A stretch of DNA of 64,000 nucleotides from Calothrix sp. PCC 7716. GTDB taxonomy: Bacteria; Cyanobacteriota; Cyanobacteriia; Cyanobacteriales; Nostocaceae. Below, piece by piece: positions 1 through 64,000 of the stretch (its first letter is position 1; each line of letters opens with the position of its first letter). The translations under genes were made by a program, and so were the position numbers. The notes beneath the pieces were generated by a model. That model had not been told where the DNA came from and searched no databases. It worked only from the letters and a program-made list of their open reading frames with translations. The stretch lies in contig NZ_AP025018.1 in NCBI RefSeq assembly GCF_019977735.1, forward strand, positions 7,382,580-7,446,579. The letters run 5' to 3'.

Positions 1-17
1 CGCCTGAAATTTAGGAG

Positions 18-172
18 ACGGGCAAGGATGCCCATCCCACAAGATGCCCATCCCACAAGATGGTCTATGATGAAATAGATGGTCTATGATGAAATAGATG
101 GTGTATGCCACTCAACTTTGATAGTTATAAGTTATGAGTACTTTCTACTCAGCACTCAGCACTCAGCACTTT
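18..172. repeat. Intergenic short-repeat patch at left edge
   Basis: Three kinds of repeat follow each other. At 18-60 there is a palindromic element of the form acgggcaaggatgcccatcc, followed by a second partial copy ending in cccacaag. At 60-107 there is a 19-base tandem unit (gatggtctatgatgaaata) present twice plus a partial third. At 147-170 a 7-base unit (cagcact) is present three times. No gene is visible in bases 1-177. Confidence 0.8.
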
Positions 173-177
173 ATACC

Positions 178-1146
178 TTATTGCTGCTGTAACCATTGTT
201 TGGTTAACTGCATACCCTCGTCGAGGTTGATTTTGGGTTGGTAGTTTAGAAGATTTTTCGCTTTGGCAATTGAGTAAGCGTAAGGACGAGTCATAAAGTC
301 TACTGACTCTGGTAATATATCAGCTTCTTTACGGAAGAGTTTTTGTCCTTGGTGACGCAGTTGTAAGAATAGTTTGATTTCGTCTTTGGGTAGTGAAAAT
401 GGAGGCGCCAAGTTTACTGTTGCAGCCAAACGGGTAAAATATTCTTTCCAGGTGGTTTCACTTCCATCGGTGATGTTAAATATTTCGCCATATGGTTGTT
501 TTTCGATGGCAAGAAATACAGCTTCCACAAGGTTATCTATATATACATGGTTCATTACACCCTTACCATCGTTGACGCAAGCGAACATATTTTGGCGCAT
601 CATTGTGACAGGACGAACTACCCAAGGTATACTGCCTGGGCCATATACATCTCCTGCACGAATGATAACTACCCCAAATGATGGGTCGTTAAATTTGAGA
701 ATGGCATCTTCTGCTTCAATTTTGGTTTGGCAGTAGGGATTATTATCACCCTTTAATTTGCCGTCTTCAGCGATGTTATTCAAGTAGTCGAACCCATACA
801 CTAAAACGCTCGACATGTGAATAAAAGTTTTAGCACCAGCTTTTTTCGCTGCACGTGCTAAAGTTACGGTACCATCGACGTTAACTTTCTGAAAGTCTTT
901 AAGCTTACCTCCTTCTTTGGTAATTTCGGCTGCGTGTAAAACTATATCTACACCCTGACAAGCTTTTTCAAGGATTGCGGAGTCATTAATATCACCAGTA
1001 ATTACGTCAATTCCTAGTTGGTTTTGTTTATTTTTATCTGGTGTTAATTGAAATCCCTTGACTTTCATTCCTCGCTGAATTGCGAGTTCTGCCGCACGCT
1101 GTCCGATACATTCGTTGATGCCAGTGATAAGTATGGTTTGATTCAT
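178..1146 (-). CDS. hgdA: NAD-dependent epimerase/dehydratase, HgdA-type (heterocyst glycolipid locus)
   Basis: This is a 322-residue extended short-chain dehydrogenase/reductase of the sugar epimerase type. The Rossmann start is TGINECIG (residues 8-15), where the second glycine of the usual TGxxGxxG is replaced. The catalytic YxxxK is Y138/K142, with serines at 112-113. It ends a minus-strand set hgdB-hgdC-hgdA, with 16 bases after hgdC, matching the arrangement known beside hglE in Anabaena PCC 7120, where HgdA has been described as a UDP-galactose 4-epimerase needed for a normal heterocyst glycolipid layer. The assignment rests on this synteny plus family; substrate is inferred. The altered glycine motif could affect cofactor binding. 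A general NAD-dependent epimerase of other specificity is the alternative. Confidence 0.75.
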   Translation of the reverse strand: MNQTILITGINECIGQRAAELAIQRGMKVKGFQLTPDKNKQNQLGIDVITGDINDSAILEKACQGVDIVLHAAEITKEGGKLKDFQKVNVDGTVTLARAAKKAGAKTFIHMSSVLVYGFDYLNNIAEDGKLKGDNNPYCQTKIEAEDAILKFNDPSFGVVIIRAGDVYGPGSIPWVVRPVTMMRQNMFACVNDGKGVMNHVYIDNLVEAVFLAIEKQPYGEIFNITDGSETTWKEYFTRLAATVNLAPPFSLPKDEIKLFLQLRHQGQKLFRKEADILPESVDFMTRPYAYSIAKAKNLLNYQPKINLDEGMQLTKQWLQQQ

Positions 1147-1162
1147 AAAGAAGAGTGAGTTG

Positions 1163-2341
1163 TTAGAAGATATCGGCAGGGTCAGCTAGACGTAATTTGT
1201 TAATGGCTAAAATACCAGAGATGAGACACATTAAAATTGTGGAAACAAACACAATTACCGCATTTTGAAAGGTCATCATTATTGGTAATTTGGTTGTATC
1301 CATTGCAAAGTCATATAAGCCGAGAGAAAATATGAAGCCTGGAAGATAACCTAAAATAGCTAAGATTATTGCTTGCTGCAAAACTACCGTTAATAAATAA
1401 TTATTCTCGTAACCAATAGCTTTTAAAGTCGCGTAAGCAACAAATTGGCTAGAAATATTGCTGTAAAGAATTTGATAGACTATTACTACCCCAACTACTG
1501 AACCCATTGTCAACATCAGGTTTAAAATAAAGCCTATAGGTGTTCTTGCAGCCCAATATTGCTTTTCGTAGCTATTAAATCCAAGTTTTGTGAAAACCCT
1601 GACATCACTAGGAAGGTTTTGACGTAGGTTTTTCAATGCTTTTTCGGGGTCGGCGCCTGGTTTTAGAGTAATTACACCTAAATCAATTCTATCAGATGGA
1701 CGACTAGCAAAAATCCTTAAAAAGGTTGAGTCGCTAACAATTAAATTTCCATCAACTCCGAACGAAGGACCAATACTAAATAAACCTCCTACTCTAACTC
1801 GATAACCAGTAGAGTTATTGAAAGGAAAAACTTCTACCATCACCGGGTTAGCTTTGTCTTGGCTAAATTGAAGAGGAATATCACCAAAGTAAGGTCGTGA
1901 GTCTCTGTCAAAAAGTATCACATCAGGAATTTTTAATTTATCCATATTACCTTCAACTTCAGGAAGGTTAATTACGGATTTTCCTGGTTCTACTCCTATA
2001 ACATATATTGGGTATTTTTCCCCAGTCAATTCGTTTCTAAATTTGGCAAACTCCAAATACATTGGACTGACTGATTCGACGGTATCAAATCCTAATGCTT
2101 GATATAAACGCGCGCGGGGAAAACTTTGATTTGATGTTAGTGCTTTATACTGAGAACTAACTAGGAATAAATCACCTTGTAAGCGTTGATGAACTGCGGT
2201 AGCGCTCGAATAAAGTGCGTCTTGAAAACCGAGTTGTACGAACATCAATAGTACAATAAATGCCATACCCGCAACAGCTACGGTGAAACGTCCTTTCTGC
2301 TGAATTAGCTGTAGCCAAGCTAGAGGAGTTTTAAAAACCAT
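1163..2341 (-). CDS. hgdC: DevC/HgdC-type ABC exporter membrane subunit
   Basis: The product is 392 residues, in the MacB/FtsX-like permease family (DevC type). One membrane segment lies near residues 18-38, followed by a long periplasmic domain, then three hydrophobic segments near 270-295, 320-345 and 355-380, the usual four-helix topology. It starts 9 bases after the hgdB stop, with short tandem repeats (gttagga units) in the gap. In Anabaena the DevB-DevC-DevA exporter carries heterocyst glycolipids across the envelope, and HgdB/HgdC are the paralogous pair in the hgl region. As there, no ATPase gene accompanies this pair in the window, so it presumably borrows an ATPase such as DevA encoded elsewhere. 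HgdC rather than DevC is chosen from the neighbouring epimerase and hglE. Confidence 0.78.
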   Translation of the reverse strand: MVFKTPLAWLQLIQQKGRFTVAVAGMAFIVLLMFVQLGFQDALYSSATAVHQRLQGDLFLVSSQYKALTSNQSFPRARLYQALGFDTVESVSPMYLEFAKFRNELTGEKYPIYVIGVEPGKSVINLPEVEGNMDKLKIPDVILFDRDSRPYFGDIPLQFSQDKANPVMVEVFPFNNSTGYRVRVGGLFSIGPSFGVDGNLIVSDSTFLRIFASRPSDRIDLGVITLKPGADPEKALKNLRQNLPSDVRVFTKLGFNSYEKQYWAARTPIGFILNLMLTMGSVVGVVIVYQILYSNISSQFVAYATLKAIGYENNYLLTVVLQQAIILAILGYLPGFIFSLGLYDFAMDTTKLPIMMTFQNAVIVFVSTILMCLISGILAINKLRLADPADIF

Positions 2342-2350
2342 TGTTAGGAG

Positions 2351-3565
2351 TTAGGAGTTAGGAGTTGGGATTTGAATGGCAACATCAACTTGTAGATTGG
2401 TTAAGCTTGCTACTCTTTGACTGTCGATGGGGTTATCGAGCCGAATTTTTACTTCAACTACTCTCCGGTCTGTATCCGCAGAAGGATTGACGCTCAAAAT
2501 ACTTTGACGCTCTACTTGTAAACCAATCTCGCTAACGGTTCCTTGAATTGCACCGTTAAATGCTGTACTAGTAATTTTAGCTTTTTGTCCTATCTGAACT
2601 TTTTTAATGTCAGTTTGATAAACTTCTGCTGATACGTACATTTGTGATATGGTACCAATTTCTGCAATTCCATCACTACCAATAACTTCTCCTGTTTTGG
2701 CATGAATTTTCAAAACTTTGGCACTAATAGGAGATTTGATGTAAGTTAATTCGTGTTCTGCTTTCGATTGAGTTGCGGCACTTGTTGCACTTTTTACTTC
2801 AGCAATAGCTAGTTGAACATCAGCAGGACGTACTTCGTTAAGACTCGCTAATTTTGCTTCTGCTTCCTTTATTTGGTCGTTAAGTGTATTGGTTGTGCGA
2901 TTTAGACCAGCTTGAACTTCGCGAATTTGTTGAGTGATAGTTTGTGATTGTAATCGTTTATCGTCTGCTACAGATGCAGAAACGGCGCCTTGTCTATATA
3001 GCTGTTGGTATCTATTATTCTCAGTACGAGCATTATTTAACTGTGCTTGTAAACGGGCAATAGTAGCTTGTGTCGTTGCAATTTCGCCCCTAATAGTAGC
3101 CCGTAAGCGTGAAATTGTGGCTTTTTGAGCATTTATATCACTAATTTTGGCGCCTGATTTAGTTTGAACTAGTTTGGCACGTGCAACTTCCACTTTATCT
3201 AATGCTTGCTGAAATGCTGCTGATGTTCTGGCATATCCTTCCAGCCAACCAATAACTTGTCCTGCTCGTACAGCATCACCTTCTTTTACAAAAATTCTCT
3301 CAACTCTCACTCCACTTAATGAACTTGGCGCCGATAACTTTCTGACTTCACCTAATGGTTCAATACGACCTAATGCAGTAACAGCAACTCTAGCAGGAGT
3401 AGTTTTAACAGGTCGAACTACCTGTCTTTCACCTTGCGACATTACGTACCGCGTAACTGCATAAAAAGAGATGAGTGCCGCACTAATTCCCAGAGAAATA
3501 GCTAAAATTATCGGAACACGAGAACGAGGCTTCGTGTAAAACTGGCTGTCGTTATCTACAGTCAT
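2351..3565 (-). CDS. hgdB: DevB/HgdB-type membrane fusion protein
   Basis: This 404-residue HlyD/DevB-type periplasmic adaptor has an N-terminal membrane anchor (about residues 17-42), a biotinyl-lipoyl-like segment around residues 65-115, a long alpha-helical coiled coil (about 120-245, rich in Q, A, R and K) and a C-terminal beta-barrel part (about 265-400). Such proteins link an inner-membrane ABC exporter to a TolC-like outer-membrane channel. It is first in the hgdB-hgdC-hgdA set and is divergent from the ParB-like gene, so its promoter should lie in the 630-base gap upstream. In Anabaena the counterparts affect deposition of the heterocyst glycolipid layer. The alternative name is devB; gene neighbours favour hgdB. 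Confidence 0.78.
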   Translation of the reverse strand: MTVDNDSQFYTKPRSRVPIILAISLGISAALISFYAVTRYVMSQGERQVVRPVKTTPARVAVTALGRIEPLGEVRKLSAPSSLSGVRVERIFVKEGDAVRAGQVIGWLEGYARTSAAFQQALDKVEVARAKLVQTKSGAKISDINAQKATISRLRATIRGEIATTQATIARLQAQLNNARTENNRYQQLYRQGAVSASVADDKRLQSQTITQQIREVQAGLNRTTNTLNDQIKEAEAKLASLNEVRPADVQLAIAEVKSATSAATQSKAEHELTYIKSPISAKVLKIHAKTGEVIGSDGIAEIGTISQMYVSAEVYQTDIKKVQIGQKAKITSTAFNGAIQGTVSEIGLQVERQSILSVNPSADTDRRVVEVKIRLDNPIDSQRVASLTNLQVDVAIQIPTPNS

Positions 3566-4198
3566 ATTGTTTATTGTTCTCTATGTAAAGTACGCTGCAT
3601 AATTATTGATGTGGCACAGGCATTGTGGCACAGGCATTGTGGCACAGGCATCCCTGCCTGTGTAACTTGTTATAAAATATACAATGTCAGGCAGGGATGC
3701 CTGACCCACAAGACAAATAACTGAGGTTTGCTATAAATGACTACAAATGTAGAGGCTTGTCGTCAATTAATAAAGCATTAATAGCAATAAGCTAATAAAC
3801 CTATTTTTAAATATTGCAAACAATTTAAATATTGTCAAGCAAATGTAAAGTAAATGCCAAGCAAATGTTATTGGTATACCATTTCTTGTTGCAAGTATAA
3901 AGTTATCATGAATTACTTGATTGTAAAAACCATGTGTTTCATGAGATAATCAACAAATCATGGTAAACACTTGATCTAATACTCATTAGTTTACTTTATT
4001 CAGAAATCGCTTCACAAAGCGTTACGTTAATTACAGATTTTTTGCTGTAATTGCCAATATTTCTGATTAAAAGCAGTAATTATATTTCTGCTAATACAGT
4101 TATTTAACCAGCAAACAACTGTACAGTAGAATTTAAACATCAAAATAAACATAGAAACCTGGTTTCTCATAACTTAGCACTATGAAAGAAAAAGAATT
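3566..4198. other. Divergent intergenic region between hgdB and the ParB-like gene, with palindromic repeat
   Basis: No gene is seen in these 633 bases. Positions 3611-3712 hold a repeat: a 13-base unit gtggcacaggcat (3611-3650, three copies in direct order), then tccctgcctg, and an inverted copy (caggcagggatgcctg) at about 3689-3704, able to form a long hairpin. A 15-base near-palindrome agaaacctggtttct lies at 4153-4167. Between them the DNA is very AT-rich and should contain the promoters for both divergent genes, but no box could be assigned. Confidence 0.7.
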
Positions 4199-5515
4199 AT
4201 GCCTAAAGTGCTAGCAGTATTAATCGACCAAATAAACGTTGGCGCCAATCGTCGTCCAGTCAAGGATGACAAAGTAGTTGAGTTGATGCAATCAATTCGA
4301 GCCAACGGGTTGTTGAACCCAATTACAATTGACCAAAACTTTAATTTAATTGCGGGGTTACATCGACTCACAGCTTGTAAGATGCTTTCTTATAAGCATG
4401 TAGAGTGCAAAGTCGTAAGTTATGAAGATGCAGACCAAGCACGACTGGCAGAAATTGATGAGAATTTTATTCGTAATGAACTAGAACCTTTAGAGCGGTA
4501 TGAACTCTGGTTAGAACGCGATAGAATTCTTGAGCGTATGGGTCTACGCTTCAAACCAGGGGATAACCAATACACAAAAAAGGGTGGTGAAACGGTTTCG
4601 CTACCTCCAAGAACAACATTGGAACTAGCCAGAGGGTTTGGATACAGCGAACGTTCTTTTCAACAAGGTAAACAAATCGCAAGAGATATTCACCCCGATG
4701 TCAAACAGAAAATTATCACGACTCCGTTCAAAAAAAGTCGTACCCTTCAACTCAAAATAGCCAGAATTGCTTATTATGAGCGAAATTGTGCCGAAATAGC
4801 AGAAAAAGCATTCTCTGAAGCAATGGCAAAAGGAGATAAAACCGAAGCAGAACATCAAGCTCAACTAGCAAAACAAGCTAGAGATAAACAAAAAGAACTA
4901 CAGCTACAAGCACTCGAAGAAGCAGTATCAAACAAATCAACCACAAGCAGCAAAAACGATAAACCGATTATCAAACCTATCAGTAGTGTAGATACAGGTG
5001 AAAAATGGATGCTTCACAAGCATTTAGTTTACCGTGGCAAAACTACAGGCAAGCAGTTTATTAACTTATTACCATCAGATGCAGCACTCGCAATTGCCAC
5101 CCTATCACCATTTTGGGAACATGATTATCTTATTAACGAAGCGCGTGTTGTCGCAGTATTACGTTCTCAAGGACACATCAATAATTTTTGTCGTAACAAC
5201 AAAATGCCTTTCCAGTATGAATTAGTGCTTAATCAACTTTATATAAGTGTTTTTTCTCATCACACAATTACCAAGCCAGAGCCAACAATTTGTATCGAAG
5301 GTATCGAAGCAGCTATTAGTTATTTGTTAAACATGTACACAAATCCCAACAGTTTTGTGATATCTCCATTCATGGGGCATGGTGAAACACTCATTGCTTG
5401 TGAAAGGTTAGGACGTATTTGCTTTGTCGGTGATGAAAGTCCTGACTTAATTAATCGCGGAATCGCGCGGTGGCAAAAATTCACTAATAAACAAGCCAAA
5501 AAAACCAGCTTGTAA
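4199..5515 (+). CDS. ParB/Srx-fold protein fused to a degenerate DNA-methyltransferase domain
   Basis: The product is 438 residues. Residues about 5-95 are a ParB/Spo0J-type N-terminal domain, with AGLHRLTAC as the conserved nucleotide-binding box and ENFIRNELEPLERYE as the following helix. A charged, Q/K/A-rich helical stretch covers about 185-255. The C-terminal part from about residue 270 follows the order of ParB-methylase fusions: GEKWMLHKHLVYRGKT matches the usual GDVWQLG.HRL..GDS start, LSPFW stands where motif IV TDPPY is expected, and SPFMGHGETLIACERLGR matches motif I DPFxGSGTTLIAxExLGR. The acidic and PPY residues are lost and the target-recognition part seems shortened, so catalysis is unlikely. 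A DNA- or nucleotide-binding regulator is plausible; its function is unknown. No clear ribosome binding site precedes the ATG. It is divergent from hgdB and upstream of hglE on the same strand. Confidence 0.7.
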   Translation: MPKVLAVLIDQINVGANRRPVKDDKVVELMQSIRANGLLNPITIDQNFNLIAGLHRLTACKMLSYKHVECKVVSYEDADQARLAEIDENFIRNELEPLERYELWLERDRILERMGLRFKPGDNQYTKKGGETVSLPPRTTLELARGFGYSERSFQQGKQIARDIHPDVKQKIITTPFKKSRTLQLKIARIAYYERNCAEIAEKAFSEAMAKGDKTEAEHQAQLAKQARDKQKELQLQALEEAVSNKSTTSSKNDKPIIKPISSVDTGEKWMLHKHLVYRGKTTGKQFINLLPSDAALAIATLSPFWEHDYLINEARVVAVLRSQGHINNFCRNNKMPFQYELVLNQLYISVFSHHTITKPEPTICIEGIEAAISYLLNMYTNPNSFVISPFMGHGETLIACERLGRICFVGDESPDLINRGIARWQKFTNKQAKKTSL

Positions 5516-6390
5516 CAGTAAGGTGGGCACTGCCCACCCTAGAAATTGTGTCTATATATAACCGAACAAACCTAAAGATATATCAATAAATAGTTACTAG
5601 ATATACAGCTTTATTATCCTTAACATTCACATAATAACTATTACACATTTTTATAAAATTTATAAAACTCTTATCCGAAATTTTATATATGTGTTAGTGT
5701 TTGAAGTAATTGTAAAGCTCAAAACTAGATATAGCTATATACGCTCTTAGTGAAGAGGATGTAATTATGAACACGCGCGAATCCTAGAAACCGGGTTTCT
5801 TTATTGAAATCTTGCAAAAAATAATATTTTTGCATAGAAACCCGGTTTCTTACGCTCTGTGATTAATATCATTTTGTTTGAAGCTTGTAACAGGTGCTGG
5901 AGTAGTTTTACTATTTTGAATTCTAGATAGATGTACACCAATATATTAGGGATGTATGACATTATTTAACTTTGCCAAAAAAATGCCAATTGTAAATAGT
6001 TTATCACTATTCCAAAATCATTTACTTAGTGCAAGTTATTTTAGTTCGCTTAGTTATTGGATAACATTATCATTATTTATTATGTAGTAAATATAAAGTA
6101 GAATAGTTCGATAACTCTTCAATACAAAAATCTGTGTCACTTTTCAACCAAATGGTATTACAATTGCTGTTAGATTAAATTTAAACAGCGTTAAAAGTTA
6201 GTCGTCATTAGTTATGAATTTTTACTTATTAATTATTACTTATTAGTAAGTAACATTAACAAATGACCTTCTGTTGACGCGAAAAACTTTGGTCATTGCA
6301 AATAAATAGCTGCTGTAAGAAACAGATAGCTCGTTTTTGGTTGGTAACAGACATTACCAATTTATTATCAACACTACCAAAGATTAGCCT
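5516..6390. other. Long AT-rich region upstream of hglE with repeats
   Basis: No gene is seen in 875 bases. It contains a gtaaggtgggcactgcccac-type palindrome at 5518-5541 and a pair of 15-base near-palindromes at 5786-5800 (agaaaccgggtttct) and 5836-5850 (agaaacccggtttct). These are inverse complements of each other, 50 bases apart. The remainder (about 5860-6390) is AT-rich and should hold the hglE promoter and leader. A TTGACG at about 6274-6279 is a possible -35-like hexamer, but no matching -10 or regulator box is convincing. Confidence 0.6.
5786..5850. repeat. Paired 15-base inverted palindromes
   Basis: agaaaccgggtttct at 5786-5800 and its reverse complement agaaacccggtttct at 5836-5850 flank an AT-rich loop. 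Each is also nearly self-complementary. The same pair, in the opposite order and 51 bases apart, lies at 30469-30534. Single diverged copies lie at 4153-4167 and 25702-25716. The layout suggests a small mobile or structural hairpin element. Confidence 0.75.
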
Positions 6391-9300
6391 ATGTCTGCTT
6401 CTTGGATAGATACAGCCTTATCACAGTTAAACGACGAAATAAGTAATTGTGAAAAGGTATTGTTCAAGTTTATTGAGGATAAAAAGAGGATGACAGCTCA
6501 AACTACGCCGATACATTTAAACAGAAAGCTGCAAGATAATCCTATTGCTATTATCGGCATGGCTAGTCTGTTTCCACAGGCAAGAACTCTGCGCGAGTAC
6601 TGGGAAAATATTATTAATAAAGTTGACTGTATTACTGATATTCCAGATTCACATTGGAATGTCGAAGATTATTATGACCCGAATCCGCGCACAACAGAAG
6701 ACAAAACTTATTGTAAACGCGGTGGTTTTATTCCTTATGTTGATTTTAACCCGATGGAATTTGGGCTACCGCCAAATATCCTCGAAGTAACTGATGTTTC
6801 GCAGTTATTAAGTTTGCTAGTAGCCAAAGAAGCGATGGAAGACGCGGGTTATAGCACATCCCGTGAATTTAACCGCGATAACGTTGGAGTAATACTCGGT
6901 GTTGCTGCCTCAAAACAACTTGCAACTCCTTTAGCCGCGCGTTTGGAATATCCTGTATGGGAAAGGGTACTCAAAAGTAGCGGGTTATCTGAAGAAGATA
7001 CGCAAAAAATCATCGAAAAGTTTAAAAGTGCTTACATCAAGTGGGATGAAAACGCTTTTCCTGGAATGTTAGCCAATGTTGTAGCTGGACGCATTGCTAA
7101 CCGTCTTAACTTTGGTGGTATTAACTGCGTTGTTGATGCAGCTTGTGCGAGTTCGTTCGGCGCCCTCAAAATGGCGATTAGCGAATTAACCGAAGGGCGT
7201 AGCGATATGATGCTCACAGGTGGGGTAGATACCGACAACTCCATCATGGCTTACATCTCGTTTAGCAAAACTCCAGCAGTTTCACCTAGCGATAATGTTA
7301 GACCCTTCGATGCTAAATCAGACGGGATGATGCTGGGCGAAGGTATTGGAATGTACGTTCTCAAGCGTCTGGCAGATGCCGAGCGCGATGGTGATAAAAT
7401 CTACGCGGTAATTAAAGGCATTGGGACTTCGAGCGATGGACGCTATAAGAGTATTTATGCACCTCGCAAAGAAGGACAAGTTAAAGCACTACAACGCGCG
7501 TATGATGATGCTGGTTTTAACCCTGCTACCGTTGGTTTAATTGAAGCACATGGTACGGGAACAATGGCAGGAGACCCCACGGAATTCGGCTCTTTACGCG
7601 ACTTCTTTGGCGAAGACAATACCAGAAAACAGTACATTGCCATTGGTAGCGTTAAATCACAAATTGGACATACTAAAGCAGCAGCAGGCGCCGCGAGTTT
7701 AATTAAAACAGCATTAGCACTGCACCACAAAGTATTGCCACCGACAATTAACATTACCGAACCGAACCCCAAATTAAATATCAAAAATTCGCCATTTTAC
7801 CTTAACGCCGAAACTCGTCCTTGGGTACGCGCAGAAGGTACACCTCCTCGACGCGCGGGTGTAAGTTCATTTGGATTTGGCGGTACTAACTATCACGTCG
7901 TTCTCGAAGAATATGCAGGCGCCACAACACCTGAAACGCCTGTGCAATCTCCCTATCGTATTCATACAACACCAGTAGAAATAATACTTTCGGCGCCCAA
8001 CCCAGCACAGTTACTTACACATTGCGAAGAAGTATTAACCAAATTACAATCAGAAGCTGGAGAAAAACAATATCTCGAATTAGTTGAGGAATGTAAAACC
8101 AAAGAAATTCCTCTAAATGCGGCACGAGTTGGATTTGTCGCTGAGTCACGCACGGAAGTAATTAAGTTATTACAACAAACAGTAGATTTACTACGTTCCA
8201 AAGCAACACCAGCATGGGAACATCCCCAAGGTATTCACTACCGTGCAACAGGGATGGAATTAAACGGTAAGGTTGTAGCACTGTTTTCTGGACAGGGTTC
8301 GCAATACTTAGAGATGGGACGCGAATTAGTAATGAACTTTCCCCAAATGCAGCGTCTTTATGGCTACATGGATAGTTTATTACTAAAAGACAACTGTCAA
8401 CCACTGTCGGAAATCGTTTTCCCTCATCCTGTATTTGATGCTACAGAGAAAGAAACTCAAGTTGCTGCACTGCAACGCACCGAATATACTCAACCAGCAA
8501 TTGGTATGTTAAGTGCAGGGATGTATAAAATTCTCACCGAAGCAGGCTTTAAATCTGACTTTACTGCTGGACATAGCTTTGGCGAATTAACAGCTTTATG
8601 GGCAGCAGGTGTATTTAGTGATGAAGATTACTGCTTCTTAGTTAAAGCGCGCGGTCGGGCAATGTCGCCACCACAAGACCCTGACTACGATGCAGGCGCC
8701 ATGCTAGCTGTAAGAGAAGAATTATCTAAAGTCGAAGCAATACTCAAACAACATCCGCACGTAAGCATTGCTAATTACAACTCTCAAAATCAAATTGTAC
8801 TCGCAGGACCAACGGTAGAAATAGGCAAAGTTAGACAAGCTTTGCAAGACCAAGGTTATAGTGCAATATTACTACCAGTATCAGCGGCATTCCACACATC
8901 GCAAATAGCCTTCGCACAGAAAGCATTTGCAATAGCGCTAAAATCTGTAAACTTCCAAACTCCCAAAATTCCAGTTTACAGCAACGTCACTGGTAATATT
9001 TACTCAAACGAACCAAAGACAATTCAACGTCTATTAGAAACCCACCTTGCCAACTCGGTACTCTTTAAACAAGAAATCGAAAATATCTATACTGCTGGTG
9101 GTTACTGCTTCGTTGAATTTGGTCCCAAGAAAATTCTTACCAATCTTGTTAAAGATATTCTTGGCAACCGTCCTCACCTAGCTATTGCACTCAACGCTTC
9201 ACCTCAAAAAAATAGTTACCGAACTCTACGCGAAGCTGCCGTACAATTGCGCGTAGCAGGAATGCCACTTAAAGACCTCGACCCATATCAAATTCCAAAA

Positions 9301-11640
9301 CAGTTAACAACCGAAACCAACAAAGGTTTAAACATTCGTATCAACGGCGTTAACTACTTATCAGAGAAAACCCAAAAAACTCGTATCGAAGCACTGCAAG
9401 ACAAACATCAAGTATCGCTTAGTAAACCAGCAACTATCGACACTCTTAGTATGGCAATAACAGAAATTTCCTTACCCGAAACCAATGGGCATCACCACAA
9501 ACCACAAATAGAACCCATTACTAATAATGGCGCCTCATCCCCCATTGCACAACCAAAACAAGAGCCAGTACAAGTACCAGTACAACCAACAGCAAACAAC
9601 CTTGCTTATTACCAACGGGTTTTGGAAAGCTTAGAATATGTCCTGGCACAATTCCAACAAAACCAAAGTGAAAACTTACAAGTTCACGGAATGTACTTGA
9701 ACCATCAGAAGGAATATGCACAAACCTTCTTCCAACTGATGCAACAACAAAACGCATTATTTGCACCATCAACTTCCAACCCTAACCCAGAAATGAAACC
9801 TGTCATCATGGAAAGCTTAGAGCGAAGCATGATGCAGTTTCACTCACAGCAAAGTGAAACCCTACGTATTCACGAACAGTACCTTCAACATCAAGTTGAG
9901 CATACCAAAAACTTCTTCCAACTCATCCAGCAAGAATATGCGGCTGTTGTAGAAGGTGATGTTAAACAGGTAAGCTCCGCCAAAGTTCAACCTGTATTGG
10001 CGCCTTCAACAAACCCTGAAGTTGCCCGCATCGAAACACCTGTCGCACCTGTGACTAAAATAGTAGAACCAGTTGCACCAAAAGTAACTATTCCCGAAAT
10101 TCCAACACCACCAGTACAACCAAAACAAGAACCAGCCCCTATACCTGTAGCAGCTACACCTGACTTATCCAACCTGAGCGACAAATTACTAACTATTACG
10201 AGTGAAAAAACAGGTTATCCCATAGAAATGCTCGAACTCGACATGGATATGGAAGCTGACCTAGGCATTGATTCCATCAAACGGGTAGAAATAATGGGCG
10301 CCTTACAAGAAGCATACCCCGAACTACCTCAACCAAACCTCGAAGAACTGAGCGAAAAACGCACCATAGGTCAAATCGTCGAATACTTACAGTCGAATTC
10401 TTCCAAAACAGCATCAGTAGAAGTTGCTAAAGTCGAAGTGCGAACCACCGCAGATATGACCCCCGTAACAGCACCTACTATTTCAGAAGTTCTAACTACG
10501 GCGCCAAGTAACGTTTTAATTCAAACTCAAACAACCATCCAAGAAGTTGCAGTTCCAACTTTAGAACTAGAAACAATACCAAGCACAAAATCTGAGTTTG
10601 AATCTAAGTTTGAAAGTCTCGACCAAACATTACTTGCTATTACAAGTGAAAAAACAGGTTATCCCATAGAAATGCTTGAACTCGACATGGATATGGAAGC
10701 TGACCTAGGAATTGACTCGATTAAACGGGTAGAAATAATGGGCGCCTTACAAGAACAATTACCCGACTTGCCCAAACCAAGTAACATGGAGGAAATGGCG
10801 GAACTCCGAACGATAGGTCAAATAGTTGAGTATCTCCAGAAGCTATCTGGAAGTGAAAAAAAAAAGTATCAGTTTGATACGATTGACCGACGAACCGATG
10901 TAGTAGTTAACGTAGTTGACGTAGGTATTAAACGACTACCTGCTCAACTTAAAAAGTTAAACGAACCAGATTGGTTAGATTTTAACTTACCACAGGGGTA
11001 TGTAGCTCTTATTACTGATGATGGTACATCAACGACAGCAAAAGTTGCTCAAAGCTTAAACGAGAAGGGATGGAAAGTTGTAGTCTTAAACCTTCCTCCC
11101 ACACTCGTCCCCGAAAAATCGGTTTTACCAGAAGGTATCGACAGAGTAATGCTGACAGACGTTTGCGAACTGCACTTACAACAAAAGCTGCACGAAATCG
11201 CAACTACATACGGTTCTGTCGGCGCTTTTATTCATATTCACCCACTCTTTCAAGTTAGTAATACCCAAGGTGTTTTCTACAGTCCACGAGAAAAAGCAAT
11301 CGTCAAACATATTTTCTTTATAGCAAAATACTTGAAGAAATCGCTAACGTCTGCAGCACAACTTGAACGCGCTTGTTTTTGCACTGTTGCCCGTCTTGAT
11401 GGAGCATTTGGACTAACTAACCAAGTAAACTTCGGCGCCGTTGGTTCGGGTTTATTTGGACTAACTAAAACAATGATTTGGGAATGGGCAAATGTTTTTT
11501 GTAGAGCAATTGACCTTAGTCCTCAACTAGATGCTGATACATCGGCACGTTGCATCATTGCTGAACTGCATGACCCAAATCGTTATCTGACTGAAGTCGC
11601 TTATGGTAGCCAGGGTCGCGTGACGTTAATTGCTAAATAA
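6391..11640 (+). CDS. hglE: Heterocyst glycolipid polyketide synthase HglE (KS-AT-ACP-ACP-KR N-part)
   Basis: This is a 1,749-residue PfaA-like type I polyketide synthase that builds the long acyl chain of heterocyst glycolipids. Domains in order: an N-terminal helical docking segment (1-45); ketosynthase (about 50-510) with the Cys252, His387, His427 triad; acyltransferase (about 630-930) with Ser729 in GHSFGE; a Q/P-rich linker holding two similar helical repeats (about 1070-1190); two acyl carrier domains with phosphopantetheine serines Ser1295 and Ser1443 in LGIDSIKR; and a C-terminal Rossmann-like part (about 1520-1745) resembling the structural half of a ketoreductase, whose catalytic half is in the KR-DH gene downstream. 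The two carrier domains are almost identical over more than 40 residues. The first gene of the hgl operon. Carrier serines would be loaded by HetI (24.9 kb). Confidence 0.93.
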   Translation: MSASWIDTALSQLNDEISNCEKVLFKFIEDKKRMTAQTTPIHLNRKLQDNPIAIIGMASLFPQARTLREYWENIINKVDCITDIPDSHWNVEDYYDPNPRTTEDKTYCKRGGFIPYVDFNPMEFGLPPNILEVTDVSQLLSLLVAKEAMEDAGYSTSREFNRDNVGVILGVAASKQLATPLAARLEYPVWERVLKSSGLSEEDTQKIIEKFKSAYIKWDENAFPGMLANVVAGRIANRLNFGGINCVVDAACASSFGALKMAISELTEGRSDMMLTGGVDTDNSIMAYISFSKTPAVSPSDNVRPFDAKSDGMMLGEGIGMYVLKRLADAERDGDKIYAVIKGIGTSSDGRYKSIYAPRKEGQVKALQRAYDDAGFNPATVGLIEAHGTGTMAGDPTEFGSLRDFFGEDNTRKQYIAIGSVKSQIGHTKAAAGAASLIKTALALHHKVLPPTINITEPNPKLNIKNSPFYLNAETRPWVRAEGTPPRRAGVSSFGFGGTNYHVVLEEYAGATTPETPVQSPYRIHTTPVEIILSAPNPAQLLTHCEEVLTKLQSEAGEKQYLELVEECKTKEIPLNAARVGFVAESRTEVIKLLQQTVDLLRSKATPAWEHPQGIHYRATGMELNGKVVALFSGQGSQYLEMGRELVMNFPQMQRLYGYMDSLLLKDNCQPLSEIVFPHPVFDATEKETQVAALQRTEYTQPAIGMLSAGMYKILTEAGFKSDFTAGHSFGELTALWAAGVFSDEDYCFLVKARGRAMSPPQDPDYDAGAMLAVREELSKVEAILKQHPHVSIANYNSQNQIVLAGPTVEIGKVRQALQDQGYSAILLPVSAAFHTSQIAFAQKAFAIALKSVNFQTPKIPVYSNVTGNIYSNEPKTIQRLLETHLANSVLFKQEIENIYTAGGYCFVEFGPKKILTNLVKDILGNRPHLAIALNASPQKNSYRTLREAAVQLRVAGMPLKDLDPYQIPKQLTTETNKGLNIRINGVNYLSEKTQKTRIEALQDKHQVSLSKPATIDTLSMAITEISLPETNGHHHKPQIEPITNNGASSPIAQPKQEPVQVPVQPTANNLAYYQRVLESLEYVLAQFQQNQSENLQVHGMYLNHQKEYAQTFFQLMQQQNALFAPSTSNPNPEMKPVIMESLERSMMQFHSQQSETLRIHEQYLQHQVEHTKNFFQLIQQEYAAVVEGDVKQVSSAKVQPVLAPSTNPEVARIETPVAPVTKIVEPVAPKVTIPEIPTPPVQPKQEPAPIPVAATPDLSNLSDKLLTITSEKTGYPIEMLELDMDMEADLGIDSIKRVEIMGALQEAYPELPQPNLEELSEKRTIGQIVEYLQSNSSKTASVEVAKVEVRTTADMTPVTAPTISEVLTTAPSNVLIQTQTTIQEVAVPTLELETIPSTKSEFESKFESLDQTLLAITSEKTGYPIEMLELDMDMEADLGIDSIKRVEIMGALQEQLPDLPKPSNMEEMAELRTIGQIVEYLQKLSGSEKKKYQFDTIDRRTDVVVNVVDVGIKRLPAQLKKLNEPDWLDFNLPQGYVALITDDGTSTTAKVAQSLNEKGWKVVVLNLPPTLVPEKSVLPEGIDRVMLTDVCELHLQQKLHEIATTYGSVGAFIHIHPLFQVSNTQGVFYSPREKAIVKHIFFIAKYLKKSLTSAAQLERACFCTVARLDGAFGLTNQVNFGAVGSGLFGLTKTMIWEWANVFCRAIDLSPQLDADTSARCIIAELHDPNRYLTEVAYGSQGRVTLIAK

Positions 11641-11647
11641 ATTTATA

Positions 11648-11680
11648 AGACAGACGCGATATATCGCGTCTCTACAGTTT
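11648..11680. repeat. Palindrome in hglE downstream gap
   Basis: The sequence agacgcgatatatcgcgtct is a perfect palindrome within a slightly longer imperfect one. It has no T-run after it, so it is more like a dispersed repeat than a terminator. A related element with agacgcaattaattgcgtct lies at 37191-37210. Confidence 0.7.
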
Positions 11681-11698
11681 TCTCTTCCGGTGTGTGAT

Positions 11699-12187
11699 AT
11701 GTCTAAGAAAAGTGTAATCAATTATATTGGTCGAGTTATCGACTATCGAAAAGAAGCTCCAATTCGCGGCGCCAAAGTTTCTCTAAGAACTGATGATATT
11801 TCTCTGACATCTTACACAGATTTGGAAGGGATTTATAAATTTCAGATTAGTCCTGATAAATCTAAAAATGTACGTGCTGAGATTTTTATTGAAGCTTCTG
11901 GGTATAAATCTTATGGGGGTTTTATTAATTTGGCGCCGGATAAGAAAGATTTAGGTGATTTTCGATTGGGGGCGCCGAATAATCAACAAAGTACTCAACA
12001 AAGTAATCAGCTAAGTAATCAATCAGGTAGCCGACAAAGTAAAAGTGATAGTAATTTAACCCCTGTAATTGCTGTCATTATAATAGCATTTTTTATTTTG
12101 CTTTCGCTGTCCCTTAGAAGTTCTCCTCGTCGTAGTCCTGTTTATGATAGAACTCCCCGTAGTGATTCATTTGATGATTTGCGATAG
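11699..12187 (+). CDS. Small membrane-anchored protein with carboxypeptidase-regulatory-like beta domain
   Basis: About 162 residues from the ATG at 11699; the longer reading frame from 11630 would translate the palindrome and is unlikely. The first 90 residues look like a prealbumin/CNA-B-type beta sandwich (GRVIDYRKEAPIRGAKVSL ... TDLEGIYKFQI ... GYKSYGG), as in carboxypeptidase regulatory-like domains. A low-complexity N/Q/S stretch follows, then one hydrophobic segment (PVIAVIIIAFFILLSLSLR) and an R/S/P-rich tail with basic and acidic residues. It sits inside the hgl operon between hglE and the KR-DH gene, same strand, so co-expression with glycolipid synthesis is likely. The sequence suggests a membrane-tethered scaffold, but no function is known to me. 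The DNA is GGCGCC-rich (three sites in under 500 bases). Confidence 0.7.
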   Translation: MSKKSVINYIGRVIDYRKEAPIRGAKVSLRTDDISLTSYTDLEGIYKFQISPDKSKNVRAEIFIEASGYKSYGGFINLAPDKKDLGDFRLGAPNNQQSTQQSNQLSNQSGSRQSKSDSNLTPVIAVIIIAFFILLSLSLRSSPRRSPVYDRTPRSDSFDDLR

Positions 12188-12200
12188 TTTCTAGATAACT

Positions 12201-12254
12201 TGTAAGGTGGGCAGTGCCCACCCTTATATCGTAAGGTGGGCACTGCCCACCCTA
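12201..12254. repeat. Two tandem gtaaggtgggcactgcccac palindromes
   Basis: Two copies of the palindromic unit lie at 12201-12224 and 12231-12254 in the gap before the KR-DH gene. Other copies in the window lie at 5518-5541, 18795-18820, 43856-43881, 62065-62085 and 62096-62121. All are in gaps or at gene ends. Confidence 0.85.
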
Positions 12255-12282
12255 CAGTTGAAAACTCCTAACTCTTTTAAAT

Positions 12283-14007
12283 ATGACAACACTTGTTCAA
12301 GTAAATCCTTCTTCTGTTTTTGTTGTTAGTGGTGGCGCCAAGGGTATTACTGCTAAATGCGTGATTAAGCTGGCACAACAGCATCGTTGTAAGTTTATTT
12401 TGTTGGGTCGGTCTGAGTTAATTGATAATGAACCTGATTTTGCTAAGGGTTGTTTTGATGAGGCTGTTTTGAAGAAGCGCATTATGGAGGATTTTATTGC
12501 CACTGGTGGTAAACCGACTCCTATGAGTATTCAAAAGTTATATAATCAGATTGCTTCGAGTCGCGAAATTAAGGAAACTTTAGCTGCTATTAAAAAAGCT
12601 GGTGGTAATGCTGAGTATTTAAGTGTGGATGTAACTGATGTTGCAGCTTTAAAAGCTAAAATTCCGCAAGCAGCAGCTAGGGTTGGTGCCGTTACTGGTA
12701 TTATTCACGGTGCAGGTAATTTGGCTGATAAATTAATTGAGAAAAAAACTAGCGAGGATTTTGAGAAGGTTTATACTGCTAAGGTTCAAGGTTTAGAAAA
12801 TTTACTTAATAGTATTCCTGCGAGTCAGTTACAGCATTTGGTGTTGTTTTCGTCGGTGACAGGTTTTTACGGAAACATCGGACAGTCTGATTACGCTATT
12901 GCAAATGAAATTCTCAATAAGTCTGCTCATTTAGTTAAGCAACAAAATCCTGAATGTCATGTTGTCGCTATTAACTGGGGTGGTTGGGATAGCGGTATGG
13001 TGACACCAGAGTTAAAGAAAGAGTTTGCACGTCGAGGTATTGATATTATCCCTGTAGATGCAGGTACTCAAATGTTGGTTAATGAACTTAACCCCATTTA
13101 TCACGATAGTACTCAGGTGGTTATTGGTAGTCCAATGATTTTACCTCCTGTACCTCTTGGTTCAGAGTTACGCAGTTATAAAGTACGTCGTCGTCTACTA
13201 GCTGAAGCTAATCCATTTTTACTCGACCATACAATTTCTGGTAATTTAGTATTACCTGCGACTTGTGCTGTATCTTGGATTTCTAATGTTTGTAAGGAAC
13301 TTTATCCAGGATATATATTTTTTAATGACTCTAATTTCAAGGTGCTAAAGGGTATTACTTTTAACCCAGCTATGGCGCCCGAACATATTGTAGAATTAAA
13401 AGAAATTAGCAAGGTAGACGGACAAGAAGTTAATCTACAAGCTCAAATTATCAGCGAACTCCCAAATGGCAAACTGAACTATCATTTTAGTGCAGCAATC
13501 AAATTAGTTCGTGAACTTCCGGAATCTCCTATCTATAATAACTTTAACTCTGAGGAAGACAATATAATTACATTGCGTGGTAAACAATTTTACCAGCAAG
13601 ACCCATCATCGTTATTTCATGGCGCCACTTTCCAAGAAATCCAACGTATACTAAATATCTCCCCTGAAAAAATTACTGCTGAATGTTTGTGGAAACCTAT
13701 TAGCAGCGAAGTTGCTGGTCAATTTCCAATTGATTGGCTTAATCCTTATGCGACTGACTTGAGTACGCATCCCTTATGGATATGGTTATATCATTACCAT
13801 AATCAAATCTGTTTACCTGGTCAAATGGATAAATTTGAACAGTTTGCAGAAATTCCTGTCAATCAACTATATTATGTCTCTTGCGAAGTTAAGCAAAAAA
13901 CAGCAACAGGAATAAGTGCTGATTTTATCATTCATGATGCTAATGGTAAAGTATTCCTGCGATTGCTTGGAACCAAAGGAATTATTTTGCCTAAATTACT
14001 AGGATGA
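12283..14007 (+). CDS. Ketoreductase-dehydratase protein of the hgl polyketide synthase
   Basis: 574 residues. The N-terminal half (about 8-300) is a catalytic ketoreductase: SGGAKGIT is the NADP-binding loop, LFSSVTGFYGNIGQSDYA holds the serine and Tyr204 of the active site, and INWGGWDSGM is the conserved end. It completes the structural half carried by the HglE C-terminus. The C-terminal half (about 300-574) is a polyketide dehydratase-like hot-dog domain with LLDHTISGNLVLPAT (His316). The enzyme would reduce and dehydrate the beta-keto intermediate; the partial reduction needed for hydroxylated glycolipid chains may be set here. It corresponds to one of the hglF/hglG genes between hglE and hglD in Anabaena, but I cannot say which, so no symbol is given. 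The TGA stop lies at the very edge of a large palindrome. Confidence 0.85.
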   Translation: MTTLVQVNPSSVFVVSGGAKGITAKCVIKLAQQHRCKFILLGRSELIDNEPDFAKGCFDEAVLKKRIMEDFIATGGKPTPMSIQKLYNQIASSREIKETLAAIKKAGGNAEYLSVDVTDVAALKAKIPQAAARVGAVTGIIHGAGNLADKLIEKKTSEDFEKVYTAKVQGLENLLNSIPASQLQHLVLFSSVTGFYGNIGQSDYAIANEILNKSAHLVKQQNPECHVVAINWGGWDSGMVTPELKKEFARRGIDIIPVDAGTQMLVNELNPIYHDSTQVVIGSPMILPPVPLGSELRSYKVRRRLLAEANPFLLDHTISGNLVLPATCAVSWISNVCKELYPGYIFFNDSNFKVLKGITFNPAMAPEHIVELKEISKVDGQEVNLQAQIISELPNGKLNYHFSAAIKLVRELPESPIYNNFNSEEDNIITLRGKQFYQQDPSSLFHGATFQEIQRILNISPEKITAECLWKPISSEVAGQFPIDWLNPYATDLSTHPLWIWLYHYHNQICLPGQMDKFEQFAEIPVNQLYYVSCEVKQKTATGISADFIIHDANGKVFLRLLGTKGIILPKLLG

Positions 14008-14088
14008 TCCCCCCAACCCCCCGAACTTCGGGGGGCTAAGAATTTACTCTTGTTCCCCCCCTTATTAAGGGGGGGTTAGGGGGGGATC
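14006..14088. repeat. 83-base GC-rich inverted repeat between KR-DH gene and hglD
   Basis: Outer arms gatccccccaaccccc and gggggttagggggggatc pair across the element, and two inner hairpins (ccccccgaacttcgggggg and cccccccttattaaggggggg) are nested inside. It carries two of the very few GATC sites in the window. It begins within the stop codon of the upstream gene. It is a dispersed repeat type common in cyanobacteria and could also attenuate transcription into hglD. Confidence 0.85.
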
Positions 14089-14127
14089 AACATGTCATTT
14101 CACTTATATTTAACAGAGCTATAAATC

Positions 14128-17100
14128 GTGGAAAAAATTGCTATTGTCGGATACTCTTGTCTATTTCCCGATGCCAAAAACCCTGAAGAGTTTTGGCATA
14201 ATTTAATCGAGCAAAAAGACTCTACTTCAACAATTACTGCTGAAGAAATTGGTGTAGAGCCAAGTATATTTTATGACCCAGTAAAAGGTAATCCTGATAA
14301 ATTTTACTCATTGCGAGGCGCCTTTATTCGTGATTTTAAGTTTGATAGCAAAGGTTACAAACTTCCTCCAGCTTTTCTTGACAGTCTCGACAACACTTTT
14401 AAATGGTCGCTTTATGTTGCACAGCAAGCACTCCGAGATAGTGGTTATTTAAGTAATTCTGAAATACTCGCAAAGTGCGGAGTCATATTAGGCACTCTTT
14501 CTTTACCTACGAAGTATTCCAATCGTTTGTTTGCTCCTATTTATAAGCAAATTTTGGCGCCCGCTTTGAGTGAGTTGCTAAAAACAGACTTTGATTTACC
14601 TTCACTTGGTAACGGTGGCGCCTCAACTCATAATGCCATGATATCGGGTTTGCCAGCGGCTGTAATCGCCCAAGCGCTATCTTTATCGAATATTCATATG
14701 AGTATAGACGCAGCTTGTTCTTCACCTTTATATTCGATACGGTTAGCATCGCATTATTTATGGACGCATAAAGCAGATATGATGCTGGCTGGTGGCATTA
14801 GCGCTGCTGACCCACTATTTATCAGGATGCTGTTTTCGACTATTCAAGGTTATCCCGAAAATAATGATATTAGTCGTCCGCTTGATAAATCATCGCGCGG
14901 GTTGATAACTGCTGAAGGCTCTGGAATGTTTGTACTCAAACGTTATAGTGATGCTGTAAGAGATGGTGACAGAATTTATGCGGTTATTGCTGGAAATGGT
15001 TTATCTAACGATGGACGTGGTAAACACCTTTTAAGCCCAAGTTCCAAAGGTCAAGTTTTAGCTTTCGAGCGCGCGTATCGTGAGGCGAATATAAACCCAC
15101 GCGATATTGATTATATGGAGTGTCATGCTACAGGTACTTTACTTGGTGACACAACAGAGTTTAATTCAGTTGAAACTTTTTTCGGCAAGCATCAAGCTTC
15201 ACCGCTTGTAGGTTCGGTGAAAGCTAATATTGGACACCTTTTAACAGCAGCAGCAGCTCCTAGTTTGGCTAAGGTACTTTTGAGTATGTCCAAAGGTGTC
15301 ATTCCTGCCACTATTAATGTTAAAGAACCGACGGGAACAGCAAATAACGTCATTTCTGCCAAAAATGTTGTTCGTAGTGCTACTAATTGGTCGAGTAAAG
15401 CAAATATTAAGCGTGCGGCAATTAGTGCATTTGGGTTTGGCGGTACAAATGCCCATATCATTCTCGAACAAGGAATGACTACACATCCAGCAAATTCAGA
15501 AGAACCACTTCCACTTACAAAGATGGCAATTGTGGGAATGGATGCCATTTTTGGTAATTGTAACGGTTTAGATGCATTTGACCGCAGTATCTATGACTGT
15601 ACGCAGCAGTTTGTTTCTCTGCCTGCATTGCGTTGGCATGGTATAGAACAGCAACACGATTTGTTGTCTCAATACGGTCTAACTGATGGCAAAGCACCAC
15701 AGGGAGCATATATTCAGAATTTTGATGTTGATACATTAGGGTATAAAATACCACCCAATGAATTAGCAAAATTGAATCCGCAGCAATTATTACTGTTGAA
15801 AGTCGCTGACCGAGCGTTACAAGATGCGAATATCTCTGAAGGCGCCAATGTTGCAGTGTTAATTGCCACGGAAACCGAATATTCTGTGCATCAGTTGCAG
15901 CAAAGGTGGAATTTAGACTGGCAAGTAAAAGAAGGTTTAGAGAAGAGTGAAATTTGCTTACCTTCACATACAGTTAATGAGCTTGAAACAGTTGTTAAAG
16001 ACGCAGTTCACCACAGAGTTGAAATCAGCGAGCATGTTAGTTACATATCTAACATCATGGCAAGTCGAATTAGTGCGTTGTGGGATTTTACGGGTCCAAC
16101 TTTTACTATAACTGCGGGTGAAAATTCCACGTTCAAAGTATTGGAGATTGCCCAACACCTATTAACAACTGGGGAAGTTGATGCAGTATTGGTAGGAGCG
16201 GTTGATTTAGCTGGTGGATTAGAGCATGTATTGCTACGCAACAAAATGGCGCCAATTAACACTGGTATTAATACTCTAAGCTACGACCAAAAAGCCAACG
16301 GTTGGAATGTTGGTGAAGGTGCAGGCGCCGTGGTACTAATGCGTCATGATAGTAAAGAAAAACATCGTACTTATGCAGTAATTGATGCAGTTAGTCTTTG
16401 CCAACAGCACACCACCACAACAGATATTTTAGACAAGCGTCTCACTACTCCAAATGCTAAACTTGTACAAAAAGTCTCACAGCAAGCACTACAAATAGCT
16501 AACGTTCAACCAAACGAAGTTGAGTATGTAGAAGTTTACGGTAGTGGTATAGCACAAGAAGACGAAGCAGAAATTGCCGGGTTACTACAAGCGTATCGTG
16601 GTAAGCATGGATTGAACTGTGCTTTAGGAAGCGTCAAATCTAATATCGGTCATACATTTGTAGCATCGGGAATTGCCAGCTTAATCAAAACAGCATTATG
16701 TCTATATCATAGATACATTCCTGGAACACCTAAATGGACGGGTGTGAAAAACCAAGCAGTATGGCAAGGAAGTCCTTTTTACGTAGCTCCCGAATCACGT
16801 CCTTGGTTTTTAAACTCATATGTCAAAAAGCGAGTTGCTGCCGTTAACAGTATTGGCATAGATGGTACTTATGCTCACGTAATCTTATCAGAAGAACCCG
16901 AACAAGTAGAGCGTCCAAGTAAATATTTAGAACAAACGCCATTTTACTTATTCCCAATCGCAGGAAGTAATTCAAACGACTTACTTGAAAAACTCAATCA
17001 TCTCCAAAAGCAAATTGGCAATAATTCCATCAATCTTGCAAAACTTGCCAGTCAAACTTTCACAACCTTTAAAACCAGCAACAACCCAGACTACACTCTT

Positions 17101-18792
17101 GCAATAGTTGGACGTAACTCTGTAGAAGTAAGCAAAGAAATAGACAACGCCCTTACAGGACTAAAAAAAGCATTTGAAACCGGGGAAGATTGGCAAACAC
17201 CTCTAGGTAGTTATTTTACTCCGAAACCACTCGGTAAACACGGTGAAGTAGCTTATATTTACCCGGCTGCAATTAATTCTTATATTGGCATTAGTCGCAA
17301 TTTATTCCGCTTGTTTCCCCATGTTCACGAAGACAAAGTAATCAAAAGTCTTTATAGTCTCGTAGCTGATATTGCTCAATTAGTCTTTCCCCGTAGTCTT
17401 AACAAACTTACCACACGTCAACTTGAAACCCTCGAAAAGCAATTTCTCGAAGACTCACTTGCTATTTTCGAGACAGATATGGGGTTCGCGCGCTTAATGA
17501 CAACAATAATGTGCGACGAATTTCACCTTGTACCTAAGCATGTATTTGGTTATAGCTTGGGTGAAACAAGTATGATGTCATCTTCTGGAGTATGGAGTGA
17601 CTTTAGCAAAGGTATCAACGCTTTTCACACTTCATCATTATTTAGTGATAGAGTATCAGGTGCCAAAAATGCCGTGCGTGAATATTGGGGAATGCCCACA
17701 GTACACCAAGCAAACGATGACAGTTTCTGGAGTACTTACCTATTAATGGCAGACCCGAATAAAGTACGCGAATACCTCAAAAATGAACCGCGCGTTTACT
17801 TAACACAAATTAATACACCCGAAGAAGTTGTCATCGCAGGTGATACCCAAGCCATAGAACGCACCATCAAAGCACTTGGTTGTAACGCATTTAAGGCGCC
17901 ATTTAACCATGCCATTCACAACGAAGCAATGCGTTCGGAATATTCAGAAATCGTCAAACTCAATACCCTACCAGCGCAACAACTACCAAATGTAAAATTC
18001 TATTCAAGTGCAGAATACCAAGAAATAGCATTAAACACCGATACAATTGCTCAAAGTATTGGCAAATGTTTGTGTGAACCACTTGATTTTCCGCGTCTTG
18101 TTAATCAAGTCTATAACTCAGGCGCCAAAATCTTCTTAGAAACAGGTTCAGGAAATGTATGCTCACGCTGGATAGACAAGATATTAGAAAACAAACCGCA
18201 CATCACTATTCCCTTAAACCGTCGGGGAGTAGATGACCATACATCCATAGTTAGAGCATTAGCAAAACTACTCTCCCATCAAGTCCAACTCAACCTCGAA
18301 CCCCTCTACACCCAAGAAACCGCCAAAACCAATAAAGTCACCATGAAAACCGTCACCACAGGTGGACAAAACATCATCGAAAAAATCCTCGACCCAGAAA
18401 ACCGTCAAAAATTCCAAAATATCCCCATCACTAACCAACCTCCAAAATTGCCTCAAACAACACAAAAGGAATTGATAATGGAAAAGGTTACGAATAACAG
18501 TTTAAATTCTACCCCCGCAATAGAATTTGAAAAGTTAACTGAAGCAACCAAACAAGCTCCAGAACCATCTTATAACCAACCCATTACCATACAAAAATTA
18601 GAGCAAATAACACCTTGTTCTAACATTACAACACAGCGCATGTCGCAGCACTTATCCAAGCTCAATACAAACAACTCTAGCATCAGTAAAAATCACGCAG
18701 CCTTCTTACAATCCAGACAACAATTTAGCAAGCAAATGAGCGAAATCATCGAATTACAAATTGCTTGCGCCCAAAATTTACTAAAACAATAA
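14128..18792 (+). CDS. hglD: HglD: ketosynthase - chain-length factor - acyltransferase-like protein
   Basis: 1,554 residues from a GTG start. The first ketosynthase (about 3-450) has the full triad: Cys197 in DAACSS, His333 in CHATGT, His370 in GHLLTAAAA. The second (about 465-920) aligns with it but has Glu665 where the cysteine should be (TITAGENST) and lacks the second histidine (VYGSGIAQEDE), so it is a chain-length factor, as in PfaC of polyunsaturated fatty acid synthases. A third region (about 1030-1370) is acyltransferase-like with GYSLGE (Ser1143). The tail (about 1400-1554) is low-complexity and helical. Together with HglE it would carry out later elongation rounds. Antisense reading frames over it are shadows. 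Confidence 0.9.
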   Translation: MEKIAIVGYSCLFPDAKNPEEFWHNLIEQKDSTSTITAEEIGVEPSIFYDPVKGNPDKFYSLRGAFIRDFKFDSKGYKLPPAFLDSLDNTFKWSLYVAQQALRDSGYLSNSEILAKCGVILGTLSLPTKYSNRLFAPIYKQILAPALSELLKTDFDLPSLGNGGASTHNAMISGLPAAVIAQALSLSNIHMSIDAACSSPLYSIRLASHYLWTHKADMMLAGGISAADPLFIRMLFSTIQGYPENNDISRPLDKSSRGLITAEGSGMFVLKRYSDAVRDGDRIYAVIAGNGLSNDGRGKHLLSPSSKGQVLAFERAYREANINPRDIDYMECHATGTLLGDTTEFNSVETFFGKHQASPLVGSVKANIGHLLTAAAAPSLAKVLLSMSKGVIPATINVKEPTGTANNVISAKNVVRSATNWSSKANIKRAAISAFGFGGTNAHIILEQGMTTHPANSEEPLPLTKMAIVGMDAIFGNCNGLDAFDRSIYDCTQQFVSLPALRWHGIEQQHDLLSQYGLTDGKAPQGAYIQNFDVDTLGYKIPPNELAKLNPQQLLLLKVADRALQDANISEGANVAVLIATETEYSVHQLQQRWNLDWQVKEGLEKSEICLPSHTVNELETVVKDAVHHRVEISEHVSYISNIMASRISALWDFTGPTFTITAGENSTFKVLEIAQHLLTTGEVDAVLVGAVDLAGGLEHVLLRNKMAPINTGINTLSYDQKANGWNVGEGAGAVVLMRHDSKEKHRTYAVIDAVSLCQQHTTTTDILDKRLTTPNAKLVQKVSQQALQIANVQPNEVEYVEVYGSGIAQEDEAEIAGLLQAYRGKHGLNCALGSVKSNIGHTFVASGIASLIKTALCLYHRYIPGTPKWTGVKNQAVWQGSPFYVAPESRPWFLNSYVKKRVAAVNSIGIDGTYAHVILSEEPEQVERPSKYLEQTPFYLFPIAGSNSNDLLEKLNHLQKQIGNNSINLAKLASQTFTTFKTSNNPDYTLAIVGRNSVEVSKEIDNALTGLKKAFETGEDWQTPLGSYFTPKPLGKHGEVAYIYPAAINSYIGISRNLFRLFPHVHEDKVIKSLYSLVADIAQLVFPRSLNKLTTRQLETLEKQFLEDSLAIFETDMGFARLMTTIMCDEFHLVPKHVFGYSLGETSMMSSSGVWSDFSKGINAFHTSSLFSDRVSGAKNAVREYWGMPTVHQANDDSFWSTYLLMADPNKVREYLKNEPRVYLTQINTPEEVVIAGDTQAIERTIKALGCNAFKAPFNHAIHNEAMRSEYSEIVKLNTLPAQQLPNVKFYSSAEYQEIALNTDTIAQSIGKCLCEPLDFPRLVNQVYNSGAKIFLETGSGNVCSRWIDKILENKPHITIPLNRRGVDDHTSIVRALAKLLSHQVQLNLEPLYTQETAKTNKVTMKTVTTGGQNIIEKILDPENRQKFQNIPITNQPPKLPQTTQKELIMEKVTNNSLNSTPAIEFEKLTEATKQAPEPSYNQPITIQKLEQITPCSNITTQRMSQHLSKLNTNNSSISKNHAAFLQSRQQFSKQMSEIIELQIACAQNLLKQ

Positions 18793-18794
18793 TT

Positions 18795-18840
18795 GTAGGG
18801 TGGGCACTGCCCACCTTACGGGCGCACTCTGCCCTCATCC
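18795..18840. repeat. Palindromic repeat between hglD and hglC
   Basis: A copy of the tgggcactgccca palindrome (18795-18820) is followed by cgggcgcactctgccctcat, just after the hglD stop. The long reading frame of hglC runs through it and would translate it as VGWALPTLRAHSAL, a peptide typical of a translated repeat, so the true hglC start is downstream. Confidence 0.8.
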
Positions 18841-18878
18841 CTCTGCGTCAATTTGAATACCTCAAAGGAATACATTAC

Positions 18879-20543
18879 GTGAAAACTGTAGATACAGTCA
18901 CAAATTTACACGATAACGGCTTAAACTTTCACGCCTTTTCCTTTTATCAAAACCAAACTTGGAAAGGTTCACTTTCGTGCGTATCGTTCGACCCTCAAAG
19001 CATTAGAAATAAACTCTTAAGCTTAAATCAACCTTGTTATATTATTAGACATGAGGGCAAAATAGGCGTTACAAATGATGGCTACACCTACGCCACAGAC
19101 AACACTGATAAATCAATAGAATTACTTGCAGTAGTGGCGCCTACTACCACATCAAACCTAGGAGACCCCAACTTTCTATCATTTCACGGTGTCAAATATG
19201 CTTATAGCACTGGTGCAATGGCAGGTGGTATTGCATCAGAAGAAATGATAATAGCATTAGGTAAAGCCAAAATACTCGCCTCATTCGGCGCCGGAGGTTT
19301 AACTCCCGACCGACTAGAAGCAGCTATTAACACCATTCAAACCGCATTACCGAATGGGCCTTACGCATTTAATTTAATTCATAGTCCTAACGAACCTTCA
19401 ATTGAACGTCGCGCCGTAGAGTTATACCTCAAATACGGTGTACGCACTATTGAAGCTTCAGCATTTCTAGATTTAACTCCTAATATAGTTCATTACCGTG
19501 CAGCCGGATTAGGATTAAATACTAATAACGAAATTGAAATCAAAAACAAAATTATAGCGAAAGTATCACGTCGAGAAGTAGCAAGCAAATTTATGCAACC
19601 TGCACCTCAACGTATACTCAAACAGCTAGTTGAACTTCGCTTAATCACCGAGCATCAAGCATTACTCGCCGAAAAAGTACCTATTGCCGATGACATTACC
19701 GTCGAAGCAGACTCAGGTGGTCATACAGATAATAGACCATTAGTGTGTTTACTGCCTTCAATGTTAGCTTTACGCGATGAAATTCAAGCGCAGTATAATT
19801 ACAAACAGCCTATTCGGATTGGAGTAGCTGGTGGAATTGCCAATCCCCAATCAGCACTAGCAGGTTTTATGATGGGCGCCGCTTACATCGTCACAGGTTC
19901 CATCAATCAATCGTGCGTAGAATCAGGTAGTTGTGAGTATACAAAAAAACTACTCGCACAAGCAGAAATGGCAGACGTAATGATGGCGCCAGCAGCAGAC
20001 ATGTTTGAAATGGGTGTCAAACTACAAGTACTCAAACGTGGCACAATGTTTCCCATGCGCGCGCAAAAGCTTTATGAACTATATAGAGCTTATAACTCAA
20101 TCGAAGAAATTCCCCTTGCCGAACGTGAAAAACTAGAAAAGCAAGTCTTCCGCAAAAGTATCGCCGAAGTTTGGGAAGGAACAGTTACATACTTAACACA
20201 GCGTAACCCAGAGAAACTAGCCAAAGCAGTAAACAATCCCAAATTCAAAATGGCATTGATATTCCGTTGGTACTTAGGGTTATCTTCACGCTGGTCAAAC
20301 TCAGGAGAAAAAGGACGCGAAGCAGACTATCAAATTTGGTGTGGACCAGCAATGGGTGGTTTCAACGACTGGGTAAGAGGTTCTTACTTAGAAGAAGTCA
20401 AAAACCGTCATGTAGTCGATATAGCCAACCATATCATGATTGGAGCAGGCTACTTATACCGTATCCAAAGCCTAAAACTACAAGGTCTACAACTCCAAGA
20501 CTCCTACACTCAATACTATCCAACAAGCTCGACATTAATGTAA
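18879..20543 (+). CDS. hglC: HglC: PfaD-like FMN enoyl reductase
   Basis: This belongs to the PfaD / 2-nitropropane dioxygenase TIM-barrel family, the trans-acting enoyl reductase of PUFA-type synthases. The open frame reaches back to 18765, but the first 38 codons overlap the hglD end and a palindromic repeat. A GTG at 18879 with AAAGGAA eight bases upstream gives a 554-residue protein starting VKTVDTVTNL and is the better start. Visible family features are TGAMAGGIASEEM, SFGAGGLTPDRLEAA, the barrel strands around FNLIHSPNEP, VEADSGGHTDNRPL and GVAGGIANPQSALAGFMMGA (flavin phosphate loop), and MMAPAADMFEMGVKLQVLKRGTMFPMRA. It would reduce enoyl-ACP intermediates made by HglE/HglD. Confidence 0.9.
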   Translation: MKTVDTVTNLHDNGLNFHAFSFYQNQTWKGSLSCVSFDPQSIRNKLLSLNQPCYIIRHEGKIGVTNDGYTYATDNTDKSIELLAVVAPTTTSNLGDPNFLSFHGVKYAYSTGAMAGGIASEEMIIALGKAKILASFGAGGLTPDRLEAAINTIQTALPNGPYAFNLIHSPNEPSIERRAVELYLKYGVRTIEASAFLDLTPNIVHYRAAGLGLNTNNEIEIKNKIIAKVSRREVASKFMQPAPQRILKQLVELRLITEHQALLAEKVPIADDITVEADSGGHTDNRPLVCLLPSMLALRDEIQAQYNYKQPIRIGVAGGIANPQSALAGFMMGAAYIVTGSINQSCVESGSCEYTKKLLAQAEMADVMMAPAADMFEMGVKLQVLKRGTMFPMRAQKLYELYRAYNSIEEIPLAEREKLEKQVFRKSIAEVWEGTVTYLTQRNPEKLAKAVNNPKFKMALIFRWYLGLSSRWSNSGEKGREADYQIWCGPAMGGFNDWVRGSYLEEVKNRHVVDIANHIMIGAGYLYRIQSLKLQGLQLQDSYTQYYPTSSTLM

Positions 20544-20546
20544 AAA

Positions 20547-20627
20547 CCCTCTGTGGACTCTGCGTCTCTGTGGTAAATAAAATAACTTCTCTTTTTTTAC
20601 CACAGAGGCACAGAGGGACAGAGAGGA
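20547..20627. repeat. Inverted repeat between hglC and hglB
   Basis: The arms ctctgcgtctctgtggtaa (left) and ttaccacagaggcacagagg (right) pair around an AT-rich loop with a T-run. It is a common cyanobacterial intergenic element. It could act as a partial terminator between the two genes, but hglB has its own AGAGG ribosome site just after it. Confidence 0.8.
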
Positions 20628-20661
20628 AGAAAAAATAAACATTTTTAACAGAGGCAAATAA

Positions 20662-22164
20662 ATGGTTACTCCCGACAAACTCTTTACCGCAGAAGGTATT
20701 CAAGAATGGATGGTGTCAAAACTCGCTGAGTTGCTTGACTTGGCGCCAGATACAATTGATGTACAGCTACCTTTAGAAAATTATGGTTTAGACTCATCCC
20801 GCGCCATGATATTAGTTACACAAGCACAAGAATTGTTTGGTGTAGAAATATCACCCGTATTATTATGGCACTACCCAACAATTGAAGCCTTAGCAGAACG
20901 TTTAGCCGAAGATTGTCAAGAAAATACATCAAATACTGAAGATTCAAGTAGTGCAACACAAAGCGTAACTGTAGATTTACAAGCAGAAGTAGTACTAGAC
21001 CCGCGTATTTACCCAGCTTCACCTTACATAAGTGATTTTATATCCTACCCAGACAATGTATTTTTAACAGGTGGTACTGGCTTTTTAGGCGCCTTTTTAA
21101 TTTATGAATTATTAACACAAACAGATGCTGACGTTTACTGCTTAGTGCGTGCGACAGATGAATCAGCAGGAAGGAATAAACTCAAGCAAAATTTACAAAA
21201 ATATGCAATCTGGTCAGAAGACTTTGATAGCAGAATAATACCCATTCTAGGAGACCTATCACAACCGCTCCTAGGAATTAGCCGAGAAGGGTTTGAAATG
21301 CTCGCGGCAAACATGGACGCTGTTTACCATAGTGCAGCAACACTCAATTATGTATATCCATATTCAGCGCTAAAAACAGCCAACGTACTTGGTACTCAAG
21401 AAGTAATACGTTTGGCAAGCACAATAAAAACCAAACCACTGCACTATGTTTCAAGTGTTGCAGTCTTTGAATCTCCTTTCTACGCTGGTAAAGTCGTCAA
21501 AGAAGACGATGAATTTAACGAATATTCAGGTATTTTCCTTGGGTACTCACAAACTAAATGGGTAGCAGAAAAACTCGTCAAAGTCGCGCGTGACCGTGGA
21601 CTTCCCGTCACTATCCATCGTCCCCCATTAATTGCAGGACATAGCCAAACAGGTGTCGGCAACATAGATGACTTTATTAATTTAATGGCAAAAGGTTGTA
21701 TCCAAATGGGGTGCTTCCCCGATGTCGATTACATGATGGATATGTCCCCCGTAGACTATGTAAGTAAAGCTATCGTTTATCTCTCATTACAAAAAGAATC
21801 ACTAGGCAAAGCATTTAACTTACAACATCCTGAACCGGCGCCGTTAAAAGACCTAGTAAACTGGATAAGCCAATTTGGTATCCCCATCAAATTGGTTCCC
21901 TACCAAGAATGGCAAAACCAGCTATTAAACATAACTTCTCCCGACAACCCCCTATATACACTGCGACCATTCCTACTTGAACGCTGGTCAGAAAAGCAAC
22001 TCACTATACCCGATTTATACTTAAAACAAAACCGACCAATAATTAGCTGCGAAGCAACACAAAAAGCACTTGCAGACAGTTCTATAACTTGTGCGCCAGT
22101 TGACTCAAGGTTATTTATGACTTACGCAAGTTACCTAATTCAATCTGGTTTCTTGAAGCTATAA
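20662..22164 (+). CDS. hglB: HglB (HetM): ACP - NAD(P)-dependent thioester reductase
   Basis: 500 residues. An acyl carrier domain covers about 10-85, with Ser45 in YGLDSSRA. After a short linker comes a thioester-reductase domain (Lys2/CAR type, about 130-400) with the NAD(P) loop [10 protein letters not shown], and YSQTKW as the YxxxK active site. This protein would release the finished chain reductively as aldehyde/alcohol, giving the long-chain alcohol aglycone to which glucose is added. It is last of the hgl operon. In Anabaena the same gene was first named hetM and is followed by hetN and hetI; here hetI is present about 2.7 kb downstream on the other strand and hetN is missing. The ribosome site is AGAGGC before the ATG. 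Confidence 0.9.
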
Positions 22165-22190
22165 GCTAATGTGCTTTTAATTATGATATA

Positions 22191-22328
22191 AGACGGGCAG
22201 GGATGCCCATCCCACAAGAATCTTCTAATTTTTACCATGTTATTTAAAGGTTTTTGTGTAAAAGATTAAATTTTGTCAGGTAATCTTGTCAGGTAATCTT
22301 GTGGGGTGGGCATCCTTGCCCGCCCCTA
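22191..22328. repeat. Inverted pair of acgggcagggatgcccatcc elements
   Basis: A forward copy lies at 22191-22218 and an inverted copy (cttgtggggtgggcatccttg) at 22298-22325. A short direct repeat (gtcaggtaatctt) at 22275-22300 lies between them. Other copies of the family lie at 18-60, 24746-24862, 28662-28756, 31640-31668 and 60262-60290. Confidence 0.85.
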
Positions 22329-22358
22329 ATTATTTAATGGCGCCTACTTAAACAACGT

Positions 22359-22729
22359 ATGACAAACTTTAATATAAAGCAACAAAACTTTATAATAAAT
22401 GACGTACCTACACGGTTGCATCATCTTGCTACAAACTTATCCGAGATAAAATCTTTATTCATGTCAAATTCGGATCAGCAATCAATATTAGCGCTCGTTA
22501 AAGAAAGTAGGTATTTTATCGAGTGGGTTGTTCCAGATATGGCGCCCATAAACGTAGAGCAAGCAGCAGAAATTGTTGATTTACAGCGTGTTTTGACGCG
22601 ATGGCTATCCAGTTGGAAAAAATTTGGTTTGATGCTACAGAAAAAACTAAAGTCATTCAGCAAACAGAGGAATGGCTATCAAGAGTCTTAGAAATATCAC
22701 AAATGCAATCTCAGGCAATTACTGCATAG
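22359..22729 (+). pseudogene. Small hypothetical protein, frameshifted at an A-run
   Basis: The open frame gives 110 residues (22359-22691), but after residue ~88 it becomes basic and low in quality (KKFGLMLQKKLKSF). In the -1 frame from the hexa-A at about 22617-22622 the same DNA reads IWFDATEKTKVIQQTEEW ... VLEISQMQ ... to a TAG at 22727-22729, which looks like real protein and matches the style of short cyanobacterial hypothetical proteins. The intact gene would thus be about 123 residues, all helical, with one more A in the run. A sequencing error, a true mutation, or slippage at AAAAAA are all possible. No function is known. It follows the hgl operon and ends just before a terminator. 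Confidence 0.6.
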
Positions 22730-22737
22730 AATTATAT

Positions 22738-22772
22738 TAAAGCGGGTATATAAAAAATTGCCCGCTTTTTTA
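22738..22772 (+). terminator. Rho-independent-type terminator between convergent genes
   Basis: Stem aaagcggg / cccgcttt around an AT-rich loop, followed by a T-run at 22766-22771. It lies between the frameshifted gene (plus) and the next gene (minus), and because the left arm is preceded by A residues it can serve both strands. Confidence 0.8.
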
Positions 22773-22788
22773 GTTTTGTGTTTAGAGC

Positions 22789-23514
22789 TTAATTAAATGA
22801 TGCTAAGGTATCAGTAGCTTGAAAAATTCCTGCTCGTAAATCTTCATAGGGTAAATCTTTAGCCTGGGAAACGAGAATTGAGACTGGGGGAATCGCTATA
22901 AATACAGGTGTTGGGTACTGTACAAAATAAACTTTCAATCCTGGTATTCTAGTACTAAATTGTCGCCGCAAGTCTTGGTAAAACCCGTCTATTACATCGA
23001 GATCTTCTAATCGATTTGTGTCTTTAGGAATTGTAAGAAACTCCTGCCATAGTAACTCTAGCTGCTCTCGTACAATTGGTTCACCCTCCCAAACTGATGC
23101 TGGAGGAGTATCTGTAGAGAAAGAACCTGCTAATGCCGCAGCTTCTTGATATTGTTGCTCATTCCATTGTAAATATTGATTTAATTGTAACCGCTCCCTT
23201 TGAAGATCAAATGTAGGAACAGTAAAATTAGATACTTCCTCATCTAGCTGTACTGATTGGGTTAAATGCGACCAATACTGTTGTCTCAATTCTACAGTTC
23301 GGGATAATTGCCTTTCTACCTCACCAGAGACATCTTCTACATGCCAGTGTAATCGATTATCCTGAGTAGCTACAACCAAAGTCAGCCAGGTTAACCACGC
23401 TTGGGCATCTAAACCAGCAACTTGCAAAACCCAAACACAAAAATCTACGTTTCGGTTATAACAACTATTTAATGACCACGGATGTTGTTCTGTAATTTTT
23501 GATATATTAAACAT
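22789..23514 (-). CDS. Cyanobacterial hypothetical protein
   Basis: About 241 residues from the ATG at 23514; an upstream TTG at 23535 would add seven residues. It is soluble, without membrane segments or signal peptide. Aromatic-rich segments (SLNSCYNRNVDFCVWVLQVAG, WLTWLTLVVA, WEGEPIVREQLELLWQEF) alternate with helices, and the end (PGLKVYFVQYPTPVFIAIPP) looks like a beta-hairpin. I do not recognise a named domain. It is convergent with the frameshifted gene. Together with the next gene it forms a GGCGCC-free stretch of about 1.6 kb, in contrast to the flanking DNA, which could mean later arrival. Confidence 0.6.
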   Translation of the reverse strand: MFNISKITEQHPWSLNSCYNRNVDFCVWVLQVAGLDAQAWLTWLTLVVATQDNRLHWHVEDVSGEVERQLSRTVELRQQYWSHLTQSVQLDEEVSNFTVPTFDLQRERLQLNQYLQWNEQQYQEAAALAGSFSTDTPPASVWEGEPIVREQLELLWQEFLTIPKDTNRLEDLDVIDGFYQDLRRQFSTRIPGLKVYFVQYPTPVFIAIPPVSILVSQAKDLPYEDLRAGIFQATDTLASFN

Positions 23515-23586
23515 GATAAAGTTAGCTATCGACAAGGATGCGAGTTTAAAGCATGTTATAAAAGTTTTATAATACCTTACTCAGGT

Positions 23587-24036
23587 TTAAAAATTATTAT
23601 CGCATACAGTATCAAAAGCAGGAATATCGTATCGAACTATGTTTCCTTGATTATCAAACCCAAATGCTTGTCCTACTGTTGTTACTCGACTAGCCAATCC
23701 CATAGCATCTCTAAATCCTGTAATACTTCTTCTTATCTGGGTAGGTGTTGTTACATTTATGTTTTCACCATTATTAAATCTTAAATCAAAATCAAGAGTT
23801 CCAATGGTTCCAACAGACGAGATTAATTGAAATTGAGCTTGTGATCTGCCAGTGTTATTGTTACAGGTTATAATTACTGTCCCACCGTCCAAAGTTTGAC
23901 GACTTGAGCCAGCAAATGTAGCTGAAGGGATAAGTGAAATTGTGAAGCTAGAGAGTATAAAAACTAGTCTTTGAGCAACTTTAACTACTTTACTATCCTT
24001 TTTAGAACGAAAGTGCGTAAATTTAGAAATTACCAT
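23587..24036 (-). CDS. Secreted small hypothetical protein
   Basis: 149 residues with an N-terminal signal peptide: basic start (KFTHFRSKKDSKVVK), hydrophobic core (LVFILSSFTISLIPSATF) and a cleavage site AFA/GS near residue 43. The mature part is small and polar with two cysteines, at the middle (IITCNNN) and near the C-terminus (TVCDNNF), which could form a disulfide, and asparagine/threonine-rich strands suggesting a beta fold. I do not recognise the family. The neighbours give no functional clue. Confidence 0.6.
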   Translation of the reverse strand: MVISKFTHFRSKKDSKVVKVAQRLVFILSSFTISLIPSATFAGSSRQTLDGGTVIITCNNNTGRSQAQFQLISSVGTIGTLDFDLRFNNGENINVTTPTQIRRSITGFRDAMGLASRVTTVGQAFGFDNQGNIVRYDIPAFDTVCDNNF

Positions 24037-24091
24037 GATTTTTTGAAGCGGGTAATTCGTTACTATATTTATAGTAATTCTGCTTACTGCT

Positions 24092-24733
24092 ATGCCTTCA
24101 CCATTTCCAGGGATGAATCCTTACCTTGAAGCTGCTGATTTATGGTCAGGGTTACATGGGCGCCTTATCATAACCATAGCGGACATTCTCTCGCTCCTAT
24201 TGCGTCCAAATTACTTTGTGGCAGTTGAAGAGCGAATTTATGAAGAAATTAAGGAAAGATATTTAGAAGTAAAACGAGTAGAAACTAAAGAAGTTGTTAC
24301 TACCATTGAGATTTTATCTCCCAAAAATAAAAGAGCGGGAGAGGGGCGTACAAATTATGAAACTAAACGGCAACGAATATTAAGTAGTAATACGCATTTA
24401 GTAGAGATAGACTTATTACGCTGTGGAGTTCCGTTACACATTATGGAAACTAGCATTAAAAGTCATTATCGGATTTTAGTTAGTCGCAGTGAGCGCCGTC
24501 CCCAAGCTGATTTATATGCCTTTGATATACAAAACCCTATTCCCGGATTTCTACTACCTTTACGTACAGGAGATGTAGAACCGATGCTTGATTTACAAAA
24601 TATATTAAACGAGTTATATGACCGTGCGAGCTATGATTTAGTCATAGATTATCATCAAGAACCTATACCTGGTTTATCTAAAATAGATTTTGATTGGCTA
24701 GATACACTTTTACGCGCGCAAGGATTAAGGTAG
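24092..24733 (+). CDS. DUF4058 family protein, internally shortened
   Basis: 213 residues beginning MPSPFPGMNPYLE, the hallmark of DUF4058, a cyanobacteria-rich family of unknown function. Conserved parts are present: LWSGLHGRLIITIAD, LLRPNYFVAVEERIY, then EVVTTIEILSPKNKR and GEGRTNYETKRQRIL, EIDLLRCG and the C-terminal YDLVIDYHQEP. Family members are normally about 250 residues; here the segment between VEERIYE and the ERYLEVK region is missing (about 40-50 residues, by memory of the family), so this copy carries an in-frame internal deletion. A PD-(D/E)xK-nuclease-like core (E...E.LSPKNK) has been my impression for this family, but that is inference. Confidence 0.8.
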   Translation: MPSPFPGMNPYLEAADLWSGLHGRLIITIADILSLLLRPNYFVAVEERIYEEIKERYLEVKRVETKEVVTTIEILSPKNKRAGEGRTNYETKRQRILSSNTHLVEIDLLRCGVPLHIMETSIKSHYRILVSRSERRPQADLYAFDIQNPIPGFLLPLRTGDVEPMLDLQNILNELYDRASYDLVIDYHQEPIPGLSKIDFDWLDTLLRAQGLR

Positions 24734-24745
24734 AAGGCAAAATTT

Positions 24746-24862
24746 CTCTTGTGGGGTGGGCATCCTTGCCCGCCCTTGGAATAAAACAAGCAGTTTGGAA
24801 CGGGCAAGCTTTGGAATAAGACAAGCAGTTTGGAACGGGCAAGGATGCCCATTCCACAAGAT
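24746..24862. repeat. Cluster of acgggcaaggatgcccat-type repeats
   Basis: One inverted copy (cttgtggggtgggcatccttg, about 24752-24772) and two further pieces built on a 27-base direct repeat (ttggaataa.acaagcagtttggaacggg at about 24776 and 24811), ending with a full copy at 24834-24860. No gene. Confidence 0.8.
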
Positions 24863-24904
24863 TAGCCCCATTCCAGCAGATGGTTAATTTAATTGTGGGA
24901 GTTG

Positions 24905-25654
24905 CTAATTATACAGCCATCGTTTTAGATGACCCTTGGCGCCAGGTACAGCGATAGCAGCAACGGAACCGCGCGCAGGCACTAATTCCAATAAACTCCA
25001 ATCTGAAGCACTGTTAATTTTTGCTCCTTCGTTAGGAGTTAGCGAAACTTCTATTTGTTGCAGTTGAGAAATTCCGGCGCCAGTAGCTTTAAGATATGCT
25101 TCTTTACAAGTCCAGTAACGGAAAAATACTTCTTGCTTTTGGTTAGGAGGAAGCGACTTCATCACCGCGAACTCCGAAGCTGAGAAAAATTGTTGAGCAA
25201 GTACTAAAACATCTGTTACTGGTCGAATATACTCTAAATCTATCCCAATTGGTCGCCCAAGAGATACTGCACACAGTGCCATCCCTTGACAATGAGACAA
25301 ATTAAACCACACTTGACTATCTTTAAATGGTTCTGCTAGTACTGGTTTACCAAATGCTTCATAAGCAAACTGTATTTCTTGTGGTGTGACATTTAAATAA
25401 CGGCTTAATATGGTTCGCAACATACCGCGACCAACTGTAAAACGTTGTCGATGCTGTTGAAAGTACAAACGTTCAGCGCGCGCGAGTTCGTCTTCAGAAA
25501 GAAGCTTGCCAAATTGTTTTATTTTAGACTCTGGCTGGTCAAGCTCCATTCGCCAAACATGAATCTCGTCTTGCAACAACGATAATTCAGGCGGAGCAGT
25601 TAGCCACTGAGAATTGCTATCTGTCACTAAGGTACGCAGTTTAGAATTTTGCAT
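24905..25654 (-). CDS. hetI: 4'-phosphopantetheinyl transferase HetI (Sfp type)
   Basis: 249 residues. Sfp/HetI-type transferases move phosphopantetheine from CoA to the serine of carrier proteins. Conserved motifs are present: VGRGMLRTILSRYL (substrate-contact region), KPVLAEPF, FNLSHCQGMALCAV (P2), IGIDLEYIRPV with the Mg-binding GID.E, and FFRYWTCKEAYLKATGAGI (P3, W..KE..K). It is the natural activator of the carrier domains of HglE (two) and HglB (one) in this window, and lies convergent to that operon, as in Anabaena, where hetI closes the hgl/het region. The sequence has four GGCGCC/GCGCGC-type sites, so it shares genome style with hgl. Confidence 0.9.
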   Translation of the reverse strand: MQNSKLRTLVTDSNSQWLTAPPELSLLQDEIHVWRMELDQPESKIKQFGKLLSEDELARAERLYFQQHRQRFTVGRGMLRTILSRYLNVTPQEIQFAYEAFGKPVLAEPFKDSQVWFNLSHCQGMALCAVSLGRPIGIDLEYIRPVTDVLVLAQQFFSASEFAVMKSLPPNQKQEVFFRYWTCKEAYLKATGAGISQLQQIEVSLTPNEGAKINSASDWSLLELVPARGSVAAIAVPGAKGHLKRWLYN

Positions 25655-26446
25655 GTCTATTTTAGATTATTGATACTTGAGGGAATTGGCAATAGGGAAC
25701 TAGAAACTTGGTTTCTTTTCGTCTGTTATGCTCTTTGTAACTAAAAATTTACGCAGCAATTGCGATACTCCCGACAAGGGGGACTATGAGATTTAATACG
25801 CAATTCCCTTTTTAATGGGAACTTTAGGAGATTACAACAATCTATATTAATAGCCGAGTATTTTTCAGACATCCTCAAAAAAATTAACGTAATAATATCT
25901 ATCTAGAAAAGTTAGGCTACACAACAAATGTCTCTGTACATTTACACATACAGAAGCATATAAATGATAATTAGACTAATTTTAGCTAGCACTTAGGTCA
26001 TGCAACACTAACTATTCCAATTGTGTTGCAATCCTGTCAGTTGAGCTATAAATAGTTATTGATGCTTCATACCGCTGTTAACTCTCTATTGTAATTACTT
26101 TTATGTGAAAGTAAATAGAAAAAGTTATGAAAATCTGAAATAAAAATAATTTTATTGATTTCCTAAAGGTAACATTTCTCCACAATTTCATAAACACTGT
26201 ATGCTTTTAAAACATCTCATACTTTTATTTATAAGTAATAGGTAAATATCAGTCAAAGCAATCTTCAAGTGCATTGATAAAAGCATAATCAATAAATAGT
26301 TTCCTTGATATGTAAAGCGATGGGCTACTAGAGACAAACAGGCGCCTTCACGAGCAACCCTAAATAACCTGTATCAAATTGTGATGTACGCGTGCGAGTA
26401 AAATGCGGTATTTTAATGCATCATCAACTTTAAACAGGCATATAGT
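25655..26446. other. Intergenic region between hetI and the binding-protein gene
   Basis: No gene in 792 bases. A diverged 15-base palindrome (agaaacttggtttct) lies at 25702-25716. The rest is AT-rich. The last 150 bases should contain the promoter of the plus-strand binding-protein gene, but no box could be assigned. Confidence 0.6.
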
Positions 26447-27376
26447 ATGTCCGAGACACAGATGCATAAACATAAATCGCTATTTCTTGGCGCCGTTACA
26501 TTACTGAGTCTGGTTAGCGGTACTTTTGTACTTAGTCCAGCACAAGCAGAAACAGTCATGGAAAGAGTTAAGCGCACAGGAGTATTAACAGCAGGGACTA
26601 GTAGAGACGCAATTCCCTTTGCTTATGTAGATAGCAAAGGACAATCAGTGGGTTACTCGGTAGACATGCTGGTAATGGTTAAGGAACAATTAGAAAAACA
26701 ACTAGGCAGAAAAATTCAACTCAAACTAGTTAAACTTACTCCTGGAGAGCGAATCCCGCAAATTCAAACTCGCAAAGTCGATATAGTGTGCGATGCCAGC
26801 AGCTTTACCTGGGAACGTGACAAGCTAGTAGATTTTTCTGTCAGTTATGCCGTCACAGGTACACAGCTACTAGTTAAAAAAGATAGCACACTGGGTACGC
26901 CTGAGTCATTGTTAGGTAAGCGGGTTGGAGTATTGCCGCAAACTACAAACGAACAGGTAATTCGTAAAGTGCAACCTAAAGCACAGCTTGTAAACTTCAA
27001 AAGTCGTGACGAAGCATACACAGCATTACAACAAGGAAAAATAGACGCTTTTGCATCGGATGGTATTCTCTCTGAAGGGTGGCTGCAATTGCAGAAGAAT
27101 CATGATGCTTTTAAAATAGTACCCGACCGTCCTTTCTCGCGTGAAGGTATTGCGTGTATGGTACCAGAGAACAATTCGAGATTTCTGGACTCTGTGAACT
27201 TTGCGCTAATTAAATTTATGCAAGGAGTCGTAAACGGTAATCCTCGTAACGTAGCAATATTTGACCGCTCATTCGGCGCCAAGGGTACAATTTTTATAAA
27301 CCAAGACTTGCGTGATTTAGCAATAGAGACAATGCAACTAGTCATTGAGTCACGTCAAGAAATTCCCAAAAACTGA
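26447..27376 (+). CDS. Periplasmic amino-acid-type solute-binding protein
   Basis: 309 residues in the bacterial extracellular solute-binding family 3. A signal peptide covers about residues 1-34 (SLFLGAVTLLSLVSGTFVLSPAQAE, cleavage after AQA). The mature part shows the family pattern: VLTAGTSRDAIPFAYVD, GYSVDMLVMVKEQLEKQLGR, QTRKVDIVCDASSFTWERDKLVDFS, LLGKRVGVLPQTTNEQVIRK and LQQGKIDAFASDG. It would capture a polar amino acid or similar ligand in the periplasm. No permease or ATPase gene is adjacent, so it either works with a transporter encoded elsewhere or acts as a sensor-type receptor. It is a single gene. Confidence 0.85.
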   Translation: MSETQMHKHKSLFLGAVTLLSLVSGTFVLSPAQAETVMERVKRTGVLTAGTSRDAIPFAYVDSKGQSVGYSVDMLVMVKEQLEKQLGRKIQLKLVKLTPGERIPQIQTRKVDIVCDASSFTWERDKLVDFSVSYAVTGTQLLVKKDSTLGTPESLLGKRVGVLPQTTNEQVIRKVQPKAQLVNFKSRDEAYTALQQGKIDAFASDGILSEGWLQLQKNHDAFKIVPDRPFSREGIACMVPENNSRFLDSVNFALIKFMQGVVNGNPRNVAIFDRSFGAKGTIFINQDLRDLAIETMQLVIESRQEIPKN

Positions 27377-27393
27377 CTATAAAAGGGGAAGCT

Positions 27394-27500
27394 GGCAACG
27401 GATGTAACGGATAAGCTTGTTATAAATAGGTAGGGTAGTTATTTCAGGCGCCTCCTTCCACGAATCAATCATCCGTTACATCCGTTCAAAATCCGTTGCC
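27394..27500. repeat. Inverted repeat with atccgttacatccgtt units
   Basis: The left arm ggcaacggatgtaacggat (27394-27412) pairs with atccgttacatccgttcaaaatccgttgcc (27470-27500). The same heptamer-like unit (ttacatccg) is repeated at 63690-63720 before the cysS end. It lies between two genes without other content. Confidence 0.8.
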
Positions 27501-27595
27501 AATTTTCTTCCGTGAGAAACAAATTTTTTACACATCATGTCACAGTTGAGAAGCAAAATCAATCTGTTAGTATCTCTGGACTGGTGTAATTAATT

Positions 27596-28642
27596 ATGAA
27601 GCAAATTAAGGCATTATCAATATATATGGCTGTTTTCGGCGCCATAAATGTTATTAGCTACGACCAGCAAGTAACAGCATCAACTCTCAAAAAGAACTAT
27701 GAAAATAAAACTAATTACTCATCAAGAAATAATCAAACTTCATCCCCACTATATCGTATTGTCCAAAATGGTAAATACGGTTTCATAAATCAAAATGGAA
27801 AGGTTGTCATCCCTCCACAGTATGATTTAGCTTGGGGTTTTATTGATGGGTTAGCACAAGTAAAAGTTGGCGACCAATATGGTTATATAGATACGAAGGG
27901 TAAAAAAGTAATTTCGCCAAAATACCGTTTGTCATATGCTTTTGCAAACGGTGTAGCATTAGTTTTAATTAAAGATAAATACGGATTTATTAACTCTGAA
28001 GGAAAAGTCGTAATTCAACCGCAATATGACGGCGCCTTAGCTTTTAGAAATGGAATGGCAGCAGTACAAATAGACGATAAATGGGGATATATTGATTACA
28101 CAGGTAAAACAGTAATTAAACCGCAGTTTGAAGCAGCTTTACATTTTAACGAAGGACTAGCTGCTGTGCAAGTAGGTAATAAATGGGGATATATAAATGT
28201 TGATGGTCAAATAGTCATTCAACCTGAGTTTGAAAGCACTTTGAGATTTACCGAAGGTCTAGCAGCAGTACAAGTAAATGATAAATACGGATATATTAAC
28301 CAATCAGGTAAATATGTTATAAAACCTCAGTTCCACGATGCTTGGGAATTTACCGATGGTTTAGCAGCAGTACAAGTGGGTAAAAAATGGGGTTTTGTCA
28401 ATGCGAAGGGTGAAATGGTAGTTCCGGCACAATACGATAAAACCACAAATTTCTCGCAAGGGTTAGCAGCAGTGAAAGTCAACGATAAATATGGCTTCAT
28501 TAACAAAACCGGAAAAATGGTTATTCCACCGCAATTTGATTTAGCGCTCGCATTCACAGATGAATTAGCTTTAGTGTACGCCCGTGGTGGTGCCGGTTAC
28601 ATTAATAAACAAGGTGAATTCATCTGGAACCCCACCAATTAG
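27596..28642 (+). CDS. WG-repeat secreted protein
   Basis: 348 residues. After a probable signal peptide (residues 1-29, hydrophobic YMAVFGAINVISY) and a polar N/S-rich linker, residues about 58-335 are eight tandem units of 33-35 residues plus a partial ninth. Each runs like DKYGFIN..GK.VI.PQFD.A..F..GLAAVQV, the WG (Trp/Tyr-Gly) beta repeat. These proteins are exported and thought to mediate protein contacts or ligand binding outside the cytoplasm; the exact role is unknown. At DNA level the repeats are diverged, so this is an old repeat, not a recent expansion. No partner gene is evident. Confidence 0.85.
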   Translation: MKQIKALSIYMAVFGAINVISYDQQVTASTLKKNYENKTNYSSRNNQTSSPLYRIVQNGKYGFINQNGKVVIPPQYDLAWGFIDGLAQVKVGDQYGYIDTKGKKVISPKYRLSYAFANGVALVLIKDKYGFINSEGKVVIQPQYDGALAFRNGMAAVQIDDKWGYIDYTGKTVIKPQFEAALHFNEGLAAVQVGNKWGYINVDGQIVIQPEFESTLRFTEGLAAVQVNDKYGYINQSGKYVIKPQFHDAWEFTDGLAAVQVGKKWGFVNAKGEMVVPAQYDKTTNFSQGLAAVKVNDKYGFINKTGKMVIPPQFDLALAFTDELALVYARGGAGYINKQGEFIWNPTN

Positions 28643-28661
28643 CACTTAGTAAAATTTTCCT

Positions 28662-28756
28662 CTTGTGGAGCGGGCATCCTTGCCCGCCTTTTAACATGGA
28701 ACGGGCAAGGATGCCCATTCCACAATTGCAGATAATGCCCATTCCACAATTGCAGA
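28662..28756. repeat. Dispersed aacgggcaaggatgcccatt repeats
   Basis: An inverted copy (cttgtggagcgggcatccttgcccg, split at about 28662-28686) is followed by a forward copy (28699-28725) and a third partial (gcccattccacaattgcagat, repeated at about 28711-28733 and 28735-28757), between the convergent WG-repeat and Mn-catalase genes. Confidence 0.8.
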
Positions 28757-28769
28757 TTATTGGAAAAAC

Positions 28770-29474
28770 TTATGAACCAGCCTTAACTGGGTCAGCAATG
28801 TACTTAAATGTTGGCTCAGAGTTCCAAGGACCGCGTTCATCTTGGTTTACACCATTTTCCTGATTCCCAGAAGACAAATTATAGTAAATATCAACTGTGT
28901 TATCAGGTTGAATATTACCAAACATCGGGTCGGTTAGCTTACCTAAAGAATCTAGTGCCTTCATAAACATCTGCGTGTGAGAAATTTCTCGTGTCAACAA
29001 ATGCACTAATGTTTTTTTACTACCTTCATCGGTAGATAGCTTAATCAACTCTTCATAAGTTTGACGGGCGCCAGCTTCAGCGGCAATGTTAGCTCGTAGA
29101 TCACGCACTACATCACCACCTTCGTTAACGTAGCTGGCAGTCCAAGTATTACCTTGACTATCTAGCAAATGAGGTCCCACACCGCGCACCGCAAATAGAG
29201 TACTTTTATATGCTTCGGTTTGGTCAACATTTTTAGTATGAGCTTCAATCATTCTGCCCACCATTTCTAAATGCCCAAACTCTTCTAATGCAATATCTTG
29301 CAGCATATCCCGAATCCCTGCATTTTCGCAGTGGAACGATTGTGTCCAATATTGCAAAGCTGCTGTTAATTCTCCAGTGGCGCCACCAAATTGCTCTAAA
29401 AGTAATTGAGCAAAACGAGGGTTTGGTTCATCAATCTTTACAGTATGAATTGGGTCTTTCTTATGAAAAAACAT
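28770..29474 (-). CDS. Manganese (non-heme) catalase
   Basis: 234 residues, a ferritin-like four-helix dimanganese catalase that breaks down hydrogen peroxide. Metal-ligand positions of the family are visible: Glu35 in GGATGELTAALQYW, Glu65 and His68 in LEEFGHLEMV, the glutamate in AEAGARQTYEEL and the Glu-His pair in REISHTQMF. Length is typical of the short cyanobacterial form; the C-terminal extension of larger Mn catalases is shortened to about 35 residues. In a nitrogen-fixing cyanobacterium it protects against oxidative stress, desiccation or salt. It stands alone on the minus strand with a 230-base gap upstream. Confidence 0.9.
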   Translation of the reverse strand: MFFHKKDPIHTVKIDEPNPRFAQLLLEQFGGATGELTAALQYWTQSFHCENAGIRDMLQDIALEEFGHLEMVGRMIEAHTKNVDQTEAYKSTLFAVRGVGPHLLDSQGNTWTASYVNEGGDVVRDLRANIAAEAGARQTYEELIKLSTDEGSKKTLVHLLTREISHTQMFMKALDSLGKLTDPMFGNIQPDNTVDIYYNLSSGNQENGVNQDERGPWNSEPTFKYIADPVKAGS

Positions 29475-29703
29475 GCCTACATTCCTAATGCGCGTATTGT
29501 CGTGAATAAAAATCAGTTAAAATTGACTAAACTCGCATTCCATTTGACTAAAAATATAAAGTTTAATCCTCTGCCTGTAGTGATATTTATATATTATATA
29601 TATACATCAAAAGTATTAGCTAATTTTTTAAACTAAATCAAACTTTGTGAGCATCTGTCAATTTAACCTCATTTTATTCTTTCTAATTACACAAACTACT
29701 AGC

Positions 29704-30270
29704 TTATTCTAACTGCGTCACTACTCTCTCTAGTTCATCAGTTAAAAAACCTGGTTGAGCTTCTTTATAAACATTTAATAAACTACGGTAGTACCAAAGC
29801 GTTCCTTCTTTACCACCTTTAAATTTACTCCAAACCGCTTCCCCTGTTTTATACCAATCTGCTAATATCGAACGCGCATTATGCAATTTATCTGCAAGCG
29901 AGACTCGTCTCACCGAAGGTGAAGCATATCGTAAGTTATCAATATATTTTTGTTTACGTTCAAACCAAGGTGGTTTTGGTATTACTTCCGCATCAGTACA
30001 GCCATCAACGATGTTTGCTACTTCATCACCAAAACGAAGACGAATTTCTTCACGAGTTTTGGCGCCACCTTGGTCTTCAACTGCATCATGAAGCAAGGCG
30101 CCGATAGCTTCATTTTCATCACCCCCGTCTTCTAGCACCAATGCTGCCACACTTAATAAATGACTGATATAAGGAATACTACTACCTTTACGTACTTGGG
30201 TAGCATGAAGTTGGGTTGCATATACTAATGCAGCTTCAAAACGGGATGTTAATTTGGGGTTCTTCGTCAT
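29704..30270 (-). CDS. HD-domain phosphohydrolase (short SpoT-like)
   Basis: 188 residues, with all HD-hydrolase signatures: RKGSSIPYISHLLSVA (first His), ALLHDAVEDQGG (HD plus ED), RFGDEVANIVDGCTDAE and SLADKLHNARSILADW (the second Asp). The size and order match small alarmone hydrolases related to the hydrolase half of RelA/SpoT (Mesh1/SAH), which remove pyrophosphate from (p)ppGpp. There is no synthetase or regulatory domain. Function as a stringent-response hydrolase is inferred; related enzymes act on other nucleotides, for example NADPH. It is a single gene, with two GGCGCC sites. Confidence 0.8.
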   Translation of the reverse strand: MTKNPKLTSRFEAALVYATQLHATQVRKGSSIPYISHLLSVAALVLEDGGDENEAIGALLHDAVEDQGGAKTREEIRLRFGDEVANIVDGCTDAEVIPKPPWFERKQKYIDNLRYASPSVRRVSLADKLHNARSILADWYKTGEAVWSKFKGGKEGTLWYYRSLLNVYKEAQPGFLTDELERVVTQLE

Positions 30271-30624
30271 GCTTTTAAATGAAATACAAGATTCAAAGTA
30301 ATTTTTAGTATAGCCAGCACCTGGAAAAGGCTATTTCCAGTTTTTGTTATATTTGTACATGTATTAATTATGCAATTGTAACAAGAGCTGCGGTTGTAAT
30401 AAGTAGTGTTGAGATAGACTTTAACTTCATACAAAATTCTAGCTGTTGTTATATAGGAACAATTTCCTAGAAACCCGGTTTCTACGCCAAATATTCATTT
30501 TGATTACAACATTTCAACAAGAAACCGGGTTTCTTATTTTATGAAAGTTTCAAATTGATTTTACGATAAATTGTAAAAAATAAGTCCCAAAAAGTAAGCA
30601 TACTAAATTTTAGGAGATAAAATA
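30271..30624. other. Intergenic region with paired 15-base palindromes
   Basis: 354 bases without a gene. The pair agaaacccggtttct (30469-30483) and agaaaccgggtttct (30520-30534) repeats the pair seen at 5.8 kb, in reversed order. A ribosome site TTAGGAGAT precedes the ATG at 30625. Confidence 0.7.
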
Positions 30625-31593
30625 ATGCGTGTTTTTGTAACTGGTGGTTCTGGATTTGTTGGACGTAACCTAATTACAAATCTTGTTCAACAAGGTATTG
30701 AAGTTCGCGCACTCGTCAAATGGGAATCAGAAATTCCTATTCTCTTAAATTGTGGCGCCACTCCCATAAGCGGAGATATCAATGACTTACAAGCACTGAA
30801 GTCTGGCATGTCTGGATGTGCAATAGTCTTTCACGCAGCTGCTAAGGTAGATGATTGGGGAGTTTTAGAAGATTTCCAAAAAGTCAATATCAATGGAACA
30901 GAGCAAGTCATTACAGCAGCAAGAGCAACAGGTGTACGGCGCCTTGTTTATGTAAGTAGCGACGCTGTTTTGATCGGAGGAAAACCAATCATCAATGCCT
31001 CGGAAACTCATCCTCTTCCCGCAAAACAATTAGGTTATTACGCACTCACCAAAGCAATTGCAGAGAAAAAGGTTGTTGAAGCAAATTCAAATGAACTTAC
31101 AACAATGGTAGTTCGTCCCCGTTTTGTCTGGGGAAAAGGAGACACAACATTAATGGCACGCTTTGTCAAAGCTATGCGTAATCGTAGTTTTGCTTGGATA
31201 TCTGGAGGTCGCTATTTTATTTCTACCTGCCACGTCAAAAACTTGTGTGAAGGACTTATTTGTGTAGCAGAGCGAGGAAAGGGAGGTGAAATTTACTTTA
31301 TTACCGATGGTACACCTGTAGAGTTCCGCAGCTTTATTACAGAGCTAGTCAAAACTCAAGGAGTTGAGCCAGGAAGACTTAGCGTACCGTATTGGCTAGT
31401 TTGGAAATTCGCATGGAGTTTAGAGACTGCTTGGAATTTATTAAACCTTAAAGGTTCACCTCCAGTCACTCGAACAGCCTTATCTATGATAGGTTCTGAA
31501 GTTACCGTGGATGATACAAAAGCAAGACGCGAACTTGGCTACACACCAGTTATCTCACGCCAACAAGGACTACTAGAAATGACACAACCTTAA
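30625..31593 (+). CDS. NAD(P)-dependent extended SDR (3-beta-HSD/epimerase type)
   Basis: 322 residues, same length and family as the HgdA-type epimerase at 178-1146 but with a normal nucleotide loop TGGSGFVG (residues 6-13). The catalytic Y139/K143 (YALTK) and a serine pair at 111-112 are intact. FQKVNINGTEQVITAAR is the usual helix. It probably oxidises/reduces or dehydrates a sugar nucleotide or sterol/dihydroflavonol-like alcohol; the substrate is unknown. It has a good Shine-Dalgarno (TAGGAG). It is not adjacent to other sugar genes, so no pathway can be named. Confidence 0.8.
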   Translation: MRVFVTGGSGFVGRNLITNLVQQGIEVRALVKWESEIPILLNCGATPISGDINDLQALKSGMSGCAIVFHAAAKVDDWGVLEDFQKVNINGTEQVITAARATGVRRLVYVSSDAVLIGGKPIINASETHPLPAKQLGYYALTKAIAEKKVVEANSNELTTMVVRPRFVWGKGDTTLMARFVKAMRNRSFAWISGGRYFISTCHVKNLCEGLICVAERGKGGEIYFITDGTPVEFRSFITELVKTQGVEPGRLSVPYWLVWKFAWSLETAWNLLNLKGSPPVTRTALSMIGSEVTVDDTKARRELGYTPVISRQQGLLEMTQP

Positions 31594-31639
31594 TTTTAAA
31601 GCCTAATTGAACAAAATTATCTTGTAAAACATATGCAAT

Positions 31640-31668
31640 CTCTTGTGGAACGGGCATCCTGCCCGTCC
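31640..31668. repeat. Dispersed ggaacgggcatcctgcccgt repeat
   Basis: A single palindromic copy (cttgtggaacgggcatcctg and its inverted half gcccgtcc) lies between the convergent SDR and rlmN genes, where it may also help termination. Confidence 0.75.
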
Positions 31669-31676
31669 CAAACACT

Positions 31677-32744
31677 TTAACCAACCTTATTAACCCGCAA
31701 CTGCCCACAAGCTGCATCAGCTTCCAAACCCCGCGAATAACGAACACTCACAGCAATATGCTTATCTTTCAAAACTTTTACAAAATTATTAATACGCTCA
31801 GTTTTCGGACGTTGATAATCTACTTCACTAATTGGATTATAAGGTATTAAATTTACATGGCTTTGGAAACCGCGCAGGCGCCTTGATAATTCCAATGCAT
31901 GTTCAGGTAAATCATTCACTTCTGCAAGTAATATATATTCAAACGTAGCTCGGCGCCCAGTTATTTCTACATACTCACGACACTCCGCAAGTAAATCTTC
32001 AATAGGGTACGAATGGGCACTCTTGATTAATTTTGTACGTAGTTCTTGATTAGGAGCATGTAAACTTACTGCTAAAGTAACTTGCAAATGGTTTTGGGCA
32101 AATTCACGAATACGGTTACGAATACCAACAGTTGATACTGTAAGGTTACGCTGTCCAATCCCAATATCTTTGTTTATAGAATGAATGGCGCCTAAAACAT
32201 TATCTATATTTAATAGCGGTTCACCCATCCCCATAAATACTATATTGCTAACACGACGCTGAAAATCTTGTTGTACTGTTAAAACTTGGTCTATAATTTC
32301 CGCACGTGTGAGGTTACGCTTAAACCCACCTTTACCTGTAGCACAGAAGTCACACGCCATAGGACAACCGACTTGAGTCGATACACACACCGTGAGACGA
32401 TTATCAGAAGGGATACCAACGGTTTCAACTATTTGACCATCATCAAGTCGCAGTAGATATTTTATTGTACCATCCGAAGCAACCGAACGGAAATGTTCTA
32501 TCGAACGTCCAATGGGAATATTAGCTAGTTCCGCGCGCCATTGTTTAGGAAACGCTGAAATATCAGCTAATGTTCGTACACCTTTATTATAAATCCAGTC
32601 ATGCAACTGCTTACCACGAAATGCAGGTTGCCCCTGTTGAACCACCCAATTTGTCAACTCGTCCACATTGGCGCCGAGTAGTGGTGGAATAGATATAGTA
32701 GTTCGTGGTTGTTCTTGGGTAGAACCTATTACCGAGACAGACAT
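31677..32744 (-). CDS. rlmN: 23S rRNA / tRNA adenine-C2 methyltransferase RlmN
   Basis: 355 residues. It is a radical-SAM enzyme that methylates C2 of A2503 in 23S rRNA (and A37 of some tRNAs). The iron-sulfur ligands are Cys127, Cys131 and Cys134 in [25 protein letters not shown] and [15 protein letters not shown] are SAM-binding, [15 protein letters not shown] is the conserved middle, and the methyl-carrying cysteine lies in the C-terminal [11 protein letters not shown]. The first 90 residues form the N-terminal helical domain with [14 protein letters not shown]. It is housekeeping, a single gene convergent with the SDR. Length is typical. Confidence 0.95.
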
Positions 32745-32822
32745 AACAAATCACTAGTTAACACGTTGCATATTCTATGGTAGAACTTTTTGCACAAAAT
32801 TAACGTGGTTTGCTTGAATACT

Positions 32823-34202
32823 TTAGCGTAAAGGAATTTTGATGATAAACTCTGCTCCCTGTCCAGGTTTTGAAATACAATCAAGTTGACCACGGTGTTT
32901 ATTGACGACGATTTGATAACAAATAGATAATCCTAAACCTGTCCCTTGACCTACTGGTTTAGTCGTAAAAAATGGGTCAAATACTTTTGAGAGTAATTTT
33001 TCATCAATTCCAATTCCATTATCTTTTATACTTACGCAAACTAAATTACAATCTAAACAAGTCTTAATAATAATTTTTGCCGAATCTAAAGTTATATTAT
33101 TTTGTAAGATGTCAATCGCATTTGTAAGGATATTCAGAAACACCTGATTTAGCTCAGAAGCATAACATTCAACTAGTGGTAAATCACCATAATTTTTAAT
33201 TATCTCAATGCCAGAATAATTTATCTTTTTTTGAAGTTTATATGATAAAATTAATAAAGTGCTATCTATGCTTTCATGAATATCAACAGTTTTAATTTCA
33301 GCTTCATCAAGACGTGAGAAAGTTCTTAATGATAAAACAATATCGCGTATTCTAATAGCTCCTAATTTCATTGAAGACAAAATTTTGAATAAATCCTGAA
33401 TTATATATTCTAAATCTAATTCTTCTGTAAATGCTTCAATTTCTGCATGTAAAGGAAAATATTTTTGATATAAAGAAAGTAAACTAAGCAAAGATTGGAT
33501 ATACTCTTCTACATAATTAACGTTACCTTGAATAAAATTAACTGGATTATTAATTTCATGGGCAATTCCAGCTACTAGTTGACCTAGACTTGACATTTTC
33601 TCAGTTTGAATGAGCTGTGACTGAGTTCGCTGTAATTCTAATAAATACTGTTCTAATTTTTGCGATTGTGCTTCAGCAGTCTGCGCTAATACTTCTTGAA
33701 TTGTAAGTGCTTGTTTTAATTCCTCTTGTTTTTGGGTTAATTCAATAGTGAGCTTTTTCGCATCTTCTAAAGCTGTATTTTGACCTTGTAGTAAAAATAA
33801 AAAATCAATAATTGGGTCGTGAATTGCAAAATCCTTGAGCTTCAGACCAAATTTAGCAAGTGCATTCGTTTCTGTAATCCAAACCGAACATAGAAAAAAA
33901 ATGACACCCTGTTCTTGGTCAGGAATCATTTGCCCTTTTAGCTGTATTCCATTGTGTAACGATTCCAGCAAAAATAATAAACGCGACTGTTTAGAAATTG
34001 CAGCAAAATCAGGCGCCCCTTTTATCGCAGGGCGTATAATTTTGAAATGTTGGGAAAGATTACACCCAATTAAATTTTCTGGATGAATACGCAGCAACAC
34101 CTCTCCAACCTGCAAAATTTTGCATTCGCAGTCAAAAATAATATGAAAAGGAAAGCTGCGCGCAAACAATTCTGGTGCCAAGCTAAAGGCAGAAACAATC
34201 AT
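32823..34202 (-). CDS. HNOBA-domain histidine kinase (NO-signalling partner of H-NOX)
   Basis: 459 residues, cytoplasmic. The N-terminal 150 residues match the H-NOX-associated (HNOBA, PAS-like) domain: PFHIIFDCECKILQVGEVL, SQHFKIIRPAI, LKGQMI and FLCSVWITETNAL. A coiled coil runs to about residue 215. The kinase core has the phospho-accepting His in VAGIAHEINNP (about residue 217), N-box NILTNAIDIL, and G-boxes DNGIGI and GQGTGLGLS. The gene begins 14 bases after the H-NOX gene on the same strand, so the two are an operon: H-NOX binds nitric oxide and changes the kinase activity. The response regulator is not in the window. Only one GGCGCC site lies in the gene. Confidence 0.88.
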   Translation of the reverse strand: MIVSAFSLAPELFARSFPFHIIFDCECKILQVGEVLLRIHPENLIGCNLSQHFKIIRPAIKGAPDFAAISKQSRLLFLLESLHNGIQLKGQMIPDQEQGVIFFLCSVWITETNALAKFGLKLKDFAIHDPIIDFLFLLQGQNTALEDAKKLTIELTQKQEELKQALTIQEVLAQTAEAQSQKLEQYLLELQRTQSQLIQTEKMSSLGQLVAGIAHEINNPVNFIQGNVNYVEEYIQSLLSLLSLYQKYFPLHAEIEAFTEELDLEYIIQDLFKILSSMKLGAIRIRDIVLSLRTFSRLDEAEIKTVDIHESIDSTLLILSYKLQKKINYSGIEIIKNYGDLPLVECYASELNQVFLNILTNAIDILQNNITLDSAKIIIKTCLDCNLVCVSIKDNGIGIDEKLLSKVFDPFFTTKPVGQGTGLGLSICYQIVVNKHRGQLDCISKPGQGAEFIIKIPLR

Positions 34203-34216
34203 GTTTTTTAATAGTA

Positions 34217-34768
34217 CTAGTTGGGCTTGTACTCAATCACAAAAGTGTCATGTTCTGAACCTTGCTCACGACTAGTAGTCTGAGTAACCTTAACTTCAGT
34301 ATCAAATTTTTGCCCCAAACCCTTTACTAGTCCTGTAACCATCGGCGCCAAACCTTCGCGACTAGAATGATAATGTAATTCGAGTTGATTTTCCTCAACT
34401 TCGTGACACTCAAACGAAGGAGGTACAAGCTTAGGGAAATTTATCCCAACACGTGCGTGCAGTTCATCCAAGTTTTCCAAAAATTCAGGTAGAGTATCCC
34501 CACCCATATCCATCATCTCACCATAACCTTCTTTACCCGTATAACTTACCCAGAACTCACCAAAAGCTTCCATCACAGACGCAGTAGATATACCTAACAC
34601 TTGACTTGCTGCAACAACTAAGCGATGTGTTAAATCATCTGGATAACCTTCCATACTCAAAAAAGTATCTGTTGAAATTTCTGCTTTTTGCTTTATTTGG
34701 CGCCAAGTTTCTTCACCAAAACGGCTACACACCAATTCTTGAATAGCTTTGTTAACCAATCCGTACAT
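34217..34768 (-). CDS. H-NOX heme nitric-oxide sensor
   Basis: 183 residues, full-length single-domain H-NOX. The proximal heme ligand is His104 (DELHARVG); the YxSxR motif that binds heme propionates is Tyr133-Ser135-Arg137 (YHSSR). The start MYGLVNKAIQELV and the segment TFLSMEGYPDD are typical, and the pattern closely resembles the Nostoc H-NOX studied by structure. It forms an operon with the HNOBA kinase downstream. It has no Tyr in the distal pocket typical of oxygen binders that I could see, so NO-selective sensing is likely (inference). Confidence 0.93.
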   Translation of the reverse strand: MYGLVNKAIQELVCSRFGEETWRQIKQKAEISTDTFLSMEGYPDDLTHRLVVAASQVLGISTASVMEAFGEFWVSYTGKEGYGEMMDMGGDTLPEFLENLDELHARVGINFPKLVPPSFECHEVEENQLELHYHSSREGLAPMVTGLVKGLGQKFDTEVKVTQTTSREQGSEHDTFVIEYKPN

Positions 34769-34866
34769 ACATTAATCCTAAAGTATTTTATTCCTTCTAC
34801 TTCAGGATTCCCATCTTGGTACTAAAACGAACATGTCGCCTCTACAACACATTGAAAATCATATTA

Positions 34867-35220
34867 TTAACCAAACGTAGAACCATTCCAGCCCCACATA
34901 TAGCCTTTCGCGTCAGCAAATTCTATATATATCCGGTTTTTCGGCACACCTAAAGCTTGGTTAATTTCTTGACAAAAATCTTGGCTCATTGCCTGTGTTT
35001 GCTCGCTTTTCATGGCGCCAACAATCTTAACCTCGATATAACAAGCAGGGTCAGTATTTCCCGCAAACGTCATCTGTACATCTGGCTCAAAAGAAGTCAT
35101 AACATAAGACTCAGGTTTCCCCGTATGCTTCGCCAACTTTGCCGATAAACCTTTAAGCATTATTTCAACTTCAGATTTTTCAGGTGCCGGAATAGATGTT
35201 TGAATTTTAATCAGGGGCAT
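34867..35220 (-). CDS. Macrophage migration inhibitory factor-like tautomerase
   Basis: 117 residues, the exact size of the MIF family. Starts MPLIKIQTSI so that Pro1, the catalytic base, is exposed after Met removal. Lys in SAKLAKHTGKPESYVM corresponds to Lys32, and NRIYIEFADAKGYMWGWNGSTFG is the conserved C-terminal strand. The family forms trimers and shows keto-enol tautomerase activity; the natural substrate in cyanobacteria is unknown. It lies between H-NOX and cobM on the minus strand, with 15 bases to cobM, so co-transcription with cobM is possible. Confidence 0.9.
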   Translation of the reverse strand: MPLIKIQTSIPAPEKSEVEIMLKGLSAKLAKHTGKPESYVMTSFEPDVQMTFAGNTDPACYIEVKIVGAMKSEQTQAMSQDFCQEINQALGVPKNRIYIEFADAKGYMWGWNGSTFG

Positions 35221-35235
35221 AATTGATTTTTGATT

Positions 35236-36045
35236 TTATGTGCGAAACAAACGATTATATTCAGGATGGTAAAGACGAGAACGCGCATTAACCGAACCAA
35301 GCGCAGCACTAACAATATATAAAGTCGTGCGAATTAAATTCTCCTCGCGCGTACAACTAGCCATCTGCTCCAAAGGAACAACCCTTATTTTCTCATCATC
35401 CCATCCCAAGCGATAGCAAATACCCACAGGCGTATCAGCAGGGTAATGTTTAAGCAACTTAACCTGAGCATCTTCCACATGACGCGCACTCAAATATAAA
35501 CACAAAGAAGCTCGATGTGCTGCCAACGAACCCAACTCCTCAGATGATGGTACCTCTGTACGACCACTAACGCGCGTCAAAATAATAGTTTGAACCAAAC
35601 CAGGTACCGTTAACTCAGCTTTCAACTTTGCCGCAGCAGCTTGAAAAGCACTAATACCCGGTACAATTTCAAAATTAATATGAGCTTCAGCCAAAAGCTG
35701 CATTTGTTCGTGAATAGCACTGTACAAACTAGGGTCGCCAGAGTGTGCGCGTACTACTAACTTTTGCGAATTTACCCTATCAACCATCACTTCGATAATC
35801 TCTTCCAAAGTTTGACGTGCGGTAGGAATAATTTCAGCATCTTCTCGACAAAATTGCAGGATAGAAAGTGGAACTAAAGAGTCGGCAAATAAAACAACAT
35901 CAGCATGTTCTAATAAATTTTTAGCTCTAATCGTTAGCAGTTCTGGGTCTCCTGGTCCGGCACCAATAATATATACAGTATTTTTTTGGTATTTATTATT
36001 ATTTTTGTTACATATATCTAACGTATATTCGCGCATAATTTCCAA
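35236..36045 (-). CDS. cobM: Precorrin-4 C11-methyltransferase CobM
   Basis: 269 residues. SAM-dependent enzyme of corrin ring synthesis that methylates C11 of precorrin-4. Typical elements are VYIIGAGPGDPELLTIRAKN, VLFADSLVP, VRAHSGDPSLYSAIHEQM, FEIVPGISAFQAAAAKL and TPVGICYRLGWDDEKI. About 20 extra residues precede the domain; an ATG four codons in (MREYTL) is an alternative start. No other cob gene is in the window and no cobalamin riboswitch was found in the leader. A likely terminator-like hairpin lies between it and lgt, on the opposite strand. Confidence 0.9.
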   Translation of the reverse strand: MEIMREYTLDICNKNNNKYQKNTVYIIGAGPGDPELLTIRAKNLLEHADVVLFADSLVPLSILQFCREDAEIIPTARQTLEEIIEVMVDRVNSQKLVVRAHSGDPSLYSAIHEQMQLLAEAHINFEIVPGISAFQAAAAKLKAELTVPGLVQTIILTRVSGRTEVPSSEELGSLAAHRASLCLYLSARHVEDAQVKLLKHYPADTPVGICYRLGWDDEKIRVVPLEQMASCTREENLIRTTLYIVSAALGSVNARSRLYHPEYNRLFRT

Positions 36046-36111
36046 AAAAATAGAAGTTTAGAAAAAAAAATTTGGAAAATTCTCAGTACCTTTCCGGATG
36101 ATGACCCTATA

Positions 36112-36185
36112 TATAGTAGAAGTGATTGGTAGATGCACCCTGGTTAAGCCCTAGAGAAAAAACTCTGGGGCATTTTTTATTTTTA
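36112..36185 (+). ncRNA. Candidate small RNA with own promoter and terminator between lgt and cobM
   Basis: Antisense to the direction of both neighbours, the plus strand has a -10-like TATAGT (36112-36117), then about 60 bases, then a strong hairpin GCCCTAGAG-A6-CTCTGGGGC (36148-36171) followed by ATTTTTTATTTTT. A TAC half-site (36087-36089) lies 22 bases upstream of the -10, the spacing of NtcA-activated promoters, but the paired GTA half is not conserved. Since no plus-strand gene precedes the terminator, a short regulatory RNA of about 60 nt is the simplest reading. NtcA-dependent sRNAs such as NsiR4 have this size, but identity could not be checked. Confidence 0.45.
36148..36184 (+). terminator. 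Strong hairpin terminator of the candidate sRNA
   Basis: Nine-base stem with one G-T pair and a six-A loop, followed directly by a T-rich run (ATTTTTTATTTTT). Orientation fits the plus strand only. Confidence 0.7.
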
Positions 36186-36206
36186 GGGGACATTGCCCCG
36201 AGCTTC

Positions 36207-37100
36207 TTATTCCCTATTTTCTATTGGCTCATTTACATTCGCGACAACATCGGGTAAAGGACGATTTTTTATATAAAGCCACCATAGTCCCGCTAACCCT
36301 AAAGCAATTCCGATCAAGCTAATAACTTGCGCTATTCGTAATGGACCCAGCATTAAACTATCAGTTCGCAGTCCTTCTATCCACAAGCGACCTAAGCTAT
36401 ATGCTGACAAATACGTTAGAAACAATGTACCAACTTTCAACCTCGGTTTACCCTGCAAACCCCTAAAGAATAAAGTTAGTAGCAAAGCGAATACCCCTAA
36501 GTTCCAAAGTGACTCATAAAGAAACGTAGGGTGAAAAAATTCAACATTAGTAAATCCTGTTGGGCGCCGTTCGGGTGGAATATATAGTTTCCAAGGTAAA
36601 TTGGTTGGACTACCAAAAGCTTCAGAGTTAAAGAAATTTCCCCAACGTCCTATTGCCTGTCCTAAAATAAGCGATGGCGCCACTAAGTCAGCCATTTGCC
36701 AGAACGAGACTTGTTTAAGCTTACAAAAAATAAGTGCAGCAACCGTTCCACCTAAAATTGCCCCGTGAATAGCAATACCACCTTGCCATATAGCTAAAAT
36801 ACGCTCAGGATGTCTAGCATATTCTGACCACTCAAATATCACATAATATAAACGCGCGGCAGGAATGGCGCCAACCACTAGCCAAATAGACAAATCACTG
36901 AGTAAATCAGGGTTTACCTTGCGACGCTTCGCTAAATATTGCGACAGCGTAACACCAATAAGCACCGCAGAAGCAATTAACAAACCATACCAGCGAATCG
37001 TAATTGGAAATGGTCCAACTTGAAATTGAAACCAAATTGGACCTGGGGAAGTGAATTGAAACGCCAAAGGACCAACGAAAAAATCTAATAGCATAATCAA
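36207..37100 (-). CDS. lgt: Prolipoprotein diacylglyceryl transferase Lgt
   Basis: 297 residues, with about seven membrane helices. Transfers diacylglycerol from phosphatidylglycerol to the lipobox cysteine of prolipoproteins in the inner membrane. The family hallmarks are visible: [15 protein letters not shown] near the N-terminus, [16 protein letters not shown] (conserved His), and the Lgt signature [28 protein letters not shown] and [16 protein letters not shown] follow. Housekeeping gene. The start chosen gives [17 protein letters not shown] two codons later is an alternative. A group of short palindromes lies upstream. Confidence 0.95.
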
Positions 37101-37349
37101 TAGTTAGGAGTAGTAGGGGCGGGTTTACGAAATTTTTTATTATTAACCAGGATATAGGTAAACCCACCCGTACAGGGGTTAAAAGTCGTAGAGACGCAAT
37201 TAATTGCGTCTGTACAGGTTAGATTGTAGTTCGTAGTTCGTAGGTTGAGTGTAAGGGTAGCTTTCCCGTAGGGTAGTGAAATGCAACCCAACATATACAT
37301 TAGCTTAAGTATAATTAATTATTGTCAAGGTTACAAAACATATTGAACT
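37101..37349. repeat. Repeat-containing gap upstream of lgt
   Basis: Holds agacgcaattaattgcgtct (37191-37210), related to the palindrome at 11.65 kb; a short tandem gtagttcgtag (37217-37235); and ctttcccgtaggg, a near-palindrome at about 37260-37272. The last 60 bases are AT-rich and should hold the promoter of the plus-strand operon. Confidence 0.6.
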
Positions 37350-38057
37350 ATGTTGATACGTAATTTAATAGAATCCCGATATGCCGAGCAAACTAAGTTC
37401 TTTGAACAGTCCGAAGGCTTTCAACACTTAGTATCAGGTGTAGCAAATATTAAATTTTATGATGAATTTATCGCTAACCTTTGTAAAACCCACCTTAAGA
37501 GTCCTCAAATACTAGCATTTCTTTATGCAGCGGCGCCTCCGACTGTTGCAAATACCATTCAGCATAATATGCTAGAAGAACTGGGATTTGACGCTGAAGG
37601 AATTTGCCATCCTGATTTATTGCGAAAGTTAGCGAGTGCAGTAGGACTAGATAATGCCAAGCAAGCACAAATAGAAGCTTCATCACAAGCAGAGCTACAC
37701 AAAATGTGTTCCGAGCCAATGCTATATGGGACACTAAAAGAACTGGCACTATCGGTATTGTTAGAAGTAACTTGTTTTGAATGGATGCTGTCACGTCTTT
37801 CGGGAAAAATGGGAATAGCTCTGCAACAGTACCGAAAACTTGAGAAAGAAAGCTTAGAATGGTTTTTTCATCATTCGGAAGTTGATATACGTCATGCTGA
37901 AGAAGGTTTAGATTCCGTTGTTAATTACGTTGAATATTATGGGTTTGAAATTGATGACTTAAAAACTATCTTAGATATAACGTTTCGTGAAAATATATTT
38001 ATCAAGCGATACTTTGGAGAAATTGCACTAGCAAAAGAAACGAAAATGTTAACATGA
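37350..38057 (+). CDS. Heme-oxygenase-like diiron oxidase (iron-containing redox enzyme family)
   Basis: 235 residues, all helical, of the TenA/PqqC/CADD-like fold. Candidate metal ligands: Glu in HNMLEELGFD, His in the preceding helix, Glu in ALSVLLEVTCFEWML, and HHSEVDIRHAEEG near the C-terminus (Glu/Asp/His cluster), the typical spacing of the HDO superfamily, whose members oxidise amino acids or fatty acids (decarboxylation, C-N or N-oxygenation) using a diiron centre. It is the first gene of a four-gene plus-strand operon; its stop (TGA) overlaps the next ATG by four bases. The substrate is unknown. The neighbours (epimerase, amide synthetase) suggest an amino-acid-derived small molecule. 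Confidence 0.78.
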   Translation: MLIRNLIESRYAEQTKFFEQSEGFQHLVSGVANIKFYDEFIANLCKTHLKSPQILAFLYAAAPPTVANTIQHNMLEELGFDAEGICHPDLLRKLASAVGLDNAKQAQIEASSQAELHKMCSEPMLYGTLKELALSVLLEVTCFEWMLSRLSGKMGIALQQYRKLEKESLEWFFHHSEVDIRHAEEGLDSVVNYVEYYGFEIDDLKTILDITFRENIFIKRYFGEIALAKETKMLT

Positions 38058-39208
38058 AAATTATCGAAGCAACTATAACTCCGCTCAAAATCCCTTTTAC
38101 AGAATCTTTCTCTCATAGCACTAAATCTAGGACTTATTCAGATTCCATCGTTGTGAAATTAAAAGCGGCAGATGGTACAATTGGTTATGGTGAAGCTGTA
38201 GCGCGTCCTTATGTGACAGGAGAAACTGTAGAATCTTGTTTACAGTTTATGGCTTCGACAATTTGGGAACATATCAAACACATTGATTATCCAGAGCCAG
38301 AACCAGATATATCTTGGTTATATAAAATCAGCGAGACAATTCCCACGGCAAAAAGTCAAGGTGTTATTGCGTTTAATGCTGCTAAAGCTGGTTTTGAATT
38401 GGCTTTACTCGATTGTTTGCTAAAAAGTCAAAACCTATCCCTATCTACCATTTTACCACCCAAGCGTAATACTGTTATTTATAGCGGTGCCATTACATCA
38501 AGTTCAATAGAAAAAGCCGTTAAAAATGCCAAATCGTTTAAACTATTTGGTTTAAAACATATCAAAGTCAAAGTAACTGGAGAAGAGGACTTTTCGCGTC
38601 TCCATGCAATTCGTCAAGCAGTCGGACAAGAAACCTCACTACGAATCGACGGTAATGGTACATATGATTTTGATAGCGCCGTTAGAGTCTGTGAGGAATT
38701 AACCCAGTTAAATATTGATTCTGCTGAACAATTAATCGAGCGTAGTACACCACAAACTTGGGCAAAACTGAGAGAAATGGCGCCTATCCCCCAAATGGTA
38801 GACGAATCATTAGTAACAATTGAAGATGCCAAAGCTTTAATTGCAGCACATGCTTGTGACTTTTTTAACTTAAGAATTTCTAAATGTGGTGGTATTGCCC
38901 AAACAATAAGAATTGCACAATTAGCCCAAACCGCAGGAATAAAAATCCAACTCGGATGTCAAGTAGGAGAAACTGCGATACTTTCAGCAGCAGGTAGGCA
39001 TTTAGCTGCATGGCTAGATGATGTTACTTTCGTTGAGGGTTCTTACGGTGACTTGCTACTGTGCGAAGATGTTAGTCGTGAAAGCATTCGTTTTGGTAAC
39101 GGTGGTAAAGGTGGGTTATTGCGTAAACCTGGACTAGGAATTGAAGTTAAAGATGAAATACTAGAAAAGTATAGTAATGATACTCAGCACATTTGTTCGT
39201 TTTGGTAG
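38054..39208 (+). CDS. Enolase-superfamily epimerase/cycloisomerase (dipeptide epimerase-like)
   Basis: 384 residues. N-terminal capping domain (about 1-125) then the TIM barrel. The full catalytic set is present: KxK at the end of strand two (HIKVKVTG), metal ligands Asp in LRIDGNGTYD, Glu in SAEQL, Asp in MVDESL, and Lys in RISKCGGI. This is the muconate-lactonizing/L-Ala-D/L-Glu epimerase subgroup, which racemises alpha-carbons or cycloisomerises. It overlaps the upstream oxidase by ATGA and the downstream GH3 gene by 32 bases, so translation is coupled. Epimerisation of a dipeptide-like or N-acyl amino acid made in this operon is an inference; specificity cannot be read directly. Confidence 0.8.
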   Translation: MKIIEATITPLKIPFTESFSHSTKSRTYSDSIVVKLKAADGTIGYGEAVARPYVTGETVESCLQFMASTIWEHIKHIDYPEPEPDISWLYKISETIPTAKSQGVIAFNAAKAGFELALLDCLLKSQNLSLSTILPPKRNTVIYSGAITSSSIEKAVKNAKSFKLFGLKHIKVKVTGEEDFSRLHAIRQAVGQETSLRIDGNGTYDFDSAVRVCEELTQLNIDSAEQLIERSTPQTWAKLREMAPIPQMVDESLVTIEDAKALIAAHACDFFNLRISKCGGIAQTIRIAQLAQTAGIKIQLGCQVGETAILSAAGRHLAAWLDDVTFVEGSYGDLLLCEDVSRESIRFGNGGKGGLLRKPGLGIEVKDEILEKYSNDTQHICSFW

Positions 39209-40760
39209 GCGCCTTGCAAAACAGCTTGATGTCGCAGCATTGAATCCAGAAGCAGCACAATTATCACTTCTGCATTCAATTTTGGCGCCTAATGCTGACA
39301 CTGTTTTTGGTAGAGAACATAAGTTTTCCCAAATCAAAACAACTCGTGACTACTATAAATTCGTTCCAATTAGAGATTATGAAGGATTTCGTCCTTATGT
39401 TGACCGTATTGTTGCAGGGGAAGCGGGTATCCTGACAAGCGAACCATGTACAATGTTAACTTTAACGAGTGGTACAACTGGTAAACCCAAGTACATACCC
39501 GTTACAGAAACATCTGAAAGACTAGGTTCTGAGTTGATGAGACAATGGCTTTACCGAAGTTTGTTAAACCATCCTCAGTTTCTGTCACGTGCAATAGTAG
39601 GGGTAGTAAGTCCAGCAGTTGAAGGTTATACAAATTCAGGAATGAGCTACGGTAGTATTTCTGGAAGAATTTATCAGCGAATTCCTTATATTATTAAACG
39701 TTCGTATGCTGTACCTTATGAAGTGTTTGAACTAAAAGACTACGACGAAAGATATTTTGCTATTGCGTGTTTTGCTTTTAGGTGCCAAGTTTCATATATT
39801 TCCACACCTAACCCAAGTACATTACTACGTTTAGCAGAAGTCGCAAATACTTATAAACAAGATATTATTCGTGCTATTCATGACGGTACTTTCGGCACTA
39901 AATCTATTAAACCTCAACCCAAGAGAGCAAAAGAACTAGATAAAATCGCCGATAGAACAAATGCTTTACTACCAAAAGATTGCTGGCGCCATCTCCAGTT
40001 AATTGGTTGTTGGACTGGTGGTACTGTTGGTATTCAAGCACAAAAGTTAGCAAATTATTATGGCGCCGTTCCCATTCGCGACATTGGGTATTTAGCAAGT
40101 GAAGCTCGCATCACATTACCTTATCAAGATAATACACCTAGCGGAATATTAGCGCTAACTACCAACTATTATGAATTTATTCCAGAAGAGGAATTAGACT
40201 CAGACAATCCAACTATATTATTAAGTCATGAAATAGAATTAGGCAAACGCTACGGTATTTTATTAACTACAACCGCTGGACTTTACCGCTATCAAATTCA
40301 TGACATTGTAGAAGTTACAGGGTTTTATCGAAAGGCGCCATTATTAGCATTCATTCGTAAAAGTCAGGATATGACTAATATTACAGGCGAGAAAATGCAC
40401 GTCAATCATATCTTGATGGCAATGGAAATAATCAGACAAAAATATAACTTACCAATAGTAACATATCGATTTACACCAGATATTGAAAATCAGCGTTACA
40501 AAATTTATTTAGAACTAGATTTAGAATTAACGCAAACCATACAAGAAAATCTCTTACAGCAAATAATTACAGCAATAGACTTACAACTGTGTCATATCAA
40601 CTGCGAATACGAACAAAAGCGACAATCAAAACGATTACATTTGCCATCTTTATATATAATGCCTCCCGGTTGGTCAGAAGCAGAAACAAGAAAAGAAATA
40701 GCAAATAATAAACGAAACTTCCAATATAAATGGAAAATTCTTTGCCATGAAAATGGTTAA
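39177..40760 (+). CDS. GH3-family acyl-acid amido synthetase
   Basis: 527 residues of the GH3 family (ANL superfamily relatives), which adenylate a carboxylic acid and join it to an amino acid. ATP-binding motif I is LTLTSGTTGKPKYIPVT, motif II IGYLASEARI, motif III YRYQIHDIVEVTGFY. Plant members conjugate auxin and jasmonate; bacterial members are less known. The ATG at 39177 lies 32 bases inside the epimerase gene, so the two are translationally coupled, and there are four GGCGCC sites, showing it is at home in this genome. With the diiron oxidase and epimerase it suggests a pathway that oxidises, inverts and amidates an amino-acid-like substrate. The product is unknown. Confidence 0.85.
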   Translation: MILSTFVRFGRRLAKQLDVAALNPEAAQLSLLHSILAPNADTVFGREHKFSQIKTTRDYYKFVPIRDYEGFRPYVDRIVAGEAGILTSEPCTMLTLTSGTTGKPKYIPVTETSERLGSELMRQWLYRSLLNHPQFLSRAIVGVVSPAVEGYTNSGMSYGSISGRIYQRIPYIIKRSYAVPYEVFELKDYDERYFAIACFAFRCQVSYISTPNPSTLLRLAEVANTYKQDIIRAIHDGTFGTKSIKPQPKRAKELDKIADRTNALLPKDCWRHLQLIGCWTGGTVGIQAQKLANYYGAVPIRDIGYLASEARITLPYQDNTPSGILALTTNYYEFIPEEELDSDNPTILLSHEIELGKRYGILLTTTAGLYRYQIHDIVEVTGFYRKAPLLAFIRKSQDMTNITGEKMHVNHILMAMEIIRQKYNLPIVTYRFTPDIENQRYKIYLELDLELTQTIQENLLQQIITAIDLQLCHINCEYEQKRQSKRLHLPSLYIMPPGWSEAETRKEIANNKRNFQYKWKILCHENG

Positions 40761-40765
40761 AATTT

Positions 40766-41200
40766 ATGAAAAATTACCCTTTTACCTTATGGCTTCTTAG
40801 CTTCTTATTTTTCCTTCGAGTCCTTGGTCAAATTTTAGTAGCATATTTCAACGTTTCATTTCTACCAGCAATGCCTCATTGGTACTCAGGATTGCTTCCC
40901 TATCCAATTCTACTACCAATACAGATACTAATTATAATATTACAAATAAAAATCAATATAGATATCTCTAGAAATAAAGGCTTCTTTGCAAAACCAAGAC
41001 GTAAATTCGGCAAGTTGCTTCAATGGTTCAGCTATCCATATGCTGTTATCATGGTCATACGATATATAATTACTATGTACCTATATCCAGAACGTCGTTG
41101 GTTTGGAGAAGGAACAATTCCGATTATTTTTCATTTTGTGCTAGCTGGATATTTATTTACTTGGGGAAAATTTTCTGCAAGATGGCAAGAAAAAGAATAA
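40766..41200 (+). CDS. Small four-helix membrane protein
   Basis: 144 residues with four hydrophobic segments: about 6-28 (FTLWLLSFLFFLRVLGQILVA), 42-63 (LLPYPILLPIQILIIIL), 85-105 (FSYPYAVIMVIRYIITMYLYP) and 113-131 (TIPIIFHFVLAGYLFTWG). It starts five bases after the GH3 stop, so it belongs to the operon, and overlaps the first 19 bases of the broken hydrolase gene. A transporter-like or membrane-anchoring role is possible, but I do not recognise the family. Codon use is AT-rich. Confidence 0.65.
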   Translation: MKNYPFTLWLLSFLFFLRVLGQILVAYFNVSFLPAMPHWYSGLLPYPILLPIQILIIILQIKINIDISRNKGFFAKPRRKFGKLLQWFSYPYAVIMVIRYIITMYLYPERRWFGEGTIPIIFHFVLAGYLFTWGKFSARWQEKE

Positions 41201-42635
41201 AAAAAATACTTATAGTTACTTTCGCTTTGCTTGCATTGCTGACTACAATTATCATCACAGCATTTCCAATACTGGCACCTTTTTTATTAGCTTCACAATT
41301 GAAATTTGCAACAACTTGAAAAAACTCCTACTATTTTAGTACGAATACCTTATTCTAAAAATTTTACAAATACTACGTTTGCCAATGTCGTTGGACGCAT
41401 GTGGGCAGCGCGCGGTTATACTGCTGTAATTCAAGGAACAAGAGGACGTTATGAATCTGGGGGAGAATATTTCCCGTTCAAAACCGAGAGAACAGATGGA
41501 ATAGAAACTTTAGCCTGGTTAGAAAAACAGCCTTGGTATAACGGCAAAATAGGTATGTGGGGTGGTTCTTATTTTGGATATACACAATGGGTTTTAGCGG
41601 ATAAAGTAAATCCTGGTTTATCAGCGTTAATTTTGCAAATTTGTAGCACAGATTTTCATCGCATGTTTTATCCTGGAGGCGCCTTTTCTCTAGAAAGCGC
41701 TTTATACTGGGCAGGCGCCAGCGTTATTAATGGCAGGATGGTACGACCCATTCTTACCCACCCAACTTGCGGACTTTCTTAAAATTAAAAGCGAAGCTAA
41801 ACCTCTTGTTGCTAAAAACACTCGTTTAATTATTGGTCCTTGGGCACACGCACGCACCGTTACTTTTCCCAATGGTTACACACCTCGCAACTACCGTCTC
41901 GAAAGTTTGGCGCCAACTATTCCCTGGTTCGATGAGCATCTACTCGATAATCTTAAATCAGAAGCTCCTGTACAAATTTACGTCATGGGTAAAAACATAT
42001 GGCGCCAAGAGAAAGAATTTCCTTTAGCCCGTACTATTTATACAAAATATTATTTACACAGTAATAGCGTATTAAATTTAACACCACAAAACACAGAAAT
42101 ACCAGATACTTACATATATAATCCATTGAACCCAGTACCAAGCGCAGGAGGTACAATGCTTGGCCCGCGCGCTGGAATTGAAAAACAAAACGATATAGAA
42201 AATCGAAATTACGTTTTAAATTACACAACAGCATCTTTACAAGAAGATATTGAAGTCACTGGGCCAATACGTCTAATTTTATACGTGTCAACAACGGCGC
42301 CCTCGACCGACTTTACAGCAAAACTCGTTGATGTTTATCCCAATGGTTCCGCTTATAACGTTTCTGAAGGAATTATCCGTAGGCAATACACTCCAAAACA
42401 ACCAACTCAAATAGAAATTGAACTATGGGCAACAAGCCAGGTTTTCTTCAAAGGACATAAAATCAGGCTAGAAGTATCTAGTAGTAATTATCCGCGATTT
42501 GACCGCAATCCAAATACTGGGCGCCCAATTGCGACCGAAACGAACCCAGTGGAAGCAAAACAAGTTATTTACCATGAGCAAAAAGCGCCTTCATATCTTG
42601 TACTACCAATTATTCTTAGTAATGCAAGTGATTAA
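41182..42635 (+). pseudogene. CocE/NonD-type S15 hydrolase, broken by two deletions
   Basis: Three pieces belong to one secreted X-Pro dipeptidyl-peptidase/CocE-type serine hydrolase. Piece one (41182-41319) is a membrane anchor (LLALLTTIIITAFPILAPFLL) ending at a stop. Piece two (to about 41725) carries TPTILVRIPYSK, VVGRMWAARGYTAVIQGTRGRYESGG and the nucleophile GMWGGSYFGY. Piece three, in another frame (from about 41727), carries GWYDPFLPTQLADF (Asp), GPWAHA (His) and the complete C-terminal jelly-roll domain. Between one and two the usual MRDGVxLATDIYRP strand is missing; between two and three roughly 100 or more residues are missing and the frame changes. The gene follows the GH3 operon, so it may once have processed its product. 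Confidence 0.8.
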
Positions 42636-42713
42636 ATATACATAAATTCCTGAGTCAAAATTACAAAACTTTAGGTATAATTATCACTCCAGCAATTAAA
42701 GGCGCCTGCAACT

Positions 42714-43292
42714 GTGATTGCCATTTATCCCGGAAGTTTTGACCCCGTAACACTGGGGCACCTCGATATCATCCAGCGTGGTGCGAAGCTGTTTGAACGA
42801 GTTATTGTAGCTGTGCTGCGTAACCCGAACAAAACACCTCTTTTTACAGTGCAAGAGCGAATTGAACAAATTCGTAAATCAACCAAGCATCTACCAAACG
42901 TTGAAGCTGATAGCTTTGATGGGCTAACTGTAAACTATGCCCAAATGAGAAGAGCGGGTGTACTACTGCGGGGATTGCGTGCAATTTCTGATTTTGAAGT
43001 AGAACTTCAGATGGCACATACCAACAAAACGCTCTCGACCCAAATTGAGACTGTTTTTTTGGCAACATCAAATGAATATAGTTTTTTAAGTAGTAGTGTG
43101 GTAAAAGAGATTGCAAAGTTTGGTGGCTCTGTCAATCACCTTGTTCCTCCGCACGTTGCCCTAGATATATACCAATGCTACGCCCACAAATACCAATCGA
43201 ACCAGAGCATAACGGAAAACATCCCATCCCTCACGAATCCTCCAATGGACACACTGTTGGAAATTCACAACCAGACGGAGATGGATGTTTAA
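42714..43292 (+). CDS. coaD: Phosphopantetheine adenylyltransferase CoaD
   Basis: 192 residues from a GTG start ([16 protein letters not shown]). CoaD makes dephospho-CoA from 4'-phosphopantetheine and ATP. Nucleotidyltransferase motifs are [11 protein letters not shown] (T/HxGH), [18 protein letters not shown] and [15 protein letters not shown]. The usual protein ends near residue 160; here a polar tail of about 30 residues runs on and overlaps the next gene by 118 bases in a different frame. Housekeeping; it supplies CoA, the donor for HetI. A GGCGCC lies directly upstream of the start. Confidence 0.95.
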
Positions 43293-43852
43293 ATATTCAG
43301 CAATCACTCGACCATTTTGAGGAAATGATTATTGCTGGTTTCCGGATTCCATTTACTAAACGTACCGTAGTGGATGAGGAAAAACTGTTTGACCTACTTG
43401 ATTATATTCGTTCGACGTTACCAGCAGCGTTTAACGAAGCAACGGTTATAACCCAGCAAAGAGACGAAATTTTGCTCGAAGCAGAAGAGTATGGACAGCG
43501 TATCGTCGATGCTGCTCAAACCAAGCGCGCGCAAATTTTAGAAGAAAGTGATATTATTCGCTCCGCAGAACACGAAGCTTTAGAGTTAAAGCGGAAAGTT
43601 CAACAAGAGTGTGAATTGTTAATGCAGCAAACTCTCGAAGAAATTGACCTAAAACGTCGTCAATGTCAACAAGAAATAGAACAAATGCGAGCCGAAGCTA
43701 TGGCAGAAGCCCAACAAATAGAACAAGGCGCCGATGATTATGCTGATAGTGTTCTCGAACACATCGAGCAAGATTTAAATGAAATGACACGTATTATCCG
43801 TAATGGGCGCTCCTCACTTAATGCATCGAGAATACCACAAAAGAAAAAGTAG
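43175..43852 (+). CDS. DivIVA-like coiled-coil protein
   Basis: 225 residues from the ATG inside coaD ([17 protein letters not shown]); an internal ATG at about residue 50 ([15 protein letters not shown]) is an alternative if the overlap is not used. After a polar N-terminal tail, the region [22 protein letters not shown] is a helical pair, then residues about 95-205 are a continuous E/Q/R/A-rich coiled coil, then a basic tail (SRIPQKKK). The general layout resembles DivIVA/GpsB-like or F-type ATPase b-like cyanobacterial coiled-coil proteins that follow coaD; a cell-division or polarity role is a guess from the fold. It is translationally linked to coaD. Confidence 0.65.
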
Positions 43853-43855
43853 TAG

Positions 43856-43881
43856 GTACGGTGGGCAGTGCCCACCGTACT
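43856..43881. repeat. tacggtgggcagtgcccacc palindrome
   Basis: Perfect palindrome gtacggtgggcagtgcccac... right after the coiled-coil gene. It belongs to the same family as 5518, 12201, 18795, 62065 and 62096, and may serve as a bidirectional terminator here. Confidence 0.8.
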
Positions 43882-43895
43882 TAAGAGTTATATTA

Positions 43896-44174
43896 CTATG
43901 TAGCAACTATTGCGTGATTAATTACACCGTACTTTAAACCAAGTTCATGGAGTATATTTACAGTAGTGTCGATTTGTTCCATAGTGTGTGCTGCACTTAC
44001 CACAAAACGGATTCTTCTTTGATGAGCTTTTATAGCTGGATATACAACTGATAACGAAAATATTCTACATACGAGTAATTCTTGATTAAATGCTTGTAGA
44101 GTTTTGCCTTTATAAGCAACTTCACTAATTCTTTTATTTGTTTTCCGTAAATACTCTAAAGTATAGCTACTCAA
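43896..44174 (-). pseudogene. C-terminal remnant of an alpha-oxoamine synthase
   Basis: 92 residues only. SLSVVYPAIKAHQRRIRFVV and SAAHTMEQIDTTVNILHELG are the C-terminal end of PLP-dependent alpha-oxoamine synthases (8-amino-7-oxononanoate synthase / 2-amino-3-ketobutyrate CoA ligase type), which join an acyl thioester to an amino acid. The PLP-binding part (about 300 residues) is absent, and the first 45 residues do not match well. It lies head-to-head with the KAS III-like gene, 43 bases apart, next to a ThDP enzyme. It is a decayed member of what was probably a small biosynthetic cluster. Confidence 0.7.
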
Positions 44175-44217
44175 TCATAAGTTAACGTGAGGAAACTGTA
44201 CAAAGTAAAGTCTAATT

Positions 44218-45300
44218 ATGCGTCCTCCAATTGGAATTCGCTCACTCTCGGTTTCGTTCCCAAGTATAATTCGTACAAATAATTACTACAAGGAAAAATA
44301 TCCTAAGCTATTTGCTCAAGCTGAGAAGAAAAGTTTGGCAAAACTATTTACACCTGCAAATACATCTGCTCCCACCAATGAATATGACTTGGAGATGATG
44401 CCGTATCTTCAAGACCCATTCCGGGGTGCTGTTCAAAGGCGGATACTTGCTCCAAACGAGTCTTCTCTAACGCTAGAATGTCAAGCTGCATCAGATGCGC
44501 TCAAAGCAGCAAATCTTTCTGTTAATGAAGTTGACCTATTAATAGTTTGTTCTGTACCACCTGAATATATTGGCTATGGCAATGCTGCTTTTGTTGCGCG
44601 CGAGTTAGGGTTAAAATGCAGTGCGTGGAATTTGGATGCAACCTGTGGTAGCACACCAGTAGCATTACAGACAGCCTCTGCTCTAGTGCAAGCAGGGGAG
44701 TACAAAAATGTATTAGTAGTTGTTTCATGTACTTACTCTCGCACCGTCGATGAAAGTGATACGCTCGCATGGTTTTTCAGCGATGGAGCAGGAGCTTCTG
44801 TTGTCAGCGCTTTAGAAGTTAATCAAGGCATTATAAGTACACATGCAGTTAATACTGGTGTATTATGCGACCAATTCAAAGTCAAAACTACAAATGATGA
44901 GAAAGGAAATACTCGTCTTCATTTGCATGTGGCTAGAAACACAAACAAAATAATAGCTGAGACTGCCACAGAACTTTTACGTACATGCTGTGATGGAGCT
45001 ATCGAGAAAGCTGGTCTAACGCTAAATGATATTGACTTTTTTATTTTCAACACTCCTACCGCTTGGTTTTCAAAGTTTTGTATTCGTGTACTGAACATTG
45101 ACCCAGAGCGTACAATTAACGTTTACCCGCTTTATTCTAATATTGGCCCAGCATTAACTGTTGCAAATCTTTATCATGCGGCACATATAGGTAAAATTCG
45201 GGAGAATGACTTAGTTTTAATGTATGGTTTTGGCGCCGCTGGTAGTGCTGCTGCAAGCGTTATGCGTTGGGGTAACGTTGCTCTAGGTTCTATGCCTTAA
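44218..45300 (+). CDS. 3-oxoacyl-ACP synthase III-like enzyme with altered triad
   Basis: 360 residues, thiolase fold, FabH-like. Active cysteine is Cys143 (LDATCGSTP). In FabH the histidine is in the (V/I)PHQxN segment; here it reads FIFNTPTAW, so Asn278 stands in for His. The second Asn is kept (Asn308, YSNIGPAL). Such changes occur in KAS III-like enzymes that catalyse ester or amide or non-decarboxylating acyl transfer rather than Claisen condensation. The N-terminal 75 residues contain a divergent insert (KYPKLFAQAEKKSLAKLF...). It is convergent with the ThDP enzyme and divergent from the alpha-oxoamine synthase remnant, so the three probably come from one specialised-metabolism cluster. 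The product is unknown. Confidence 0.75.
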   Translation: MRPPIGIRSLSVSFPSIIRTNNYYKEKYPKLFAQAEKKSLAKLFTPANTSAPTNEYDLEMMPYLQDPFRGAVQRRILAPNESSLTLECQAASDALKAANLSVNEVDLLIVCSVPPEYIGYGNAAFVARELGLKCSAWNLDATCGSTPVALQTASALVQAGEYKNVLVVVSCTYSRTVDESDTLAWFFSDGAGASVVSALEVNQGIISTHAVNTGVLCDQFKVKTTNDEKGNTRLHLHVARNTNKIIAETATELLRTCCDGAIEKAGLTLNDIDFFIFNTPTAWFSKFCIRVLNIDPERTINVYPLYSNIGPALTVANLYHAAHIGKIRENDLVLMYGFGAAGSAAASVMRWGNVALGSMP

Positions 45301-45309
45301 TCTTAATTT

Positions 45310-45340
45310 GTAGTAGCGCTTGAGAATAAAGCGCTACTAC
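45310..45340. terminator. Bidirectional hairpin between convergent KAS III-like and ThDP genes
   Basis: A perfect 12-base stem, GTAGTAGCGCTT pairing with AAGCGCTACTAC, with a seven-base loop. It is followed by AAACTTTT on the plus strand. Placed exactly between two convergent stops. Confidence 0.75.
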
Positions 45341-45350
45341 AAACTTTTAC

Positions 45351-47132
45351 TTATAAATAACAATCACCGCGAAGATTGTGAACACGTGGGTTCATTCCAA
45401 TTACTTGTGTAGCATCTACTGGTACTTCAATTAAAATTGATTGAGCAGAGCAGTCATAGCAAGCGCTCATTATTTCCGATAAATTACTTAAGTCTGGCCT
45501 GACTGTGTAACCATTCCAACCATGAGCTTTCGCTGCTGCAACAAAATCAACATTTGGTAAATGAGAATGATATAAATCTTTATCAAGTCCTGGAATAATG
45601 GACGGTGCCCCTTGTTCGATTATTCCATAACAATTATTGTTCATAATGAATAAACGTAACCCAAGGCGAGAAGCATCAGCTAAGGCACCACCATATAGAC
45701 GCCAACAGCCATCACCGGAAAATACAAACGTATGCAATGATGGGTTTGCCAGCTTGGCACCACAAGCAAGTCCAAAAGCACCACCCATTGCAGAACCATG
45801 ATACATTGAGTAAAATTTTATATTCGGGTGGCGCCGTTGCATTAAATATGGTCGGTCTTTATAAGCCATACAGATGTCATCAAAACCAATGCTATTGGGT
45901 TGCCAACATTGCTCTAGCTTCTCATAGAAAGATACTAAATCAACCGTATTAGCGTGTACTTGACGAGATATTTTGCGAGTATTTAAACTGTGATAATTAG
46001 GTAATATAATGTCTTGATATTCTGAAAAAGGCAGTCTATTTAATATTTCCTGAAGCAATACATTAATATTACCATGTACTTTACAGTATTCAAAAGCTGT
46101 ACGATGTTTAAAAGTTCCATTTTCATGCCCATAAGGATTTTCAAAATCTGTTAAATGCCATACGTTTCCAGCTTTGATTTGCTCACAATTAAGTACATAC
46201 TCATGTGGGTCAAACCCAATCATAATCAACGTATCATCTTCATTGAGGGTATGCCATAATTCCAACGCACGGTCATTCCCACCGAACATGATATGCCCAT
46301 ATCCATAGGGATTTGTTTCACTGACTGCATTGGCGCCATTAGTAGACCAGATAATTGGAGATTTTAGTCTATACGATAATTTATCGATGAATTGGGCAAT
46401 ACCTTCGTACCTTGCAGCTTCTTCTCCTACATACAGCACAACTCGTTGATTTTCTAATCGAGATAGGTGGCTGACTAATGCTTCGATATCTAAATAGTTT
46501 ACTGAGTTATATAGCTGTGTATGAGAAAATGTTAATTTATTAATATTTATATCTTGTATATCTTGTGAAAGTATATCTGGATGAAATGCAATCACTACTG
46601 GTCGTGACTGTTGCAGAATTTTATGAACCATCCGTAGCTTTTCTTCAATAACACTTAAGTCATCAATAACAATACAACCATCACCCAACTCAGCTTTTAA
46701 TTGTGGAAGCAAGTTCATTCCATGCTCTGTGACATCTTGTAATGGAGCTTTATTTTGTACATTGGTAGAATTCAATGCCACTAAAAACACTGCTGGGATG
46801 TTATGCAGTTTTGCTTCAGTTAATCCGCATAAACCCAGCTTAGTCGCGGCGCCTGTTGTTAGGATAGTTCCAGCCAGAGTCCCGGCTGCGAGATAATAGC
46901 CAAGAGGTACGAAACCAGCGATATATTCGTTCATAGTTAACATATGCGCGCTTTCATCAACTTGACTGATATGATTCAATGGCTGTAAATATTGTGCTAG
47001 TTTTATAACACCACCACCATTGACTCCTGCATAAGTTTTTATACCTAATGATTGCAGCATTTTTATTAATGCAAAATTTCCAGATATTAGTTTACTGACA
47101 TCATTTTTAACTAGATCTTTGGTTAACAACAT
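45351..47132 (-). CDS. Thiamine-diphosphate-dependent enzyme (acetolactate synthase/decarboxylase type)
   Basis: 593 residues with the three ThDP-enzyme domains. The pyrimidine-binding domain has the catalytic glutamate in VDESAHML (residues about 78-85), though the following HMADGYAR-type segment is divergent. A central domain follows, then the ThDP/Mg-binding domain with GDGCWRLYGGALADAS and IMNNNCYGI (GDG-x~24-NN). Enzymes of this family decarboxylate 2-keto acids and transfer the acyl anion, as in acetolactate synthase, pyruvate decarboxylase or the cyanobacterial ScyA. No ilvN-like subunit, keto-acid or scytonemin partner is adjacent. Its neighbours are the KAS III-like gene and the alpha-oxoamine synthase remnant. 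The substrate is unknown. The promoter is expected in the AT-rich gap upstream. Confidence 0.78.
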   Translation of the reverse strand: MLLTKDLVKNDVSKLISGNFALIKMLQSLGIKTYAGVNGGGVIKLAQYLQPLNHISQVDESAHMLTMNEYIAGFVPLGYYLAAGTLAGTILTTGAATKLGLCGLTEAKLHNIPAVFLVALNSTNVQNKAPLQDVTEHGMNLLPQLKAELGDGCIVIDDLSVIEEKLRMVHKILQQSRPVVIAFHPDILSQDIQDININKLTFSHTQLYNSVNYLDIEALVSHLSRLENQRVVLYVGEEAARYEGIAQFIDKLSYRLKSPIIWSTNGANAVSETNPYGYGHIMFGGNDRALELWHTLNEDDTLIMIGFDPHEYVLNCEQIKAGNVWHLTDFENPYGHENGTFKHRTAFEYCKVHGNINVLLQEILNRLPFSEYQDIILPNYHSLNTRKISRQVHANTVDLVSFYEKLEQCWQPNSIGFDDICMAYKDRPYLMQRRHPNIKFYSMYHGSAMGGAFGLACGAKLANPSLHTFVFSGDGCWRLYGGALADASRLGLRLFIMNNNCYGIIEQGAPSIIPGLDKDLYHSHLPNVDFVAAAKAHGWNGYTVRPDLSNLSEIMSACYDCSAQSILIEVPVDATQVIGMNPRVHNLRGDCYL

Positions 47133-47523
47133 CCTTTATTCCCCATTTTAAATTCAAAATAGTTTTTTATAAATTAATAGTATTTCACTAATCAATATGA
47201 GTGGTAAAAATTATGTAAAAATTAAATATATAATTGTTACTATATTTATATAGTTTAAGTTTATTATTGCTAAAATTGCCAGTAATATTACTGATTAGAC
47301 AATTGATAATAATCAATAATTAAAATGTTTTTTATATAAATTTTTAAGTGGAATACTTACGTCAAAGATAGTATTCCTGTATTTTATCACATGCACATTT
47401 GCCTCCCATTGTTGTGAATAGGAAATCCAGGTATTAGATTTTTGTACAATATTCAGCATTAAAACATAATGTGTTACGCTGTCCAAGGAGCGCACCTAAC
47501 GTAATAAAAAAAAATTAACAGGA
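47133..47523. other. AT-rich gap between two minus-strand genes
   Basis: 391 bases. A 60-codon open frame on the minus strand (47313-47495) has no ribosome site or recognisable content and is probably chance. No repeat of the window's families is present. GGCGCC is absent here and through the following gene. Confidence 0.5.
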
Positions 47524-50500
47524 TTATTCTACAGGAATCGATATTACAAAAGCAGTTCCTTCACCAATAGTTGAATTAACTTCAATAATACCTCCATGCT
47601 TTTCCACCACAATTTGACGAACTATTGTCAGTCCTAACCCTGTTCCTTTACCAACACCTTTAGTAGTAAATAGGTGGTCAAACATTTTTGCTTTAACTTC
47701 TGGTGTCATTCCTATTCCATTATCTCTAATCGTAATCAAAACATAACTTTTATTACTATTTAAGCTGGTAGATACTGTAATTTGATTAGGTGATTTTGTA
47801 ATCTCATTAAAACTACGTCCCGCATTTGATTCTTCTAATGCGTCAATAGCATTAGCTAACAAATTCATAAAAACTTGGTTTAGTTGCCCAGGAAAACCTT
47901 TAATGTATGGTAAATCTTCGTAGTTTCTAATTACTTTAATATCTGGACGATTTTCTGATGCTTTTAAACGGTGTTTAAGAAGCATTAAAGTGCTATCGAG
48001 ACCTTCATGAATATTGAATAAAATCTTTTTATTAGTATCTGCTCTAGAAAAGGTACGTAAACTAATGCTTATTTCATAAATTCTGTCAACAGCTTGTTGC
48101 ATTGAATCTATTACTTTTGGCAAATCTTCTTTTATATAACTAAAGTCTATATCTTCAATTTCTTTAACAATTTTTGTAACTGGATTAGGATAATAATTTT
48201 GATACAAATCAATTAAACCTAGCAAGTTTTGTACATATTCGCGCGCTGGTTGTAAATTACCAGTCAAAAAATTAATTGGGTTATTAATTTCATGTCCTAT
48301 CCCTGCAACTAAATTTCCTAAAGCGGTCATTTTTTCACTTTGGATTAGTTGTAATTGTGCTTGTTTGAGATTTTCAAGTGATAGCTCTAGCTTTTGAGCA
48401 TAATCTTGAGATTGTTGATACAAGCTTGCATTCTCTAAGGAAATAGCAACTTGAGAACATAATAGTTTAATAAAATTTAGTCTACTCTCTGTAAATGCTC
48501 CTGTTGCTATCTTGTTTTCAAGATATAAAATTGCAACTAATTTTCCTTGGTTTAAAATTGGGTTACATAATATGCTTTGCGGCTTTTGTTGTAAAATATA
48601 TGTGTCTTGATAATTCGTATTTTCAAGTATTGCATTATTGAAAATTACATGTTCTTTTGTTCGTGATATATAATTAATTAAATTAACTGGTATTTCTTGG
48701 CTTTCTTCAATTGGAATTGATTCTAATAATGACTTAACTACTTTTGTAGATAAACCAACAGCTTCAACTACTAGCCTACCAGATTTTGATAGAATTAGAA
48801 CAGCTTTAGAGGCACCAGCATTTTCTATTAGTATTTGCATCAAACTAACCAATAATTTTTCTAGCTCGATTTCGCTACTAATTGCTTGGGATGCTTTCAC
48901 TAAACTTAATAAATCTAACGAGTTGGATATTTGAGAAGTAGTTTCAGTTAGGGTAAAACTATTACTATTACTAATTGCAATAGTTTCGTAAGAATTAAAG
49001 TTTATTTTGCGCTCTTTAATTGAAGTTAGCAAGTGAGGGTATTGTTTTTCTAAATCTTGTACTTTTGCCGACGCACCCCATCTTGCATAGCAGTAATAAG
49101 CGTTAATCAAGTAAGTTTGAGCAATTGTATTTTGATTCCATCCTAAGTAAAATTTTGCCGCAAGCTCTTGAGCTAATGCTTCTTCCTGAAGATAATCATT
49201 TGCGCGCGCAAGTTTTATTACTTGCTCATAACATTCCATTGCAGCAAGCTTATTATCTAAAACTCTATATATCTCAGCTTCTACTAAATAATATTTGTGC
49301 AGAAAATTCATCGGAGCATGATTTGCCCAATGCTGCATTTTTTCTTGATTAGAACGTACTTTTTCCAAAATTTCGCTTTGAGACGCTGGAGCCATATCTA
49401 AATATACTGCCAATCTCACTAATGAATCATAATAATAAAAGGCTGGAAAAATTATTAATCCTGTTAATCCACTCAGATATTTCTCTGTTTTCAGAGCATA
49501 ATCTAAAGCAATATCTGAATTATTGAAAAAATAATTAAGTGTACATTTGTTGAAATATACCATGCATATTGCCGTGATATCATTCATATCTTGATGTTGC
49601 GGTAACATTACTTGATCATCATAAGCAGTGCCAACTAAACTACATACATCATCGCTTTTATTCATCAAATTCAATATTGTTTGTTGCCATATTTTAATAT
49701 AACCAAGTCCTGTTTTTTGTTTTAATTGTCTGAGGATTTCACAGTAAACAGACATTTGCTCTTCAAGTCCAATCAATTCTTGACCTGTTAAATATGAACC
49801 AAACGAATAATTATGTAGCGCATAGGAAGCAAATTCCAAATCACCAGTTTCTAAACCAATCCGATAAACTTCTTGCAATGGTTTTAAAAAATCACGTGCA
49901 TGATTTTTCCAATGTCCTACCAAACTATTATATAAAAGTAAAGTTTTAGCTTGTAACGAAGCGACGCTAGTTTGAGATAACACGTTTAACGATAGTTGAG
50001 CAAATTCGTAACCTGTGTCAATATCACCAATAACACAACATAGTAAAAATCCATAAGTACAGTAACCATTTGCAGAAAGTCCTGTATTGCCATACTGAAT
50101 TGATAAGTCAACCATCTTTAAGGTGACTAAAGGCACAAATTCAGGACTGCCAAGATAAGCAGCAGAAAACATACTTGATAAAACACGCATAGCTGCTAAA
50201 TTCTCAGGGTCACTCATTTCAGGTAGATTAATTAAATCTGCTATATCCCTACCTGCTAACAGCGCTGCTGTTGTTTGAAAGGCTTGTTGAATATCTAACT
50301 CTTTTGGTGTTTTTGGAAATTCTATATTAAGTAGCTTTAACACCTCAAGGCTGATATTTAAACCTTCAATTAATTGGTTTTGTGCAACGCAAGCTTGAAT
50401 TTTGATTTCATAAACCCTAATTTTATCTATAATTATTTTTCCTTGACTTATTACTTGCTGGGCAAACTTCTCCATGTTTTCAAAGTCACCACATAAGTAC

Positions 50501-52998
50501 GCTGCATCACATGCTTCCTCATATAAAGCTAATGCTAACTCATATTGATGCCAGCAGGAGTCACCAAGTATTTCAAGAGCAACGTCAAAATATCGAGCTG
50601 CCGCAATATGTGCTGTCGAAGCTTTAGCTTTACGTCCAGCATTTAAATTTAACTGCGCTAATTCTAAAAGCTGTTCTGGGTTAGTGATTAAATTAACACC
50701 GTAATTTAATTGATTTACTATATCAAAAATTTTCTCTTCTCGTTTATCAATTGATGTATTATTTAATAATAATTGACCAATATTTAGATGTGTTGATTGT
50801 TTCTGTGCTTCAGGAATAAGAGAATAAGCAGCTTGCTGTACACGGTCGTGGATAAATTTGTAAGTGACTACTGACTTATTAACAACAGATAATTTTTCAT
50901 CATTTGCTAAATTGCCTTGGTACAATTTATAAATTTCATTAGTTGGAATTATCAACCCTTCTTGTAATGCTTTCCATAAATCAACAGCAGTTTCAGCTTG
51001 ATTTTTATCGTTTACAATCGCTAAACTTGTTAAATCAAATTGGTTCCCAATACACGCGGCAAGTTTCAAAGCAGACTGTGTAGCAAATGGCAATTTTTGT
51101 AATTTTAATGCCATAAATTCTACAACATTATTTGTAAATGCTAATTCTTTAATTATAGAAAAATTACACTTCCATCCCCCACTCTTATGTAAGTCATATT
51201 CATCTTTATTAAATGATATCAACCCGTCTTCATGCAGCGACTTAAAAAATTGATGGCTGAAGAAAGGATTACCTTGTGTTTTTTGATAAATCAGTTTTGT
51301 TAACGCCGCCGCACTTTCAAAACTGCAGTTTAACGTATCTCTAACTAAATGCGTTAAATTATCTATTGACAAAGTTTTGAGTTTTATAGTACTAACTTGA
51401 GTATTATTTTTCTTTATTTCTTCTAACGTCAACAGTAGTGGATGTGCAGCAGAAACTTCATTATCTCGATAGGCACCGATTAATAATAAATATTGAATAT
51501 CACTATTAACAAGAGACTGCATCAATTTTAGAGAAGCAGAGTCAGCCCACTGCAAATCATCAAGAAAAATTACTAAGGGATGCTGAGAGCAAGCGAAAAC
51601 CTTAATAAATTTCTGAAAAAGTAAATTAAAACGGTTTGTTGCTGCGCTACCAGAAAGTTTAGCACATGCTGGCTGTGGGCCAATAATGCGTTCTAATTTT
51701 GGAATAAAATCAATAATCACCTGACCTTGCTCGCCTAAAGCAGCTAAGATTTGAGTCTTCCAATAAGTTAGTTGAGCATCGCTTTCGCTACTTAACTGTT
51801 CCATCAAGTCGCAGAAAGCTTGTAGAAATCCTAAAAAAGGAACATTTCGTTGAAACTGGTCATATTTACCTTTAATAAAATAGCCTCGTTGCCGCACTAT
51901 CGGTTTGTGTACTTCATTAACAACAGCAGTTTTACCAATACCAGAAAACCCTGCGACCATAACTATTTCTAATGCTCTTCCGTTATTTAATATAGAGGGG
52001 TGAGGGTTTGCTACTCGTTCAAATGCTGCAAGAAGAGTTTCTACTTCAGTTTCTCGACCATAAAGCTTTTCGGGTATTACAAAACGGTCAGATACATCTC
52101 GCTGTCCCAACTTAAAAGGTTTATCAATCTGAATTCCGTCTTGATAAATTAAATTTGCTTGCTCTAAGTCATACTTTATTCCTAAAGCACTTTGATAACG
52201 TTCTTCTGCATTTTTCGCCATCAATTTAGCGATTATTTCAGATAGAATAAATGGAATATCAGGATTAATATTGTGGACTAAAGGAGGAAGCTGTGCTATG
52301 TGTGAGTACACTAACTCCATTGGGTCTTGACTAGTAAAGGGTAATTGCCCAGTTAAAAGTTCAAAGAAAGTCACACCTAAAGAGTAAAAATCACTACGCC
52401 AATCTACCAAACGGTTCATACGTCCGGTTTGTTCTGGGGAAATATAGCCGAGGGTACCTTCTAAAAAATTACAGTATTGTAGAGTTTGTGTTTCTTTAGG
52501 TAATAAAGAAGCAATGCTAAAATCTATAAGTTTTACTTGCTTTGTAAATGGATTAATTAGAATATTAGCAGGTTTTATATCTTTATGAATAACTCGATTA
52601 CGATATAAACTCTCTAGAGATGTAACGATTTGTATCGCAATGTTAAAAAAATCTTGAAGATAAGTAGGGCTTTTTACTCCTATTTTGCCTGTACTCCAGT
52701 CTTTGAGCGAAACTCCCCCAAAATCTTCCATTACGAGTGCATAGCTGTTTTGATAAGGTTCCAAGCTATAGGTTTTGATGACACCTGGAATATCAAGACT
52801 TTTAGCAATAGTGTATTGGTTACGGAACTGCACGAGTTCGCTAAAGGTCGGGTACTCATTTCGTAATAGCTTGATAACAACAGGCTGTTTATCAGCTTTT
52901 CTGACAGCACGGTATACTGAAGTTCTAACACCAGAATATATTTGCTCAAAAGGCTCATAACCAGGTAGTGTAAACATATTAGCCCCTGTCCAATTCAT
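47524..52998 (-). CDS. Giant hybrid Ser/Thr kinase - AAA ATPase - GAF - histidine kinase
   Basis: 1,824 residues, cytoplasmic, of the cyanobacterial dual-kinase type (HstK-like). In order: Ser/Thr protein kinase (about 15-275) with catalytic VIHKDIKPANI and DFSIAS (HKD and DFS in place of HRD and DFG); AAA/STAND ATPase (about 310-620) with P-loop AGFSGIGKT and FLDDLQWAD as Walker B; a long TPR-like helical region (about 640-1330); a GAF domain (about 1390-1535); and a histidine kinase with phospho-His in VAGIGHEINNP, NANAIDAL-type N-box (MNLLANAIDAL) and DNGIGM, GKGTGLGLT ATP boxes at the end. Its signal is unknown. The gene and its flanks form a stretch of more than 6 kb with no GGCGCC although the window average predicts about ten. 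Confidence 0.9.
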   Translation of the reverse strand: MNWTGANMFTLPGYEPFEQIYSGVRTSVYRAVRKADKQPVVIKLLRNEYPTFSELVQFRNQYTIAKSLDIPGVIKTYSLEPYQNSYALVMEDFGGVSLKDWSTGKIGVKSPTYLQDFFNIAIQIVTSLESLYRNRVIHKDIKPANILINPFTKQVKLIDFSIASLLPKETQTLQYCNFLEGTLGYISPEQTGRMNRLVDWRSDFYSLGVTFFELLTGQLPFTSQDPMELVYSHIAQLPPLVHNINPDIPFILSEIIAKLMAKNAEERYQSALGIKYDLEQANLIYQDGIQIDKPFKLGQRDVSDRFVIPEKLYGRETEVETLLAAFERVANPHPSILNNGRALEIVMVAGFSGIGKTAVVNEVHKPIVRQRGYFIKGKYDQFQRNVPFLGFLQAFCDLMEQLSSESDAQLTYWKTQILAALGEQGQVIIDFIPKLERIIGPQPACAKLSGSAATNRFNLLFQKFIKVFACSQHPLVIFLDDLQWADSASLKLMQSLVNSDIQYLLLIGAYRDNEVSAAHPLLLTLEEIKKNNTQVSTIKLKTLSIDNLTHLVRDTLNCSFESAAALTKLIYQKTQGNPFFSHQFFKSLHEDGLISFNKDEYDLHKSGGWKCNFSIIKELAFTNNVVEFMALKLQKLPFATQSALKLAACIGNQFDLTSLAIVNDKNQAETAVDLWKALQEGLIIPTNEIYKLYQGNLANDEKLSVVNKSVVTYKFIHDRVQQAAYSLIPEAQKQSTHLNIGQLLLNNTSIDKREEKIFDIVNQLNYGVNLITNPEQLLELAQLNLNAGRKAKASTAHIAAARYFDVALEILGDSCWHQYELALALYEEACDAAYLCGDFENMEKFAQQVISQGKIIIDKIRVYEIKIQACVAQNQLIEGLNISLEVLKLLNIEFPKTPKELDIQQAFQTTAALLAGRDIADLINLPEMSDPENLAAMRVLSSMFSAAYLGSPEFVPLVTLKMVDLSIQYGNTGLSANGYCTYGFLLCCVIGDIDTGYEFAQLSLNVLSQTSVASLQAKTLLLYNSLVGHWKNHARDFLKPLQEVYRIGLETGDLEFASYALHNYSFGSYLTGQELIGLEEQMSVYCEILRQLKQKTGLGYIKIWQQTILNLMNKSDDVCSLVGTAYDDQVMLPQHQDMNDITAICMVYFNKCTLNYFFNNSDIALDYALKTEKYLSGLTGLIIFPAFYYYDSLVRLAVYLDMAPASQSEILEKVRSNQEKMQHWANHAPMNFLHKYYLVEAEIYRVLDNKLAAMECYEQVIKLARANDYLQEEALAQELAAKFYLGWNQNTIAQTYLINAYYCYARWGASAKVQDLEKQYPHLLTSIKERKINFNSYETIAISNSNSFTLTETTSQISNSLDLLSLVKASQAISSEIELEKLLVSLMQILIENAGASKAVLILSKSGRLVVEAVGLSTKVVKSLLESIPIEESQEIPVNLINYISRTKEHVIFNNAILENTNYQDTYILQQKPQSILCNPILNQGKLVAILYLENKIATGAFTESRLNFIKLLCSQVAISLENASLYQQSQDYAQKLELSLENLKQAQLQLIQSEKMTALGNLVAGIGHEINNPINFLTGNLQPAREYVQNLLGLIDLYQNYYPNPVTKIVKEIEDIDFSYIKEDLPKVIDSMQQAVDRIYEISISLRTFSRADTNKKILFNIHEGLDSTLMLLKHRLKASENRPDIKVIRNYEDLPYIKGFPGQLNQVFMNLLANAIDALEESNAGRSFNEITKSPNQITVSTSLNSNKSYVLITIRDNGIGMTPEVKAKMFDHLFTTKGVGKGTGLGLTIVRQIVVEKHGGIIEVNSTIGEGTAFVISIPVE

Positions 52999-53272
52999 AA
53001 TTTCTATCTCGTACAGATATTATTCCCGTATAAAAGCAAAATGGAACATATGATGCACTAAATGTTCTACAATGCCAATCATGTAATATTATATACTGTA
53101 TTAAATAAATTAATACGGTGGGCACAGAGTAGAGATACGCAAACCGGAGGTTTTCCCGCAGGGATTAATTGTATCCGGACAAAGAAATTTAAAAAGAAAT
53201 ATGGGATAGCTGTACGTAAGCTAGCTTCAAGATCCGTTTTGGTACAATGGTGTGGCCCGATGCGGAAATATT
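52999..53272. other. Divergent gap between hybrid kinase and broken AAA gene
   Basis: About 270 bases. Includes gtgggcacagagtagagatacg (about 53117-53138) and aaaccggaggttttcccgcagg (53140-53161), pieces similar to other dispersed repeats, followed by a mixed stretch. Short open frames here have no support. Promoters of both genes would be in this gap. Confidence 0.45.
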
Positions 53273-54495
53273 ATGCTAACAAGGTTAAAAGTATCTGGTT
53301 TTAAGAATCTCGTCGATGTAGATGTGCGCTTCGGGCCATTTACCTGTGTAGCAGGCGCCAACGGTGTAGGAAAATCTAACTTATTCGACGCTATTAGATT
53401 TTTGAGTGCAATCGCAGACCGTCCTTTAATTGAAGCTGCTAATTCTATTCGAGATGAAGAAGGTCGAACAGCTGATATACGTGCTTTATTTCACCGTGTT
53501 GGAAGTAATTACACGGATATAATGTCGTTTGAAGCTGAGATGATTATACCCTTTGAAGGCATTGACGATTTAGGACACAAAGCAGAAGCTAGTATTACTT
53601 TTCTTCGTTACTCAATAGTTCTTACTTATAGGTCAGATGATAGCTTGCGTTCCCTCAACGGCGCCTTAGAAATACTCAAAGAAGAGCTAGTTCATATCAA
53701 CTTGAGTGATGCTAAGAAAAAGTTATTATTTCCTCATACGGCTGAGTGGAGAAAATCAGCAGTCAAGGGCAGACGTACTTCACCCTTTATTTCTACAAAA
53801 GACGATAAAGGCAAAACAGTTATTAAGCTACATCAGGACGGAAGAAATGGAAAACCTTTATCTCGACTTGCAGCGAATCTTCCAAGAACAGTCCTTTCTA
53901 TTGCAAATGCAGCAGAAAGCCCGACAATGTTACTGGCACGAAGAGAAATGCAATCGTGGCGCCTGCTTCAACTAGAACCATCAGCACTACGGCAACCTTC
54001 GGAGTTTACATCCCCAACAAAACTAGGCATGGATGGTTCGCACTTAGCAGCTACACTTTATTATCTGGCACGTTTTAATAAAGTACACCTTTCAGAAGAA
54101 CAAGCCGAGGCACATATACATATATATATAGTCAAATTGCAAATCGTTTAGCTGAACTAATTGATGATGTAGTATCCGTAAGCATTGACCGAGATGAGCG
54201 TCGCGAACTTTTAACATTAATGCTTACAACATTCATATGGTACATCACACCCAGCCCGTGCGCTAAGTGATGGAACACTACGCTTTTTAGCTTTGGCTGT
54301 TTTGGAATTAGACCCTCAAGCGCAAGGTCTTCTGTGTTTAGAAGAGCCAGAAAATGGTATACACCCAGACCGTATAACGAAAACACTAAGACTTCTTCAA
54401 GACATTGCTACCGATGCCGAAGAACCTATTGGTGTAGATAATCCATTACGGCAAGTAATAATCAACACTCATTCGCCTTCAGTTGTAACACAAGT
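53273..54495 (+). pseudogene. AAA ATPase (RecF/OLD-like), frameshifted and 3'-truncated
   Basis: From the ATG at 53273: LTRLKVSGFKNLVDVDVRF then the P-loop AGANGVGKSNLFDAI, typical of RecF/SMC-like AAA_21 ATPases. The open frame ends at 54151, but the protein goes on in another frame (YSQIANRLAELIDDVVSVSI), the shift falling in a run of TA repeats (about 54117-54139). A further shift near 54235 is needed to reach YGTSHPARALSDGTLRFLAL, then Walker B CLEEPENGIHPDRI and NTHSPSVVTQV. There the homology stops and vWA-protein sequence begins (about 54495). The gene has thus suffered two frameshifts and loss of its end. Five prime part and catalytic motifs are intact, but function is doubtful. Confidence 0.8.
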
Positions 54496-55751
54496 ACGTA
54501 TCTCTAGGGTTAAAAGAACACGAAAAGCAGCTGAACGACTTTGCTAATAACCCAGCACTGTGTGGTAAAGGACGAGTATTGCGCGACCCTGGAGGAGTGC
54601 AGCTAAACCAACTGGCTGATAATATTCGACCTGTGCTAGTTCAACCCAAACTGGATATCAATTTACCCACTGGGAATTTACAACCAGTATTACCTGGAAC
54701 AACCACCGAACCGATTAATGTTATTGCCATTAGTAATGTAAACGCCAAGGTCAGCTTGCAAATTGAACCTAATCAAAGTGGTATTCGCTTGATTTCACCT
54801 AATAGTTCAATAGAATTAGCTGCTAATAAACCCACAGCTATACCCTTGCGTTTACAAATTCCAGCAAATATAAGGGGAGGCGCCAGTAACTTACGTTTAG
54901 TTTTAAATCCTGTAAACTATAAAGTGGCGCCCATAAAAGTAGACTTTCCTGTAACCATCAAATCAGAACTACAAGTCCAACCTGCTTCTATAGATTTTGG
55001 CTTGGCAGAAACAGGTAAAATAACTGCCACTCAAACATTAGTAGTCAAAAATAATATACCTAGAACCGCAAAATTACAGATAGAAGGCACCAAAGACGTT
55101 TCTGTGCCTTCTTCAGTCACATCTGTATCCTTGCAAGCAGGGGAAACTAGAATTCCTGTGCAGTTGGAAGTTAGTGATACCAGCTTTGAAGGCGCCCGTA
55201 ACTTCACATTAGTATTAACTCCTGATAATCCAATTGCAAGTCCCACCAGTACAAAAGCTCAGATAAATATTTTTATGCCACTGTGGCGAAAAATAGTCTT
55301 GTGGTTTCTTTTATTACTGCTGGTGTTGCTAATTGCGCTGACAGTAACTTGTTTGATTAAACGTAAAACTCCTTTTGAATTACTCCAAGATATCCAAAAT
55401 CGCAAATACTTGGAAGGAGCTATTTTTGTACTGGAACCGTTGCCAAAATCTTCAGAAGACGAAGAAATTAGTTTGACTCGCCTCCACAAAACTAAAGTAC
55501 TACTAAGCGATTTGATACCAGAGGTTGCTGCAACTAATTCTGATGCTGAATTAGTCGTAGCATGGGAAGCTGGGAAAAAAAAGATAGAGCTACGGTGTTT
55601 GAAAGGTGTAATTTATGTCAATACTAAGGAAGTAACTACATATGAACTTTACGATGACGATGTTATCGAAATTGGTAAAGTAAAACTGCAATTTAACTGG
55701 ATTGAACATCAACGCCCCTTTGAAATCAGTAGCGGTGAAGATGCCTATTAA
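54495..55751 (+). pseudogene. vWA-type / TM / FHA-like protein lacking its N-terminal domain
   Basis: The open frame starts with YVSLGLKEHEKQLNDFANNP directly at the break in the AAA gene; the first usable start is a TTG at 54579 (390 residues). The first 40 codons look like the end of a von Willebrand A-like domain (strand-helix-GKGRVLRDPGG-VQLNQLADNI), whose MIDAS part is missing. Then come two to three Ig-like beta repeats (about residues 40-225 of the 390), a membrane helix (IVLWFLLLLLVLLIALTVTCL) and a C-terminal cytosolic part ending in an FHA-like strand set (GVIYVNTKEVTTYELYDDDV, IEIGKVKLQFNW). It lies 46 bases before the tubulin-like gene. Whether the shortened protein is made is unclear; the downstream genes are intact. 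Confidence 0.65.
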
Positions 55752-55797
55752 TTATTCAACTAATTATTCAACTATTAATAATGTGAGAGGATATTAA

Positions 55798-58533
55798 ATG
55801 TCACGTCCTACGGTTGTTTTTCGTCCTACTGTTGTAATTGGGTTAGGTGGTACAGGTTATGAAGTTGTACTCAAGCTTAAAAAGCGCTTTATAGACGCTT
55901 ACGGTTATGTACCAGAAATTATTCGTTTTCTTTCGATTGATACTACCGAAAATATCAAAGAACGAGAAAAGTCACCAGATGGCAACAAGGTGATTTTAGA
56001 ACCGAATGAGCTTTATGCAATATCTGTAGCAAATCCAATACCTTACACACGTAACGATAATATTGCTGAATGGTGGCCTAAAGACATTCCAACATCTAGT
56101 TTAATCAGTGGCGCCGGACAAATTCGAGCGCGTGGAAGGTTAGCATTATTTGCGAAAGTGGGCGATATAAACGGTTTAATCGCTCAAGCAATTAACACTG
56201 TACGCGAAATTCGTACTTCATCACAAGCATTTTCAGACAACTTTCAAGTTTCCAACCGCGATGGTGTCGAGATTTTCATTGTTGGCAGTTTAGCTGGGGG
56301 AACAGGAAGTGGAACGTTTTTAGATATAGCATTTTTAGCTCGGCAATATCTCAATAGCTTCTCTAATATTACGGGAGTATTTGTTTTACCAAGAGTGTTT
56401 GCCAATCTTCCCCAAACTCATTTAGTCAAGTCAAACGCTTATGGCGCCCTCAAGGAAATCGAACACTTTTGGGGCTTGACACCATCCAATACTATTGAAA
56501 TTGACTACGGTGTAGCAAAGGTAAGAGCCGACCGTCCCCCGTTTGATGCTGTGTTTTTAATTGATGGTGTTAATAAAAAAGGAACTGTTGTTTCGCGTCC
56601 TGATGATTTGCAAAATTTAGTCGCAGATGGTTTATATGTCCAGATTGGTTCTCAAATAGGTTTAGATGCTGCTAACGTTGCCGATAATATTCGCGCTTAT
56701 TTAGCAACTGGTGAAAAAGTTCGAGGACGCAAAATAAATTACTGTAGTTTTGGCTTTGCTACTCTAACTCTGCCAGTACAACAGTATGAGCGAATGAAAC
56801 TAGAAGATGCTCAAAGCTTGCTTAAGAACGAATTGATGGCGCCGACACTCCCCCTTGATATAGATAGCGAAGTCGCACGTTTTCTGATCGACTCTAATTT
56901 GGCAGAAGCTGCTACTGTTTTAAATGCGTTGACAGAAAGTGAGCATGGAGGACAGTTTAAACAAGAGTTTAGAATTGGCGAAATGCGTTATGACCGTACA
57001 GCATTGCCAACAATAAAAGAACTCTACAAGCGTCAGTCAGACCAAATGGAGCAACGAGCAGCAAAAGAACTAATAGCAAATTTTTCTCGCTTAGAGCAAA
57101 TTACAACTGGCGCCATAGAAGCATGGTGGGAACGTGCTTTCAACCGTCCGAATGGTCTAGCTTATACTTTAAAATTTTTGACTCAACTTTACCCCAAACT
57201 TGATGAATTGCAGCAGAGTGTGCAGCGTAAGTCACAGGAAGCGCAATCTAGTTTTAATGCATTAAAATTAGAGCCGCAAGAAGAAAAAATTAAACAAGCA
57301 GCAGAAGCACTTTTCTCAAATAAAAATAATATTCAAGCAGCTTGCCAAAGATATAAAGAGCGTACTGACCAAAAATGGAAAATTTACCTACATTGGAAGC
57401 GATGTGACAAAGCTGCTGAACTTTACGGTATACTACGAGCGAAAATAGAAGAAATTAAGGAAAAGTGCCAACGTATTCACAGCAATCTAGATAAAGTTTA
57501 CCGAGATATAGAACAAAGTTATAGCGAAGTTAACCGTCAAGCAACTAACGATAATCCTTTTATTCACACAATTGCCCGCGTCAACTTGCAATCAAAGCGT
57601 CCTAAAATTAGTGGCGAAGACTTTATTCGTTGGTATCGAGAACAATCTCAAACTTTAACCAAGTGGTCAGATAAAAGAGCTACTGACGTTAAAAATGAAA
57701 TCGTGGCATTTTTAGACGAGATTTACCATCCACTCACTAATATGACTGTTGAGCAAGTTTTGGCAGATAGTAACCCAGAAGATGCGGGAGAAGATTTGCA
57801 ACAACTTGGCAGACTAGCAGTACCTCTATGGCAATACGACGATGCGGAAATACCCACTCAGCAGCAGCACATAATAACAGAGTTTTATTATTACGGAGTC
57901 GAAAGTAATAATACTATTTTTAGCAGTCCACCTCTTTCGAGTCGTTTACCAAAGGGAAGAACTAATCCTGCTTTTGTACCAACGGGTGAACCCCATAAGC
58001 TTACACTGTTTCGAGTTGAAATAGGTGTTCCATTATTTGCCTTTAATGGAATGAAGGATATGGAGCAAGCTTACCTAGACCCCAATAAAGTCTTCAAGCA
58101 CTTAGACCGTAATTGGACAAACCTTCCTAATTTAGTTCCACCGGAAGATGACGGAGGAGCGCTGCGCTGGTTTGCTTTAGCACTGGCGCCTGACATGTAT
58201 AAATTAATTGTTAACAAAAATAAAAAATACTTTGTCCATACAGAGCAAGCTCGAAAATTAGAAGATGGAATGTTGCTTTTGGGAGAAAATCGCAAATCAG
58301 CATTTAAAGCTTTCAAAAGCAACTTACCTCTAGTTAAGGAAATTGCAGACAAAGTTGAGCATATTATTACCCACAAAGACGAAGACACAGCTAAATCTAC
58401 TTTGTCGAATTACATTAATTATCTCAATCAGCGTTTAAGGGATGGTCAGGTTGATTCCCAAGTAAAAGAACAGGTAGAAATGGAAATTCAAGAAATAGAA
58501 ACATACCTAGAAGAATTAGATGTAATTAGCTAA
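55798..58533 (+). CDS. Large tubulin-like GTPase protein (Tubulin_2 family)
   Basis: 911 residues. The N-terminal third is a tubulin/FtsZ-like domain of the PF13809 type: VVIGLGGTGYEVVLKLK at the start, and the GTP-binding loop GSLAGGTGSGTFLD (residues 163-176). Further conserved parts are LPRVFANL (about 198-204), AYGALKEIE (214-222) and PPFDAVFLIDGVN (248-259). Residues about 420-640 are a long coiled-coil helical region. The C-terminal part has VEQVLADSN (651-659) and LTLFRVEIGVPLFAF (735-749). Family members are large bacterial proteins of unknown role, often beside vWA proteins. It is preceded by a strong GAGAGGA ribosome site and a vWA/FHA-like membrane protein, and followed by two paralogous half-size genes. 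The set suggests a GTPase assembly at the membrane. Confidence 0.85.
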   Translation: MSRPTVVFRPTVVIGLGGTGYEVVLKLKKRFIDAYGYVPEIIRFLSIDTTENIKEREKSPDGNKVILEPNELYAISVANPIPYTRNDNIAEWWPKDIPTSSLISGAGQIRARGRLALFAKVGDINGLIAQAINTVREIRTSSQAFSDNFQVSNRDGVEIFIVGSLAGGTGSGTFLDIAFLARQYLNSFSNITGVFVLPRVFANLPQTHLVKSNAYGALKEIEHFWGLTPSNTIEIDYGVAKVRADRPPFDAVFLIDGVNKKGTVVSRPDDLQNLVADGLYVQIGSQIGLDAANVADNIRAYLATGEKVRGRKINYCSFGFATLTLPVQQYERMKLEDAQSLLKNELMAPTLPLDIDSEVARFLIDSNLAEAATVLNALTESEHGGQFKQEFRIGEMRYDRTALPTIKELYKRQSDQMEQRAAKELIANFSRLEQITTGAIEAWWERAFNRPNGLAYTLKFLTQLYPKLDELQQSVQRKSQEAQSSFNALKLEPQEEKIKQAAEALFSNKNNIQAACQRYKERTDQKWKIYLHWKRCDKAAELYGILRAKIEEIKEKCQRIHSNLDKVYRDIEQSYSEVNRQATNDNPFIHTIARVNLQSKRPKISGEDFIRWYREQSQTLTKWSDKRATDVKNEIVAFLDEIYHPLTNMTVEQVLADSNPEDAGEDLQQLGRLAVPLWQYDDAEIPTQQQHIITEFYYYGVESNNTIFSSPPLSSRLPKGRTNPAFVPTGEPHKLTLFRVEIGVPLFAFNGMKDMEQAYLDPNKVFKHLDRNWTNLPNLVPPEDDGGALRWFALALAPDMYKLIVNKNKKYFVHTEQARKLEDGMLLLGENRKSAFKAFKSNLPLVKEIADKVEHIITHKDEDTAKSTLSNYINYLNQRLRDGQVDSQVKEQVEMEIQEIETYLEELDVIS

Positions 58534-58566
58534 CCTTACTTACCTAAAACTCTCTTAACTCTTCTT

Positions 58567-58596
58567 ACCTTTGTGACCTTTGTGACCTTTGTGGTT
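58567..58596. repeat. Tandem tttgtgacc repeat
   Basis: The 9-base unit tttgtgacc is repeated three times, in the 77-base gap between the tubulin-like gene and the next gene, ending tttgtggttt. Confidence 0.8.
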
Positions 58597-58610
58597 TAAT
58601 TTTCATTCCC

Positions 58611-59354
58611 ATGCCAAAACCAACAATTTTACTAGCACTCGACCCCCGTAGTGCCGCATTTTGTGCAGCCATTAAGCGGCAACTCCAAACATCAAGCACA
58701 ATTCAAAGCAGTTTAATACAGACTTATACCCTAAATTGGGACGGACAAGCTTTTAGCTTTAGTCCTGAATTAAACCAATTCGCTGACACAAGTTTTAACC
58801 TTGCACAAACTCATAGTAAAACTTCTGTCTCTCAAATCCGTACTTCCTTCACCCAAGCTGCTAGTAAACTCCAAACCGAACTAATTAATTTAATCAAATC
58901 AGCAAATCAATCTCCCGAAGCTATTGCAGCAAAACGCCAAGGACTAGAAATTAGCAGCGCACATCAAATATATCTGATGCTGTCAGCCAGTAATCATCTA
59001 GCTAGGGGAGTCGTTTTTGAGCTAGTACGTTTGATTCGCTGGTTATTTAGTACGTATTCTCCAGATATACCCTACAGTTTAGAAGCTTTACTATTATTAC
59101 CAGGATTATTTGCCGAAGTCACAACTGCTGATTACAGTGCAGCATATGGACTCCTCAAAGAGTTAGATTACAAAATGAACATTGGAGTTGTAGTTGCAGC
59201 TAGTCAAAGAGCTACTCCCTTCGATAATTGCTGGCTAATTGATGGACGCATTGGTGAACTTAAAGATAATTTAAGTAGCTATGCTGATACTTTTGCAGGT
59301 TTTCTGACTGTTGAGGCGAGCAAGCAAAAACAATTTATTCCGAAACTAGATTGA
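58611..59354 (+). CDS. Degenerate tubulin-like domain protein (N-half paralogue)
   Basis: 247 residues. I do not know a named family, but by eye it follows the N-terminal domain of the upstream tubulin-like protein: LLPGLFAEV (162-170) matches VLPRVFANL, AAYGLLKELD (177-186) matches NAYGALKEIE, and TPFDNCWLIDG (202-212) matches PPFDAVFLIDG. Where the large protein has GGTGSG, this one has SASNHLARG (125-133), so the GTP loop is lost. It also has a different N-terminus (PTILLALDPRSAAFCA in place of VVIGLGGTGYE). It is thus a likely pseudo-GTPase partner. The next gene overlaps by four bases (TTGA). The assignment is my own alignment and needs checking by structure or profile. Confidence 0.6.
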   Translation: MPKPTILLALDPRSAAFCAAIKRQLQTSSTIQSSLIQTYTLNWDGQAFSFSPELNQFADTSFNLAQTHSKTSVSQIRTSFTQAASKLQTELINLIKSANQSPEAIAAKRQGLEISSAHQIYLMLSASNHLARGVVFELVRLIRWLFSTYSPDIPYSLEALLLLPGLFAEVTTADYSAAYGLLKELDYKMNIGVVVAASQRATPFDNCWLIDGRIGELKDNLSSYADTFAGFLTVEASKQKQFIPKLD

Positions 59355-60247
59355 CTGTTTTAACTGATACTGATATTGATGCATACTATCAAAATTTCCT
59401 AGCATCAAATTCAACAGATAAATTTACTCAAGAAAAAGTTAGTCGCTCTCAGTCATGGAAAATATCTGCCGAAGACTTTAAAAACCAGCTCATCCCATTT
59501 GCTCAGAAACAGTTTGAGCAGCTAAGTAATTTGTCAATAGGCGAAGTATTAAAAAAATCAGATTTAATTTCGGCAAATACTGCCACCTTGCGTTTAAATC
59601 AGCTTCATGATAGTGCTAACCTGTTACTCCGACTTCAAGATATTGATACAAACTTAAACCCAACTTCTCAACGTGAAACAAATCTTTGGGTGGCGCCGAA
59701 AGATAAAGAGCAAATTTTTGGACATTACAGTCGCTTAAGTAGAACTTTAACAGCTTTAGAAGCAGAAGACGAGCTACGGTTATGCATTTTAACTCGTTCT
59801 TTGGGCTTTCCAGCTTATTTTCTCAGTAAAATTGAGTTTTATCGAGACTGCTATGAACGCGCGCAAAGCGAACAAAAAGAGTCAGATGAGCTAGACAATA
59901 TACCTGATTTAATACCAGATGAAATTGGTTCAAATCGTGAGTTTATATTAGCTTATTCTACCTTAATGTTAGCAATTGCTCTAAATATGATATCTCAATC
60001 TCAAGGAGAATATAAATTCAAAGGTCAATTGCTAGGTGAAGAGCGAGAACAAATCGCCTTAGCTTTAGCAACCGAGTTTACCTTTCAAGAGCTATATGAG
60101 GAAATTAGAGAAAGTATAGAAGCATTTGAACATGACTTGATTTACCAAAATTTACATAAATTAGGTGATACTTTAGCAAATGATTTAACTCGTAATGAGC
60201 GTAAAATATTAGATAATTTGAAGAAGGAGTATAATCCTTTGAATTAG
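59351..60247 (+). CDS. C-terminal-half paralogue of the tubulin-like protein
   Basis: 298 residues from a TTG that overlaps the previous stop, so it is translationally coupled. Mostly helical and acidic; no motif known to me. By eye, IGEVLKKSD (63-71) followed by LRLNQLHDSANLLLRL matches VEQVLADSN and LQQLGRLAVPLWQY of the large tubulin-like protein (651-680), and LRLCILTRSLGFPAYFLS (142-159) matches LTLFRVEIGVPLFAFNG (735-751); the order is kept. With the 247-residue gene it therefore makes a second, split tubulin-like protein without the central coiled coil and GTP loop. A HYSRLSRTL segment (125-133) and a long C-terminal helix pair are extra. Role unknown; probably an assembly partner. Confidence 0.6.
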   Translation: MTVLTDTDIDAYYQNFLASNSTDKFTQEKVSRSQSWKISAEDFKNQLIPFAQKQFEQLSNLSIGEVLKKSDLISANTATLRLNQLHDSANLLLRLQDIDTNLNPTSQRETNLWVAPKDKEQIFGHYSRLSRTLTALEAEDELRLCILTRSLGFPAYFLSKIEFYRDCYERAQSEQKESDELDNIPDLIPDEIGSNREFILAYSTLMLAIALNMISQSQGEYKFKGQLLGEEREQIALALATEFTFQELYEEIRESIEAFEHDLIYQNLHKLGDTLANDLTRNERKILDNLKKEYNPLN

Positions 60248-60261
60248 GAAAAATAGATAGG

Positions 60262-60290
60262 GACGGGCAGGGATGCCCATCCCACAATAC
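60262..60290. repeat. Dispersed gacgggcagggatgcccatc repeat
   Basis: One forward copy ending in cccacaat just after the 298-residue gene; same family as 18, 22191, 24834 and 28699. Confidence 0.8.
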
Positions 60291-60311
60291 TTTAAGTTAC
60301 TTTCTTATTTA

Positions 60312-60564
60312 TTATTTATGACGACGTAATATAGAGTTGATAGTTGCTTTGTATTCTCCGCCCTGTGCTTCAAACCAAGCTATTACATCAGGGTCAAGCT
60401 GCACGCTTATTTTTTGCTTGAGCAACAGGAATCCTTAATATAGCCTTATTAAAAAATTCATCTGTTAATGGTGGAATGTCACTATAATCAATATCATCAT
60501 CAGACATTGACTCTAATGCTTCCCAATTAGTACGAGAGGTACTTTTCAAATTTTTGTCGCTCAT
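60312..60564 (-). pseudogene. BrnA-type antitoxin, frameshifted
   Basis: From the ATG at 60564: MSDKNLKSTSRTNWEALESM, then PPLTDEFFNKAILRIPVAQAK, typical of BrnA-family antitoxins, DNA-binding partners of BrnT toxins. The open frame stops early (NKRAA), but after removing one A from an A-run (60410-60416 region) the frame continues with SVQLDPDVIAWFEAQGGEYK and ATINSILRRHK to a TAA at 60312, the ribbon-helix-helix end of the family. So the gene is complete except for a one-base insertion, either a real mutation or a sequence error in the homopolymer. The brnT gene upstream is only a fragment. Confidence 0.75.
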
Positions 60565-60650
60565 ATCGATTTGCCTTGCGTGCTGAAATAATTCGGATAA
60601 TATTTTCCTGTCTTTCTGTCCAAACAACTACTGCTACACCGTTAACATCT
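60527..60650 (-). pseudogene. BrnT-type toxin, C-terminal fragment
   Basis: On the minus strand before brnA, a frame reads VAVVVWTERQENIIRIISAR then KANRYERQKFEKYLSY and a TAA (60527-60529), the C-terminal end of BrnT ribonuclease toxins (xxxERxxxIRIISARKAxxxER). It overlaps the brnA start by about 38 bases, as usual in brnTA operons. Upstream the sequence changes to a cacaggcaggatgcctgtg repeat, so the N-terminal two thirds are gone. The toxin is dead. Confidence 0.7.
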
Positions 60651-60681
60651 CACTGCACAGGCAGGATGCCTGTGCTACAAC
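60651..60681. repeat. Palindrome cacaggcaggatgcctgtg at the brnT break
   Basis: Perfect 19-base palindrome, related to the element at 3611-3712. It sits exactly where the brnT homology ends. Confidence 0.8.
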
Positions 60682-60686
60682 ATCTA

Positions 60687-62033
60687 CTATAAAGTATAAG
60701 TAAAATTATCTACCAACATTCCCGGCGCCATATTACCCCCTAGTTGTCGCGAGTCATAAGTACCAACTTCGGGAATAAATTCTTGGAAGTTAGTAAAATC
60801 AACTAAATTTTCACCCCAAAATTTATACAGAGTCTCATCAAAGCGCAAATTCTCAATAGGCGCCACAATTTCGCCATTTTCTACCCAAAAGCAAGCATAG
60901 CGAGTCATTCCAGTAATACGACCAGTAGGTAAGTCACTCCAGTTTAAATAGTGCAAATTAGATACATATAAACCTGTACCTAACTGAGTAAGAATGTCAT
61001 CAAAACTAAGATTTCCAGGACATATTTCTGGAGAACGTAATGACTCGTTATTATTGGCGCCGTTAGCTACTTTGTCATATTCTTTAGCAGTACGGGAATT
61101 TACAAGTGTCGAAGCCAAAGTACCTTTTTCGATAACATATAATTCAGGCGCTGCCATTTCACCTAACTCATTAAATCGTGGTACTAAGCCAAGCTGAAAG
61201 TTTTCTTTAAGATTCAATAACGGAGAAAGTTGTTTTTCACCGCGCCATAATAAAGCTAGAGAACTATGTCCCTGTTGAATATCCGCTTCACTAACTCCAC
61301 CCCATGACAGCATTGATATTAAATCGGAAACTGCTGCAGGAGCAAAATAGGTTCTATATTCTCCTCTTGGTAATTCTTTTGGTGGATGCGCGAGCAATTT
61401 TAACTGTTTTTTCGCATCATTGATTTTTGCTATATAACCATTATCATCCCATTTACTGCCTGCGTAAAAACCTTTTACAGCTTGTCCTTCCGAACTAAAA
61501 ATCGAGTAGTCTAAAGTAAACGAATCTGTAACAAACCAGTGTTTTTGCCCGCAGGAATCAGCATATCCCTTAATAACTATACCACCTGCATAAATACCTG
61601 TAAAATCTAATTCAGAAACAGGCGCCAATATAGTTGATACAACCATATCTAATTCTAATAGCTTACCAGTATTAACTTCACTACTAGTATTATTACCTGA
61701 CGGCAACACTAAATAAGGGTCAATTGGTAAATAAGGTAATTCTTCACGCAATTCTAATAAAGCAGCGTAGGCAGTTTGCCAATCAATTTCCCAGTTTCCT
61801 GTAAACGGAAAGTGACGATAGCAAGTGCGCTGATTATCCATTAAAGTAAGTTGAACATAGCCATCAGCAACACTACCAGTTTGGCGAACTTTCGCATTAT
61901 TAAAACGAGTAAATTGACTACGCTCACTGCTTAATTTAACAGTGAATGCCTCGCTCTCTAATTTCTTAGCTATTAGTGTTTCAACTAACTTATTAAAGCT
62001 TGTTTCTAAAGTAGATAGTTCCGAGATACTCAT
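60687..62033 (-). CDS. PmbA/TldE-like subunit of the TldD/TldE protease
   Basis: 448 residues of the PmbA/TldD family, the non-catalytic TldE-like type: no HExxxH is present. Typical parts are an N-terminal alpha/beta region (FTVKLSSERSQFTRFNNAKVRQTG), the middle TYFAPAAVSDLISMLSW, and the C-terminal GLYVSNLHYLNWSDLPTGRITGMTRYACFWVENGEIVAPIENLRF, where the last enters the catalytic cleft of TldD. TldD/TldE complexes degrade unfolded peptides and mature small peptides and toxins such as microcins. It follows tldD on the same strand with an 82-base gap holding two palindromes. Very likely co-transcribed. Confidence 0.88.
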   Translation of the reverse strand: MSISELSTLETSFNKLVETLIAKKLESEAFTVKLSSERSQFTRFNNAKVRQTGSVADGYVQLTLMDNQRTCYRHFPFTGNWEIDWQTAYAALLELREELPYLPIDPYLVLPSGNNTSSEVNTGKLLELDMVVSTILAPVSELDFTGIYAGGIVIKGYADSCGQKHWFVTDSFTLDYSIFSSEGQAVKGFYAGSKWDDNGYIAKINDAKKQLKLLAHPPKELPRGEYRTYFAPAAVSDLISMLSWGGVSEADIQQGHSSLALLWRGEKQLSPLLNLKENFQLGLVPRFNELGEMAAPELYVIEKGTLASTLVNSRTAKEYDKVANGANNNESLRSPEICPGNLSFDDILTQLGTGLYVSNLHYLNWSDLPTGRITGMTRYACFWVENGEIVAPIENLRFDETLYKFWGENLVDFTNFQEFIPEVGTYDSRQLGGNMAPGMLVDNFTYTL

Positions 62034-62064
62034 GGGTTAATTTAATTAAGAATTAAGAATTATT

Positions 62065-62121
62065 GTAGGGTGGGCATTGCCCACCAAAACCCGAATGTGG
62101 TGGGCATTGCCCACCTTACGC
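62065..62121. repeat. Two gtgggcattgcccacc palindromes between pmbA-like and tldD-like genes
   Basis: Copies at 62065-62085 and 62096-62121. The stop codon of the tldD-like gene (TAA on the minus strand) is formed by the edge of the second copy (ccttacgcacc). Confidence 0.85.
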
Positions 62122-63558
62122 ACCTCCACCAAAGACTTCAACCGAAGCAAACACACAAACAGGAGATCCATGTCCTACCCATATTGCCTGATTTGGTTCA
62201 CCTTTGCCGCAAAATGGAGTGCCATACATTTCCCAAGTTGGGGCGCCACCTACCTTAGATAAACTTCCCCAAAATTCCGGAGTGGTCGCGCGATAGTTAG
62301 GATTACGAAGCGTTTTGGTTAATTTACCATTCTCAATGAGCTTGGCATACTCACAGCCAAACTGGAATTTATAACGACGGTCGTCTATCGACCAAGAACG
62401 GTTCGATTCCATGTAAACGCCATGTTCGATATCTTTGATAACATCATCAAATGTACCTTCACCCGGTTCCAAATTCAAATTTGCCATGCGGTCAATTGCT
62501 GGACGGTTCCATGAACATGCACGCGCGCAAGCAACACCAGGAATACCCGCTCGTGCTTGACTTTCTAAACTACCTACACCTCGTTGCAGTACTCCTTCCT
62601 TAATTAAATACTCCCGTGTAGCAACGGCGCCTGTATCATCAAAAGCATAACTAGCTATTTCACCTGGAACAGTTGGGTCAAAGGTGATATTCATCAACTT
62701 AGAACCATAGACCAAATTACCAAAATCGCTTTTCTTAACAAAACTACCACCTGCGTAATTACGTTCATCCCCTAATATTCGGTCAATTTCTAGCGGGTGC
62801 CCTACACTTTCGTGAATTTGTAGCATCATTTGGTCAGGCGCCAAAACTAGATTAGTACGAATATCAGGACACTCTTCGGCGCCAAGTAATTCGATAGCTT
62901 CCTCACCAATACGCTGTACACGATGCCAAAGCTTATCATCTTGAAAACGTTCTAATCCACCTTGATATGTATGTGCTTGCCAACCGTTACTAGTACGCTG
63001 TTGAACTACTCCATTATCTTGGGCAGTTGTACCATAATACGTACTAATAAATAGAAATTTTTGATATACTTCGGAACCGTTGCTGCTGACAAACCAAGTT
63101 TCTCTGTCAGTAGTAACTACTTCTGCAACAGTTTGAACTATTTTGTCGCTAACTTTGAGAGTTTTGCAGGTACGGACGAGTATATCATTGATTTCTCCAG
63201 AACCGATTGCATCAAACGGCTGTGTATAAGGAGAAACATATTCACCTACCACCTTTGGACGCGCGGTTGTAGGTGCAAATTTATATACCGACCATTGTTG
63301 TGCTGAACGAGCTTGTTTGTATGCAGTTTCTGCCGCTAATTGTAAAGCATCATGTTGTAAAGAATTTGTTGCAGCATAACCAATACAGCCATCAACTAAA
63401 ACTTCAACCATTGCTCCAAGAGTGTTTGATTTGCCATTGCGCTGTGGTATTCCGTCACGAACATTCCGCGTAGCAGATGTATCTTTTACTGCTCTAATAC
63501 CAACCCAATCAGCGGCAATATCTATATTGTTTATTGCTTTTGTTAGTTCAATTAACAT
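62116..63558 (-). CDS. TldD-like metalloprotease
   Basis: 480 residues of the TldD family, catalytic subunit: zinc-binding HExxxH in QIHESVGHPLEIDRILGDE (about residues 243-262) followed further on by the third ligand region (GIPGVACARACSWNRPAIDRM). The N-terminal IELTKAINNIDIAADWVGIR and the C-terminal GCEYAKLIENGKLTKTLRNPNYR are the usual frame. It pairs with the PmbA/TldE-like protein encoded just downstream. In bacteria the pair digests small peptides and processes peptide antibiotics or CcdA. The C-terminal residues (VFGGGA) end in a palindromic repeat, which supplies the stop codon. Four GGCGCC sites are in or beside the gene. Confidence 0.9.
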   Translation of the reverse strand: MLIELTKAINNIDIAADWVGIRAVKDTSATRNVRDGIPQRNGKSNTLGAMVEVLVDGCIGYAATNSLQHDALQLAAETAYKQARSAQQWSVYKFAPTTARPKVVGEYVSPYTQPFDAIGSGEINDILVRTCKTLKVSDKIVQTVAEVVTTDRETWFVSSNGSEVYQKFLFISTYYGTTAQDNGVVQQRTSNGWQAHTYQGGLERFQDDKLWHRVQRIGEEAIELLGAEECPDIRTNLVLAPDQMMLQIHESVGHPLEIDRILGDERNYAGGSFVKKSDFGNLVYGSKLMNITFDPTVPGEIASYAFDDTGAVATREYLIKEGVLQRGVGSLESQARAGIPGVACARACSWNRPAIDRMANLNLEPGEGTFDDVIKDIEHGVYMESNRSWSIDDRRYKFQFGCEYAKLIENGKLTKTLRNPNYRATTPEFWGSLSKVGGAPTWEMYGTPFCGKGEPNQAIWVGHGSPVCVFASVEVFGGGA

Positions 63559-63667
63559 ATCAATTTATTAATTTAAGTAAATAACTATTCTTGGCGCCGA
63601 CTTATTTCCATAAGTAACAACATAAGTGCTTTTATCAAAAGTAGCAGAATTTGGCAACAAATTATGA

Positions 63668-63720
63668 ACAGATGTAACGGATAATATTTCTGTTACATCC
63701 GTTACATCCGTTACATCCGG
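63668..63720. repeat. Tandem ttacatccg repeat at the cysS end
   Basis: After agatgtaacggataatatttc the 9-base unit ttacatccg (gttacatccgttacatccgttacatccgg) occurs three times in direct order, partly inverted to gatgtaacgg at 63671. It is related to 27394-27500. The cysS stop codon (TAA, minus) is the first base triplet of the last unit. Confidence 0.85.
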
Positions 63721-64000
63721 TGCCAGGTTGTACCTTCTTTGGTATCAATTAACGTGATACCTTGTGCTTGCAGTTCGTTGCGAATACGGTCGCTTTCGGC
63801 AAAGTTCTTGCTAGTTCTTGCTGCGGTGCGTTGTTTAATTAACTCATCAATTTCCGCATCGCTAAAGCCAGTACTATTAATTTCGTCAACTTCTAACTTG
63901 GCTTCTAAACCAAGAACGTGAGCGAGTGTAACTAATGTATGCCAAGCTATCTGTAGTTCTGCGGTGGGGGATTCGATTTTACCGCCATGTACTAGGATAT
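63711..64000 (-). CDS. cysS: Cysteinyl-tRNA synthetase CysS, C-terminal part (runs off the window)
   Basis: On the minus strand the frame from the right edge reads VHGGKIESPTAELQIAWHTL, then FSDAEIDELIKQRTAARTSK, NFAESDRIRNELQAQGITLI and DTKEGTTWHRM followed by TAA at 63713-63711. LIKQRTAARxxKNFAExDRIRxEL is the anticodon-binding end of cysteinyl-tRNA synthetase, which charges tRNA-Cys. About 96 C-terminal codons are in the window; the catalytic part lies beyond 64000. The natural end is usually ...TEWIR; the last residues (HRM) and the stop come from the tandem ttacatccg repeat. Housekeeping gene. Confidence 0.9.
   Translation of the reverse strand, partial: ILVHGGKIESPTAELQIAWHTLVTLAHVLGLEAKLEVDEINSTGFSDAEIDELIKQRTAARTSKNFAESDRIRNELQAQGITLIDTKEGTTWHRM

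Follow-up and report, generated by a model that had tools for sequence, protein, structure and literature searches.

A decayed three-gene cassette with an FtsZl1 GTPase and its apparently membrane-anchored, degenerate relative in Calothrix sp. PCC 7716

In the alpha/beta tubulin and BtubA/BtubB heterodimers, nucleotide is bound by both subunits. We know of no demonstrated function for the FtsZl1 proteins, and of neither membrane anchoring nor an FtsZl1-gene neighbourhood for the archaeal FtsZ paralogues that lack the usual motifs. Operons combining FtsZl1 (PF13809, Tubulin_2) with vWA genes have already been described (Makarova and Koonin 2010, PMC2875224). FtsZl1 proteins are reported from diverse bacteria and archaea. 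In that account the genes associated with them encode vWA proteins, kinases, P-loop GTPases, OmpA-like proteins and uncharacterised families, and non-canonical archaeal FtsZ paralogues without FtsZ motifs are noted. A sequence-only reading of the DNA studied here had named no known filament or signalling machine made of an active tubulin-like GTPase, a pseudo-GTPase partner in two pieces and a membrane protein with vWA/Ig/FHA-like parts. This is not so for the pairing of FtsZl1 with vWA, known since 2010 (PMC2875224), but a loop-less, membrane-anchored FtsZl1 paralogue goes unmentioned in the sections of that paper compared here; the family could be among the uncharacterised ones of its supplementary list.

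The window, a stretch of 64,000 nucleotides from Calothrix sp. PCC 7716, carries the remains of a cassette found in some filamentous cyanobacteria. As read from its sequence, the intact form is, in gene order, a vWA membrane protein, an FtsZl1 GTPase and a third protein, termed pseudo-FtsZl1, which is apparently a membrane-anchored, degenerate relative of the GTPase. Like alpha/beta tubulin and BtubA/BtubB, the cassette is proposed to bring two paralogous tubulin-family subunits together, but here neither glycine loop is present in one of them, for which a membrane anchor is predicted. As in the operons of PMC2875224, a vWA gene with a MIDAS motif adjoins the GTPase gene in intact relatives, but the cassette GTPase is shorter than ordinary cyanobacterial members and is paired with an FtsZl1 paralogue that has no glycine loops and is predicted to span the membrane. 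With the archaeal paralogues of the same account, pseudo-FtsZl1 shares the state of an FtsZ-superfamily protein without the usual motifs.

Among 217 genomes of one taxonomic family, a match of any kind to the third gene was found in 41; the gene was full-length and in a single frame in 27 of these, and only partial in the remaining 14. A survey of neighbouring genes, as the sequence-only reading had proposed, showed that in all 27 family genomes where the third gene is full-length it is immediately preceded, on its own strand and at gaps of 14–230 nt, by an FtsZl1-subfamily GTPase gene. Two of these GTPases (G356, G405) are incomplete in one frame, and two of the 27 assemblies carry contamination (G349, 38%; G385, 7%). 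Outside those 27 genomes, the only strong match to the subfamily GTPase (> 1600 bits) was the window's own. Linkage was imperfect among remnants, no subfamily GTPase being found in 10 of the 14 genomes that hold a partial third gene, and weak GTPase remains being present without any third-gene match in G338, G036 and G360. The cassette order was also found in family f33 (L030, L031), and a scan of genome contigs with the 247-residue N-terminal piece of the window's third gene returned seven loci, all cyanobacterial. Mirror-tree comparison of the GTPase with the third protein gave r = 0.933 over 17 pairs and 0.858 without the f33 pair, a value reached by none of 2000 permutations. No NCBIfam family scored above cut-off for six proteins drawn from genes 1, 2 and 3. 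Plasmid-borne spread was considered and rejected, as two third-protein queries matched none of 72,556 plasmid records.

The GTPase gene (gene 2; 55798–58533, + strand) is intact in the window and encodes 911 amino acids, with PF13809 matching the N-terminal domain at E = 7.9e-64 (216.6 bits against a cut-off of 27). The T1 loop reads GLGGTG (residues 15–20) and the T4 loop AGGTGSG (residues 166–172), the first glycine of the GGGTG(S/T)G type being replaced by alanine; GGTGSG was kept in 20/20 subfamily GTPases. These proteins are 910–926 amino acids long (n = 20), compared with 1049–1197 in ordinary cyanobacterial members (n = 13), and a Kyte-Doolittle scan (window 19, threshold 1.6) predicted transmembrane segments in none of either set. 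Against the copy in Dulcicalothrix desertica PCC 7102 (locus L017), gene 2 gave dN/dS = 0.052 over 768 codons; the L017 GTPase itself has an internal stop, and the L017 coordinates fit genome G332. An extended coiled coil behind the GTPase domain is a trait of FtsZl1 proteins; in this respect the AlphaFold2 model, although poor overall, contained long helices at residues 402–448, 453–488 and 509–580, mostly near or above pLDDT 80 in blocks.

The relationship of the third protein to the GTPase was studied by profile–profile comparison of intact relatives. Using hhalign, the third N domain was aligned to the GTPase N domain with Prob 92.9 (E = 3.7e-7) and the third C domain to the GTPase C domain with Prob 96.3 (E = 1.8e-9), while four reversed or cross-domain controls all gave Prob ≤ 0.3, by which chance similarity was rejected. 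When whole proteins were compared, 12 sequences on each side, the score was lower and the alignment covered the C-terminal part only (Prob 47.9, E = 1.9e-4). Larger sequence sets gave a match of the third N domain to 13 ordinary Tubulin_2 proteins at Prob 97.6 (E = 4.7e-12), the eight controls remaining at Prob ≤ 0.3 (0.1 for the reversed N-domain control). In tblastn, the third protein of an intact relative also found the window's GTPase gene (24% identity over 204 amino acids, E = 5e-8), and together these scores bear out the earlier claim that the two small open reading frames behind the GTPase gene are related to its N- and C-terminal domains. The PF13809 model applied directly to the third protein detected 3 of 13 members when E values as high as 10 were allowed, the best being 7.7e-4; one of them scored 15.3 bits, short of the curated cut-off of 27. 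Two AlphaFold2 models built from 12-sequence alignments were poor (mean pLDDT 49.2 and 50.6); the N domains, that of the third protein among them, lay mostly below pLDDT 50, and the models lent no structural support to a tubulin fold. A PDB sequence search with A4 and A3 gave matches only at E of at least 0.09, in helical middle parts and none to the third N domain.

Both glycine loops are lost from the third protein. It had been noticed that SASNHLARG stands in place of the GTP loop, and the loss of the loop proved general: GGxGxG was found in none of 30 distinct full-length third proteins (open reading frames of at least 850 amino acids; that of L027, 922 amino acids, ends at a contig end). 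At the T1 position ALDPHS occurred 22 times, ALDPYS four times, and AVDPYS and ALDPHG twice each, and at the T4 position SASN..ARG and variants were found, with ATTAYPTCRD in L030. The same Kyte-Doolittle scan predicted central transmembrane segments in 30/30, as two separate segments in 27 and as one long stretch in three. The third proteins of L017 and L057 have an extra weak segment near residues 913–937.

In the window, gene 3 is broken. The open reading frames described in the sequence-only reading, together with the sequence blocks it quoted, were confirmed at 55798–58533 (911 amino acids), 58611–59354 (247 amino acids) and 59351–60247 (298 amino acids, TTG start), but its account of the last two as coupled genes naturally lacking a central part did not hold, since relatives have a single frame in which the middle is present. 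The N-terminal piece (58611–59354, + strand) is 92% identical to residues 1–236 of the 1019-residue L017 protein; its last 11 residues are an out-of-frame read-through past a deletion. The C-terminal piece (59318–60247, + strand) corresponds to residues 711–1019 of the intact protein (95% identity by tblastn). Between them, 1,421 bases are missing relative to L017 (L017 positions 10708–12128; residues 237–710), and blastn blocks and junction sequences place the frameshifting junction at 59316–59318 (+ strand). The third protein thus looks split because a deletion broke its gene, and the TTG at 59351 is most likely not a real start.

Upstream, a remnant of gene 1 lies at 54495–55751 (+ strand), matching residues 195–612 of the L017 vWA membrane protein by tblastn (82% identity) and missing the first 194; its open reading frame has 390 amino acids (54579–55751). 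That lost portion included the N-terminal hydrophobic stretch and the greater part of the vWA domain, which two models place at residues 49–165 or 49–234 of the intact 612-residue protein. Of the membrane protein with vWA-, Ig- and FHA-like parts that had been described, a transmembrane helix (residues 229–264 of the reading frame) and weakly Ig/ASH-like repeats remain; the vWA part is mostly missing, and the C terminus resembles FHA only weakly, MU2_FHA matching at E = 0.047 without reaching its cut-off. An upstream vWA frame with the MIDAS motif DTSAS was present at 18 of 21 places, the misses being the window itself, L011 and L014 (the latter two reach contig ends, and L014 has an internal gap). 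In five intact vWA proteins that were scanned, a transmembrane helix near residues 446–495 was predicted in all, and the N-terminal hydrophobic stretch passed the threshold in two; the signal peptide is for this reason a by-eye call. The gene 1 remnant is joined at about 54495 to a cut-off remnant of a HEC-01A-like AAA/ABC-type ATPase, which occupies several stop-to-stop frames at 53225–54547 (+ strand) and was recognised by PADLOC (HEC-01A, 3.9e-62 on a 299-residue piece). A piece of this ATPase was found at 1/21 relative loci, upstream of the vWA gene of a congener (L080, first 55 residues), and judged by these neighbourhoods it is not part of the conserved cassette.

Other explanations of the lesions were weighed. 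If the two frames of gene 3 were functional, naturally separate genes for a two-piece pseudo-GTPase without a coiled coil, one would expect both to be open, as they are, with their stop and start overlapping in TTGA, and to be under purifying selection, as is also observed (dN/dS of 0.16–0.21 against L017). A recent deletion, however, would leave such rates as well. The full-length homologues in 27 family genomes and L030 are all single frames, the TTG start sits inside conserved coding sequence, 11 unrelated residues end the shorter frame after the junction, and the transmembrane segments are gone from the pieces; a natural split was accordingly rejected and is considered extremely improbable. 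The piece rates are no higher than those among copies elsewhere and are therefore compatible with residual function of the pieces. It could also be that the deletions are assembly errors in a strain with intact genes 1 and 3, especially as the gene 3 deletion is known from one assembly. However, there are two separate lesions within one operon, one of which fuses the vWA gene to a broken ATPase gene that has no relation to it, the assembly (12.37 Mb, 10 contigs) has a completeness of 100%, and broken third genes are found in other relatives too (for example G340, G378, G402 and G362), so that such errors are very improbable. With the deletion reading retained, this organism has no working anchor and little of the vWA domain; the GTPase would therefore be left without its partners, in a system that is probably inactive.

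Homology, gene order, loop loss, predicted transmembrane segments, joint occurrence and the lesions of the window were established from sequence, and one interpretation of these data, which we consider rather probable, is that the window holds a decayed cassette in whose intact form the pseudo-subunit binds the GTPase and, at the membrane, either holds it or acts on its polymer as a nucleator or cap. The vWA protein would contribute a putative signal peptide and one transmembrane helix, the GTPase would be cytoplasmic, and pseudo-FtsZl1, a GTPase paralogue with replaced glycine loops, would insert through its central predicted segments, usually as a hairpin. The homologous N- and C-terminal domains may mediate this binding, and an extracytoplasmic vWA input could travel through the helix and cytoplasmic tail of the vWA protein. 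Most likely, the pseudo-subunit tethers the cytoplasmic GTPase and perhaps co-assembles with it. The earlier proposal of an active GTPase working with a pseudo-GTPase partner survives to the extent that a loop-intact GTPase has a loop-less homologous neighbour, but not in having that partner cut in two. Encoded beside the GTPase wherever its full-length gene was found in the family, pseudo-FtsZl1 would provide a concrete physical link, in a three-gene system small enough to be tested. A bolder version, which we regard as doubtful, is an obligate two-component tubulin-type assembly of GTP-binding FtsZl1 and a nucleotide-free, membrane-hairpin FtsZl1, in which the silent subunit would contribute all or the missing part of the interface needed to trigger hydrolysis and the polymer would form at the membrane only, gated by the vWA protein from the periplasm. 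If a mixed polymer is real, one subunit of this tubulin-family assembly would be embedded in the membrane and bind no nucleotide.

The third protein might instead serve purely as a receptor or regulator in the membrane, recruiting or switching the GTPase without joining a mixed polymer. Its lack of either glycine loop and the placing of the predicted transmembrane segments between its two end domains are consistent with such a role, as is the view of Makarova and Koonin (PMC2875224) that FtsZl1 itself may not make ordinary filaments; however, relatives of both GTPase end domains are retained, more than anchoring alone would require, and we find this reading rather unlikely. That the cassette serves conflict or defence rather than membrane remodelling is suggested by its patchy spread, with a trace in 41/217 family genomes and only a partial gene in 14 of the 41, and by the HEC-01A-like remnant adjoining it in the window and, over 55 residues, at L080. 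It is nonetheless improbable: PADLOC on the window's cassette frames gave nothing better than E = 0.025, five of six intact cassette proteins had no match at E up to 0.1 (the sixth had 0.038 and 0.051), the ATPase was found at one of 21 relative loci, and the plasmid records held no match to the third protein.

Beyond the cassette, no clear relative of the third gene (A3) was found near ordinary Tubulin_2 genes at 14 loci (open reading frames of at least 120 amino acids). Weak A3 scores at these loci land on the Tubulin_2 proteins themselves. The exception is L072, where a score of E = 0.0037 falls on a 560-residue frame that may be the continuation of a broken Tubulin_2 gene.

The arrangement behind the sequence-only reading is a cassette of three genes, encoding a vWA protein, an FtsZl1 GTPase and a putatively membrane-anchored pseudo-FtsZl1 protein. 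In the window these lie on the + strand (54495-60247) in the order vWA remnant, 911-aa ORF, 247-aa ORF and 298-aa ORF. ORF reading and tblastn identified the first as a truncated gene for a vWA-type membrane protein (54495-55751, with a 390-aa ORF at 54579-55751). The 911-aa ORF (55798-58533), gene 2, encodes a Tubulin_2/FtsZl1 protein (PF13809, E = 7.9e-64), and this was the only PF13809 match in the genome. The 247-aa (58611-59354) and 298-aa (59351-60247) ORFs matched no Pfam family at E-values up to 1, and were assigned as the N- and C-terminal pieces of gene 3 by ORF reading and comparison with the Dulcicalothrix desertica PCC 7102 locus (L017). Elsewhere in the window, the segment 36127-36179 scored 51.9 bits against the Rfam model of NsiR1, the nitrogen stress-induced RNA 1 (gathering threshold 39).

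The two small ORFs had been taken for a GTPase paralogue split between coupled genes. The sequence blocks quoted in support were all found in the window's ORFs and the homology to the GTPase was upheld, but the coupled split pair was not. The third gene was full length in 27 of 217 genomes of the family (Nostocaceae), as single stop-to-stop frames of 1019-1053 aa, and its product measured 1054 aa in the distant family f33 (L030). Relative to L017, the window lacks bases 10708-12128 of that locus (1,421 nt, residues 237-710), including the transmembrane segments (564-622 in L017), and the frame shifts at the deletion junction. Read-through past this point supplies the final 11 residues of the 247-aa ORF, while the TTG that opens the 298-aa ORF lies within conserved coding sequence. 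The coordinates of L017 agree with those of G332, a genome listed under the same genus, and the two are probably one genome. A single ORF in relatives and a frameshifting deletion here make two naturally split genes very unlikely, and the split in the window is, as read from these alignments, a scar. Some third-gene match was present in 41 family genomes, 14 of which, the window's own included, carried part of the gene only; the match in one (G030) begins at contig base 128, and stops or gaps were seen in others.

The third-gene pieces of the window gave dN/dS values of 0.16-0.21 against L017, a level similar to that among copies from other genomes (0.11-0.24); the value for the window GTPase was 0.05. 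Either the damage would therefore be recent or some parts would still be under selection. The GTPase and third-gene pieces were nearest to L017 (dS 0.12-0.16), whereas the vWA remnant (54579-55751), compared with L079, L080 and L017, was nearer to L079 (dS 0.33) than to L017 (dS 0.53). This difference in nearest relative suggests recombination within a mosaic cassette.

The relationship between the third protein and the GTPase was studied by domain-by-domain profile comparison of 13 intact third proteins with 13 GTPases. The N domains (Prob 92.9, E = 3.7e-7) and the C domains (Prob 96.3, E = 1.8e-9) matched each other, while the middle parts did not (Prob 3.7); in four controls, reversed or cross-domain, Prob stayed at 0.1-0.3. 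The third N domain also matched 13 ordinary Tubulin_2 proteins (Prob 97.6, E = 4.7e-12). When third proteins and GTPases were compared over their whole length (12 vs 12), the C-terminal part alone was aligned (Prob 47.9, E = 1.9e-4). The D. desertica third protein matched the window's own GTPase gene in tblastn (24% identity over 204 aa, E = 5e-8). Direct scanning with PF13809 matched 3 of 13 third proteins (best E = 7.7e-4), the score lying below the family cut-off in the one case for which it was given. AlphaFold2 fold predictions were poor (mean pLDDT 49.2 and 50.6) and of no help; it is because of the profile and tblastn matches that the third gene stands, at the level of sequence, as a paralogue of the GTPase gene.

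The glycine loop, present in 20/20 subfamily GTPases (cassette type), was found in none of 30 distinct full-length third proteins. At the T1 position (GLGGTG in the GTPase; pairing set by eye) the third proteins carry ALDPHS (22), ALDPYS (4), AVDPYS (2) or ALDPHG (2); the last, in L053 and L054, replaces the final serine of the other 28, so that the D-P-x-S core of the 13-row alignment is not strictly invariant. At T4 (SLAGGTGSG in the GTPase) they carry SASN..ARG or variants, and ATTAYPTCRD in f33. Central hydrophobic segments occur in all 30, as two segments in 27 and a single long stretch in three, and in none of 20 subfamily GTPases or 13 ordinary Tubulin_2 proteins. The low-confidence third-protein model places two long helices (480-589 and 592-716) at these segments.

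Wherever a family genome carried the third gene at full length (27 genomes), a subfamily GTPase gene lay directly upstream on the same strand, at 14-230 nt; elsewhere in the family, the only subfamily match over 1600 bits was the window's own GTPase. Among the 14 genomes with partial third genes, a subfamily GTPase or its remains were present in four (G000, G014, G357, G444) and absent from 10, and linkage is thus looser among remnants than among full-length copies. Weak GTPase remains occurred without a third-gene match in G338, G036 and G360. The four third-gene carriers in a 242-genome sample of the class were those with a 911-935-aa Tubulin_2 frame (~200 bits). Distances of the GTPase and the third protein were correlated (r = 0.933, 17 pairs; 0.858 minus the f33 pair), a level reached in 0 of 2000 permutations. 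Outside the family, two carriers were found among 388 class genomes, both in f33, and no further ones among 244 genomes of the phylum. No clear third-gene relative was present at 14 ordinary Tubulin_2 loci of the same class, and the paralogue is therefore, as far as was looked, confined to the cassette subfamily. The GTPase gene of D. desertica (L017, 7195-9900) is interrupted by an in-frame stop after codon 768 and reads GLGGTD in place of GLGGTG; the damage there thus falls on a different gene of the cassette than in the window. In the cassette of G340 (L077, 6835-11199), where the subfamily GTPase gene was not found, an ORF of 206 aa is flanked by a vWA remnant and a third gene with a frameshift.

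An upstream vWA gene carrying DTSAS was present at 18 of 21 places, counting L010 and L019, apparently one contig, once; in that contig the end of the vWA gene and the start of the GTPase gene share 4 nt. The exceptions were L011 and L014, which run into contig ends, and the truncated copy in the window. The latter matches the intact 612-aa vWA protein from residue 195 onward only, and is fused on its upstream side to remains of a HEC-01A-like ATPase gene (a PADLOC candidate defence gene; 53225-54547), which is in several broken frames and cut off at the vWA remnant. The initial 55 residues of this ATPase recur, 93% identical, in the congener locus L080 (16579-16743), where they too precede the vWA gene; this is the one relative locus of 21 with such a remnant. 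By eye, no other constantly adjoining gene was seen in the relative loci looked over. The cassette of G258 (L032, 1400-5382) adjoins genes that we take, by eye, to encode PP2C-like and CHAT/FHA-like proteins, seen in none of the other loci viewed.

Makarova and Koonin (PMC2875224) define the FtsZl1 family, note its vWA neighbours, coiled coil and helical C-terminal domain, and propose membrane remodelling; a reviewer there asks how an FtsZl1 protein in the cytoplasm could work together with proteins of the periplasm. By the criteria that could be tested, gene 2 encodes an FtsZl1 protein. Gene 3 is FtsZl1-derived but is without the GTP loop, and for this reason was named pseudo-FtsZl1 rather than filed as a family member. 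Pseudo-FtsZl1 would serve as a membrane tether, and possibly also as a silent partner subunit. Judged against PMC2875224, the cassette is a variant of the known FtsZl1/vWA kind.

Other arrangements were also seen. At L033, in a genome of the same class, tandem ORFs of 512 aa (6352-7890) and 549 aa (8382-10031) form another tubulin-like pair; they score weakly against PF13809 and contain glycine-rich GGGT loops. At L066, L068, L070 and L071 an ordinary Tubulin_2 gene has two ORFs behind it, the first of 567-697 aa and containing hydrophobic stretches, the second of 217-260 aa, an arrangement that is recurrent and different from the cassette.
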